Of a stretch of DNA of 64,000 bases, positions 1 through 64,000 are shown in pieces. The translations under genes were made by a program, and so were the position numbers. Source of the stretch: Warburgia ugandensis (Eukaryota; Streptophyta; Magnoliopsida; Canellales; Canellaceae); contig CP141135.1 of the NCBI GenBank assembly GCA_035236585.1, positions 2,576,001 to 2,640,000 of the forward strand. Direction: 5' to 3'. Within the stretch, counting starts at the first letter, position 1, and the number at the start of each line of letters is the position of its first letter. A model generated the notes under the pieces. That model was given only the letters and a program-made list of their open reading frames with translations. It was not told where the DNA came from and made no database searches.

Positions 1-862
1 GACGCCGCTAGAGACAACGGCCAGACTCTGATCACCACCGGCGACCCCCTAGTGGTCCAAATTTTGCGATTTTTGTACCGTTTCGCTCCATTTTTCACGT
101 ACATTCCATTTTTAAGCTCCACTTCAACAATTTCTGTCATTATGTCGCATTTTTACATGATTTTTATCTCATTCCTAAAAATCTTTCTCTTACTATTTTC
201 TTAGTTTTTGGCATCCCTAGCCGTCCAATTACCATAAAAATTTCATGAATTTGTTCTTTGTTCCATCATACACAAGATGAATGGTTCAGATCATCCATCT
301 AACACCATTTCATCGAGTTATTTTTGCAAAAACAGTAAGGTTCATGCAGTCACTGGAAAAATGACATTCCACATCGTTTTTTAGCGTTAATAACTCAGCA
401 CACATATTGGAATGGATAGTGTGGTAAAGAGGATGAGGCTTACCTCGAATTAGGCAGGTTGGAGGAGTGTTCCATCAAGTGTAGCAGCATCATGGCTGCC
501 TGTAGCACGCCCAGCGGTGTGCAAGGGGGGAAGAAGCAAGGGGATGCGATGGGGGTGATGCAGTTAAGGCACCCCTTAAATACTCCCTTTGTGTCTGGTT
601 TTGCTAGCCCCATGTAAAATTACCAATCTACCCTTCATGTTGGTTTTATTAAATATAGAAATTAAATTAAGTAATCAATCTTCCTTCAGTCTCCAATTTA
701 AGCGTTCTTAGTGACATTGGATTCCATTTTCCAAGTACATTTCAATTATTGAGGTTTAACTCGTGATTTAATCTCTAAAATTCTCAATTCCACAATTACC
801 TCAATTTTTGCAAAATTCTACAAATTATGCATTTTTATAATTTAAAAATAGTGGATATTACA
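1..862 (+). repeat. 3' portion of a long LTR (same family as the solo LTR at 8950)
   Basis: From the window edge to a terminal ...gatattaca this stretch matches, block by block, the last part of the long LTR at 8950-11710. Shared landmarks are a ccggcgaccccc-type motif, the 'cc(c)tagc[c/t]gtcc' block near 205-225, the 'caagatgaa[t/c]ggt[t/c]cagatc' block near 270-295 and the ggcttacctc motif near 437. The match is diverged, so the insertion is old. No primer-binding site follows at 863, so this is either a 3' LTR or another solo LTR. The 5' part lies outside the window. Confidence 0.6.
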
Positions 863-1244
863 TATATATAATTTAAATTGTAATTGGGTTATGTTTGATA
901 AGTCCTGTTAAAGTGTAGATATATTTGAAAAGGTGATGGAATCTCCAATTATGTTTTAAAAATCTAAATGAAGGCTTACCAGGTACTTCACATGACATGC
1001 ACTAAATGTGTTATGTTCGAAAAATAGAGAAAACTCTGCTGAATTTTTTATAAAAATGTAATGCTCATTTCACTAAAAATCTTTGTTTCTAAAAATGAAA
1101 AATGACACTCAAGGTTTTATAAATGAATTTAAAAGAAAAATATTTTTTCGTTGTTATTGTTTTTCAAAAATGGTTTACAATAGAGATTGATTTTTCTACA
1201 TAAAGGTCTTTTATATTTAAAAATGCAAATTAAAATTGGGGTCA
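863..1244. other. AT-rich spacer, nothing recognised
   Basis: Strongly AT-rich sequence between the LTR fragment and the copia relic. I see no open frame, structured RNA or recognisable repeat end. It may be degenerate internal sequence of the copia element that follows. Confidence 0.4.
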
Positions 1245-2690
1245 TCACAAATGGCTGCATCACAGAAGAACATTAACCTAATTTTTACCAAGAAGCATGT
1301 GACTTTATAGATGGTAGTCAATGGTTAGCAACTATGGAACATGAGATGGAGACCTTGCACAAAAACAAGACTAGGAGTTAGATTAAGGAAAGTAAGGCAA
1401 CTAGTTGCACATGGGTTTCCAAGCTGAAGAAAGATGTCAATGGAAATGTTAAAAGATACAAAGCCAGATTAGTGGCGAAAGGTCATGTTAAAAAATTAGG
1501 CATATATCGACTTTAATGTGATTTTCTTTCCAACTATTCGTTTAAGCACTATTTAGGTGGCATTGACTATAAGCAACTATACTTGACTTGGAATTAAAGT
1601 AGTTAGAAGTAAAATCTACTTTCTTGCATGGAATCTTGGTAAATAAATTTATATGACTCAACCCAGAGACAAGAAGCTTTTGGTTTATCGATTGGCCAAA
1701 TTGCTTTATAATTTAAAATAGGTGCTGAAATGTTGGTATAAAGGATTTGATTCCTTCATCATGAGCCTGGGATTTTAGAGATGTGAATTAGTCTATTGTG
1801 TCTATGTTCATAACCGTAGCAATGGTAGCATTATTATCTTGTTAACATGATTGTTCCAGGTACCAGTAAGGTTAGTATTACAAAGTTGAAAGTTCAGTTG
1901 GCTAGATAGTTTGACATAAAGGATTTGGAGGTTGTCAATCAGATACTTAGAATGAAGGAACTTATAAACATAAAGAAGAGGAAAGTTTGAATAACCCAGA
2001 AGGGTTATGCTTAAAAGATCATGTGCCTCTTCAACATGAAGGTTGATAAACTAGTAAGCGCTCCTTTTCCTATTGTTATAAGTTGTCTTCAGTTCTGTCA
2101 CATAGCATTGGAGCGAATAAGATAGAAATGTCACAAGTACCGCATGCATCTATCATGGTGTGCACTAGACTAGACATATTACAAGTAGTGGGAATGGTTA
2201 GTGGATATATGGCAAAGAAGGGTACTTCTACAGCTTCTATTTATTATAGCATACAAGATCTGTAGTTAGTTGGTTATGTGAATGCAAACTTTGCAAGAGA
2301 TCCAGAAAAAAGAAGATCAACCATAGGTTTCACATTCTATTTGCCTGATGATGCAGTGAGTTGAATGTGGAGGTATATGGCAACTATACTATGCATGTAA
2401 GAATGAAATATGGTTGAAGAGATTGCTTGATGAGTTGCACATCAAGCAAAAAGTGATCACTTAGATGTGATAGCCAAAGCACCTTATACTTGGCAAGAAA
2501 TCATATATTTCATGAGAGGACGAAACATATTGATATACAATATCACTTTATAGGGGGCATGATTGAGGATAGTTGATTTTTTTTGTTGCAGAAGATTCAT
2601 ATACACTAATGGGACAGATATGGTGACGAAGCCAATTGTAAGAGAGAAGTTTATCTCGGGTAAGACTTCTCTGGGACAGTGACAAACAGA
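1245..2690 (+). pseudogene. Decayed Ty1/copia polymerase (reverse transcriptase and RNase H)
   Basis: Translation across three forward frames gives an ordered series of copia pol landmarks. First come the start of the RT domain (SQWLATMEHEMETLHKNKT, then RYKARLVAKG) and IYMTQPRDKK with LVYRLAKLLYNLK. These are followed by CVYVH, then ITQKGY, then SIGANKIEMSQVPHASIMVCTRLDI near 2101-2180. The RNase H end shows NHIYHERTKHIDIQYHFI and finally GTDMVTKPIVREKFISGKTSLGQ-like residues, read across several lesions. The conserved YVDD box region near 1830 is broken. Many stops, frameshifts and small deletions make it non-functional. A probable LTR lies just downstream. Confidence 0.8.
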
Positions 2691-2739
2691 GTAATTTCAA
2701 GGTCTTCTCATATAGAATGAACAAGACGTCAGGTTGGGA

Positions 2740-3440
2740 AATATTAGAAAGTGATGTCTTCACTTCATCTTTTTGGCTGCTTAATGGCAATCGGCTTTAG
2801 ACTCATCTCCCTTTCTATTACTTATTACCTTCCTTTTTATGGAAATGACTTACCTTTTCCGGTCACGAATCACCACAACATGACATATCTTGTATCATTG
2901 CATGCGCCGTTAAATCCTGAACCTTATTTTTGTACAATGTGAACCACTACTCAGCCTATAAAAAAGAGACTCAGGGGAGAGGTTCATCGTTGATTCGTAA
3001 ATAGGAGTTTGATTTGCATGGCTATATAGGAGCCGGTTTAGAGAAAAAAGAGAGAGAGAAGGGATGACCGGTTTGGTGGCGTTGAGTTTTCGCTCAAGTT
3101 TGTTCTTGTAAGTTGAATACCACTTATTGTCGATGTAGCCTAGGTTGAGAATAGTAAACTGAAAATATAAAACTGAAGAGACTAGTGGTAGTTGTAATTA
3201 GTTGAGTTAGTAAGCGGAAGTGTTGCCACACCACCGTCCATGTTGTCGGAGTCGAGAGATTCGCTACTGACATTCACAACTAATCCATCCATGGAGGAAG
3301 TAACCACGGGAACATTAATGTATTCTGTCACATGTTCCCTTCTTACGTTAAAAATGCGGTACTGATACCTATTCCTTATTGTGGGCCAACTTATTTTTCT
3401 CTCCACAAGAACCATGTTCAGGGACAAAAGAGGGCAATGT
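2740..3440 (+). repeat. Probable 3' LTR region of the copia relic
   Basis: Directly after the copia pol C-terminus a purine-rich gttgggaaat is followed by attagaaagtgatgtc, the kind of join seen at copia polypurine tract/LTR borders. A TATA-like cctataaaaaag lies at 2956-2967. I could not find the matching 5' LTR, so the right border is a guess. Confidence 0.3.
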
Positions 3441-3648
3441 ATCACACCCTAAAATAACTACCTATGACAAGAATTTAAGGAATGCTTGTTGTGGACCACC
3501 CTTTTTTTTTTTTTTTCTCTTTTTCTCTCTACTAGAAGAGGCGGTCTAGGAAGAACAGAGGAGAATATATCAATTTCCTAAATTAAATGACTAACTACCA
3601 CAATAATTTGAGAAAAGCTTAAGCAGAGCCTTATCTTTTATCAAGTCT

Positions 3649-4934
3649 ATCTTCATATGATCCACTTATGAGCCACACCATGAAACTTTTTGAAAGAGTC
3701 ATTGAGAAGAGGCTACGACATGAAACAAGTGTATCGGAGAATCAGTTTGGTTTCATGCCTGGGAGGTCTACCATGGAAGCTATTTTCTTACTAAGACAAT
3801 TAGTAGAGAAATATAGGGAGAGGAGAAAAGACCTACACATGGTCTTTATTGACTTAGAGAAGGCTTATGATAGAGTCCCTAGAGAGTTAATATGGAGGGT
3901 GTTAGGTGTTAAAGGGGTTTCTCAGGGGTATATAGACATAATTAAAGATATGTATGAGGGAGCGGTAACAAATGTTAAGACCACTAGTGGCGTGGTAGTG
4001 ATTTTCCGTCCTTTGTCGGATTGCACCAAGGATCGGCATTAAGGCCATACCATTTCACATTAGTTATGGATGAGTTAACAAAACATCTGCATGAGGAGAT
4101 TCCACAGTGCATGCTATTTGCGAGACGATATAGTCCTACTTGATGAGACAAGGGAGGGTGTCAACATAAAGCTAGAGCTATGGAGAGAAGCGGTAGAATC
4201 GAAAGGATTTAAAATTAGCCGAACTAAGACGAGAATATATGGAATGTAATTTTAGCAAGGAGAGTAGGAGTGGAGCACCGGTCAAGATTGATAACCAAGA
4301 GGTCCCCATGAGAGACCACTTAGATACTTAGGATCATTGATCCATGAGAGTGGAGAGATTGAGATGGAGGTTACCCGAGAGAATCCAAGCGGGTTGGAAC
4401 AAATGGAGATGTGCATCGGGGTTTTATGTGATCTGCGGGTGCCACTCAAACTAAAGGGAAAATTCTATAGGATGGCTATAAGGCCGGCCATGCTCTATGG
4501 ATCGAGTGTTGGGCGGTTAAGGAACATCATACTCATAGGTGAGTGTTGCGAGAAATGAGGATGTTGAGATGGATGAGTGGTAAGACAAGAAAGGATAGAA
4601 TTAGAAATGAAAATATTAGAAGAAATTTAGGGATAGCACCAATAGGTAACAAGATGAGGGAGATTAGACTTAGATGGTTTGGACATGTTCAAAGGAGGCC
4701 AACAACGGCACCAGTTAGAAGGAGTGAGGCAATACAAGTTGAAGGTTCTAAAAGGGCAAGGGGAAGGCCCAAAAGAACGTGGATAGAAGTGGTGAGGAAA
4801 GATTTAAAAACTTTGGGACTAAATGAAGCCATGGTATTTAATAGAGTGGAATGGAGGAATAAGATTCATGTGGCCGACCCCTAATTGGGATAAGGTCTTG
4901 ATGATGATGATGATGATGATCTTCATATGATCCA
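3649..4934 (+). mobile_element. 5'-truncated RTE-clade LINE with perfect 16-bp target duplication
   Basis: The element body (3665-4918) starts inside reverse transcriptase and ends in ccgacccctaattgggataaggtcttg plus a (GAT)n tail, the usual 3' end of plant RTE LINEs. It is flanked by identical copies of atcttcatatgatcca at 3649-3664 and 4919-4934. RT motifs are readable: SENQFGFMPGRSTMEAIFLL and VFIDLEKAYDRVPRELIW at 3668-4042, then a damaged catalytic box near 4115-4145 where FADDIVLL has been frameshifted, and the thumb/C-terminal block KMREIRLRWFGHVQRRP at 4543-4884. Several frameshifts make it inactive. Three other fragments of the same family are in this window. Confidence 0.9.
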
Positions 4935-5034
4935 ACTCTCACGAATACTTTATCCTTGGATATCTAGTGGATTTTTTTCTCTTTTTTGTTAAGGCATCCC
5001 TCCCAAAATGCTACAGAAGTCCCAATCATAAATA
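4935..5034. other. Short unassigned spacer
   Basis: Flanking genomic DNA between the LINE target duplication and the coding-like relic; nothing recognised. Confidence 0.3.
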
Positions 5035-5780
5035 TTGGATGTCTCATGGTTAGGAAAATCAAAAAGTATACATAAGACCAGTGGGGGAGGAGAAGAAAGT
5101 AAAGTGTTGGATGATGTGGATAAGCCAAGGCTGTTCGCACATCTCAATCCATCTGGCCTTGCTAAAAAAAAACCTCAAGAAATCAGAAATAAGATAGCCT
5201 TCCACAAAAATTTCTGTAAAAAAAGAGCAGCAGCCAATCTTCGATAACAGCGTGAAAGTATTCTGAGGCAGCTCCCGAAGCTCAAAAGGTTAGTGAATAA
5301 GGTGTTGCGAGAACAGAAAGACCAGTACTTCATCTTCCACAAAAATTTCTGTAAAAAAAGAGCAGCAGCCAATCTTCGATAACAGCGTGAAAGTATTCTG
5401 AGGCAGCTCCCGAAGCTCAAAAGGTTAGTGAATAAGGTGTTGCGAGAACAGAAAGACCAGTACTTCATTGTTCTTGACAAACGAACTGAGCAAGGAGCTT
5501 ATATCCACTGTGATTCGCTAATCTATGATCAGACAACACAAATAATTACGAACATCTTAAATTCAAGTTTTCTGCAATGATGCTGAACCAAATAAAGACA
5601 ACAACCCAAACAAAAGTGCCTAACAGAACGAAATAGAAGAGTATCGTGAACGTAAACATGAATCAAGTCTTCAGTACCAACATACATTAGAGACCTGCAT
5701 AAAGGCCCTTCAAGAAACTACCCACGTTCAAATTTCTGAAGGAGAAAAGGGGATTCCTGTATGAGGGGACTGAACCATGT
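5035..5780 (+). pseudogene. Unrecognised coding-like relic with in-frame internal duplication
   Basis: A lysine/arginine-rich reading frame runs from 5035 to a TAA at 5245-5247. It continues in the same frame as QRESILRQLPKLKRLVNKV and, after a 135-bp duplication that preserves frame, as YFIVLDKRTEQGAYIHCDSL and IYDQTTQIITNILNSSF. A frameshift near 5577 moves the signal to the frame reading NDAEPNKDNNPNKSA and EEYRERKHESSLQYQHTLE, ending with a stop near 5761. The continuity of charged, helix-prone sequence across lesions argues for a broken gene rather than chance. I do not recognise the family. No start context or splice pattern could be established. Confidence 0.35.
5199..5468 (+). repeat. 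Tandem duplication, 2 x 135 bp, essentially identical
   Basis: The block beginning cttccacaaaaatttctg occurs at 5199-5333 and again at 5334-5468 with no difference that I can see. The period is a multiple of three, so the reading frame of the surrounding coding-like sequence is unchanged. The near identity points to a recent event. Confidence 0.95.
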
Positions 5781-6774
5781 TGAAGAGTGAGGATTGCAAT
5801 CACCCCACATTTTGCCAAACGATCAGCAAGTCATTGGCTGTTCTAAAATTGTGAGAGCAAGAGTCAACTTATCTAACCTCTAAAGGATTATTGAAGAAGC
5901 TTTCATCCACGGAATAATCAGAGCAGAGTCACATTCCTCAAGAATGAGGCAGTTGAGTTTGGTTTGTACAAAGGTAAATACCCCGGTGTAAAGCAGATAA
6001 TTCTGCCACAATTGACTCCTGCACCCCAGCGCAGCCATGAAATGTCATGTGATGAAGTCCTTAGTTGTCTCCACGATTACCACTGTACCACCAATAAGTC
6101 ATGATGATTAGAAGATTCTAGCATCCTCTTAAGTCATGTTTTTTGTAAAGTTGAATTTAGACCTTTGTTGTTTCTTCGTTCTCCATTTATTTTTTATAAA
6201 AGAAAATTGGAATTGTATTTAGATCAATTTCATTTTTTAATAAAGATAGAAATTTTCAAAATCTAGAATTATACAATACTAGTTATATTAGCATCTAGTA
6301 ATAGTAGTGGGCATTATTTGGAAAGGTCTGCATTAGCACTCAAAGAATTTTCATGGGTATATTACCGAAGACCTAGGACGTAAATCGTCGCAGCGAACTA
6401 AAAAAACAAAGAAACAAAGCATGTAAGAAAAGGAGGAATGCTTGAGTCTTGCATCGGCATACAATGGCCTTGGCCTCCACCTTACCAAGTTGGGCTCCAC
6501 ATTTGGTTGATCAGACTAATTCATCTGATTTTTCTTATTGTGAATGACTGTTAATTTTAAAATAATTTTGATTGGATGAATCTGAAAATTGAAAAGTGGA
6601 TTTGCAGTCACACAAGTATGGATGATCACAGACACTGTTTAAAGAAGGGTTAAGATATACAAGTTGAAAACACATTTTTTGAGTGTTAAAGTTAGCGAAC
6701 CTTAGTGATGCTTAATATATATAAGCTACCAGGGGTTAGAGAAATCAGATGAACGGCCCAAAGATGGCCTGATT
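5781..6774. other. Unassigned intergenic sequence
   Basis: No gene, transposon end or structured element recognised. The first part may be further 3' debris of the coding-like relic. The rest is AT-rich. Confidence 0.3.
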
Positions 6775-7110
6775 ATGGTAGAGGGAGGGCGGAGTCCAGC
6801 ATTTCTCAAAGAAAATAAATACAACAACCAAAGAGAAACAAGAAAAAATCTCGAAGAAACCAATCTCTTCAGCAACCCCATCAGCAGTCATCTTCTTAAC
6901 TTACTCAACTTCCGCATCCCTCATAACCCAAAACCAATCGACGCATTTAATATGGCGGATGTCACCCTTGAACCATCCCTAAAATTTTGGTTTTGCATAT
7001 TCACTACACAGAAACCATAAATGAAGTAAGCCTTCCTATTGTCACTTACTTCCATGGCGGAGAATTTATTCTCTCCGGTAGACTCCAAATTCTATGATGT
7101 TTCTTCAATG
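6775..7110 (+). pseudogene. Carboxylesterase-like (CXE, alpha/beta-hydrolase) gene relic
   Basis: The frame starting at 6775 reads DVTLEPSLKFWFCIFTTQKP near its end, resembling the N-terminal 'D-V-T-hydrophobic-P-x-x-x-x-W-x-R-hydrophobic-F' segment of plant carboxylesterases. After a stop at 7018-7020 the sequence LPIVTYFHGGEFIL follows at about 7030-7072. It corresponds to the oxyanion-hole motif (HGGGF) of the same family, with one glycine replaced. The GxSxG nucleophile and the rest of the hydrolase are absent. This is a 5' fragment of a broken gene; the assignment rests on two short motifs in the right order and spacing. Confidence 0.5.
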
Positions 7111-8949
7111 GAGAAGAACGGACATGGCAGAAACCCGGACCACTAACACGCTGGTGGTGACTCGTAGAAAAACCGATGAGATGCGGAATTGTTTCTGCCA
7201 GAGGATTCGGGTGGGAGCACGAGGCAGTAAATGTAACAGGTCCTTGGCATACCGAGTTTGAATTTTCCTATTATTGAGGTTTGCTACGTCGTGGTCGTTT
7301 TACTAGTCACAGGCGATGCTTAAATAGACGGTGGCACGAAGTTTACTCCAAAATTTTTGATAGGAAAGGTTTGGAAATACAGTAACTGAAATATGAGCGA
7401 GAATTGCTTTATATAAGGGTAGTATAGTAATATCCGTAAAACCATAAGACGGACAACTTTTTTGGCATAAACTTACTTTAGGTCAAAAAGATAGGAAATC
7501 ATGTTATCACTTTCCATCTTGTACCTCTTTTGGTCAGGAAGGTATTAAACCATGTTATCACTCCCCATCACACTGAACTAGAAAAGTCTTTCAAGTAAAA
7601 AGAGTCATAAAATTTAGTTTAGAATATATGTAAAAAAAAGAAGGAAAATATTTGAACTTAAAATGTTGGCAAACGAAAAAGTAAAAAAATCAAAAATGGC
7701 AAAAGGTCTAAATTCTTTTAAAAATTATTTAAAAAACCATACAACATGTTAAACATTCTATAAAATATAAAAAAACAAAGTAGGAGAGAAAACAATTAGA
7801 GTGAAAAAGTTAAACATTCTATAAAATATAAAAAAAAAAAGAAATGCTAGTGATTGGAGTTTGGGATAAGAGACTTGCAAGTGTAAAAGAAAAAACTTAA
7901 AAATTAGAAAGTTCAAAAATGTTAAACCAAAAAATTAGGATTTTTAAAAATATGGCCTTAAACAAAAATATTAGGAATAATTAAAAAGACAAATTTTATT
8001 AAAAAAGACAAGGCTTTTAAAGTGAGATATGGTTCATGAATAGTATGGGGCTTTATGAACAAAAAAGAAAAAATAGAGTATTTTGTGGCTGAGGAGGCTA
8101 AGAAAGATGCAACCTAGATAGGTTTGACATTTAGGGAGATGCCATGGGAAGCATAGGTAGGCCCATGCAATATTAGAGAATTACCATAATAATAGTAAAA
8201 TTTTAAAAAAATCAAGAAAAAGTTATAGAGATTTACATAGCTCTGCAATTTTACCTACATCTATAGAGCAACAATTTTAGGATTTTCTATTATACTTAGA
8301 ATAAAAGTACAATCCACTAAGGGATCCACTCAAGAGTCATTGTAAGTCCTTTTCAGCACCCTGTGATTATTTTAATACTTTTATATTTAAGATAAATTTT
8401 TCTATTTATTTTTTTAAAGAAGGGAGCTCTGTTGTAGAATGGCGTTGAGTGTTCCATTTTAGCTAAAATACCATTAAATTAGCATCAGGATTGATCGTCT
8501 AACAAATTAATTTGGTATAAATAGATTAACTATTAGTTATAGCCCCAATCATCCAACCATTGTTTAGCAAAATTTAATAGTTAGATAATCATCCAAGCTT
8601 ATCAGATGAATAAACCATGCTTAAAATGATTCTAATTGGATTTTATATATTACAGATCAATCATAATGGGATTCGACGACTCGAATTGAGTTAATTGACA
8701 CTTGATCATCCTCATGTTACACGGGCCCTACAATGCAAAATAAAACCCAAAGAGACAAGTTCCTAAGTGAGAAACTAATTTTAGAAAGGGAATCACATTT
8801 GGTACACAGCAGCTGACAAAAGCAATCAAAAACAGTTTCCTAAGTAGGAAACTAATATAGGGAAAGTTTAAGAAAGAAAAAGGAGGTTGTGATGAAAAAG
8901 ATGATTCCTACTTGAAATAAGTAAAAGAGTCTTAACCATAGAAGATGAG
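7111..8949. other. AT-rich intergenic stretch
   Basis: Mostly AT-rich with local short duplications: a 'catgttatcact[t/c][t/c]cc' block near 7500 and 7551, and ttaaacattctataaaatat at about 7750 and 7810. No gene or bounded mobile element recognised. Confidence 0.4.
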
Positions 8950-11710
8950 TGTGACTCCCCGGGTTTTCTAAAATCTTTTTCCAATGCATATATTAATGGT
9001 AAAAAGTTTATTTTTATGAAGTAGGCGGGATCCCTGAAATGAAACTCAAATAATTAAAAAAATTTACGCAGCGTCAAGAAAAATACCCAATAAGGAAAAC
9101 CCTGAGGGTCATCCACACCCCAAAACCACAAGGCTAAACCAAAAGCACTTTTTAACACACTGAGCATGCTCAAATATAAAACAATGAGAAATTCTACAAC
9201 TGCAAAGAGACGAAGATAATAACAAAAATCCCAAAGCTGCAGGGTCCATCCAAGATCACCACATCATCCATGTGTGAGTATATGCACACTATACAGTAGT
9301 ATGGGTTTAATCTATCAAAATATACAATATCTAGATAGAGTACCAAAAGTCTGACACCAGTCTAGAAACGTACACTACTATCTCCGACGTCAAAAAGTAT
9401 GAGGTCCTCAGATCCTCGTCTAGATCCATGCTAGTCCACCTACTTCCTTCTCTGACTGTCGCGCTCCAACTCTGAGGCATTGCAAAACAAGGCAATGCCT
9501 CATCAAGCTAGGCTTGTGTAAGTGATTAACATTCAATATAAAGCGATAAGAAATAACATGGTACAAAAACCTCATATTCATACGATGCAGAATACACCAA
9601 TTCCATAATATAAATACAGCAACATCAGTCATAGTGTTAGGACATGAAAATTCCCAAAAGATATGCAAATACAAGTAAGTCATAACCACGTTAGGCAATA
9701 TCCAAGAACCACATGAAAGCACACCAAGAGCATCGAAACATCAAACATAATCAAGCCTTATGAGTGTCTCAAGCACACTCACGGCAACATGGGGTCAACT
9801 CTCAATACCATCTGCTTCACCCACAATGGGCACTCAGGCACTCATAAAAAGGCACGTTCCAATTTTACTTTCACCTTTCACCCTTTCACACACAAGGGCA
9901 CTCAGGCACTCAGCACTCACGGAAAGACTCGTTTCATGCCTGCTTTTACCCTTTCGCCCATAAGGGGCATTTAAGCACTCACGGGGGAATAGGGATACAT
10001 CCCATCACTAGCTCAAAAGCCTCAATTGTCAAGAGATAGAGACTCTCACGTGTCAACATCTCTGTAGTCAAGTCAATGTAACTAAAATATGCCAAAAATA
10101 ATGTATAAAACACAAACAAGGGAAGTAGCACGCATATCGATAATATATAGTGAAAAAAGATCTTTTGCAACATGCTAGGGCTTACAACCCTATGCCTCAA
10201 AGTTCTAATCAGTTAGTCATGATTTGAGAAATCATGGAAAATTGCAAATGAAATCACCTATCTCGATAATGCCGTACTTCAATCAGGCGCATAGGCGATA
10301 TCAAGTCGTAAACCCTGATGGACCTGTCACACCATAAGTCATTATTGATTGTTAAACCTCTCATTTTCATCATGACTCTTAAAATTTTCTAGTGTGTTTA
10401 GTGATTCACACGTATCTTTATAATCACGTGTCAATCTGACGGTCAAATCACTTTTGATCAGCACATCCTAAGGTAGTTGCCTAATTTGATCATCAGGATC
10501 ATTTTTCTTAGCAATTCCATAAGATCTGCCCTTCAATCTCCTAGATCATCTCATGTTTGGCGTGAACAACTAAAGTTTAAGGCCTGATCATCCATTGATC
10601 AGCTTGATCTGAATAATCTAATAGCATTTAGTAGTTTGGATATTAAAAAGTTTCTCTAAACTAAATTTTTATCTTAATTCTAGGTCCTCCTTATTGATAC
10701 AATTACAATGCCTCTTTCAGATCGTAATTTGGACCTCTATAGCTCCCAAAATCACGTTTTTTTATGAATAGACGGTCAAAAACCCTCAAAATTGAGAAAA
10801 AGGGCCCGCCGCACCGCGTGGCGCATGCATGTCCAGCTGCATGGCGCACTCATGTCGCAAGCCCCATCCTTTGCGTGACGCACACATGCTACGCCTCGTG
10901 GCGCGCGGCATGTGCCGTCCCGTGTCCCCTGCGTGGCACGCACCTGCAGCGTCGCGTGGCACACGTCGCGCCTGGCTATGACGCGTGTCGACATAGGGGC
11001 CGAGTGTCTCATGCGTCTCGTACATGTCTCACGTGTGCTTCCCTCCTAGCATGCTCGCCGTCCTGTCGCGGGTCGCCGTTGCCGTGGACGGTGACCGGAC
11101 TGGTTCATCGTTGCCGAAGACAACAGCCAGAATCAGATGGCCGGCGACCCCAGGTGCTCCGTTTTTTGCAATTTTTACATCTATTTGCCTAATTTTCCAC
11201 GTATATTCCATTTCCACTCTCCATTTTCACAAATTCATTCATTATCTATGTTTTTTTTCATGATTTTCGCTATGTTTCTAAAAACCCTCACGTACTATTT
11301 TTGGGGTTTATCAGGGTCTCTAGCTGTCCGATCACCCTGAGATTTTATGGGTGTGTTCCTTACATTGTTACATTCAAGATGAACGGTCCAGATCCTCATG
11401 TAACACCGTTACATCGACTTTTTCCTAGGGCAACAGTAACTCACCAAACTCACCAGAAAACAACAATCCGCGTAGTTTTCCGGTGCTAAACAAGGAATAG
11501 GAACGGGGAAAGAAAAAACAGGGACGGCTTACCTCAGGCGGTTTGTCACCAATGCCCGAAGGGGGGGAGGGAAGTGCATTTAAGGCACTCCCCCCTCTCA
11601 ATTACATACATATATACCCCCTATATTTTTTCTATTTTCATTTATTATTATTATTATTATTATTCTCAAAAATAAAATTTTCCTAAAATTCTAAAATGGT
11701 GAATGTTACA
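8950..11710 (+). repeat. Probable solo LTR, 2.76 kb
   Basis: It starts tgtgactccccgg and ends gaatgttaca, typical TG...CA termini of long plant gypsy LTRs. It is flanked by imperfect 5-bp copies (atgag at 8945-8949, ataag at 11711-11715). The 3' 600 bp match the repeat at 1-862. No primer-binding site, gag or pol adjoins it, so a solo LTR from recombination is the simplest reading. It contains a GC-rich, CpG-rich block at about 10800-11120 that stands out from the AT-rich surroundings. ORFs within it (for example 10764-11192) are not supported as genes. Confidence 0.55.
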
Positions 11711-12899
11711 ATAAGAGAAAAAGGAAAAAACCCAAAGAGACAAGAAGACCGTTCCCAGCCCTCTCTAAGACATCTCTCCCAAATTTCTCTCTCAACGTCA
11801 CCTTAGTCTTCTTTGACCCTCGTTTTCTTCCCTGCATTGTCGCTATAATTCTCTCTGTTTTTACTAGTGAGGTTCCATTCCCTGTTTCATCGTTCTCCTT
11901 TGTTTCACTGGTTTTTCCGTGTTTCATCACTATGATCACTTGTTTCTCAATGTTTGCTCTGTTTTTCTCTTCTTTTCCAGTGTGTTTTCTCCTCTATTTC
12001 CTGCACGTTTTTTTTCCTGTTCCCATCATAGTTTTCTCCAATTTTCTTCACTTGCTTCTGGTTTCCCCCTTTTTTCCATTCTATTCATCATCATTTTCTT
12101 CCTCTATCTCCATTACCATTATGTTTCCCTCCATTTCCCAGTCCCTGTTTCAATCGTTTTCTACCATTGTATTCATTATTGGTTTCTCTTTTTCTTTTTA
12201 ACCGTAATTTTTTCCTATTGCTACCTTCCATTATTTTGGGAAAACCCAACTTCAGTTCACCCCAATCCCTCTCTTCTTCCCTTTGTTTCAAGTAGTTTCA
12301 AATATCTACAGAGAGAGCTGTTTGAAATAGCTTTCTGCATTTTTTTTCTTCATGTAAAAATGAGAAGTTTCAAGAATAATTTCAAAATTGCCCATAGCCG
12401 TACCGTTTTAGTTCCCGTTGTATCCTTATTTGTTTTTTTCTGATTCAATCCTTGAACTTTGTAGAGTTTATCCCTGTTTGTTTATAACTTAACTGAATCA
12501 ATGGTTCAACTTTAGCTGAAGGTTTATCTTAATTCCTATTTAATCTCTTTTCTGATTTCAATGGCACCATTAGATTTTTACTTAAATGTAAATCCTACAT
12601 GATCTATATGCTTGATCTTGCATCTTGAGTCCATATAGTCAATCAAAGTTATCTAAACCACAGTTTCATGCATCAATCCAGATCGTTTATTTTTTTAAAA
12701 TTTTACATAATGTCACCATTGAATCAACAATCAAGAACATTAGCGCTTGATTGGTTATTCTTGATTGGTGTGGGTTGATCTACTTGGATGTGATCTGATA
12801 TGGAGAATTTTACTACATGATGCAGCGATTGAGCTAGGAAAGTGAAATTTAGTTTGTATTTTGTTTTAATTCATTGTCATTTAAAATTTAAATTATGTA
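11711..12899. other. Pyrimidine-rich then AT-rich intergenic DNA
   Basis: About 11740-12420 is unusually T/C-rich on the plus strand and yields long low-complexity Phe/Ser frames that are not convincing genes. The rest is AT-rich. Nothing else recognised. Confidence 0.4.
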
Positions 12900-13626
12900 T
12901 TTTTTTAGTTGCAGAACTAAGACAGAATATATGGAATGCGATTTTAGCAAGGAGAGTAGGAGTGGAACACCAGTCAAGATTGATAACCAAGAAGTCCCCG
13001 TGAAAGATCACTTTCGGTACTTATGATCATTGATCCATGAGAGTGGAGAGATTGAGAGGGAGGTTACCCAGAGAATCCAAGCGAGTTGGAACAAATGGAA
13101 ATGTGTACCTGAAGTTTTATGTGATTGGCAGGTGTCACTCAAACTAAAAGGAAAATTCTATAAGATGGCTATAAGACTAGCAATGCTTTATGGATCAGAG
13201 TGTTAGGCAATTAAGGAATATCATACTTATAGGATGTGCATTGCATAAATGGGGATGTTGAGGTGGATGAGTGGTAAGACAAAAAAGGATAGAATTAGAA
13301 ATGAAAATATTATAGAAAATCTAGGGGTGACACCAATAGGTAACAAGATGAGAGAGACTAGACTTAGATAGTTTGACATGTTCAAAGGAGACCAACAACG
13401 GCATCGGTTAGAATGAGTGAGACAATACAAGTAAAAGGTTCTAAAAGGGCAAGGGGAAGGCTCAAAAGAACGTGGATAGAAGTGGTGAGGAAATATTTTA
13501 AAACTTTAGGACTAAATGAAGCCATGTATTTAATAGAGTAGAATGGATGAATAAGATTCATGTGGCCGACCCCTAATTAAGATAAGGTCTTGATGATGAT
13601 GATGATGATGATGTTTTTTTTAGTTG
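12900..13626 (+). mobile_element. 5'-truncated RTE-clade LINE, 12-bp target duplication
   Basis: The body at 12912-13614 matches the last 700 bp of the LINE at 3665-4918, from the 'gaactaagacagaatatatgg' block to ccgacccctaattaagataagg and a (GAT)n tail. Flanking copies of tttttttagttg (12900-12911 and 13615-13626) mark the insertion site. It carries only the C-terminal part of the RT protein, with stops and indels. It is shorter than the 3.6-kb copy because of deeper 5' truncation. Confidence 0.88.
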
Positions 13627-15166
13627 AGCAATAAATCTAAGTTTTTTTAGTGCATTGTTCTTTACTTATTTTAATTTATGTTAATTTTAATAATTTAAAT
13701 TTTATTTAAACTCCCACTTTCTAAGTTAAGACTTCGTGAGATCAACCTCTATTTGCACACATTATACTACATAGGCGATAGGCTATTCATCTTGTTAGCC
13801 TTGTCCTATATAGTTCATCTTGTTGGGTCTGCTTTGGATTGGCAAGCCATCATATTTCATAGTTGGTGGATGATTTGAGTCATGCTTTTTTTGTTTTCAA
13901 ATCTTGTCCCAATAGCATGGGTTGCTTTATGTGATTGAAAGCATTATCCACAAACAAAAAAATGGGTCAAAACCCTTCATTGGAAAAATTGAGAGAGAGA
14001 TCTCTCTCTCGGCAAAGAGCTTCATCCCTTTTTTCTTAGAAAATACTTTTCAATTGAAAAAAGTAACCATCCCATTTGGGGTCCTTTTATGGATGATCTT
14101 ATCCATTTATCGTATTAGCCTATCTTAGATTGGCAGTCACCAAATTTTATAATAGTTGGATGATTTGACCCATGTTATTTTCTGTTTTCAAATATAATCG
14201 TTGAAACTTTTAACTGAATAAGCTAGTAATTAAAACCCTCCAATGGGCATGAATTTTGAATGCTGTCTAAATAGGACAAGTTGGACAAGATGAATGGTCT
14301 AGGTCACCTAAATTTTGGGCCAACAACCAGCTAGAAAAACTCCTTTTCTTTTTCTTAATTTTTTTTTTACATTAACAAAAAAATGTTTTAAATATTAAAA
14401 GCATGAAAATATTAAAATAATCAGAGATGAAGCCCCAAACTAATGGAAGTATGCAACTTTAGGGTCTGAAGTGTTAGACACATACAATCCTTTCCGAATA
14501 TTTCATGGAATGATCCAACCATAGAGTAATATTTTACGACATTTCAATTAAACGATTAAATTCATATCATTTTAATGTTTTTCTTCTCATTTTATAATTT
14601 TTTCTTACCTTCTCATTCTAGAATCCAGACTTTGTACCTATACATGTCCCCAGTCATCAAAAGACAATGAAAAGAGATGGCCATTAAAAACGAAAAACCT
14701 GATATGTCCTCTTTCCTTTTCATTGACATAGCATTCACGAAGATTGCATCAATTACAGTATTCAAAGGGCCTCGAGTGAGAACATTTCAAAGGTAGAAGT
14801 CCTTTGGATGTTAGTAACTGTTAGAAATGCTATTTAGAATACAAGATATACCTTATCATAAAATCTCACATTATCCCTCAATTTACTGCTGGATTTCATT
14901 ATTTCAGTTGTAACATATTTACTTGATTATAGCTTTCTTGCGATACTAGAATTGATCTTATCCAATGATAATCAACCATTCTTTTCTTCTGCAACAACAC
15001 ATAGTTATACAGTCTATATATTCAGAGTAATACAATCATATGACCATCAAGAGGAATTACATTCCTTTCGTGGTCTGATATCCATTGCAGAGGGTTTTTC
15101 TTCTTCTTCTTTCCCTTGACCCGTGTAGTTCTTAACTTATCATGCCATTGAATTTTAGTTTGTCTC
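13627..15166. other. Intergenic; two diverged copies of a ~90-bp block
   Basis: A block around 13840-13912 (ttggattggcaagccatc ... gttggtggatgatttgag ... ttgttttcaaat) recurs, diverged, at about 14125-14205. Both are in the same orientation. Otherwise AT-rich DNA without a recognisable gene. Confidence 0.4.
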
Positions 15167-15391
15167 TGTTGGAAATGCACAATAATACCGGGATAACAGA
15201 GTCAATATTGCCTGCTGAAGCCGGTGCTATAGTTAACAATCTCCGGTCAGAATTCGGTGTCGGAACTACATAGCTATAATTATGTAGGAATTCTTAAATA
15301 CAGGCAACATGTAGCATCTATATATACCTGGCTGTATTACTCTTTGAAATATACAAGTAAAGAAGTAGGTTCAACATTGTATCAGGGCAAG
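15167..15391 (+). mobile_element. Copia-type LTR with adjoining primer-binding site (partial element)
   Basis: A 210-bp unit starts tgttggaaatgcac and ends ggttcaaca at 15376, with a TATA-like ctatatatacc at about 15320. It is followed at 15378 by tgtatcagggc, a slightly decayed form of the initiator-Met primer-binding site tggtatcagagc. This is how a short copia LTR meets its internal region. I found no second LTR and no gag/pol downstream, so only the 5' end remains or the rest is decayed beyond reading. Confidence 0.5.
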
Positions 15392-16428
15392 TCTAAGAGC
15401 AATCTTGAAGATTTGTTGCTCCATTGCACAGATCGATCGACAAGGTCTCAATCCCTTTTCACGGAATGATCGATCTGCCATCCCGTAGTAGAAATGCAAC
15501 GATCTCATCTGCAATGGTATTATTAGATCAATCTGATCTATAGAAAATTCCTTCTTATATAATCCAGATCCAGCGTCTCCATCTTTGTCATCTTCGGTAC
15601 CACTTCTTTGTGTTTCTAGTTGCTCCATAGCAGAGCATTGTTGTTCTGTCTCGGTACACAAATCAACCTAATCTGTTGCTCCATGGCAAAAATCTATCTA
15701 TGAAGCATGGTCCAGATCATCAACACAAGCAAGCCACCGATACCGGATTCTGACGATACATCTAACGTGGAATCACGTGCACAGATATGATAACACGATA
15801 TCCGTATAATTGATCTCATTCGTCAATGAAACGAAGATTTTGATCTGGTTTTTGCTTCTATGATAAGCTAGCAAAATTGTCAGATCTCAATCTCTGCTTT
15901 AATAAGTCCCTCTATTAAGATCAAGTAATGTTTTTGCTCTTCGCCAGGTACATACTCCGCATCAACAGTCGACAATCGATCTTTTACTCGCTCGAAACAG
16001 TTCAAAGAGAGAATAACTTTCTTCAAATCGTGCCTTTCAATAGAAGTTGAAGGCTGGAGACCGAATTCCTAAAACATCTATGGCCAAGTCAAGCAGAATT
16101 TCGTCACAACACGGCTTACGGCCGGCGGGTATCCTCTGCATACCTTTTATGGTGCAGTTCGTCGGAAAGCTTTCTTCTTTTGTTCTTCTTTTTAACCGTT
16201 GAAAAGTAGTTAGCCGTAGAAGGGAGCGACGGTGAGGTTTCTCATTGCGGCTTCTTCTGGCCAAAGTCAGCAACCAGAACAAATAAAGAGAGTCAAAATC
16301 ATTGATATACTCTTCCGACTACACCCAAAATAAAGAATCAGATCTCAAATCTAAAGTCTATATCACCTTCATATAAGCTTTGCCCTCTGTATCACCTACT
16401 TCACCCTCCTGCTGCATGCCACAAACCG
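15392..16428. other. Unassigned sequence downstream of the copia LTR
   Basis: Contains two related 'ttgctccatggcaaaaatc/ttgctccattgcacagatc' blocks near 15415 and 15675, plausibly leader or gag debris of the element to the left. No readable protein domain. Confidence 0.3.
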
Positions 16429-16665
16429 ATGGCACCTAAAGGTACAGTTGCCATCGGTGGAAAATCCAATACCGGAGGGGTACAAGGAGTGCATTTCAGT
16501 GGAATTAGGAAGAGGCAATGGGGGAGATATGCAGCTGAGATTAGGTATCCTGACAAGAAAAGTCGTGTCTTTCTTGGTATTTTTGACATGGCAGAAGAAG
16601 CGACCACCGCCTCATTCCATAAGGAAATGGCAGGTAGCGTATATAGTGATTTGAGAGAAAACTGA
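16429..16665 (+). pseudogene. AP2/ERF transcription factor fragment
   Basis: The 78-codon frame starts at an ATG. It contains [20 protein letters not shown] followed by [17 protein letters not shown], which are the YRG and RAYD-side elements of an AP2/ERF DNA-binding domain (family form: HFRG-V/I-RKRPWGR-AAEIRDP ... R-V-W-LGTFDTAEEAA). The usual RAYD end is missing. After about residue 62 the similarity stops, then TGA at 16663-16665. Substitutions at conserved sites (R to S in HFRG, P to Q in KRPW, D to Y after EIR) and the missing C-terminal half point to a decayed copy. It lies about 1 kb after a copia LTR; whether it was carried there is unknown. Confidence 0.7.
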
Positions 16666-17427
16666 GAAAAAAGGAGAAAAAGGATAAGTAAAAGCCAATG
16701 GAACAGGAGCTGTTTCCTCCAGCTGATCCACCAGACCATAAACCCTTCTCATCGATCCATTGGCGTGAATCCTTGGAGAAGAGATTGAGAACCAGTTGAA
16801 GCCGGCATTGCCCTGAGTTTTTGTTGTTCCGTTGGATGACAAAGAAATCTCCACCAAAGGCCGATCTGGTGCTCATAACTATGTGTTCGTCATTCAAGAA
16901 AAACCATGATAAACACCAGTGAACGAACCTCTATAAACTAATAACATTAAAATTGAAGATTTTCAATGTAGTAGCCTTGTAGCTACCCACTTGGAAAGAT
17001 CTTACCGATGCATCTGATTACTGTGTTTAGATATTCCATACACAAAAAATTATGACAAATGAAATATTTGGGTGTCCCATAAACTATTCCTTCTTATCCC
17101 TGAATGTATATACAAAATTTCTAACCATCTTTTTCCAGTGAGCCAAAGCACAGCTCTGCAGATATTAGTGTCATTCAGTGTGCGTGCATTTTGCCGAAGT
17201 TTGTTAATTTATCTCCGTGGCGGATGTTGGGACGGGACATCTTGTATTAATTTAGCGATATGTACTAGTTCATAAAAGTTTACCAATCACAAATCATCAA
17301 GTGTCAGTTCGTCTATGTACTGGTTAGAAGCAAAATAAATAGTTTTTCTACTCTCTATGCATGCACTATTTATATTACTAGAACGAGAGATACTGGTAGG
17401 TAACAGGGCAAAATCTTTTGTACGTAG
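16666..17427. other. Unassigned sequence after the ERF fragment
   Basis: May include further ERF gene debris near 16690-16910, but no conserved motif can be assigned. The rest is plain intergenic DNA. Confidence 0.3.
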
Positions 17428-17642
17428 TTCATTGCATTTAGAAGGAGAGCCTTACTGCTCCGGGAGAATTGTCATTATGTGACCTTTGAGGTCATAGGTT
17501 CAAGACGTGAAAATAGCCTTCTGCAAAAAATGTAAGATAAAATTGCATACTATGAGCCCTTATAGTTCACCTCTTCTCCAGACCCTACATATGCGGAAGC
17601 TTCGTACACTGAACTGCCCTTTTTTATTTAATTCATTGCATT
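17428..17642 (+). mobile_element. Au-type SINE, full length but diverged, with target duplication
   Basis: The body runs from a degenerate gaaggagagcctt to the ctgccctttttt end. It carries the Pol III B box ggttcaagac at about 17508, cttctgcaaaaaatg, and the 3' block ccagaccctacatatgcggaagcttcgt. Copies of ttcattgcatt at 17428-17438 and 17632-17642 flank it. It is the most diverged of the near-full-length copies here, hence probably old. Confidence 0.85.
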
Positions 17643-18111
17643 GGTCAGAGGAATCGGTTTTCAGTAGTTCTTTGGTGCTTGCGTGAGCCAGAAAGTACAG
17701 TCAGCGAGAGACCATCAACTGTAGTGCGACTATTACGCTGAGGTAGCTCACCAGAATAGTGCAATGGCTGGGGTCAATGAGATGAATGGTCTTGATAAGA
17801 AGACACATATTAAGTGCTGATTTGGTTTCTAGTTGTCAATTTTGTTCCATTTTGCTGGAATTTCCAAAATGTGCCGTTCCGGTGTGGAAAAAGGAACGAG
17901 ATTGACCTTAAAAAATTCTAATGAAATCCAGTCCATTTCATTCGTTCTGTCTTTTCGGTCTAAAATTTTGGTAAATTATGATATTTTGTACTATTATCTT
18001 TTGTTTTTTGAACGTAAAAGTTCTAATACAATGACCAAAATTTATGGAAATCAGTTGTTCCATTCTACTAGCGAAAACAGAATAGCTACTAAACAAGAAC
18101 TGATAGTTATG
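17643..18111. other. Unassigned spacer
   Basis: The frame at 17833-18189 looks open but has no family resemblance and overlaps the next MITE-like element. Nothing else recognised. Confidence 0.3.
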
Positions 18112-18326
18112 ATTTGGTTGGCAGGAAATGAATGGAAATTGATTTCCATGGGAAAAGGCATTATCTGGGGAAAGGGTTTTGTAAACTGAATTGCCCCGAA
18201 GACCCAAGTTTTACACCCACGTAAGGTTTTTGTATCTTCAGTTTAGATCAATTTCAAGCCATAAAATAATTTTCATGAAGAATTTTCTTTTCATAAAAAT
18301 TAATTTCCATCCATTTCCAACCAAAT
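18112..18326. mobile_element. MITE-like element with ~30-bp imperfect inverted ends
   Basis: The left end atttggttggcaggaaatga (18112-18131) is an imperfect inverted copy of the right end (tccatccatttccaaccaaat, about 18306-18326). The outer ten bases pair perfectly (18112-18121 with 18317-18326). The interior is about 150 bp and non-coding. Related sequence ending ttgccaaccaaac occurs near 18841-18855, suggesting a second, partial copy. The superfamily cannot be set because no clean target duplication is visible. Confidence 0.45.
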
Positions 18327-18387
18327 ATACCTTAAGAATTTGAGTAATAGGGTACTACAGCATTTGTGTTTATCAATTTGGTGAACC

Positions 18388-18487
18388 ATCGTGTGCCAAG
18401 CAATTGTGGCCCGCCCCTTCCCCAGACCCCGCATAGGCGGGAGCTTTGTGCACTGGGGCTGCCCTTTTTTATCGTGTGCCAAGCAAT
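18388..18487 (+). mobile_element. Extremely 5'-truncated Au SINE (66 bp) with perfect 17-bp target duplication
   Basis: Only the last part of the Au SINE is present (18405-18470: tgtggcccgccccttcccc ... gggctgccctttttt). It is flanked by identical atcgtgtgccaagcaat at 18388-18404 and 18471-18487. The perfect repeats show that the short piece is an insertion in its own right, not a remnant of a longer copy. Confidence 0.93.
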
Positions 18488-19133
18488 GCAATCCCAATTT
18501 GGCCCTGACTCTGCATACGAGACTGCAAGCCCAAGCAAAGAGTATTGATCTATGCAGTTCCATGTAGGCTTCACTTTTGCATGAAAACTTTGAATAATCC
18601 AACCTGTCCATCTGATTGCTCCAGTGAGAACTAGGCTTGACTTAGTTACTAGTGCCCCTATTCCGTCTTCACCCACTTGCCGGCCTATGAATCCATTCGA
18701 ACAGGCCAGCAGGAGGAAAGTAGGAAACATGCCCAAGTTCAAGTCTGCCCACTTTCAGTGAAAAGTGTTTTACGCCTTCCCGGCTTACAACACGTTTCAT
18801 AAATAATTTCCTTTCCTCTGGAAACCAATTTTCATCCATTTCTTGCCAACCAAACAAGCATGCACTAGAGTGTTAGGCATAGAAAATTCCATCTAGACAA
18901 TAAACTCCTAGCGCCACTGCGTGATCAGGGTCCGAGTCGATATGGATGGGTGCATGTGTTTCTAACTGAAAAAAATCGCTTTCCCTAGAAAACGCACTTT
19001 CTTACTAATCGAACATGTCCTCAGGTTTGTTGTTGTAATGTTTCACATAATATCAGATCGACGGCCGAGATCAACTCCACTGGTTATCTGCAACCGGGCA
19101 AAACAGAAAAACAAGTTCACAGCCAAGAGCATC
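18488..19133. other. Unassigned spacer with a partial MITE-like end
   Basis: Contains the ttgccaaccaaac end near 18841-18855 related to the 18112-18326 element; otherwise no recognised feature. Confidence 0.3.
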
Positions 19134-19323
19134 AAGAACACATCGTGGGTCAAAAAAGGGGCAGCCCCAGTACACAAAGCTCCCGCCTATACGGGGTCCG
19201 GAGAAGGTGCAGGCCACAATGGCCTAAAGTAGGCAGCCTTACCTTGCATTTTGGCAAGAGGCTGATTCTCCGCCTTGAACCTGTGACTTCAAGGTCACAT
19301 GACCTCAAGACCACACCGTGGGT
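19134..19323 (-). mobile_element. Au SINE, minus orientation, lightly 5'-truncated
   Basis: On the minus strand the body (19306-19151) runs from the tgaggtcatgtgacc region, lacking roughly the first 25 nt, to ggggctgcccctttttt. The B box region and the cctcttgccaaaatgcaaggtaag block are clear. Flanks aagaacacatcgtgggt (19134-19150) and aagaccacaccgtgggt (19307-19323) are a 15/17 target duplication, which agrees with some age. Confidence 0.88.
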
Positions 19324-22143
19324 ATGGATATGAAACCACTTGAATCATTGGGAGGTCATAGAAAATACTTAAACAAAATCTGGACACCTTAGGACGGTTT
19401 GACAAGGGCATGCCAGACCATGTATTAAATTATCCATGAAGATTGATTTTTTGCTGCTATTTGCAGCCTTACTATGTAGATAAATTTATTCTAACACATA
19501 CAAAATAGTGCTAAAAGATGGAACTGTTAGTTATTGAGTAATTTTATCTATGTTCTAAGGCTGCATATAGCAAGTGAAACAAGACATGGATTGTTATCTT
19601 CATCTTTACTAACTGCCATTTAAACCTCTCTCCATCCACTGTGTCGAGCTTGCAGAGTGGTTTAAGTTGTAACATTCCAAGGCGCTAGGATCATAAAAAC
19701 TGTTTAATTTCCTCATTTCTGTCTGAATATCTGATTTCAGCAAACCTAGCGGCAGCTGATAAGATTCTTCTGCAAGCTTCCTTTGCTCTTGCTAACAGAA
19801 ACATTCTGGTTACTGGTCTGCTAATGACTCATGATCTCTCAGTCAAGCTTCTACTTATCTTACGCAACATCGTCTTTCGTTGAATGCCAGCGTACTGTTG
19901 AAAGAGCTTTCATAGGTTTCTGTCTTCCTTACCTCATCATCTGATACCACCATAGAGTAGTAACCTGCAAGTTATAGAACTTTTGATTCTTCTGTTGGAA
20001 GCTGGCATTTGCCACCCTATTCTTCTTGTGCTAGAGTCGATAAAAATTGCTCTGCTTTCAGGCCGACTTTCAATAAGCTTATGCGAGACTGGTCAACTGA
20101 CTGTGAACTGCTTATTAAACTTGTACATAGATGGAGCTTATTGCTATAGAGCCTCAACCTTTCTATCCAATGTAGCTTCATGCTCAAAGAGAAAGAAGAA
20201 GAATGAGACAGAGGCAATATGAGGAAGCAGTAAAATTACCTTGACTGCCAAGAATCAGCAACTAAAGAAATAGAGACTGAACTCACCAAAGAACGTACCA
20301 CCAGCTTGGTCCACAAGCTTAAAACGCCCTCCCCCAACAATCCCATTCACAGTTTCAACATCACAGATTCACAATTACCAGACTTCTTGTAAAACAAATC
20401 CTCCCCCCATATCACCGTATAATTAGTCTAGGAGCTTTTTGGCAAGTATTTGTTTTCTTTTGTTCTTTAGTAAGATAAAAATTATGGCAGGAGTAGAGAT
20501 TGCTCCACAGACGGTACAAAGCATTTACACCCTTCATTATAAGCCCATCCACAACATCATGTGGCTTTGGGATATACGACTAAAGAACATTTACATAAGA
20601 AAAAGTACCTAATTAAATCCTAAAATTTCATGAACCTGGAGATGTGGCATCAATACTACATTTAGCTGAACCTAATTCTACTATAAGAATGCTATACATG
20701 GTCCTTGATGACAGTTTAATGCACATCCAGAGTGCATGCACCCCCACCTCATTTGAGTCTTTACGGCAGAAAGATCTGGAGAATGCAATTACATTATCAT
20801 CCTTGTGATCTCTCAATGCACCACTAACACATCAGGTGCCTGGTTGCTGGTTGATGTCCCATAAACATATTTGCGTGAGACAATCATCAGGCATGATGCC
20901 CTTTGTCTCCTCTACCCACTTCATCATGAATAACTCCAGTGCCCTCTCTCCATGTTCCTAGCAGAATCTTGGACTGAGGGTTCAGTAAACTCTTTCTATG
21001 CACTTTCCCCCATCTTAGAATGAGTCTTTACTTCTAAGAGACCCCTTCCGCCCAATTTCTCCTTATCCATCAAAAGGCTGCAACTGCTTTGAAATCCAAA
21101 TAGACCAAGCAATGGAAAGAAAGGGATCATGTCAATTGAGGTTGTTCCTTGTAAGCAAATAATGAGTTTGTAATCCAAAGAAAATAAGTCAAACCCTACT
21201 AAATTCCAGCACATATGCCAACTGATGCAAATCTCCCAGATCGCTTCTGCTGGTAAGAAGTCTAAAAAGTCAAATAGAAATTATAAGAGGAGCCTCCATT
21301 TAAGTGAAAAAGTGCAAATTCATAAAAATATCCATACACTTTGCTTCATCTGGATATGGCATCACTTCTAATTACATGGAAAGTTGATGTAAGATTAACA
21401 ACAAGCATATTCAACTTGCAGTTCCCCCATGCATCAAATTTCCACCGCCCTTAAATCAGTACTGCAAGGACCACCTCCGCAAGGCTACACAACCATACCT
21501 TTTCATTTGTTTCCTGCCTTTGCTGAATGACATCTGCAAATACATAAGTTTCATTCATATCCTCCCGAATGAACTCAGAAAGTCCCAACTTCAAAATTTG
21601 AGGCAAACAGTATCAATGTCCTTAAAAAGATCCCAGCTGCAAACATTATTCTGACCCCAACTTCAAATGATCTTCAATTAAGTAAGGATGACTGATGGTA
21701 CCCTTCTTACTCATAAACCAGTCGGCCAACTACAGACGAAGAAGCTATGCTTTGATTGTCAAATGCTCAAGACAAAAATTGTGAAATTAACTGGACTGTG
21801 CAATTTCTTACCAGCAGGAGTAATGAGGACTTGAGCCGAACGGCAGGGTACATCACAAAGTCTCCATAAACATTATCATGGTACATGAACTTCAAGATTG
21901 AATTTTGGGAGTTCTACAAGACACTGAATACATTTTCACTGGGCATTCACCGTTCTAATAGTGCTCGTGCACTAGAAAGCTATCAGTGCTTTACCCATTG
22001 TTCAGTCATAAAATGTCAATGATCAGGTCCTCTTAAAACACCCTCAAGCAAAGTTTGGTTCATGATGTTTCTACTAGAGGTCACCAAGTTCTCAAGTCTA
22101 TAGCATTCAGGATAAAAGAATTCCCAAGTCTTAAAAATTGGAG
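19324..22143. other. Long gene-free stretch
   Basis: Read on both strands for exons. Short minus-strand segments near 19740-20230 have splice-like edges (for example tgcag before 19974 and gtaagg after 19942), but no family could be assigned and frames do not join. No mobile element ends were found. I treat it as unassigned intergenic DNA. Confidence 0.35.
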
Positions 22144-22367
22144 GATGCCACTTGAAAGCCTTCTCGTGGGCTTAAAACCGCCATCTAAAAAATCTCAATA
22201 AGGAATTCATATTATGCAAAGAGGCATTGCTTTTGCTTATTTTTAGCGATACCAAGATGCCACTTGAAAGCCTTCTCATGTGCTTAAAACCACAATCTAA
22301 AAAAGCTCAATAAGGAATTCATATTATGTGAGGGGACCTTGCTTTTGCTTAATTTTAGCGATACCAA
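22144..22367. repeat. Tandem duplication, 2 x 112 bp
   Basis: The unit gatgccacttgaaagccttc ... ttttagcgataccaa occurs at 22144-22255 and 22256-22367 with about a dozen differences, so the event is older than the 135-bp and 195-bp duplications elsewhere in the window. Confidence 0.93.
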
Positions 22368-22497
22368 TAATCAAATAAGTCTTTTTTGGACCTCAAATAT
22401 ATATCTAGCCCATTATCTATGACTAGCAACTCTATGTCAAGGTCATCATCAATATCAACAGAATAATCACTATCATGGCGAGACTGGTGATTTTCCT

Positions 22498-23268
22498 GTC
22501 ACTGTAAGATTATTCCAAGGATCAGCATTGAGCTCATACCTTTTCACATTGGTTATGGATGAGTTAACAAAACATCTGCACGAGGAAATTCCCTAGTGCA
22601 TGCTATTTGCAGATGATATAGTCTTACTTGATGAGACAAGGGACGGTATAAACATAAAGCTAGAGTTATGGAGAGAAGCATTATAATCTAAAGGATTTAA
22701 AATTAGCCGAGCTAAGACATAATATATGGAATGTAATTTTAGCAAGGAGAGGAGTGGAACACCAGTCAAGATTGATAACCAAGAAGTCTCCGTAAAAGAC
22801 TACTTTCGGTACTTGAGAGGGAGGTTACCCAAAGAATCCAAGCGAGTTAGAACAAATGGAGATGTGCATCTGGAGTTTTGTGTGATAGGCGGGTGCCACT
22901 CAAACTAAAAGAAAAATTCTATAGGATGGCCATAAGGCTGGCCATGCTCTATAGATCAGAGTGTTGGGCAGTTAAAGAACATTATGATCATAGAATGAGT
23001 ATCGCAGAAATGAGGATGTTGAGATGAATGAGTGGTAAGATAAAAAAGGATAGAATTAGAAATGAAAATATTAGAGGAAATTTAGGAGTAGCACCAATAG
23101 ATAACAAGATGAGGGAGATTAGACTGAGATGGTTTGGACATATTCAAAAGAGACCAACAACGGCACCAATTAGAAGGAGTGAGGCAATACAAGTAGAAGG
23201 TTCTAAAAGGGTAAGGGAAAGGCCCAAAAGAATGTGGATAGAAGTGGTGTAGAAAGATTTAAAAACTG
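22498..23268 (+). mobile_element. RTE-clade LINE fragment lacking both ends
   Basis: This matches the LINE at 3665-4918 from the middle of RT through the C-terminal block and stops abruptly inside 'agatttaaaaact', about 100 bp before the family 3' end. It keeps a readable catalytic box ([12 protein letters not shown], about 22599-22634), which is broken in the 3.6-kb copy. It also has the thumb block KMREIRLRWFGHIQKRP at 23028-23252. The absence of the (GAT)n tail and of target repeats suggests a later deletion. Confidence 0.85.
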
Positions 23269-24183
23269 GCTAGACACTAGTTATCCTAGTTCCACATTCA
23301 AATTTTAACTTCAATTATCTAAGCAAAGACCAGCACCATAGACAAGAAAAGGAATATCATGAACAATTCAAGACACCAAGATTAGAGAAGTTCCCTACAT
23401 AGTGCATTTTGTTCTTCAAAATTTTGCAAGAACCTTTTTGTAATCGAAGATAACTTTGCCTAATTAACTAGCAGGAATTAGAGGAATCAATTGATTAACC
23501 AAGCTGAAAAATATAAGCTACCAAGAGGTGGTCCTAGGAGAATTTTGATCACATGTTCAATTATTCATTAAGCAAATGGGCGTGGGATCTTATGCATGAG
23601 GTATTCACTAACAAGACAAGGTGTTCATCCCTATGCCACCATTATAAAATGTCTGAATTGATTCAGTGTAAAGATGAGCCTTAATCACAAGATTCTCATA
23701 TCACAAGAAATGACTCGTATTGTTTTATTATGGTGTTCAACAAAACAGAATGGAAATCAGCAACTAAATTGCTGGCATAACAAATTCGTTGCTGAATCAG
23801 CAACTAAGAAATCCAAGCATAAAATATACGATTCAAGCACTAATCATTCCAAAGAAACGAGTCAAAGTCACAACATAATCTAACTCGTCCAAATCTCAAG
23901 AATCGACAAACTTAAAAAGGAATAGCACTAAATGCACACGAACCACGCAATCAACAAAATTTTAACAAATTCACCACCACCATATATCACGACAATTTCA
24001 TCAAATTAACCTAAATTACCCAACACCAACACATAATCAAGTCAATAAAAAGTCAATGCAATAGATCATATATAGAATTTCCCAAGAACAATTCGAATCC
24101 ACAAGCACACATTTCACATTATCCACTTAGAGAATCTAAAACATATATAAAACATCTACAGCCAAATTCCATAAACCCTAACC
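23269..24183. other. 3' flank of the 191-residue protein gene
   Basis: AT-rich DNA downstream of the minus-strand gene at 24184. A telomere-like run (aaaccctaaccctaa, about 24175-24189) overlaps the stop codon. No other feature recognised. Confidence 0.4.
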
Positions 24184-24759
24184 CTAATTCCCCTCATACC
24201 CTTCCTTAGTTGCAGTAGCAGGGATCTTCACATAACCCATATCCTTGGGGTTGACTTCTTCCTCATCCACACCGTTAGAATCACACATCTCGCACCTGTT
24301 AGCAATCAACGACCAGATCAAGTACATGACGGCAGATGTAAGGGCCCCGCAACCGACCCCAAACAGCAAAGCAACAACAACGCTGAGGATATCCTTGGTC
24401 CTCTCTCTAAGAGAATTAACCCCAACAGGAAATGGCTCTGGGAGTTGGGGCTTTTGGGTAGGATTGAAATGGACTGATTGAGGGAAATTGGGGCGATCTA
24501 TGAAGATTTCTGAAGATGGGTAGAAGGGTTTTGGTTCGAATTCATTTATTTCTCTGTAGATGGTGAAAAACCCAGTTGGGTTTTGTTTGTTTGGGTCATC
24601 AATGGATTGGAATTGGGGTCTGTAAGAGGAAATTGTGTAGGAGATGAAAAGGGTCTTGCATGGGTGGAAATGGCGACCTGGTCTAGCTTGAGCTGCAATG
24701 GCAGAAAGGCACAGAACAGAGAAGAGGATTAGGAGAACAGAGGAAGAAGAAGAAGCCAT
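24184..24759 (-). CDS. Predicted secreted/type I membrane protein, 191 residues, function unknown
   Basis: A single uninterrupted frame runs from ATG (24759) to TAG (24184). Residues 1-25 (serine run, then LLILFSVLCLSAIAA, QARPG) form a classic signal peptide, with a likely cut after AQA. A proline-rich lumenal or extracellular part (about 26-120) contains the basic/aromatic start RPGRHFHPCK and several Y/F-P motifs. A membrane span covers roughly 124-153 (VVVALLFGVGCGALTSAVMY and on). The cytosolic tail begins with CEMC and has an acidic DEEE patch. The good start context, signal peptide, TATA-like element and (CT)n tract upstream support a real gene. I believe similar intronless single-span proteins exist in other plants but cannot name a function. 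Confidence 0.8.
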   Translation of the reverse strand: MASSSSSVLLILFSVLCLSAIAAQARPGRHFHPCKTLFISYTISSYRPQFQSIDDPNKQNPTGFFTIYREINEFEPKPFYPSSEIFIDRPNFPQSVHFNPTQKPQLPEPFPVGVNSLRERTKDILSVVVALLFGVGCGALTSAVMYLIWSLIANRCEMCDSNGVDEEEVNPKDMGYVKIPATATKEGYEGN

Positions 24760-24783
24760 TGTAGAGCTTTTGGAAGGGAAGTC

Positions 24784-24785
<2 letters not shown>

Positions 24786-24826
<41 letters not shown>
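24786..24826. repeat. (GA)n microsatellite in the probable 5' leader
   Basis: About 40 bp of uninterrupted GA on the plus strand (CT on the gene strand), 27 nt upstream of the start codon. Confidence 0.95.
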
Positions 24827-24828
<2 letters not shown>

Positions 24829-24857
24829 AAACCAAGGAAAAGGAAGACCATATACGT

Positions 24858-24864
24858 TATATAA
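24858..24864 (-). promoter_or_regulatory. TATA-like element for the 191-residue protein gene
   Basis: On the minus strand tttatataacg lies about 100 nt upstream of the ATG, with a (CT)n tract between. Spacing suits a start site near 24830 and a short 5' leader containing the CT tract. Confidence 0.4.
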
Positions 24865-24899
24865 AGGTTACTAGCTTTTGGTCTTGTATTTAAGAGCAT

Positions 24900-26942
24900 T
24901 GATGATATTGACTTGAAGAAATGTAGAGGCTATTGCTTGTCTACCAAACTTCCACCATATTCATTGTGAAGGGTAGTTCTGTAAGTTTGGAGCATGCACA
25001 ATGCGAGGAACTGGTCGTTGAATTGGGCTCATGTATCTCTTTTGTAGTCCATAGATTGTCCTGATGGGAGTTGCATCGCTGGAGCCAATATTTTAGGGGT
25101 TCTTTCTTTTGGCATTTTTGCCAAAAACATGTTTTAAATTTTGCAAATTTAATATTAAGTTCTTGTGATCTTTGCAAATTTCCAATTTTGGTAGTTTTCC
25201 ATCTTTCTTATTAGTTAGTTTTTTTTTTAATTCTAATATTACCCTTCTGGCAAACGGACAACAGTGAACAAGAGTAATTTTGCACGAAATTTTCTGCTTT
25301 GTTGATCAACAAAAATTTCTGAAATTGATCATGTTAGATAGAAGATATTAATAAAAAGAAAATCCAAGTGTTAGATTTTCAATTTTTATTCAAAAAGGTA
25401 TCGAACAAAGAGCTTAAATTTTGTTACTTATTGCCATTTGGGTGAGCAATAACAATATTTTTCTTTGATTTAAACTTGAATTTTTTTAATTTATTGATTA
25501 AAAAGAGTTTTATATTAATTTTTAATAAGAAATCAAAGTTTAAATTGTTAAATTTCATTAAAGAAGCATGACAAGTACTGTTGCGAGGTTAGTGAATATT
25601 ATGTTTGCATTTGAATATTTCACTATTGGTTGGTTTTTGTTGAAATATAAATGTATTATTAGATTTCTTGTTATCAAATTGTGTTAAATACCAAGTTTCA
25701 TTGAAATTTTTCATCCAAAATTCATTGAACTTAGTGGCCAAAGTTAGTAACTCAATCAGGGATTTTGGTTCTAAAGTAGAGAACTTAAATTCAAAATAGA
25801 GAAGGGTAACATTAAAAAAAAAAAACTAATAAAGAAGGACAATGGAAAACTAAGAGAATAACAATTTTGAAAAGTCCACAAAAACTTAATAGTAAATTTA
25901 TAAAACTTAAAAAACATTGGACTTTTTTATAAAAATATCAAAATATAATGGCACTTTTGCTAAAAAAACTCATACATTTATTGTGGTCATATTGGTTGTA
26001 TCCAGAGGAGTAGATACCTTTATATATAGGCATATTGACGTGAATTTAGTGGTAAGAAATCACATGATCTAACACTTGAATTGTCACTCAAACTGAATGT
26101 CAATATGATATCATTCGTTACATATCGACATAGTCAATAATGACATCAATACGACCATTATATAGGGAGCAATACAGGTGCGGTTTAATGGGCTCGGCCA
26201 ACACCACTATACATCAGCTTGTATGCCCTTATTATGCAGTTCTATTTTTTTCTTTAATTTCTTAAGAATTACATAACAAATCACTCCCACGTGGTCTTTA
26301 ATTTAATTTTCAGTCAAAGGGAAAGGAGGCAATTCAAACCTGTAACCAAACATATTACAGAAAAAATATCAAGTAGCCCGCAGCCAAATGTTTTAGACAT
26401 TTGTTAGCGGTAAATGATAGCAATGTACGTCATTACCTTCTGTAGGCTCTTGGTTGAAATATTCAGGACTGGATCAATATCACAGTATATTTGAGCCATG
26501 GCCAAACCAAAGTGAAGCTTAGTTTCTAGGTGAAGCCCTAGATGCACGATACATATGACGTATTCTGTAGTTTATTTTTATATTTTCCTCCAATGTCAAT
26601 CACAATTTAACTTCTTTTTTTTTTTTTTAAATAGTTAATTTGCTCTATAGTAATATAACTTCATACTAAAGAAGTTGTTAAATAGGTTGCTTAATAATAT
26701 GTGTGTTCTTTATTTTTATCTAATTTTTAAATTTATCATCATTTTTTCTGACCCTTTCACGAAAATTTCTACTTTGTCCTCAAATTTTTTAACAGCCGAA
26801 TTTTGATTAATAAGATGATTGGGGTCAATTTACGACAACTACTTTTGAGACGTTTAATATTGGGTTTAAATTAGGGCCCAATTGGCAAGCTTGTACAATC
26901 TAATTTATGCGATTATGGTGGATTGTCTCAATTTTGTTAATC
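24900..26942. other. AT-rich gene-free stretch
   Basis: Low-complexity AT-rich DNA with short A and T runs; no gene or bounded element recognised. Confidence 0.4.
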
Positions 26943-27332
26943 AGATCATTTTGCTTACAGTGGGATAGGCATCTACTTTTCTGCTTTCTTAAATCATCTA
27001 TAGAGAAGTCAAATGTGAAATCGTGATTAAGATTTCAAGCCCATGTTTCGAAACTAGTTTAGTAGAAACCCCCATGTGAAATGGGTGATCAAGAAGAATC
27101 AATAAAATTGAGGAAATCAAGAAGGCATAGGAATTAGAGATCATTTTGCTTACAGTGGGATAGGCATCTACTTTTCTGCTTTCTTAAATCATCTATAGAG
27201 AAGTCAAATGTGAAATCGTGATTAAGATTTCAAGCCCATGTTTCGAAACTAGTTTAGTAGAAACCCCCATGTGAAATGGGTGATCAAGAAGAATCAATAA
27301 AATTGAGGAAATCAAGAAGGCATAGGAATTAG
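26943..27332. repeat. Tandem duplication, 2 x 195 bp, no difference seen
   Basis: The unit starting agatcattttgcttacag is present at 26943-27137 and 27138-27332. Reading both copies side by side I see no mismatch. It is not coding. Either a very recent duplication or an assembly artefact would explain it. Confidence 0.95.
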
Positions 27333-29080
27333 AGACATTACTAGGACTAGAAAAAAGGATGTCTTTAAGTTGAAGAGATCGAGTAAAGACATCCGTAAGA
27401 CATGGCTATTGACTGTAGAGTCCCTGTAGAATTAGACCCTCATGAACTTCTTCACTACGCTTGGACCATTTTTAAGATCCAAGCCATTTATCATGTTCTG
27501 CATACAAAAATGAAGATTACATAGAGCAAAAGAAATCAATGAATTTGGATGATTAGAATAACTTATTACTTATTTTATGTCTTTGAAAAAAATTAACAGA
27601 TACACATGATTGTTACCATTGATGCAAGGAAACATAGGCTAAAAGCATGCAATGCACAAGTTGATCCCTAGCCTAGGTCATTCCAAACATGATGAATGGC
27701 TTAGATCTACGAAAAGTAACACCAAGAACGAAAAAGCAGCATCTGCTCCATTGGATGCTCATGGCTGTGTAGACTTTGATGGTAAACTGGGATTGGTGGA
27801 GTTTATTTGCTGCTTAATTATTATTTACTTGTATCATTAAGTTCTAATGTGTTCAAATGGGCACCTTTAACAATGGACTTTAAACTGGTTGTGAATCAAG
27901 GAAGCACCAGTCCATTTTCGTTGACAAAACCTCCACAACTGAAAAGCTTAGAATCATCTATTAGTGAAGAATTATTGTTGTAAATCTGATAGAATGCCCA
28001 AAGTGAAAGATTGGGCATGTCGTACTTTTGTATGCTCATATTTTCCAGGGAAGAATCTGTACGTCCATAGATAACAACCCTAAACAAATCCAGTAAGTTT
28101 CCAGCTTTGCAAAATCAAACAAGTCTAGAGCAGCAAGGATCCTGGTACTTTGAGCATGTTACAAGGCAGCTTTTTATGCTTTTCGTTACCTAATTATTGA
28201 GGCAGCATATAAATTAAGACTCACCAATTGGGTTGACTAAACATACATGGGCCCTCCAGGCCTAATAGTCTGGGGCTTTAGATCTGGACTTTGGAAGCTG
28301 AACCGGGCCTCTCTGTGTTGTGCATGTCTAATGTGAAATACACAAAGGTCAGATAGATCCAGTGTAGTATTGGTGGCCACTCAGGAGGCGACGCTCCCAA
28401 AATGGATGGTCCCATTTGTTATTTTTTCTGGTGTAAAGTGAATGGCTTGAGAAGATCGTATAAAAATCTTGAACAATCACGGGGCCAGCATTGTCTGATG
28501 AATGCAATTCTAGGGGTATGATCCAGAAGATGCATGTGTTGGATACCCTACGTCTACTGTGACAATGCTTCAGGCCGCTGGAGCAACCCATCCATTTTGG
28601 CTTACAAAGGCCCTAGATGGCAGGTCAGGATCACCTGAATGGTGAAGTTAGGTAGCACTTTTTAACTGAGAGAGTTAGGGAGACAAATCAATGAACCTGA
28701 CATGAGGCTTCTAATATGCGGTGCTGAGGGGCAGTGAAGCAATCACAGGAGATTTTTGGTGTATTATCTAAGAAATCGCCCAAAAGACGAGAGCATGAGA
28801 CTCTGGAACCCCAAACTTATGGGGCCTCAAGTACTTCTAATTGCCCCTAAAATCTATGTACTGGTTTACATGACCAGACAACATATAAGACCTCAATTCA
28901 GTTGATAAGACTCTTGGCCCAAGGACAAGGATAAGCTACCATCATTTAGCCCCCCTCTCTGGTCACTTCAGATTCTAACATGTTTAACATTTGCAACATT
29001 AGTAACATACTAGCATAACTATCATACAATCATATCACAAGCAACATGGGGTAACATATAAGTCTGTTCAGTATCTCCAT
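27333..29080. other. Intergenic DNA downstream of MIS12, with one dispersed repeat
   Basis: No gene recognised. About 28459-28545 is homologous to 39247-39333 on the far side of MIS12 (see the repeat entries). The last few hundred bases are presumably the MIS12 3' UTR. Confidence 0.35.
28459..28545 (+). repeat. Dispersed repeat, copy 1 (pairs with 39247-39333)
   Basis: About 87 bp beginning tataaaaatcttgaac and containing ttctagggg and tgttggat resemble 39247-39333 at roughly three bases in four, in the same orientation. The element type is unknown. Confidence 0.6.
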
Positions 29081-32000
29081 TCACAATTTCTTCAAGATAT
29101 CTGCAAATTCCTTTACTTCTTCCAGCCTCACCGACAAGCCTACAAAAAAGGTCAGCCAAATGCATTGCCATAGTACCTGTTATCATTTCTATGCGTTGTT
29201 GAAACAACAATTTACAATCCCGGTACTATGTAGATAATTACCTTTTCTATGCATCATGGAGCGGCTATTGTCGGAGCTGTATATCTTCTGGATTCTGTTG
29301 CGTTCTGTCTCTTCACTCCTTTGCACCTTCAACTTCTCCAATTTTTCCCGCAGTCTTGAAGTGGTTCTTACCAACTCTGTCGAAAGTAAATGTTCTTAGT
29401 GGTTATAATTTACGAAAATAGAGAAAAGTGAAAAGCAGATAGATGAAGTGTGCAGTATTAGTTATGTTGATTTTCAACAAAAGAAAAAAATGGCTTATGT
29501 CATATGTTTATTGATAACAACAACGAGGAAAGCCAATTTACAGCATATATACAGAGTACACATAAAAAGGGGGCAGCCCGGTGCACGAAGCTCCAGCCTA
29601 TGCGGGGTCCGGGGAAGGGGGGGGACCATAAGGGCCTATCGTAGGCAGCCTCACCTTGCATTTTGCAAGAGGCTGATTCCACGCCTTGAACCCGTGACCT
29701 CAAGGTCACATGACGACAACTTTTACCATTACTCCAAGGCTCCCCTTCATACAGAGTACACATAAAAAATCTAAATACTGTACGAGTCATTTAGGTAAAA
29801 AGTAAAACCTTCCACTTAAGGACCTAGAGACTGTTATGAAGATAAGTTTTAACCCTATAGCTTCATTTTATCAACTGAAAAGTAGGATCAACCACGTATC
29901 ATTGTAAAAAGACTCTTGAGCATTATAGCTGCAAACAGCACAATTACAAGAACAATGAAGTGTTATCTGCTATTCTCTGCACAAGTAGATGGAGCCCACT
30001 ATTTCATGCTTTCTGATATAAATCAATAAAACCTTACATCTTCAGAATACATGTGCAGTTATCATGACAAATATTCACAATCTGACTCAGACCACCACAA
30101 TGTGAAGAGAAAACATCAATACCTTACATGTCTATCACCAGACAATTCAAATCCTAAACCACAACTAAGCACCAGCAAATGTCTTCATGATACAATGCAT
30201 ATACTAGTGCACACAAATTGTCTATCTCATGTCTACAAGGCACTTTTTGTAGATTGAGTAAAATATTGTAAGTTGTAGCAATTGCAAAAAATATTTTCTT
30301 GCACATGTAATTACTGCAGAGTGATCATTCTGATTTTTGTTAATAAACAAATGTGTTGCCACAGAAACGACATTTTGATAAAGGCATACCTTGAAACATG
30401 TCATGTGTAGAACTTTGACCAAACAGTTCTAATGCCTCACAGACAGACTCTGCATAGCTGCTGCTTATAGACTGCTTCTCCAATGCCTGGAGCTCTCTAT
30501 GCAGCTCAGATGATTCGCTCCCAACCTGAGGGAGCCACCATGTGTCTCAAAAACAGATTACCTCCATAAAATGATAAAATAAGAATATACGTAAGAAAGA
30601 AAGGAACAAGAGAAATGATGGTGTTTACCACACAAAGCTTTTTCCTCAAGGAGTCTAATTGAGCATCCAGCTCTCCATCTCCAAGCCCTTCTTGAAGTAA
30701 CAAATCACTATTAAGTGACTCCTGAAAGAAACAGAAATCATTATGGAAAAAATCTATCATGTACACAAATACATGCTGTTGATTATTGCGGATGTTATTC
30801 TGAACTCCAGGAGACAGATTTGACATGGACACGCAGAAACACCAAAGAAATTTCAGAAAATAGCATATTCTTTAACAGCATACATCAGCAAACCGCCACT
30901 TTGTCCCTAGGAGAAAAGGTACTGCCTCAAATGGGAGCGCTCCACTCCTTGTTACCAAATTATCCTCATCCATAACTAAACATTTCTTCTCATTCCTAGT
31001 TATGCTCTGTAGAATCTCAGTGCCATGGTATTACATTAAGACTCCACCAAGGGTAAATTAAACAGTCGTACAAGCAATACACTGTCAACACTAAGGAAAA
31101 CAAAAGAGCGCAGTCCCCGCAAAGCAGCTCCTCTGATAGTGGATATACATGGAAAGCCATAACACTCATCTTTAGTCCCAATAAAGCCACCACCTACAGC
31201 CAAAATCTAAGCTTTAACAGATTTTGCAGAGGACTTAATATGGAAAACAGTTGGGAAACTGAAGGTAGAAATCTGAAACCTATCCAAGCACTAGCTAAAA
31301 GGCACACATACACCAAATCAAGATGAGGCAGCTGCTCTGTGATTTGCACCCTTCCAAACATAATCAGTAACAGTAACTGTGACAGAAGAATCCTGTTAAA
31401 ATTTTACTTTGGCATCAAATCGTGATGGATACAAGGAAAATAAAAATAAAAATCCAAATACCTTCGTCTTCAATAAAACCTTGATAAATCCAATGTGCAC
31501 AAAGCTCAAACGGCAAATAAAATTCTCAGGTTTAGCATTTAAATTAGGCTGCACTGTTTAGCAGCTCATACATATTCAGCAATTTTTAATGCTAGTTTTG
31601 TTCAAATTTCAACTACCTGAGTATTTCTACATCATCATCGGCTGAAAGGACCCAATATAAAACATGAAAAATATGGGTACCTTTGCAACAAATATGCACA
31701 ACTATGCTACTCGTATAGCTTTTCATAGAATAAAGAAAAGACTCTGCAGCTCTCAAAGTTAATAAGACAAAGAACCTACATCTTGTGGCAGTGAGAATCC
31801 TTCAGGTACAGCAAAACAATGTCGTAAACAATACTTCTCCCACATATCCAGTCGCTTGTCCAAAACACTTTGAAGCATGTAACGGAGAGAAGAAACACCC
31901 TGTTAAAGTATAACATAGGAATTAATGTTAGGACCGATGTACAAATGAAGACACTTCTTTAGGAAGATACAGATGGCAACTACGCTCGTCTAAACTTTAA

Positions 32001-35000
32001 AGTTCGAGATGAAATATAATGGCTTGTGCCAAAATTGATGTCAGATGCCAACACAGACACTCTAATCGTGAAAATTCTTATAAAAGAAAAACTGTGGAAG
32101 ATAAATTGTAGGGGCCATGAGATGAGTTTGAAATAAGAAGAAGAGAATCACCAATTGCCTTCAATGTGAATAGCAACATGACCTCTATAGATTTCACTGG
32201 AAGAAACAACCAATAAGTTAAAGGAAACAAAAATGTATGCTTCACCAGATGGTGAACGACTTGGCCTAATAAAAATGTTCTCTGTTCCAACTTTATGGTC
32301 CCAAGATAGCCTTGACTTTATAATATGTGTTCTCCAGACAGACAAAAATGATGACACCTCAACAGAGTATATATACTTTACAAATCTTCATATCAGCACC
32401 ACTGCAAAGCACACATCTCACAGTTATTCCAAAAGGGCGAATGAGGTAATGGCTTTCTCAACAATGTTTAATATGACAACCAACCACAAATCAAAACATA
32501 TCTCTACCTTTGCTGTCTACAATAATAAAATTATTAGAAACCCAAGGAAGGATATAGAAGCTGCCTGAGAGACACAGTAGAGAAAAAAGGTGAGGAAAGA
32601 GCAGATAATAATGAAGAATCAAACTTGGACCCCAAGACCCAACAACTAAAAGCTACTGCATTGGCTTCCTGAATCAGCCTTCCATGAATGTATGATTGGC
32701 TGCTCCTAAACATTAATAAAGGAGATATTCAGAGAATAATGCCTGCCATGGATGATAATTGGATGCTCTTAAACATGAATGGGAGATATTCAGAGAATAA
32801 AGTAGATTGAGCATATTCTCTATATAATTCACAAGCATTCATGGTAATGTGATTCATGAGACATCAACATACTCTGTAGGCCAATTTTTTTCAGTCATGA
32901 ACCAGAAGTCACTTAGGGAGCTAATCTCAACCCCTGAAAAAATCATTGCCTTTAGGACCATCGAGCAAAGGCCTTCTAGTGCAGTGGTGCAAAAAGGAGC
33001 CTTTCCATGGTAGGTCTTGAATTCAAGACTGCCCATGCGTGTCTATGTACAACATTCAAGGAAAGAATTAAAAAATATCTCTGTTAGACAATTAGTCTAC
33101 TGGTTTTACAACAAAAAGGAGAGTATTGTTAGACAATTAATAGAAAGGAGAGGCTTCTGACAGAAAATAACAGAAAAGAGGACCTGACAAAATTCGGTTA
33201 CAGTAGGGAGGAAGAATATTTGGCAGAGGGGGAGAAATAAAAGAAAAGGAAGGAAATCAAAAGGGATACCCAAGAACTAGAAGAAGAAAGAAAAAGTGGG
33301 AGGATCTAGCTGCTCGAAAGCTAGAAATTGTAATCTGGAAACTCTATAGACAAAAACCAGTACTTGTATAACTCACATCGCTGATTCTACCAGCTTGATT
33401 TGTTGTAATTGGAAAGTCTGTATCTAATTCTTCCATTGAGAATTTATTACCATTTGCTTGAATTAGTCGAGTCTATCAAGTGGTATCAGAGCCGGTTCGA
33501 GCCTAGGGAATGGTTAGAACCAGGATGGAAAGAATAGAGAGCATAGGGAAGGAGACAGAAGGAGTCAGAGGTGAGTTAGGAGATTTAAAGGAACATATGG
33601 GGAGATTGCAGACGAATGTCAACATCTTAGGGAATATTTTGTGGAGATACGTGAATGGATCAAGAACAAAGACACGCCGGAGGAAGGTAGAGATAGTCAT
33701 AGGAACATAGAGGTTGGGAAGACCTCCAACAATCACAGATGGAGTCCATCCTTGCCGGAAAACCATCATCGGCACGAGTTTCAAGGCCAGAGATTGAATC
33801 TGCCAATATTCGACGGCCAAGAACCCTATGGCCGGCTTTGTCAAGCAGAACGCTATTTCCAAGTCAATCACATCTCCGACAACAAGAAGATATCAGCAGC
33901 GACCATTTGCCTAGAAGGAGATGCACTCCACAGGTTCTTGTGGACAGAATCAAGAAATTCCTTCCGATCTTGGGGATCTTTCCGGTCATCCCTACTACGC
34001 CATTTCTGCTTGTCCCAATTGGACGACAACTATGAAGCCCTCCTAGCTTTGAGGCAAAACAGCAGCATCTTCGAGTACCTCCGGTCGTTCGAGCTGTTCT
34101 CCAATCATCTGGGGGATCTCTCCGACGAATTGCTGAAGGGGGCTTTCTTGAATGGGCTCCGGGAAGACATCAAGGCAAAGATAAAGCTCTTCAGGCTTAC
34201 CTCTCTATCTGGGCTTAGGGAGTTAGCCCACAAGATTGAAGAAAAGAACCGGGCTTTGGACCAGATACAGGCCCGTCCAGTAAGAAACGATGTTGGACCA
34301 AGAATGTCGAGGCCCATCCAGGCTCATTCAAAGAGCAGTTCGATGGAAGTGGGTTCGCATGGGCAGTTTCGTAATTTACCCATCGTCTTCCCCAGCACTG
34401 ATAGGAACAAGGGTTTCGGTATGGAAACCGATTGGGAGAGGCAGATCGTCGAACATCCTACCGAAAAAAGGGAACCTCTATGAAAGCTCACCAACGCTGA
34501 GCTACAACAACGACGAACACAAGGATTGTGTTACCAATGTGATGAGAAATATCAACCGGGGCACAGATGTAAAAATAGGAAGCTATAGGTGCTACTCCTC
34601 GTCGACGAAGACTACGATCAAATGAAAACCACTCCAGCAGACCTGGACGACCAAAGGGACAAGGAAAACCGACCCCTAGAGTTATCCCTGAATTCAATTT
34701 TGGGTTTAACGACAGGTGGTACTATGAAAGTTAAGGGTCTGGTCGAGAAGAGGGATGTGGTAGTATTGATTGACAGTAGGGTTTCCCACAACTTTATTTC
34801 CAACCCATTAGTTGAAGGGGAGCCTTGGAGCAACAGTAAAAGTTGTTGTCGTGTGACCTTGAGGTCACGGGTTCAAGGCGTGGAAACAACCTCTTGCAAA
34901 ATGCAAGATAAGACTGTGTACTTTAAGCCATTGTGGTCTGCCCCTTCCCCGGACCCCGCATAGGCGGGAGCTTCGTGCACTAGGGCTGCCCTTTTTTTTA

Positions 35001-38000
35001 GTCGAAGAACACTAGTTATCAGTGGATCAATCACACCGATTTGGAGTGCAAGTTGGGGATGGGCATTGCATCAAAGGGCAAGGCATCTGTTGGCAGATAA
35101 AATTGAATCGGCCAGGGATCACAGTGGTTCAAGATTTCCACCTGTTCAACCTTGGCAAGCAGACATGGTCCTGGGGATAGCATGGTTAGAAACCTTGGGG
35201 GAGATTTTGGGAAATTTCCGTGATCTGACCATGCAATTCAGAGTGGGTGGACATCAGATCATCTTGAAAGGTGCAGAAACAATTAGAAGAGCTTTAGATC
35301 TTGGAGTAAGAGTCAAGATGATTACAGGAGATCAATTGGCAATTGCTAAGGAAACTAGGGGTCGCTTGGAAATGGGTACTAACATGTATCCATCTTCATC
35401 TTTGTAGGGGGAAAGTAAGGATGAGGCTGTTTCAGCTCTACCAATCGATAAAGTAATTGAGAAGGCTGATGGTTTTGCTAGAGTCTTTCCTGAACATAAA
35501 TATGAGATCGTGAAGAAATTGCAAGCTAGAAAGCACATCTGCAGAAGGACTGGTGATGGGGTTGATGATGCACTTGCTTTAAAGAGGGCAAACATAGGAA
35601 TTGCAGTGGTTGATGCCACAGATGCTGCCCGAAGTGCTTCTGACATAGTTCTAACAGAGCTTGGACTAAGTGCTATCATTAGTGCTGTTTTAACAAGCCC
35701 TGCAATTTTTAAGAGAATGAAAAACTATATGATATATGCTGCGTCTTTCACCATCCGTATAGTGTTTGGATTTTTGTTACTGGCTCTCTTTTGGGAATTC
35801 AACTTTCCTCCTGCCATTCTTAACAATGGTACTATTATGACAATCTCCAAGGACAAGGTTAAGCCTTCTCCACTTCCTAATAGTAGGAAACTCAGTGAAA
35901 TATTTGCAAATGGAGTTGTCAATGGCAGTTATCTGGCTGTCATGACTGTTATATTCTTTTGGGCAGCTAATAACTCCAAGTTTTGAACTTAAAGCTAGAC
36001 AAGATGAATGATAATGCTGTGAAAGCTAACCAACAAATGCTCACATCTGCTGTATATCTGCAAGGGAGCATCATTAGCCAAGCATTGATATTTGTTACTC
36101 GTTCAAGGGGCTGGTCTTTCATGGAACATCCGGGTCTTCTGCTTGTTGCTGCTTTTCTCATCGCTCAACTGATTGCTAGTGTCACATCGGCTGAAGCAAA
36201 CTGGAATTTTGCTAGAATACAAAAAATTGGTTGGCGTTGGGCTGAGGATATTTGGCTCTTCAATCTTGTATCTTACCTTCTTCTTTATCCTATAAAATTC
36301 TCTGTTCGATATGCACTCAGTGGGAGAACCTGGGGGTTGGTTCTAGACAAGAGGACAACATTCACAAATCAAAAAGACTTTGGCAAAGAGGGTTTGGAGG
36401 CTGCCTGACAACACCTGGGAACAAATGGATGTCATTCAGATGCAGTTCCCTGACTTCCACCTTGAGGACAAGGTGGCAATTTTCCGGGGGGGGTGGTTAT
36501 TGTTAGACAATTAGTCTACTGGTTTTATAACAGAAAGAAGGGTATTGTTAGACAATTAATCAACTGGTTTTATAACAAAACGGAGAGGCTTCTGACAGAA
36601 AATAAAAGAAAAGAGGATCAGACAGAATTTGGTTACAGTAGAGAGGAAGAACATCTGGCAGAGGGGGAGAAATAAAAGAAAAGGAGGGAAATCAAAAGGG
36701 ATATCCAAGAACTAGCAGAAGAAGAAAGGAAGAGTGGGAGGATCTAGCTCCACGAAAGCTAGAAATTGCAATCTGGAAACTCTGTAGACAAAAAACCAGT
36801 ACTTGTATAACTCACATAGCTGATTCTGTCAGCTTGATTTGTTATAATTGGAAACTCTGTATCTGATTCTGCCATTGAGAATTCATTACCATTTGTTTGA
36901 ATTAGTCTACTCTATCAATCTCCAAGGCCACTGATTTCTGCCTTGCCAAATTGATGCACAATCAACCTTGAGATTTAACCACATAATAAAGAGGAGATTG
37001 CCAAACAACAATCAATTTGAATCTTAAGGCAGCCAGATTGAGAATTGCTCCAATATCTTCTATGCAACTTTAGTTTCAAGACAAAATCACTCAATGAAGA
37101 CAACTTAACTAATGGGTTAAATAATTCAACAGTTACAAAATCAGAGAATGCAACACAATATAATGTCTCTTGTGCTATAAATTTGTCAAAGGTATCCTCA
37201 AATAAATGTCAGAACTGAAACTTCAAGCTTACTGTTGCCATTGCTATTCGTACCATCACTTCTCCTCTAAATGATTAACCCTCAGATAGAGCTTTTCTTA
37301 TTTTAAATGAGAATGGAATGTCTTTTATATATAACAAGCAACAACTACATGACGAAATGGTTGGCCATAGTAAACTTGTGGATAATGAGAGTAAATGCTT
37401 TTCTATCTCTGAGGCCCGATCCAAGAAAGAAAGCTATCACATTAACATGTTCATTTAAACCATTAAATCCCTAGGCATTCTATTTCATGTGGCCTGCTTG
37501 ACTCTATACTACGTCAATAAGTAAAGAATTTCAATATTTCATTCAACTTTGTTTTCAATTATTTTAGATTGCTTATCATACAAATAACATCAAAAGGGGA
37601 GCCTTGGGGCAACAGATGAGTTGTCGCTGCATGAGCTAGGGGTCATGGGTTCGAGTCATGAAAACGGCCTCTTGCAAAATGCAAGGTAAGGCTGCATACT
37701 ATAGGCCGCCCCTTCACTAGACCACACATACATGGGAGCTTCATGCACCGGGCTTCACTAGACCACACATACATGGAGACAGAAAACCACACTTATATCA
37801 AAAAGCATATTTAGCGGGAATATAAAACAACAATCCTTCTCAATTGATCAGGGTTCAACAAGCCTCTCAGCAGCAATCCATGTTCAAATTTGTTAATGAC
37901 ATACACTAGAAAAAAGGCAACAGAAATTACCTGGCTTAGCTCGTTGGACTTATTTATACCCCTCTTCTGCATAAGTTCGGAAGCTTCCCTGCAGAAACAA

Positions 38001-38223
38001 TTGACATGATCAAAAGAATATGTAAAAGAAAGAAAAAAAAATGCGATTCAGAAAACTAACAATGAGATTTACAAAACAAAGAGAATGAAGAAACCCAATA
38101 CTGTTGGTAGAACTCGAACGCTCCATCAACCATGTCATCCACGGAATTGAGAACTTCATTAATGAAAAGCTGAGGGTTCAAATTGACGGAATTAAATATC
38201 GCCTCGCTTTTGCTTCCCTCCAT
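29081..38223 (-). CDS. MIS12: Kinetochore protein MIS12 homologue, complete seven-exon gene
   Basis: MIS12 is part of the MIND/Mis12 complex that links centromeric chromatin to the NDC80 microtubule-binding complex at the kinetochore. Exons on the minus strand: 38223-38102, 37988-37931, 31899-31780, 30721-30629, 30525-30390, 29376-29242 and 29139-29081. All introns are GT-AG, phases match throughout, and the sum is 723 nt, i.e. 240 residues plus stop, close to the Arabidopsis protein. Diagnostic segments are [20 protein letters not shown] at the N-terminus (then [10 protein letters not shown]), [20 protein letters not shown] with [16 protein letters not shown] in exon 3, and [13 protein letters not shown] in exon 4. 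Exons 5-7 are charged heptad-like helix ([25 protein letters not shown]), as expected for the coiled-coil half. Intron 2 is 6.0 kb because an LTR retrotransposon and SINEs landed in it; introns 1, 4 and 6 are about 100 bp. The start is the first ATG and agrees with the conserved MEGSKSE beginning. The gene looks intact. Confidence 0.95.
29549..29768 (-). mobile_element. Au SINE, full length, in MIS12 intron 5
   Basis: On the minus strand it runs from ggggagccttggagtaatgg to the ccgggctgcccccttttt end (body about 29748-29569), with B box ggttcaaggc. Flanks atacagagtacacat (29549-29563 and 29749-29763) match exactly. It has the same transcriptional orientation as MIS12 and is one of the best-preserved copies here. 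A run of eight G replaces part of the proccggacc block. Confidence 0.93.
33082..33478 (+). repeat. 5' LTR (397 bp)
   Basis: Starts tgttagacaattagtc and ends gtctatca. It aligns along its length with 36501-36917 but lacks about 20 bp near 33145, where the 3' LTR carries a second partial copy of caactggttttataac. It has cttgtataactcac near its 3' third. Confidence 0.93.
33481..33492 (+). other. Primer-binding site, initiator tRNA-Met type
   Basis: tggtatcagagc, two bases after the 5' LTR, is the standard plant initiator-Met primer-binding site. Confidence 0.92.
33510..34600 (+). pseudogene. Gypsy-type gag with CCHC-like zinc knuckle (broken)
   Basis: The N-terminal part starts [19 protein letters not shown] at 33510 and shifts frame near 33640. 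The capsid-like core follows: [20 protein letters not shown] (family form LP-x-FDG-x-DP-x-GW), [13 protein letters not shown], then [19 protein letters not shown] and [13 protein letters not shown]. The frame then has a TGA at 34481-34483 and continues to the zinc knuckle at 34529-34570 ([14 protein letters not shown]), which is followed by a TAG in the conserved LQVLLV segment. It encodes the RNA-packaging structural protein of the element; in this copy it is inactive because of the frameshift and two stops. Confidence 0.88.
34630..35268 (+). pseudogene. Gypsy-type aspartic protease region, split by a SINE
   Basis: [20 protein letters not shown] precedes [16 protein letters not shown], the retropepsin active site, where the usual D-S/T-G triad reads D-S-R (34772-34780). 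The SINE at 34817-34997 interrupts the next part. After it [16 protein letters not shown] and VQDFHLF continue, then a frameshift near 35158. [19 protein letters not shown] and [15 protein letters not shown] close the protease-linker and run straight into the ATPase sequence. Lost catalytic glycine, frameshift and insertion make it inactive. Confidence 0.85.
34808..35006 (+). mobile_element. Au SINE, full length (181 bp), nested in the LTR element
   Basis: Body 34817-34997: ggggagccttggagcaacag, B box ggttcaaggc, cctcttgcaaaatgcaag, ccttccccggaccccgcat and gggctgccctttttttt. Flanks ttagttgaa (34808-34816) and ttagtcgaa (34998-35006) are an 8/9 target duplication. It entered the protease region after the LTR element was already in the MIS12 intron, or travelled with it; this copy alone cannot decide. 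Confidence 0.95.
35269..36388 (+). pseudogene. Captured plasma-membrane H+-ATPase (P-type, AHA/PMA) coding segment, intronless
   Basis: This is about a third of a plant proton pump, from the end of the cytoplasmic P domain through the last membrane spans. It lacks the ATP-binding front part and the C-terminal regulatory domain. It begins [20 protein letters not shown] and continues with [37 protein letters not shown] (family TGDGVNDAPALKKADIG; 35549-35599), [46 protein letters not shown] and [15 protein letters not shown], ending QKDFGKE. Lesions: TAG for Leu at 35405-35407, an exact six-codon loss at about 35812 (the FMVLII part of a membrane span) and a frameshift at about 35984. No intron is present, whereas plant pump genes are intron-rich, so capture through RNA is likely. 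It cannot encode a working pump. Confidence 0.92.
36389..36500 (+). other. Integrase C-terminal remnant and polypurine tract
   Basis: From 36392 the frame reads [19 protein letters not shown] and [12 protein letters not shown], the usual end of gypsy integrase (…TWE…QFP-x-FHLEDKV). The G-rich run ccggggggggtggttat ends directly at the 3' LTR start (36501) and is the polypurine tract region. Confidence 0.85.
36501..36917 (+). repeat. 3' LTR (417 bp)
   Basis: Starts tgttagacaattagtc and ends actctatca. Inside it the first ~30 bp are repeated at about 36546-36575 (tgttagacaattaatcaact), a short internal duplication that is partly deleted in the 5' LTR. Confidence 0.93.
37596..37775 (+). mobile_element. 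Au SINE in MIS12 intron 2 with a rearranged 3' end
   Basis: Starts ggggagccttggggcaacag and keeps ggttcgagtc (B box) and cctcttgcaaaatgcaagg. The 3' block ttcactagaccacacatac is present twice (about 37714 and 37754), and the usual gctgccctttttt end is replaced by the second copy. No clear target duplication is seen. Confidence 0.8.
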
Positions 38224-38419
38224 ACCTTAAGCTGCATAACAAAATTCACTTCGTTTCGAGACATTAGAATGTTTGATGGGGGAAAGGACTAGAAACCTAA
38301 GATCCTTCATTTTCAAGGGTTTTCGCCTTGTAGTTAAAAGAAAATAGAGCTAGAGATAGGAAATGCTACGAAATTACAAAAAACTAGGATTGAAACTGCA
38401 ACCGCAAGGTGAGAATTTC

Positions 38420-38608
38420 CTATATCAACCATTCAGCTACAGGCCAACCCCCAAAACTAAAATGATAAGGATCGATCACTCGTGCTGCAAATAGGTAGGT
38501 ACATATTGCTATCAAACCCAAAACTGTTGCCCACAAGTCGAATGCAATATCCAATGAGGTTACACATCGAACCGAGCCCATGAAACCAGAGACAAAGACC
38601 ATGGCCAT
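38420..38608 (-). CDS. Candidate small ORF (62 codons) upstream of MIS12
   Basis: The frame starts MAMVFVSGFMGSVRCVTSLD, continues with a hydrophobic LWATVLGLIAICTYLFAARV span and ends WPVAEWLI before TAG. It would be a one-span small membrane protein or an upstream ORF in the MIS12 leader; its stop is 196 nt before the MIS12 ATG. Open frames of this length occur by chance throughout the window, so support is weak. No family recognised. Confidence 0.22.
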   Translation of the reverse strand: MAMVFVSGFMGSVRCVTSLDIAFDLWATVLGLIAICTYLFAARVIDPYHFSFGGWPVAEWLI

Positions 38609-39021
38609 CTACATCCTGTTGTTGTGAAACAAATGGGTTTGCATCCCACTGAAAATTCCAGAAAATAGGTATAACAAACTGAACCAGACATGGAAAAAGA
38701 CTGATCCCAAGACAGAGAAAACCCTAGCTTGATGAAAAAGGGACGAAATTCTGTCTCGTCGACGGAGAAAGGCAGATCCGAGTAACCCAATCACAGAAAA
38801 ATGAAAACCCACCGGCAGCACGAGGCGAGAACTGCGAAAAAGAAGAAATGGTTCGTTTCTCCTTTCCGATGCAGAGATTAGTACCCAGACTTCCAAATGT
38901 CTCAGGAAATAAAATAAATTAATTGCAAATTTAGAGATGGAAATCGAAGAGAAATGGAGAGAGGAATTGAATTCAAATTGGTTGAGCGATGTACCTTGAA
39001 TCAAAATCTTCCACTGAAAAC

Positions 39022-39030
39022 TCTCCCGCC
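39022..39030 (+). promoter_or_regulatory. E2F-like site upstream of MIS12
   Basis: tctcccgcc differs by one base from the plant E2F consensus tttcccgcc. It lies about 800 bp upstream of the MIS12 start codon, near the likely first exon. Cell-cycle control would suit a kinetochore gene. A single 9-bp match is weak evidence. Confidence 0.3.
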
Positions 39031-39060
39031 GAGAATGAGAATACAAAAATGACGAAATGA

Positions 39061-39944
39061 GTAGCAGTCAAGAGGAAGGAGAGTAAGTGAGACCCCACCT
39101 TTGAGTGATGGGACCCACCTATGGTTGATCGGACACGTAACTGGTCCTTCCTGAGCAGAAGGTACCAGTTTCAATCAACGGCTAAAGAGCAAGCTAGCTC
39201 AGTTTTAAGGCTATCCCAATCGTTCATGCTTCCTAAATATATCACCTTATAAAATCTTGAACGATTGGAGGGCCGGGATTGTCCGACGAATGACGTTCTA
39301 GGGGCATGGTGCAGGAGATGAACGGGTTGGATCACTGACAGTCCACTCTCCTCCATTACAGAGGAGGAAAGCTAAATGGGCCTGGCCTATGAGGCGCGTT
39401 CTCTCAAAGAGCACAGCTTTTGCTTGAAGTAGCCCACATTTGAATGATCCAATTTGTTCATCTGGCTTCTCTTAGTTTGGATATCTACTAGTTTGAAAGC
39501 ATGTGTATTGCATGATTCTATATTTGAAATTTTGTAGTTTTGATCAGATCAGCCAATCATCAGGGTCTTTTTAATTGTAGGATATCTAAACTCGAGCAAT
39601 CAAATGACCAGGTGGATCATCCAAACGTGGGGTCCAATATAGCAAAAGGACGGAGCCCATCTTTGTAAACTTTTGATAGTTTGAGATAGGCCCAGATCAT
39701 CAGACCCCATTGAAACCTTTGCAATTCAGCCTCTCTCAGGCCCATTTAGGCTCGTTAACAAATGGACATTTAACTGGGTATCTCTCCAATCGTTAAAGCC
39801 GATTAGGTAACCGATTCAATCAATCGCATGTTCTAAGATAAACCTTACATATAAATATACTAATAGCTTATCTAGCAGGGTGTTAATGGTCTTGGAGGAG
39901 ATAATCTGACTTGAGATCAGATGATATAGGTCACATTATTATTA
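39061..39944. other. Intergenic DNA upstream of MIS12
   Basis: No gene recognised. Contains the dispersed repeat copy at 39247-39333. Confidence 0.35.
39247..39333 (+). repeat. Dispersed repeat, copy 2 (pairs with 28459-28545)
   Basis: Begins tataaaatcttgaacg and keeps the ttctaggggcatg and gggttggat blocks of the copy on the other side of MIS12. Confidence 0.6.
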
Positions 39945-40065
39945 GTGGTGCTTGAGATGAGATGAGATGAGATGAGATGAGATGAGAAATTCTATTTTCA
40001 TATTTCTCATCTCATCTAAACTCATTATTAGTAGTTTGCGTATCACTTGCATCTCAAGCCATCTT
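39945..40065. mobile_element. MITE-like hairpin with (GATGA)n arm
   Basis: Inverted outer arms gcttgagatg (39950-39959) and catctcaagc (40050-40059) enclose an inner perfect 16-bp stem agatgagatgagaaat (39975-39990) pairing with 40002-40017, with a loop of 11 nt. The gatga repeat is like that seen near the ends of some Harbinger/Tourist-type MITEs. A related end, gggcttgagatgcaatgg, occurs at 44641. No target duplication is convincing. Confidence 0.4.
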
Positions 40066-40675
40066 ATTCATTCTTGGTGTAAAAGACAGTCATTTCTTCT
40101 CATCCCAAAACCTTAGCCTCTACAGTTTTCTAAGATGAAAATAAACCATGTTGTATCATCTCAACCACTCTTCCAACTCATCTCCAACACCTAATCTCAA
40201 TCCCGGCTCCTTCACTTATCTCAACTTAACATAAGTGATATTTTCAGTCTCAATTGTTCTCATATCTCAAATCATCTAAGCTAGCTCTCTCTCTCTCTCC
40301 TTTAGCTATATGTTAAATATAGCCACGCCCATGAACAACCCTAAACACGAACTACCATGAAAGAGGCTCCTTCTTGCACCACTGTCCTAGAAACCTATGC
40401 TCATTCTAAAATATTTGTTAGGAGCAAGGCAGTTTTCTTACATCTAACAATGCCTATGAAAATTTCTACTTGGCAATATTTTAGTACAAGGTGTACCTAT
40501 GATTTGAATGTACCAAGAGAGATGTCCGATCTAATGAAGCTACTACAAAATGTTTACTCACAGGTGGGCAAGGTCTTCTTTGTTTCTTTCTCTTGCAAAA
40601 CGATTTACCTGGTCCGAGCGATCAAAATAGTAAATGGTCTTATCAATAAACAAATATACTAATTAAATCGATTGC
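40066..40675. other. Unassigned intergenic sequence
   Basis: Contains a short (CT)n run near 40287 and an open frame at 40357-40662 without any recognisable family. Confidence 0.3.
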
Positions 40676-40751
40676 ACTTATAGTCATTGCATGTGGCTGA
40701 CCCCTAATTGGGATAAGGTCCTGATGATGATGATGATGACTTACAATCATT
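40676..40751 (+). mobile_element. 50-bp stub of an RTE LINE 3' end with imperfect target duplication
   Basis: Only gcatgtggctgacccctaat ... aaggtcctgatgatgatgatgatg remains (40689-40738), identical in plan to the last bases of the LINE at 3.6 kb. Flanks acttatagtcatt (40676-40688) and acttacaatcatt (40739-40751) match at 11 of 13. It is an almost completely 5'-truncated insertion. Confidence 0.75.
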
Positions 40752-43700
40752 ACAATAATATTAGGTTTAGGCTTTCTCCCTGGTTTTTATCAAATGGACT
40801 TGGTACTTTCCTGACTAATCAGGTTTATGGACTACATTAGATTAGGATAAAAATGTCTCTAATATCCCCACATCACTCTTTAGGCTGTATTTTTCCATTT
40901 GTGGTGGCAAATCATTGGCCTCGACCTTTCAATAAGCTTGAGTACCATATGCTCAGCCCTTTTGTCTCACTACTTTAATATATTAAGCATATGCTTAGCT
41001 AATACTACTTCGACTGGGCTATGGCTAAATGCACCGGCCCGTTTACTAAGAATGCTCCATTGCACGTGCCTCATGACTTGAGAAATTCACTTCAGTAATC
41101 ATAAAACAATTCCAAAATGACACGCTAATCGATTTAATGCACATCTATCATCATTTTCTATAATATATTGACCAAATATAATTGATTATGAAATACTTAG
41201 ATCCCACTTGTTTCATCTTTTTTTATTAGCACTTAATTATCAACTTCTCTTAACGAAAGGGTTATTATCGCCTACTTAGCTGTCTTGCTATGGGATAATC
41301 CAAATAATTTATATCCTAATCATGCTATGGGATGACCCATGCACCAAAATTCAACCCCATATCACAATTCTCCCAGGGCTTATTTGTAACCTTTAAGTGA
41401 ATGAAAATGACTAGAGAATGCTAGCATCTTGGACACATTGAGCTATAATGTGTTCTTTATTAAAGTTAATTGACTTCATTAAAAACTATCCTATCCAATA
41501 AGTCAAACCGCAAGAGGTAAGCTAAGAGGTAGTGCCTTAACTTCTGTACATAAAAAATCTAGACACAATTCATGAAGATATCAACCCATCCAATAAAAAA
41601 TTAAAAAATAAAATAAAATTGGTTGGATGGGAACGAATGAAAAAATGTGTACTGTCCCATGATCAGTAATCCCATTCTTACTATTTTTATTAATATGGGT
41701 CTCGGTATCCATATAAGTCCAAGGCTCAATGTCAATTTTTTTTTTCTAAGAAAAAATTAAAAATTGTCCACTCAAAATATTTTCTATTTGGATTTTTACT
41801 TGTATTCATAGTAGACTCTTCGCCTAGATAATCACCAATAGTTCTATTTCCCATCATATAAAATGATTAAGTTCAGTTATGTTGTAATTATAAGGAATCT
41901 CTGAGCTTTTGTTTATCTGTAATGAGAATACAAAAGTTATTTTTATCCTCGTTATTAATATATTATGTGATAAAAGATTATATCTATAATCCTTTTCAAA
42001 TTTTTCTTTTTGACTTGAGGATGAATTCACTACACAGTCACTTTCTTTCTCGTAACAAATAAATTGGCCTTTTTTCATATGAATACAATCAAGTCTCCTA
42101 AATGAATGGTTAGAAAATAAAATAGAAGCAATCTGGATCCATCAAAATAGACATTAAAATTCACAAACAAGGAGAATTTTGATGCATGATTCATCTAGTT
42201 TTGATTATTGATCGTCGAACAAATGAGCTTGAACTGAATAACCCATCATGTAAGATCTTGAATTCACTATCCCCTATTCTAATTCAATCATCAAATCATA
42301 TGCTACTGTAGATGATTTTACAGTTTTGATGCCTTATGCCCACTACTTCTCTGGGAGGATCATCCAGTTAGATGGTTAAGATAGGTGATCTCTATGATCT
42401 CATAGTAGTTTTGATCATTGATCATCGAATGGATTAACTCAACTTAATGACATGAAACATAACGAATTTCCCAACCCCTTGCTCTAACTCGATCATTGAA
42501 TCTGACGGTTAAGATAGTCAATCTCTACGATTTGATGCCCTAGGCTCACCATGAAACGGGCTCCACAAGGAATTAATGGTCCAAATTGCTAGATGAACTT
42601 GTGGACCCCAATAAGAGGCTAAGAAGGAGAGGGTGAAACACCCCACAAGTTTCCAGAATGCAAATCCGAAGGACAAAACACCCCCATAAATGATCACATT
42701 GACGCTTCATAACGAGGCTAAAATGGGAAAAGAAATATGGCAGATGGTAGTTCCTGATTGGCTGATAGAGATCCCGAAAGATCTCAGTGAAAGTGACTTT
42801 TCATGAAAGGAACATTACATAATTATCAAACAGATCGAGAAAATAGTTGCGAAATTAATAACGGTAATAATTGTTTGGAAGAATTTAAATAAAAATAAGG
42901 GAAATAATAAACGAAAATCAAATTTTTTCTGAGTCAGTCAGAATCTCGTCCGTGCATATACCTGACTTCCGTATACGGGCGCCGGCCCCTGCTTTAAACC
43001 GGCCGACCGCTGTCCTCTTTCATGAGCCTCAAGAAGCTTCCATTTTTGTAATGTTGTATATTTTGGGATGAATAATGCTATATTATCGGTAAAATGTTTA
43101 GAACCCATGCATTGACATTTGCACCCCTGCTACGTTTTTATGAATTACATTTATTTAAAAAATAGAGATATCGAATTGAAGGTTAGCAAATTAGAGCACC
43201 GTTGTGAACAATGATTGGCGCTGGACAACCGAGGTTTGCCTGACCAGTTTTTTCTTTGGCTGCGTATTATATTTAGAGTGTGCTAGATTCAGCACGTATG
43301 AATGATTGGCTTTGTAATTCTTTATTTTAAGAGCACCATGAAGGTAAATATATACATATACGTGGAGTGTTAATTGCAGCTATTGATTGGAGGTGTAGAG
43401 AGTAGCTAATATTTGATTGGCTGAGAAAAAGTAAAAAGTTATCTTCTTTTTTTATATATTTTTTTAAATTACCATTAGTAGAGGGGGAAAATGGAATTGC
43501 AAGGAAAAGGAAGAAAGAAAAAATAAAAAATTTTCATATGCTTTCAAAATTTGAGACCCTAACAGGAGCTTTCAACGGCACCATAAGGGCTCCGTGACAG
43601 GATCGGTAAAACCAGATCAAGAAAGAAGTTGCTATAAGAAGCAGCTGCACCAGAATATTAAAATATTACTTAATTTTTCTGGACCAATGAGAAAGCAGCT

Positions 43701-44636
43701 GCGTTTTGTAGCTGCAGATATCTACGGTAATTACCATTCTTCTATATGTGTGTGTATATATATATATATATCTAAGATAAAAGAGGAGAGTAAAATTAGG
43801 ATTGCTTTTAGATAATTTGATATATTTATTTAATTGCTTTGACTTTAGATGCCTCGTAGTTCAGATAGCGTATAGAACGGATGATTCTAAAGCATTAAAA
43901 ATTATACCTTTGATCACAATAAACAACCGAGATTAGAAAGCTTGTACGAAACACAGTCTAAACTCCACTCCTTAAAGACACGTTTTTTTATGATTGTCCG
44001 TTATCTTCTTCTGGCCCATTTAGATGATCTAAGTATCTAGATGATTTGACTGTTCATTTGATTGCTCTGACATTGAATATATCATAGAAAGAAAAAAGAA
44101 GAAGAAGAAAAAACCGATGATCTGAAAGTTTCTGAGACCCTAAGAATTGTGTCTTTCGAGTTTAGATAGTTGTTTTGCCGAAGTTTTGAAACCATTTATT
44201 ACTTACGATCAAAAGTGGGGCCAATTTGATGAACATGTCAAACCATCTAGGGGTAGAGACTCATCATGTAAAAGTGGGCATCTTCTAATGAATGCATCTT
44301 ATAGCATTCCTCGTGAGTGAATTCGAGCAATACTGTGAACACAAATCTATTGTAGTTGGTTGCACATCTCCATTAGAATACACTTAGTTGTCAGATTTCA
44401 ATTTTTCTTTGCGGTAATATTTAATTACAGATTAAATTTAGAAGAGAATGAGTGAATTATTTGTGTTAGAATAATGCGGTGACATTGTGAGACTAGAGAA
44501 GGCCCTTTGGATTGACGATTGCAATCAATCATAGGACCCACTTTACGCAATTTAGTGGACATTAGTAATCCACAATTAAGTCATGTCTCTCTTTAGCATT
44601 AATATTATTTCGTGTAGTAGTTTTCGGTGTCATAGT
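40752..44636. other. Long gene-free stretch
   Basis: AT-rich intergenic DNA. Two similar blocks (about 42195-42250 and 42409-42470, both with ttttgatcattgatc-like sequence) suggest a small duplicated repeat. A (TA)n/(GT)n run lies near 43746-43771. No gene, LTR or SINE ends recognised. Confidence 0.35.
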
Positions 44637-44840
44637 AGTGGGGCTTGAGATGCAATGGGCTAACTTGAGATGGGCCGCATATATTATTTTTAGCAGTGCT
44701 CAATATAAGAAGAAGCGATATCTTCTCACCTTGACAGTAGTGTTTGAGACAAGTTGAAATGAAAATCATGCCATATTAGCTTGCTATTAAGTTGAATTTT
44801 TTATCATCTCAATCCAGCTCACTTCATCTCAGGCACCACT
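44637..44840. mobile_element. MITE-like element with 16-bp imperfect terminal inverted repeats
   Basis: The left end agtggggcttgagatg (44637-44652) pairs with the right end catctcaggcaccact (44825-44840) at 14 of 16. The 170-bp interior is AT-rich and non-coding. The end sequence is shared with the hairpin element at 39945. Confidence 0.5.
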
Positions 44841-45965
44841 TACGACTTGCAGAGGATCTGTCCCAGCATAAGGTCCACCATTTTCACCTATTATATTATC
44901 CCACGAACAGAAAGGGTGTCATTATCAAAAACGGGAGATGAGGTTCCTTTAATTTGTACTATTTTACGACCTTCAGAGTACCCGCCAAGGTTTAGGCTCG
45001 AACAAGATCGTGCGGAGACTGATTTCATTAATATAGTGGGACCATTCATCATGTGTAGTAGCTAAGATATAGACCAAAGCGTGCACTTATCAATTAAGAC
45101 GCACAGGAATTAGGAAACCTAGGGGCTCATATTGCCAACGGTAGTTTTTTGTAAGAACACCCATCCCATTTACAGTCCCTCCTTTTGATATATGCAGCCC
45201 CTTTAGCACTCCTTCCTTTTCAATGGTAGAAGTGGTACCAACATGAAATTCCATCCTGTGGGTCCCAATATTCTGCCAATGGCAACTAGAAGAGAACAAC
45301 AAAGTTGTCTTCCTTAGACAGAACAGCAGTGGTTTCCTTTGACTCTTTGAGCTTCTTGGGAATTGAACAGTCAACACAGGCCCTTTCAGCTTCTTGGGGC
45401 ACGTAATAGGGGTGTCAGCATTAAAAAAGAGGTGTGTAAAACATCAGTCCTCGCATTTACTAATCGCACTCTTAAGTCAACTTCAATAGCACTATCAACT
45501 TGGGCCTATTACCCCGCTGTGATTCAAACCGTTCGTCTTCAAATCCTTCTTGAATAAGAGATGCCCCGCAAAATCTCATCCCTTGATGAACCTAGCCATG
45601 CTGTGGATCACCCAAAATGTGGGCCCTCTTCGTTGCTTATAAGGGCACATGAGCTGTTTCCTTTGTAAACACAGATTACCAATAAACCCAAAATCCAAAA
45701 AATATAGAAAAGAGGAAGGGAAGGAGAGAGAAAAAATAGCATTTTTTTCCCTATAAAAGTTGTAAAGTTTCTTCTGCAGCCAATATCATCTCTCATTACA
45801 GATCTGCTCTTTCTCTATACAAATCCAAAATTCCCAGATGGGTAATTCTCAGAACCCACTTCCCAAAATCTCCTCCCATGAAGCCAAAAAAAAGAAAAAG
45901 AAAAAAAAGACCATCAACCAGAGAAAATTCCTCAAAATTCTCCATTTTTTTTCTCTTTTTCTCTC
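44841..45965. other. Downstream flank of the CKX gene
   Basis: No gene recognised. A-rich tracts at 45885-45912 and T-rich tracts at 45945-45965 probably belong to the CKX 3' UTR. Confidence 0.35.
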
Positions 45966-49516
<3,551 letters not shown>

Positions 49517-50650
49517 GAGATGGAATTTCAGGAACTGGGAACTTTGTTGGGCTTCTGTTTATGTTCGGAGAAAATGTGGAACCAACTAAGGAAGGCAATC
49601 TAGATGAAATTATCGATTTCCACAGGAGTGGGTCATGAAGAACAACAGCGCTATTGATTTATATTCTTTATACGATCCGTGTGGTTCAAGAAGTAGAGCA
49701 GCATTTGAAGGAGAAATACAATGAACCCAAGTACCAAGGCGGCATTGAAATGCAGAAATTACAAGCAAAAGATACGGAAACCAAGACAAAGTCAAGTTGA
49801 GAATTGAATTCTTTTAACAATTAAGAAATCATTAGGAGAGGAACCCTTTACCAAGCAAACCTCTATATGAGTTCTTTGACATTAGGAAAGAGCCAAAAAC
49901 CAGGGAAAATTGGTTGTTCAAGAAGTAGAAAGACACAAGAAAGGTAAACCAAGAAAAAGTCAAGATGGTTTCTTCGTCTTTTGAAAGACTAGACTGTAAG
50001 CTTGAATCAAAGGTGGAAAAACCAAAATGAGATCACAGTAAGAAACAATGACAGAAAAATGAATTCATAAAGCAGAAAAGAAACTGTGGGCAGCTGTGTT
50101 TAGCAGAATCCACAAAAGAGAAGCTTGTCAGATGAAAGATCTTTTAAGTTCCACAAAAAAAAAAAAACAGAGGCCAACAGGAACAAAAGAAAGAGAAAGA
50201 TAGAAGAGGAGAGAACTCAATCGAACTGAGAAATCCAGATGTGTTTTCTGCAATTTTGTGAGGTAGAGAGAAAGGGGAGCATTAATGGCCCAAAAGAAGA
50301 AGTTGTCACATAGAAAAAGTACCCATGTGAGCCCTCACGTCCATGTGTATTATCCCTGCTGATATGCTCTGGTTGTACCAAACAGAACCAAAGATTTCCT
50401 CTCTCTCTTTCTCTCTGTTTCCCTTCTCTATGTCCCTTACCATCCTATCTCACTAGGATAAAAGCAGTTGAAGTAGATAAAAGGTATAACCATATAAAAA
50501 TGAAAACAAATACAACAGAAGTCTGCCAAAAAAACAAAGAAAAAGCTGCAGAGAATGGCTCTCTTCCACTGTTTATATTGATAGAGACATGGGTGAGAGA
50601 ATTTCCTTCTCTCTCCCTCTCTCTAATGCAATATATAATCTTGTGACAGA
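49517..50650 (-). promoter_or_regulatory. CKX 5' flank and candidate promoter
   Basis: On the minus strand a TATA-like tataaac lies at 50577-50571 in the context caatataaacagtgg. Another candidate, tataaag, lies near 49660, about 140 nt from the start codon. CT-rich runs near 50400-50430 and 50605-50625 are typical of plant promoter regions. Which TATA is used cannot be told. No type-B response-regulator cluster was recognised. Confidence 0.25.
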
Positions 50651-52279
50651 GCCATAATATATCGAGATATGCAGTTATGGACCTTTTTCTGCGTATAACT
50701 ACTTTATTTACATTTTTTTTTTTTGTCCTTTACTATTATTATTACCGATGCCTTTCATTTTCCTTTGCAGTGTGCTATCAACCTTGGATTTGGGTATGAT
50801 ATAAATGCAATGAAAAGCTATTCAAATGCCCTTGATTTTCTGACTAACTTCCTAAACACCCAGTACATATTTGGTGCTTGTGAGTTGTGAAGATGCAAAA
50901 GTTGGTAGCTGTTGGCTTGTCAGAGGACTCAAAAACCTGCCAAGTTAAGAAAGACCTTGCTAACTGTGAGAAGAAGCATTACTGCTCTAATGGCCCCTTA
51001 AACTAGGAATTACACAAGAGCTTAGAGAAATAGAAGAGCTATGGGAAAGGTTTAGCTTGTGACATCTCCATGGTTCCTCTAACAAATTTCTTGATTTCCC
51101 TAAGAAATCATAGAATTTGGTACAGTTGAAATTCTCATGTTAACATGTTCATGTTATAAATTTGGACGAAGTCGAATGCAGAGCAAACGATGCAAGCGCC
51201 AAGCTACTGCAAATCACTAGGATACAATTTCATGCTTAGGCCTTTATATGTATCCTCTAGGATATATTCTAGCTTTATTGTCCCGTAAAACTCCACTTCG
51301 ATATGGGATCAAACACATTTTGACATATTAATCAGAGATTTTTAGTTAACCATAAAAATTTACCCAATTCTTCGAACATGTTCGACATAGTGGCATCTTC
51401 AAATATGGTAAAAACTTACAATAGTGATTATCCTGATTTGTCTTCACTTGCAAGTAGGAAACCAAGTGGGAATCATTTCCTTAATGCAGCCGGCTTTCAG
51501 AAATGACAGCTTAAGCATACTAGTTTTGGCATTGGATGCCTGTGTCTCATTCCCCATTTTGTAAATTTTACAACGCCCACGTTTTACCTGGACAAAGCCA
51601 GTATCTAGGACCTAAAGTCAAGCTTTAATCAAGCTTTGTTCTTTTCTTTGGTTAAACTAGACTTTGTTCAAGTAGCCAACTTTTGCTAGGAAAAAACCAG
51701 AAAAGACTGCCTTTTTCCACCACAAAGGTACAAAGAGAAGGCCACTAGAAAGGTTTGAGAGTTCTCAACACATGAACATAAAAACAAACAAGAAAGATCT
51801 TCACATTCAACACCAAATGAGAACTGCATGGCACTGACCTGTCCTAGGTTTTTTGTCTGTTTTCCTTAGGACAAATTGGGAGATATTAGAGGAAACACCC
51901 AATCTACTTCCTATGATATTATGTGGGCTTATTAAAGAAAAGCTTAAAAATGATGGGAAATCCCCGTAGAAATTGGAGGGGATTTTAGCTGGGCTCAAAG
52001 CCTCAAACACATTTTCTTGAATCCAGCTGGTGTCCATTATGCTATAGTAATGAAATCTCTAGCTTTCAAAGAGGACATCACTAACCCCAAAGAAGGTATT
52101 AAAAAAATGGGCAGTCTTCCATAAAGCAAAACATGAATATACATAATTTCGGCTCAAAAGGAAGCACATGTACACCCACAAAAATACATGTGCATTTGAA
52201 GGAAAGTGTTTGTTGCATTCTTTTGTGGTAATATTTCAAAGTAAGTGACTTCAACAAGCAATCAATTTTGCTATTGTGT
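50651..52279. other. Gene-free stretch
   Basis: Intergenic DNA upstream of CKX; no gene or repeat boundary recognised. Confidence 0.35.
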
Positions 52280-52482
52280 AAGCCCCAATATGTGGAACAC
52301 ATTGGAAACCTGATTCAGGCCAACCCATGAAGTTAGTTTAATCTAGACCCTTTACGTACTAGGCTTTGTTACGGACATGTGGAAAGCCCTAATATGTGAA
52401 ACGCATGCAAACGTGATTAAGGCCAATCCATGAAGTTAGTTTAATATAGACTCCTTCAGTACAAGGCTTTGTTGCGGAGATG
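52280..52482. repeat. Diverged tandem duplication, about 2 x 100 bp
   Basis: aagccccaatatgtgg ... aggctttgttacggacatg (52280-52379) is followed by aagccctaatatgtg ... aggctttgttgcggagatg (52384-52482). The many differences indicate an old event. Confidence 0.88.
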
Positions 52483-52605
52483 ATAATATATGATGAAGAA
52501 GTTATAGTTATCAAATGATTAACAAAAACAATTTCAATTTTTAGTTAAGTGATTGCATATTTGATTTCTTGTACTAATCGATATGACATAGAGCTGAATC
52601 CAGTG

Positions 52606-52841
52606 CATCCTAACCACTCTAAAAGGGCAGCCCCTGTGCATAAAGCAGCCATGTATGCAAGGTCTAGGAAAGGGGCAGACCACGAGGATTTATATTACGC
52701 AGCCTTACCTTGCATTTTTGGAAGAGGCTATTTCCACCCATTGAACCCATATTTTCAAGGTCACACGACAACAACTTTACTGTTGCACTAAGGCTTCCCT
52801 TCATAACCTCAAGGTCACATGACGACATCATAACCACTCTA
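52606..52841 (-). mobile_element. Au SINE, minus orientation, with extra SINE-derived 5' segment
   Basis: The main body in minus orientation starts gggaagccttagtgcaacag and ends ggggctgccctttt. Beyond its 5' end (52802-52825) there is a second copy of the internal segment tgtcgtcatgtgaccttgagg, and only then the flanking repeat. Flanks catcctaaccactcta (52606-52621) and catcataaccactcta (52826-52841) match at 15 of 16 and enclose both parts, so the chimera inserted as one unit. Confidence 0.85.
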
Positions 52842-54149
52842 CCACTTACAATATCTCATTGTGTATTTAAGTTGTTCTCAAAGACAGTGATTCGACATTA
52901 ATCATTGGCTCGGATCAACTTCTCGTATAAAATGATAAGAAGATCCCATTCTACCATCTCTTTCCCTTTGGGTGGATCAGTGACATTTTCATAATTAAGT
53001 AGAAAATTCGGAGTTTTTTGCTGTAGCAAACTTGCATTTAGTTCATAACATTTTCTCCCTATTTTTCTCATCTACTGAAGATTTTCATTGTCCTAGTCTT
53101 GTGGGTTGAAAAAGAAAGTTTATCTCAAGTTATGAAAGGGAAAAGAGAGAGATGTAGTTTTCACTTGAATGAGAATTTTTGGAAGGTTTGAAAATTAGGG
53201 TTATGGTTAGGTTTTCAAAGGAGCACGTGCATGTTGGCCAGGCCCTTTTGCTTATAAGAAGCAATCAAAGATGGTGAGATTTGAATTGCAAGTGTTAGAT
53301 TGTGTGAAAGGGAGTTGTGAGAGCTGGGATGGCCCACCACATACCCACGGCTCATCAAAAAGAATCTTGCCATGCATGACATCATCCATATAATCCTTCC
53401 TGCCCATCACACTTTATTAATCATTTATTTATTTCCTTAATAAATACGTATTTTTAAATTAATTTATCCATATAATTCGTAAGCTTCACCCACCTGATAG
53501 ATAAAGAGCAAACAGGAAAAAGGTAGTGATAATTTAACAAATTAAAAAATTATCCCAATGTCAAGAATTGGGATTAGAACAAGGTTCAAGTCCCTGAAAT
53601 AGTGGCTAATGTTTAGTTTAATCAGGCTTAACAACCAAAATATTATAGAAGAGGCTACTTGAGATGGAATGGCCTTTCATTAGGGTAAGTGGGTGTGGTA
53701 GCTATCAGTTGTTTCTCTATCTAACGACCCACTAAGACAGAACTGTAACTAAAAGGCCCACTTATAAGTTGTAGAATGCCACTGGTAGTGCAATTTTGGG
53801 GAATTATATTCCCTTTCCTTTGGTTGTAAAAGCCCTAAGAGTATCCCATGATGGACCTAGAATCGTGTGGCTAGTGTCTTTTAGTAAATTCATGTACTTT
53901 TCTTGTATAACCCAAAGGCCTGACCCCCTAGAAGAGAGAAATGGCCACCTACTTAGAGATGGACAAGGGTCTTGTCGCCTCTTTATCTTTTTATGGGGTG
54001 GGGGGTGGTGATCTTCAAGTGTGGTGGGATAGTCTCTTACTAATGTACAACAAGACAGCAAGAGAACTACTCTACTCTCTCTATAGGAGGTCTTTTCATG
54101 TGTAGATCCTCCCATAATTACTTACAAATAGAATTAGGTGGAAGTTCAA
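52842..54149. other. Gene-free stretch
   Basis: No gene or bounded element recognised. A frame near 53796-54011 has no family resemblance. Confidence 0.35.
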
Positions 54150-54595
54150 TTTATTAAACATATAATAATTACTGGCCAACTTCCTATCAACTTAAGTTTT
54201 TAGGTAAAATGGTAATCCAACATGGTATCAGAGCTTATAGAAAGGTTATAAGTTTGACTACTAAGACAAAGGTTGGAGTTGTCTTAGAGCCAAAGTAGGC
54301 TCTCCCCCTAAAATTTTGAATTTTTTTTTTTGTAGTTGTAGCTCCCCCCTCATTTGTACGCATATTTTACTTTTGTAAACCACCACAAAAATTTAATTTT
54401 CACTTTCCAAATTCAAATTCGGCCCCTCCCCAAATTGAGACTTAGCTACCGTCCTTGATTAAAACCCTACAAGTTATCAAATATCCACGTGCAATAGCCC
54501 AAAAAAAGGTCTTTCATGTAAGGAGATGTGTTAGACATATATTTTTAGCCCACTTCTTATCGGTTTAAGTTTTTAGGTCAAATGCTAATCCAACA
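54150..54595 (+). mobile_element. TRIM-like mini LTR retroelement (about 0.45 kb)
   Basis: Two ~70-bp direct terminal repeats (about 54150-54222 and 54529-54595), both with 'ac/ccacttc[c/t]tatc..[c/t]ttaagtttttaggt' and ending ccaaca, flank a non-coding interior. The interior begins with the initiator-Met primer-binding site tggtatcagagc (54223-54234). Size, LTR length and lack of coding match the TRIM/SMART class. The two repeats are diverged and no target duplication is clear. Confidence 0.7.
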
Positions 54596-56643
54596 TAATC
54601 AACTTATTATATGATGTACCATTCATTGCCTCTTTAGGTAAGGTGTCAACTACCATGTTTCCTTTCTCTATGAATATGTTTTATAAGCCGGTAGTCTAGG
54701 GAGCTAGTGATCCAAGAACTTTTAGTGGCAAGGGTCCTCATTGTCCATGTCATCTGGTTATCTTTTTCCATTGGAGCGAATAGGTTGAGCTTTTATGTGG
54801 TGCATTGAGGAGCTTATATAAGGTGCCTGCTAGAACATCATTACAGGTTTCACAAAATTGTTAGAAGTACAACCAGGTCTAGAAGTTTGGTTATGGAGAC
54901 TACTCATCTTCTTGTCCACATCTCACATGTGCTATGAGTAAAAGATTTTCATCTTGAGATCCGTTTTTTGGTACGTCATCCTTGTGAGATCCTAAGCACT
55001 ATTATTTTGTTGGAAAAATGAATGGCCCGATAGTTAAAAAAATAACAGGAGTTAATCTTATCTGAGGGTTAGTATTTAAGAGCATCTACAAGAGAAATAT
55101 GGCATGAAGATGAATAGTTTGGATTACTAACCATCTAGGTCCCATATGTACATTTAGTTGCAAGAGTAGCCTCCATTTCCTTTTTCCATGAAACAGGAAC
55201 ATAATTTATTTTCATTCCCCTTTATTACTCTACTAGTGAGTGCTTCTATGGTCTATGTTTCACATTTCCCGTTACTAAGATTAAAAAAACATAATCTAAT
55301 TTACAACAGACTAGCCCTTGAAATGGGGGGCTTGTGTCGTTCAAGAAGTTTGCTTTTTTTCTTATAGGGCCAAAGGCCCTAAAGCCTATCATGGGACATG
55401 GCCATCTATTGAGAGGGGGACAAACCCTTTTTCACTCCCTTTATTTCTTTTGGAACAACTGAAAGCTGGGGAGACCAAAACCTTTGATGTTGGGCCCAAG
55501 AAGATTCGAACTTTCAAAGCTAAGGACCCATAGCAATCAACTAGTACAGTGGTGGGTGGTCCTAACCCTGCCAGCTTCCAATTGCTAGAGCTTTGTGCTC
55601 TGATTATCTATCATCTACCAACCCAACCCTTTATTCCTATTGACCACCCTTAAATTGTCAGATACGCGTAGCTAACCACATCGTCTTATCAACAAACCTA
55701 ATGAGATACTCCCATAAGAAACTAAAACCTCATATTACATCATAGTTACAAAATTAGGCAAATAATTTGGAAAAAATCACCATCATCAAGTGATAAACTC
55801 AAGTGCTTTCAGGAATAAAAAAGCTTGAGTGGACTTAATTTTTTTTCCCAATTTTCTTGATTTCCCCTATCATTTGGCTCACCAAATCATTCCAAATCTG
55901 AACTTTGTCTCTATAGTCCAAGCCCTAATTTTTGGTGGGGCTACTTCATGTGAAGACAATTTGCTTTGTAACCTCCACCAGGATGGATGATGGTTGACGC
56001 AAAGAAAACAGCAAAGGAGATCTGGGATGCCATGGGTTGTCCCCAACACAAAGAGATCTGTCATAGCATGTGGGGCATGGCTGAATGTGATGGGGAACCC
56101 TCATGTAGTTATGCTATCTGTAGAACAAGTTGAATAATGCCATTGTTGCTTAGTTGTATTATTAGGATTCGCGCTGGGTGAGGGCAATGGGATCCTGGTG
56201 GCAATCAGACAGCACTGGAGCAAACCCTACAAGTACGTGTAGGTGATGCGCAAGAAGATCTTAGGGTTGATTAAGATGACCACACAATTTGGATGTATTA
56301 TTTAAGACAAGGTTTTTGGCCCCTTTTGGATGTTTTAGAGTAGCGAGTGGATGTTCCATGGGCCTAACCGGGCACATGAAGAGTCAGTCTTTTGTCTGGA
56401 GAAGCATGTACAAAGGATTCACTCCAACTCAAATTATGAACTACAGTGTTAGTGAAAACGATATGCCTTCTCTATGGGTTGGATTATGCACCCACCTAAT
56501 GCTCCCAAAGAGACGGGCAACATCAACATGGAAATGTTATCCTCCTCACCTCCTTGCTGCTTATTCTCAATTCCCCTTTAAAAATAAAACCATATTTTAT
56601 CTTCAATTTGTCTTTTGATTAATCTCCTCACGGGCCACACATT

Positions 56644-56646
<3 letters not shown>
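54596..56646. other. Gene-free stretch
   Basis: No gene recognised. Frames at 55318-55533 and 56289-56618 lack family resemblance. Confidence 0.35.

Positions 56647-56701
<55 letters not shown>
56647..56701. repeat. (CT)n microsatellite
   Basis: About 27 uninterrupted CT units. Confidence 0.97.
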
Positions 56702-56708
<7 letters not shown>

Positions 56709-59704
56709 TGTATGTGCATGTAAAGTCCAAGAATATGCACGAAGTTATAAGTCATTCTTTCTCCAGATTTTGTTGGATCCAAACCATGAAACTTCTTAAT
56801 CATATATTAAATAATGCACCCAAAATCTTCTGGCCATCCTAACCACAATTATTTTGTGGATGTTTCAGAAAGTTCGGAAACAATGATACAGTAACATCTT
56901 AGCCAATTGGACAGATAATAGCATACAGTGAAGAAGATTATTTGAGCACTTCCTATCTAGACTCGATCCAAAGCGTGAATTGCTTGGATCCAACATGTAC
57001 TTTTAGCTGCACATGGTAAGCCTAAGTTTACTGGCGACACACCAAACACATAAATACATAGAGAGAGAGTAGCACTTCGGCAGGTAATGATCTCTCCTTT
57101 CTCAATTATGTGGTGCCCTAAGACTAGACAATCAAAGTGTAAGCGTTCTAAGTTGTTAGTGATCTAAACCATTCAACTCTTTCTTCGGCCATTCTCAAGA
57201 ATCTGATCTGTTCGATGATCTTCGCATTCTAAGTTGTAAATGCGCACGCGCGTGTTTTGCTGCCTTACAAACGATAAAATATTAGTAATCAATACCTTAG
57301 ATTAGGGCAAACCATCACTTTAGAGGTAATAATTATCCACTAAAGAAGAGAACGCTTTAGCCTCTTACTTTCAGTTTCTTTTCTTCATATATTGAGGAAT
57401 GGTGTTGGCTTTTCTTGTTTACTGTCTTTGTATAATCATACATACCAAGGAAGCCAAGCAAATCAAATCACTTAAAAGACCACCCATCTTGGTTAGCTGT
57501 ATTCCCTAACACTTCTCCTGCTTCTTGTTCCTCCAATAAATAGAATTTTGATGAATCTCCATCAAACTGTCTCTTTGTCCTCCACGTGTACCGATCCATA
57601 GAATCTGTCCTTAGGCACCCTGAAAGGACAGATGAGAACTTCCATCATGCAGGCTACTCTCTTCTCATCTCCTGCCTTGTGGGTTTTATTTGTTTACTTG
57701 GTAGGTTGATTTTATATAGCCAAGCTTAGTTTTATAGATTGCTTCCACTTGTTTTCTATGTGGCCATCTTTTTTCCATGTTTGTTAGCTAGTAGATTGTT
57801 TTTCTTTCAACAAGCAATCGTACTTGATTCCTATTTGATGATGAGGATTGCAAGGTTTTCTATCCCAACTAACCTGGAGAAAACCACACTCTGACTGCTT
57901 CTCTGAATCCTACAAAAACTATTCAACTCCTAGACCTTAAATAATTGTTTTCCAACCTGACTAACCTAGGATAAAACAAAATCAAGGGTTAATAAATTAT
58001 TTGGGAAGAAGTTATATCCATGGTGTATTTATGAAAACATGTATAGTATATTTGTGCATTTTTCTAATGTATGTGTTGGTTTATCTTGACTTTGTCAGGG
58101 TGCAGTGGGAAACAAGCGCTCGATTCCGATTGTCGGTGAAGAATGAAGGATTGACTATCCAACCATTACTCTAGATGAGGATTAAGGTTCTGACTCTGTG
58201 ACACCAATTATTTAGACGTGACTTAGGGCTTAAGCGTACCACTATAAGTATAGGTATGCAATAGTTGGCTATGGTTGTGAAAAATACTATCCCTCAAGAG
58301 ACTAGTAAAACGGATTTGTCTGAAATACTATCCCCCAAGAGAGAGAGAGAGAGGCTTTTTCCAAACCCGTCTAGAATCAAACTTGTAGTATTTAATCACT
58401 TCAAGGAAGACTTTAGTACCGGTCCAATCCAATCCTGATTATTTGTTTTGAGGTCACTTATTGGATTTATCTCACTCCAGGTGAGCTTTAGTTGCCTTTA
58501 ACTGGCCCATCCTTTATAGATCCAAGCTACGCACCATGTTGGAAATGGCTTAGATAGACTGAGTACCAAATTTCATGAGCATTAGGTACTTCATCATATG
58601 TTTTCTTGGCAGTTCAAACTTCACGCCCATAGGTAGTTTATCCTTTGTTTTCTTGGCTGTGATTTTTAACTCAAAGAAACATAGGATGAAGTATGGCTTT
58701 AATTTTCAACTTAAAGAAACATGAGATAAAGTATCTAATGGATATGAAATTTAGTACTTAGCCCATTTAAGCCAGTCTCAACCTAGTAAACATCTTACAT
58801 CTACAAAGTAGGCAAGTAAAATGTACATGGACTAAGATGAATCCAAGTGTGCACTTCGATTTATCATTCCTGTTTTATTTTTGGCACAAGAGAAAAATTA
58901 CAAAGTAAACCACTAGCATCCTCTACTAGATATATCCACCCCTTTATGAAATGGAGGATGCTTACCACAAACTCGTGACCTAGAGTCAACAAGAGAGGCT
59001 TGTCTTTTTGCCAAACCATCGTGGTGCTAGGCTTTTTGGCTGATTAACCGTATCAAAACCTTATAAATTTTGATTTATTGACCATCTCCCAAAATGTAGG
59101 AGGCCGTCTTCTCGTATAATATGGCGTATAGATTACTCTAATTGTGGCTACTTTAGCATATCAGCCACTGTAAAAAAGCCAAAGATATAACATGGTTACA
59201 TAGCTTTTGAGTTGCAAATTTTAAAGCTAAACAAGTTTTCTCTAAATGTAAATGTGAATACTTCATTTCATATCCGACTAAGGTTTGACTGAGGTATTAT
59301 ATTACCTCATTTATATCAATGATCATCCGGCCTAAAACACATCCATCCTTTGTAAGGTATTACATAGGCAGCCTTAGTAAGGATTAACACTTCACCTCGC
59401 ATCACCTTGTGATGCAAAAGTAAGATTCATTACTATCAATAGACACACCAAACTCTATCATTCATATCTCACACGGATAGACAGTCGTCACCATCTTGGT
59501 TATCTTAATCCCCTCTCTGATCTGAGAGATAAATTCCGCTGTAGGTTGAGCCATCGCCAGTACTTAATTAATTAGCGATTCTAATTTGTATTACCATTTC
59601 AACTTTCAGAGATTGATAAGATAGTAATAGTCACCAAAACCATCCAAGTGTCCTTTCAAGTTAAGACCACGTGTTGGCATCATCCAATTTCGGCGGCCGT
59701 AGTT
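56702..59704. other. Gene-free stretch
   Basis: Read on both strands; no exon series or transposon ends recognised. A weak local duplication occurs near 58600-58750 (…aactcaaagaaacatagga… / …aacttaaagaaacatgaga…). Confidence 0.35.
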
Positions 59705-59833
59705 GATCCTAATCATCTTTGTTTTCTCTTTCTTTTTTGATCGGTAAGCAGAATTGAACCGACAAACCTAATGGTTAGAGAATGATGCACTTTACTACCT
59801 AAACAAGTTCTCAAGTCCAAGATCCTGATCATC
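59705..59833 (-). mobile_element. Short tRNA-derived SINE (about 100 bp) with target duplication
   Basis: On the minus strand the 103-bp body (59820-59718) has a tRNA-like head. It has an A-box-like tttaggtagtaaagtg, ctctaaccattagg in the place of anticodon/variable arms, the B box ggttcaattc, and an A-rich tail (gatcaaaaaagaaagag). Flanks gatcctaatcatc (59705-59717) and gatcctgatcatc (59821-59833) match at 12 of 13. It is unrelated to the Au copies. It is not a tRNA gene because no cloverleaf closes. Confidence 0.65.
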
Positions 59834-60895
59834 TACTACTATTGGAAGTCCAAGATCTTAATCATGCATTACTATAGAGTATCAGATAAGAATAACAATT
59901 TTGACTTGTAAACAAGAGGAAGACCCACAAAAGATTTGATTTTGAACAACCCTAAAATGACATGTCTAATAGCCTTAGTATGGGGTAGTACCTATGATTT
60001 TTCAGTTTTCTCAGGGCATTTGAGTAGCATGCAGTGTTTTATACTATGTACTTTGGAAAACTTGCATGATTTTGTGCACCAAGAAGAGAAAATTCAACCT
60101 TTTTAGGAAAGATTTAGTCCAACCTTCCTACCTCAATAACCCATATCTTCAAACCATATCTTTGCTAGACAGACGTAGAATCAAGGATCAGATTACGGGA
60201 AATGGGCCGGCTCAAATTGAGGATTGCACTAATGGTACACTCAATATGCAGATAAAATATAGGATTTGAGGGCAGATTAGGTTACATGTCCACGTCAAGT
60301 TTATCTTTGGCACACCCCCACAAGAAAACAACCTTATTCTTGGTTAATTAAGGTAGTTGCTAACCTGGGGATTTTCTCATGTATTGTAGTTTATTAGGTC
60401 TTATGTTGTTAGTCCAACAAAAGATTAACAGTAATATCATTTTAATGATAGATATGACGAGAACAACTTACGCGGAAAATTTAAGGACATTTGTGTGATC
60501 ATAGATCATCATCACAATGGCAGAGCATTCACATCATCCCAATTCATGGAATAGATGGTTTTGTGCCTGCAAGATCTGTTAACATCATCCGCTAACTGCA
60601 GATTTTGATAATAAGAATAATAAGATTGTTTTAGAGATTTAAATGGCAAAGAAATTTATCTATTATGAAGGAAGTGGACTGAGCCTCACTTATCCTTTTT
60701 AATGTGACATAATTCTTTAACATTTAACATGGCTCTCAATCCATATTACATCAATAAGATTGTGGTGGGTCATTGTTTTCTTTTTTGAGTGATAGGTGGG
60801 CCATTTTGATGACGCTGCTTTGGAAAATCTTGACTGAATCTGTTGCATAGATCCTTGGATGGTTGTTTGCCAACTATTGCCACCTCCGAACTAAT

Positions 60896-60897
<2 letters not shown>
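59834..60897. other. Gene-free stretch
   Basis: Nothing recognised. Confidence 0.35.

Positions 60898-60971
<74 letters not shown>
60898..60971. repeat. (GA)n microsatellite, about 74 bp
   Basis: Longest dinucleotide tract in the window, uninterrupted. Confidence 0.97.
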
Positions 60972-60974
<3 letters not shown>

Positions 60975-61342
60975 GCAGTGCGTTTTTTATCATTATTTGG
61001 CCGCCTAAAGGGAACATGTGAGGACCAGCTTTGAGTCATATGTCCACACTGTTCATTTTCTTAACCTCGTCTGAGGTGGCCCAGCAATCCCAAATCTCAT
61101 CCACTTGTAGTCCTAATCCTTTGTATCAGTTTCTGAGCTTTTCTGAGTTGTAAACTGGTAATACAAGACGTTGTGGCTTAAGTCTGCCAAGCATTCCGCA
61201 AAAAATAAAAGCGTGATGGTAAAACCTTTTCTTTTAAGTGTTACCCCCATCAACTGTATAAGTAAGAAAAATAAGTCATAAGCTCATCCAAGTAGAAAGT
61301 TTTTGGAAATGATCCATTTAAGATGGGTTGAGGCTGTAATAT

Positions 61343-61345
<3 letters not shown>
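60972..61345. other. Spacer between two GA tracts
   Basis: Nothing recognised. Confidence 0.35.

Positions 61346-61398
<53 letters not shown>
61346..61398. repeat. (GA)n microsatellite
   Basis: About 26 uninterrupted GA units. Confidence 0.97.
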
Positions 61399-61401
<3 letters not shown>

Positions 61402-61424
61402 ACATAATCTTTTTGGTCATTAGA

Positions 61425-61703
61425 TGTATAGATATTGTTGCCCCACTTCTTATCAGCTTAAGTTCTAAGGTCGATTTGCAAACAAATATGGTATCAGAGT
61501 CTTATTGACTAACTAAAAGGTTGTAAGTTCAAAGTCTTATGACTAATTGAAAGGTCATAAGTTCAATCCCTGGGTACCCCATTTATCAAATCTATGTGCA
61601 AGAGCTTAAAAATGGGCCCCACGCGAAGGGGTGTATTAGAGATATAATATTATTGGCTCACTTCCTATTGACTTTAACTTTTAGGTTGATTAGTAAACTA
61701 ACA
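61425..61703 (+). mobile_element. TRIM-like mini LTR retroelement, 279 bp (SMART-like)
   Basis: The left repeat (61425 to about 61487, tgtatagatattgttg ... cacttcttatcagcttaag) and right repeat (61632-61703, tgtattagagatataat ... cacttcctattgac ... aaca) flank a ~145-bp interior. The interior starts with tggtatcagagt, the initiator-Met primer-binding site, and ends with aatgggccccacgcgaagggg, a purine-rich tract. At 279 bp it falls in the range of the smallest known LTR elements. It is related in sequence to the 54.2-kb element. Confidence 0.7.
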
Positions 61704-61839
61704 ATGAATTAGGTTCAGCTCTTTGAAAGGGCATATACAAGAGCTTTCAAATCTTTTCAGCAGGAATCAGATTTTCAATGGAGATGAACCATTTGATAAG
61801 AAAATTGATTGAAAATTTGCAATTGTTTTCAATAAAAGG
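61704..61839. other. Short spacer
   Basis: Nothing recognised. Confidence 0.3.
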
Positions 61840-63140
61840 CAACCATGGGGAATATTACTCTTGGTTAGACGGTGCAATTGTCTCGATTATGATTTACTGG
61901 AGAGACTTTATTTTGTCTGCGAAGAAAACCAGCATCATGAGTTGAATAATTTGCTTCAAAATATGTTCCTAATTAGATCAAAAGCGAGACGTAAATTAGT
62001 AGGGCGGTGGACTTCTTCAAAGTAAGTTTTCAGTCAGATCCATTTATGGGAAGATTGCAGGAGCCTTTCAAGAGCGACATGGGTGATTAGTCCATGAAAG
62101 ATTCCCCGGCCCACCTTGTGTCATTGTCTTTGCTAGCTTGCCTCCTTGAGTGGAATCCTCATGGTGGATAAATTGAAAATCTTTGCCTGGAAATTTCTAG
62201 AGTACTGCTCTATGTTTGAAGTGGGGGAAGAATTCAGATAATTTACTTGTAGATAGTGGGTTTTCTTCCAAAACTTGGAGATTTGTATTTGTTTTATTTT
62301 CAAGAGAGTGGGTAAGGCCTAGAACTAAAGCGACAGAAATAGTGCATGAAGGCATTTTCAGGCCTAGACAAAATGAAAATTTCTTGGTCGCTTCTGTGGG
62401 CTGCCACCCTTTGGACTATATGGAATGAACGGAAAGGTCTCACCTTCATAAAATGAATCAAGAGAAGAGCATGGCTTGTTTGAGGAGATTTTTAGTCTCA
62501 CTTGTTGGTGGGATCAAGAGGACTCAGAAGGGATATTCTGAATCTAAGTGAACACCACCCCCTTTTGACACTTCAAATCTAATTTTGATAGTTCAAGCAT
62601 TAGTTATCTGAATCTTTGGGACTATAAGGGATATTTTTAGATATCACTTGGAGGTCTTGGTGTAACGGTAAAGTTGTCATTGTGTGACCTTGAGGTCAGG
62701 GGTTCAAGGCATGAAAATAGCCTCTTGCAAAAATGCAAGGAAAGGCTGCGTACTATAGACACTTGTGATCCGCCCCTTCCCTAGACCCTCCATATGCAGG
62801 AGCTTTGTGCACCAGGGCTGCCCCTTTTTTACTTGGAGGTCATGAACTTAGCACACTCAGGTCCTATTAGCACTGCTGATTCAAACAAGGTAGAGGTATG
62901 TTCTCTTGGTCACTGGTTTGGAAATCTGGAATGTGGATGTTGTGGTTCCACTAGTGGTTTAAGGAGACTCTTTCAATGTGATTTGCGGGATCACAACATC
63001 TGAAAAACCTCTATGGATATTTCGAGATACTATTGATCAAGTTAATTCTATTGTGGAATCCCATGAGGATTCATTTCAATAATGTCAAGAGATTGGCAAA
63101 TGATAAAGCAGACGAGCTTACTAGAAAGTGGAATTGATAG
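61840..63140 (+). pseudogene. Decayed L1-type LINE 3' end (zinc-binding RT tail and RNase H)
   Basis: Fragments in several forward frames line up with the tail of plant L1 LINE polyproteins. SKTWRFVFVLFSREWVRPRT (62255-62315) followed by a basic, tryptophan-poor segment and LRRFLVSLVGGIKRTQKGYS corresponds to the zf-RVT module and its linker. MNLAHSGPISTADSNKVEVC (62842-62902) resembles the RNase H segment with the conserved D-S-N-x-A-E. NVKRLANDKADELTRKWN (63080-63135) is the RNase H end. Upstream of the SINE, YKGYFRYHLEV would be the strand before the D-S-N motif. The frame is broken many times. A SINE interrupts the RNase H part. Confidence 0.65.
62646..62841 (+). mobile_element. Au SINE inserted in the L1 RNase H relic
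   Basis: Body 62657-62830: cttggtgtaacggtaaagttg, B box ggttcaaggc, cctcttgcaaaaatgcaagg, ccttccctagaccc and ggctgcccctttttt. Flanks acttggaggtc at 62646-62656 and 62831-62841 are identical. The left flank overlaps what would be the ggggagc start of the family, so the exact 5' border is uncertain by a few bases. Confidence 0.92.
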
Positions 63141-64000
63141 ATATGCTTTGTTGTTTGATTGTTGTACTCAGACCCTTTTAGTATGCTATTTTCTTTGTTT
63201 TTCACAATAAAATCATCACTGTTCGAAAGACAAACTCTAAATCTTGCTGATCTCGAATTTGTAATTTCTAAAAATGGTTGCCTCTAATACATCTGTTCAC
63301 CTCCTTTTTAAGCAATCTTAACTATCCAGGACAATGGCCTTAGCCGACCATTATGGTAGTAAATAATTCTATTCTTCTGGCTGGATTCAAGATAATTTGC
63401 AAGACGGTCAGATCCGAATTAATTTGGGTCAAGGTGTCAAGGATATGATCGGTGAAATTCAGGTTAGGAATTCTTTGATTAGGATTTGGTCAGATATTTT
63501 TTCCTTTTTTTCTTTGTATGAATGGTTTTTGAGCTGATTTTGATTGTGACATGGATCAGAATCCGACAGTGACAGACCAACTCAAACCAATGTATAACAC
63601 CCCACTCAAACCAAAGTATAACTTGGTAAACAACTGCTTAGAGAAGCTAATGTTTACACTTTTACATACCTAACATTACAACCGAACGTACTTTATACCA
63701 ATACTCCAAAACTTGAATCTTTAGAACCAAAATTACCACATATAGATCATTTTGAGTCAAAACTGCCTAACCTACATGCCCGTGTATTCATTCCAAAGCT
63801 TAAGAAACTTGACATGAGAAGAAGTTAATCCTGGCTAATTTAGTGCCAACTAGGTGAATAATCTGGTTTTGTTCTAAGTAATGATGTCACGCAAGAACTT
63901 ATAGAACCACAACCTATTGCAATACAATCCATACGGGCTATACTTAGCCCAATTATTTTCATTGTCAACGAACCTCCCAATTCTGTGAGGTTACTTGTTA
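63141..64000. other. Unassigned sequence at the window end
   Basis: AT-rich; no gene or element end recognised. Could be the 3' UTR of the L1 relic at first. Confidence 0.3.

Follow-up and report, generated by a model that had tools for sequence, protein, structure and literature searches.

We found that the window, which is the whole 64-kb stretch of DNA analysed here, carries at 33082-36917 a non-autonomous, decayed Ty3/gypsy LTR retrotransposon, and that 1133 bp of plasma-membrane H+-ATPase coding sequence (35273-36405, forward strand) lies between its LTRs. This decayed element very probably captured the piece from a spliced H+-ATPase mRNA during reverse transcription. The chimera is present in a single copy in the window.

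The boundaries of the element are clear. A 5-bp target-site duplication, ATCTC, stands on both sides (33077-33081 and 36918-36922), and inside it lie the forward-strand 5′ LTR (33082-33478, 397 bp) and 3′ LTR (36501-36917, 417 bp), which both begin with TG and end with CA. Aligned over 397 bases, the two LTRs show 33 differences (23 transitions and 10 transversions; K2P 0.089), in addition to gaps of 16, 3 and 1 bp. The sequence TGGTATCAGAGCC at 33481-33493 on the forward strand is the primer-binding site, presumably of the initiator-Met tRNA type, and the polypurine tract GGGGGGGGTGG at 36486 is located upstream of the 3′ LTR. Thus, the features that define an LTR retrotransposon (direct TG...CA LTRs, target-site duplication, primer-binding site and polypurine tract) are all present in the sequence, in agreement with the first-pass annotation, which had named each of them together with a Met primer. 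The element is now dead, with stops and frameshifts.

The gag open frame (33575-34480, forward strand, frame 2, 302 codons) matched Pfam Retrotrans_gag with an E value of 1.8e-10. The protease side of the polyprotein begins in the same frame (34589-34807, forward strand) and, beyond a SINE-like repeat, the remaining protease and a linker (35008-35272, forward strand) start in frame 3 (FGVQVGDG...DFHLFNLG) and shift to frame 2 near 35155. With regard to Pfam, the best family for the protease piece was RVP_2 at E 0.16, below the cut-off. A polyprotein search (E ≤ 0.001, 1908 candidates) related the protease-side region to 10 Ty3/gypsy-type polyproteins (P0122-P0131; E 3.8e-15 to 9.9e-4), seven of which bear plant names (Morus, Pistacia, Trifolium and Cuscuta), with 43-70% identity in the best local match, covering 12-33% of the query region. 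By this relation, gag and the protease side fit the Ty3/gypsy superfamily. The earlier reading of a gypsy gag and protease therefore holds for both, with the correction that a SINE-like repeat interrupts the protease. The inserted SINE-like repeat occupies 34818-34997 between 10-bp flanks, TTAGTTGAAG (34808-34817) and TTAGTCGAAG (34998-35007), which agree at nine of 10 bases, so that the whole unit spans 34808-35007; the window has seven other stretches that are related to it. It is probably a separate, later insertion into the protease. In viral contigs, six stretches fitted a pattern for gag relatives and none of them was confirmed, and the exact pattern of the LTR ends did not occur.

In contrast to the 10 related polyproteins, all of which have a reverse transcriptase (RT) domain in a precomputed list, the element has none. 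The pol order protease-RT-RNase H-integrase was evident in the three relatives scanned (3/3), while the order RT-RNase H-integrase was found neither among the open reading frames of the element nor by Pfam search. Since the scanned relatives carry the pol order that it lacks, the element is a deleted, non-autonomous derivative. Between the points equivalent to the two junctions, the three relatives that match the 3′ tail have 959, 934 and 961 residues, showing that the element lacks RT, RNase H and any recognisable integrase; about 935-960 codons are missing, and 1133 bp of H+-ATPase stand in their place. The comparison of the junction context with the 10 relatives thus indicates that pol was replaced, as had been proposed, and not simply interrupted by an insertion. 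The end of the element (36401-36500, forward strand, frame 2, including the polypurine tract) had been called an integrase tail. A tail of about 31 residues is indeed present, but nothing recognisable of integrase itself remains, and the tail lies downstream of integrase. Among the 10 relatives, it is clearly similar to two (P0130, score 75; P0129, score 73) and more weakly to P0131 (score 41), whereas the scores of the other seven (24-36) were unconvincing. A protein search with the tail gave two candidates, neither of which was scored, and no relative. The two clear matches and the weak one, out of 10, suggest that the tail originates from the element.

The identity of the captured segment comes from PDB and protein searches. 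PDB sequence search aligned 35273-35404 with residues 483-526 of AHA2 (PDB 5ksd; E 2.5e-16) and 35408-35983 with residues 529-725 (E 4.8e-83), and the open reading frame at 35974-36405 corresponds to residues 732-832 (E 2.8e-32), where the solved chain ends at 833. Past AHA2 residue 832, agreement with a Quercus protein continues through ...GKEGLEAA. None of the ATPase pieces passed the Pfam cut-off (best, Hydrolase, E 0.017, 15.9 bits vs. 26.4), and two of the three ATPase-bearing pieces had no Pfam family. The roughly 1.1 kb of H+-ATPase coding sequence reported from the first reading is nevertheless confirmed by these matches. The segment is in sense orientation and collinear with the mature protein over AHA2 483-832 (about 350 residues), and no intron-like insertion was found across these matches, so that host coding sequence collinear with the mature product lies between the LTRs, as expected of host-gene transduction. 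The donor H+-ATPase gene probably has introns in the captured region. The lesions of the segment are a TAG stop (35405), an 18-bp deletion and a frameshifted loop (35963-36039). This loop has 77 nt, compared with 36 codons in Tasmannia and 34 codons in Amborella, which makes it 25-31 nt shorter. The phosphorylation motif (DKTGTLT in the Amborella protein) is located upstream of AETIRR and hence outside the captured part. Gag, the start of the protease and the first half of the H+-ATPase are all in frame 2, which means that the 5′ junction is in frame, though this alone has a 1-in-3 chance. Towards its 3′ end, the H+-ATPase is read in frame 1 as far as the junction, where a TGA lies at 36406, and the element tail is in frame 2. 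At the time of capture, the chimera may have had the capacity to encode a Gag-protease-ATPase fusion that lacked the phosphorylation site and was terminated by this junction TGA.

The context of the related polyproteins is similar up to the 5′ junction: the local alignments of nine of the 10 reach the last residue before it (...LKG), and that of the tenth, P0124, which ends eight residues short, was extended ungapped. Immediately beyond the junction, the relatives have D (4/10, all as DPSL) or Q (6/10). With bounds set by amino acids alone, two to three bases may be shared at the 5′ junction. At the 3′ junction, one base (G at 36407) is shared, and up to nine (GGCTGCCTG) may be, depending on the ancestral codons. 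The element tail (from 36401) overlaps the end of the ATPase (to 36405), possibly by junction similarity. In the published model for LTR-mediated retroposition, templates are switched within the particle at short similarities (PMC5408686). Under this model, an H+-ATPase mRNA would have been co-packaged with element RNA in a gag particle. Minus-strand synthesis, primed by the tRNA, would have been transferred to the 3′ LTR and extended through the 3′ tail before the template was switched to the H+-ATPase mRNA near the codons for E-A-A-W. After copying back to S-A-E, synthesis may then have returned to the element RNA where the protease region ends (double template switching). RT and integrase would have been supplied by the same or related intact elements, and integration of the chimera would have made the 5-bp target duplication.

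Short similarity at the junctions would also fit end joining, by which break repair or recombination could have brought a genomic ATPase fragment or a processed pseudogene into the element at the DNA level. We consider this unlikely, because the segment follows the mature protein for about 350 residues with no intron-like insertion, and because sense orientation together with an in-frame 5′ junction is natural for an RNA template, even allowing for the chance frame agreement mentioned above.

To get insights into the time of capture independently of donor DNA, we used conserved codons of plant H+-ATPases. Among 120 matches listed (of 7584), 105 held the exact anchor AETIR and 15 did not, including Magnolia, Vitis and Cryptomeria rows. 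Removal of three rows with poor gene models (P0002, P0003 and P0016) left 102 proteins, in all of which 195 codons were identical. The window has changed at 24 of these 195 codons (29 of 241 with a looser cut-off), whereas leave-one-out controls showed zero to five changed codons of 178-200 in the rows printed, the most changed being 5/192 and 5/200, with a median of zero over the 102 rows. Per site, the H+-ATPase segment has accordingly accumulated about 0.058 ± 0.011 changes (range 0.056-0.063 across the settings tried) vs. 0.0445 for each LTR. Its decay is somewhat above the LTR value but within the error, and the two are compatible. This means that the capture took place at or before the insertion, not later, and the insertion is not older than the segment; earlier rounds of transposition before the insertion are possible. 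The segment seems to have decayed at a neutral rate, and selection on it is not apparent.

The same decay bears on the idea that an independent ATPase retrocopy, for example one mediated by a LINE, entered a resident element that subsequently lost pol by deletion. Open reading frames resembling LINE reverse transcriptase, as judged by eye, do exist in the window at 3623-4881. On the other hand, the ATPase has decayed no less than the LTRs have diverged, it replaces pol instead of interrupting it, and both of its ends are inside coding sequence. A target duplication or poly(A) of its own around the segment had been singled out at the outset as the mark of such a retrocopy, and neither is present: the longest word shared by the flanks is four bases (mostly four to six in 2000 random draws), and no A run longer than three occurs in 36381-36470 on the 3′ side. 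We therefore rejected an independent retrocopy, which is very unlikely. That the assembly joined an LTR element to an unrelated ATPase pseudogene is hardly credible, as the two junctions are within one LTR pair with a matching 5-bp duplication and both parts have decayed to a similar degree. Thus, the original suggestion that an LTR element captured an H+-ATPase segment is supported by the replacement of pol, the in-frame 5′ junction and the lack of a flanking duplication or poly(A).

Regarding the donor, we built a tree of 32 rows (31 hand-chosen fetched proteins and the window segment). The segment grouped (100/100) in a clade of 12 rows, the others being Aristolochia, Tasmannia, Amborella, seven eudicot rows and one unnamed row. 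The eudicot set (100/98) did not include it, and neither did the group with the rows named ATPase 11 or 4. The window branch is long and its exact placement is weak (61/71). From this position, the host is probably not a eudicot and perhaps a magnoliid. No monocot row in the tree belonged to this clade, so that a monocot host is also conceivable. Over 368 columns, the best identities among the matches listed were with Tasmannia (78%), Aristolochia (77%) and Amborella (76%). Judging from this phylogeny, the donor probably belonged to a different H+-ATPase clade than the ATPase 4/11-type rows. The clade seems to be of the AHA10 type, although no row in the tree is so named. AHA10 is a narrowly expressed isoform in Arabidopsis, and if the label is right, the picture of a very abundant donor mRNA is weakened. 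The Quercus suber protein P0002 was rejected as a donor lead, since it contains the same stretch twice, by which its top score of 573 bits is inflated, and its identity is 71%. Of 7584 matches, 120 were listed, and none of these was a fusion of ATPase with retrotransposon domains in another species.

Bs1 of maize is an LTR element that contains part of a plasma-membrane H+-ATPase gene, exons only, in addition to pieces of two other genes (PMC13317346, PMC4717578). The parallel with the present element holds for the gene family. On the other hand, Bs1 has parts of three host genes whereas only the ATPase was found here, and the host of Bs1 is a grass whereas the present host is probably not. 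The capture is likely to be independent of that in Bs1, given the probably different host group and the ATPase as the only captured gene found. Host gene fragments inside full-length LTR elements are also known from surveys, which counted 425 intact LTR elements with gene fragments and at least 189 independent captures in maize (PMC2774510), and 672 captured genes in rice and 1,343 in sorghum (PMC3726574); these are survey counts, while the present case is one element. The word ATPase is absent from the main text of the rice and sorghum survey (PMC3726574). In the passages covered by a limited literature search, no second H+-ATPase capture by an LTR element was named. The replacement of pol by a piece of host mRNA between LTRs also resembles gene transduction by retroviruses, though the present element is a decayed plant retrotransposon with no sign of function. 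The retroviral parallel has been drawn for Bs1 as well (PMC11963269).

The first-pass annotation had further raised a bias towards H+-ATPase mRNA as worth testing. This is unsupported: with at least 189 captures reported in maize alone (PMC2774510), a second plant case with an ATPase needs no bias. That unrelated LTR elements in distant angiosperms repeatedly capture this mRNA, favoured by its packaging, stability or germ-line expression, is highly improbable.

Finally, the element is a further case of the known gene capture by LTR elements, with the same gene family as in maize, and by itself it leaves the picture of gene capture unchanged. With it, H+-ATPase capture has a second example, which is probably from outside the grasses. 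Moreover, the capture is unusually legible, as one copy preserves both junctions, the LTRs, the target duplication, the primer site and the polypurine tract. From the decay of very conserved ATPase codons, the capture can be dated to roughly the time of insertion, and such codons provide a way to time captures without donor DNA.

Each LTR of the Ty3/gypsy element opens with its end sequence repeated in tandem (33082-33141 in the 5' LTR and 36501-36560 in the 3' LTR): TGTTAGACAATTA at the LTR start recurs 45 bp further in. The second tandem unit lacks 16 bp in the 5' LTR. With regard to P0002, the public Quercus suber protein (940 aa) that was the top match of the captured ATPase segment, the 3' half of an H+-ATPase is present twice, in tandem and with deletions, which may reflect either two paired pseudogenes or a duplicated sequence joined by annotation.

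The SINE-like copy inside the protease region of the element (34808-35007) belongs to a repeat family of which the window contains eight members or pieces in all, the others matching at 17478-17625, 18398-18470, 19152-19303, 29564-29726, 37620-37748, 52621-52778 and 62670-62830. This family presumably resembles the Au SINE of plants. Moreover, three related segments (3998-4923, 12924-13615 and 22487-23267), which are 62-94% alike among each other in their matched pieces, look like a LINE reverse-transcriptase end when their translations are read by eye. Perfect tandem duplications of 135 bp (5199-5468) and 195 bp (26943-27332) are either of recent origin or assembly artefacts.

Finally, judging by eye from translations, ORFs at 48196-49558 on the minus strand look like exons of a putative cytokinin dehydrogenase, and the plus-strand ORF at 16306-16662 looks like a putative AP2/ERF transcription factor.
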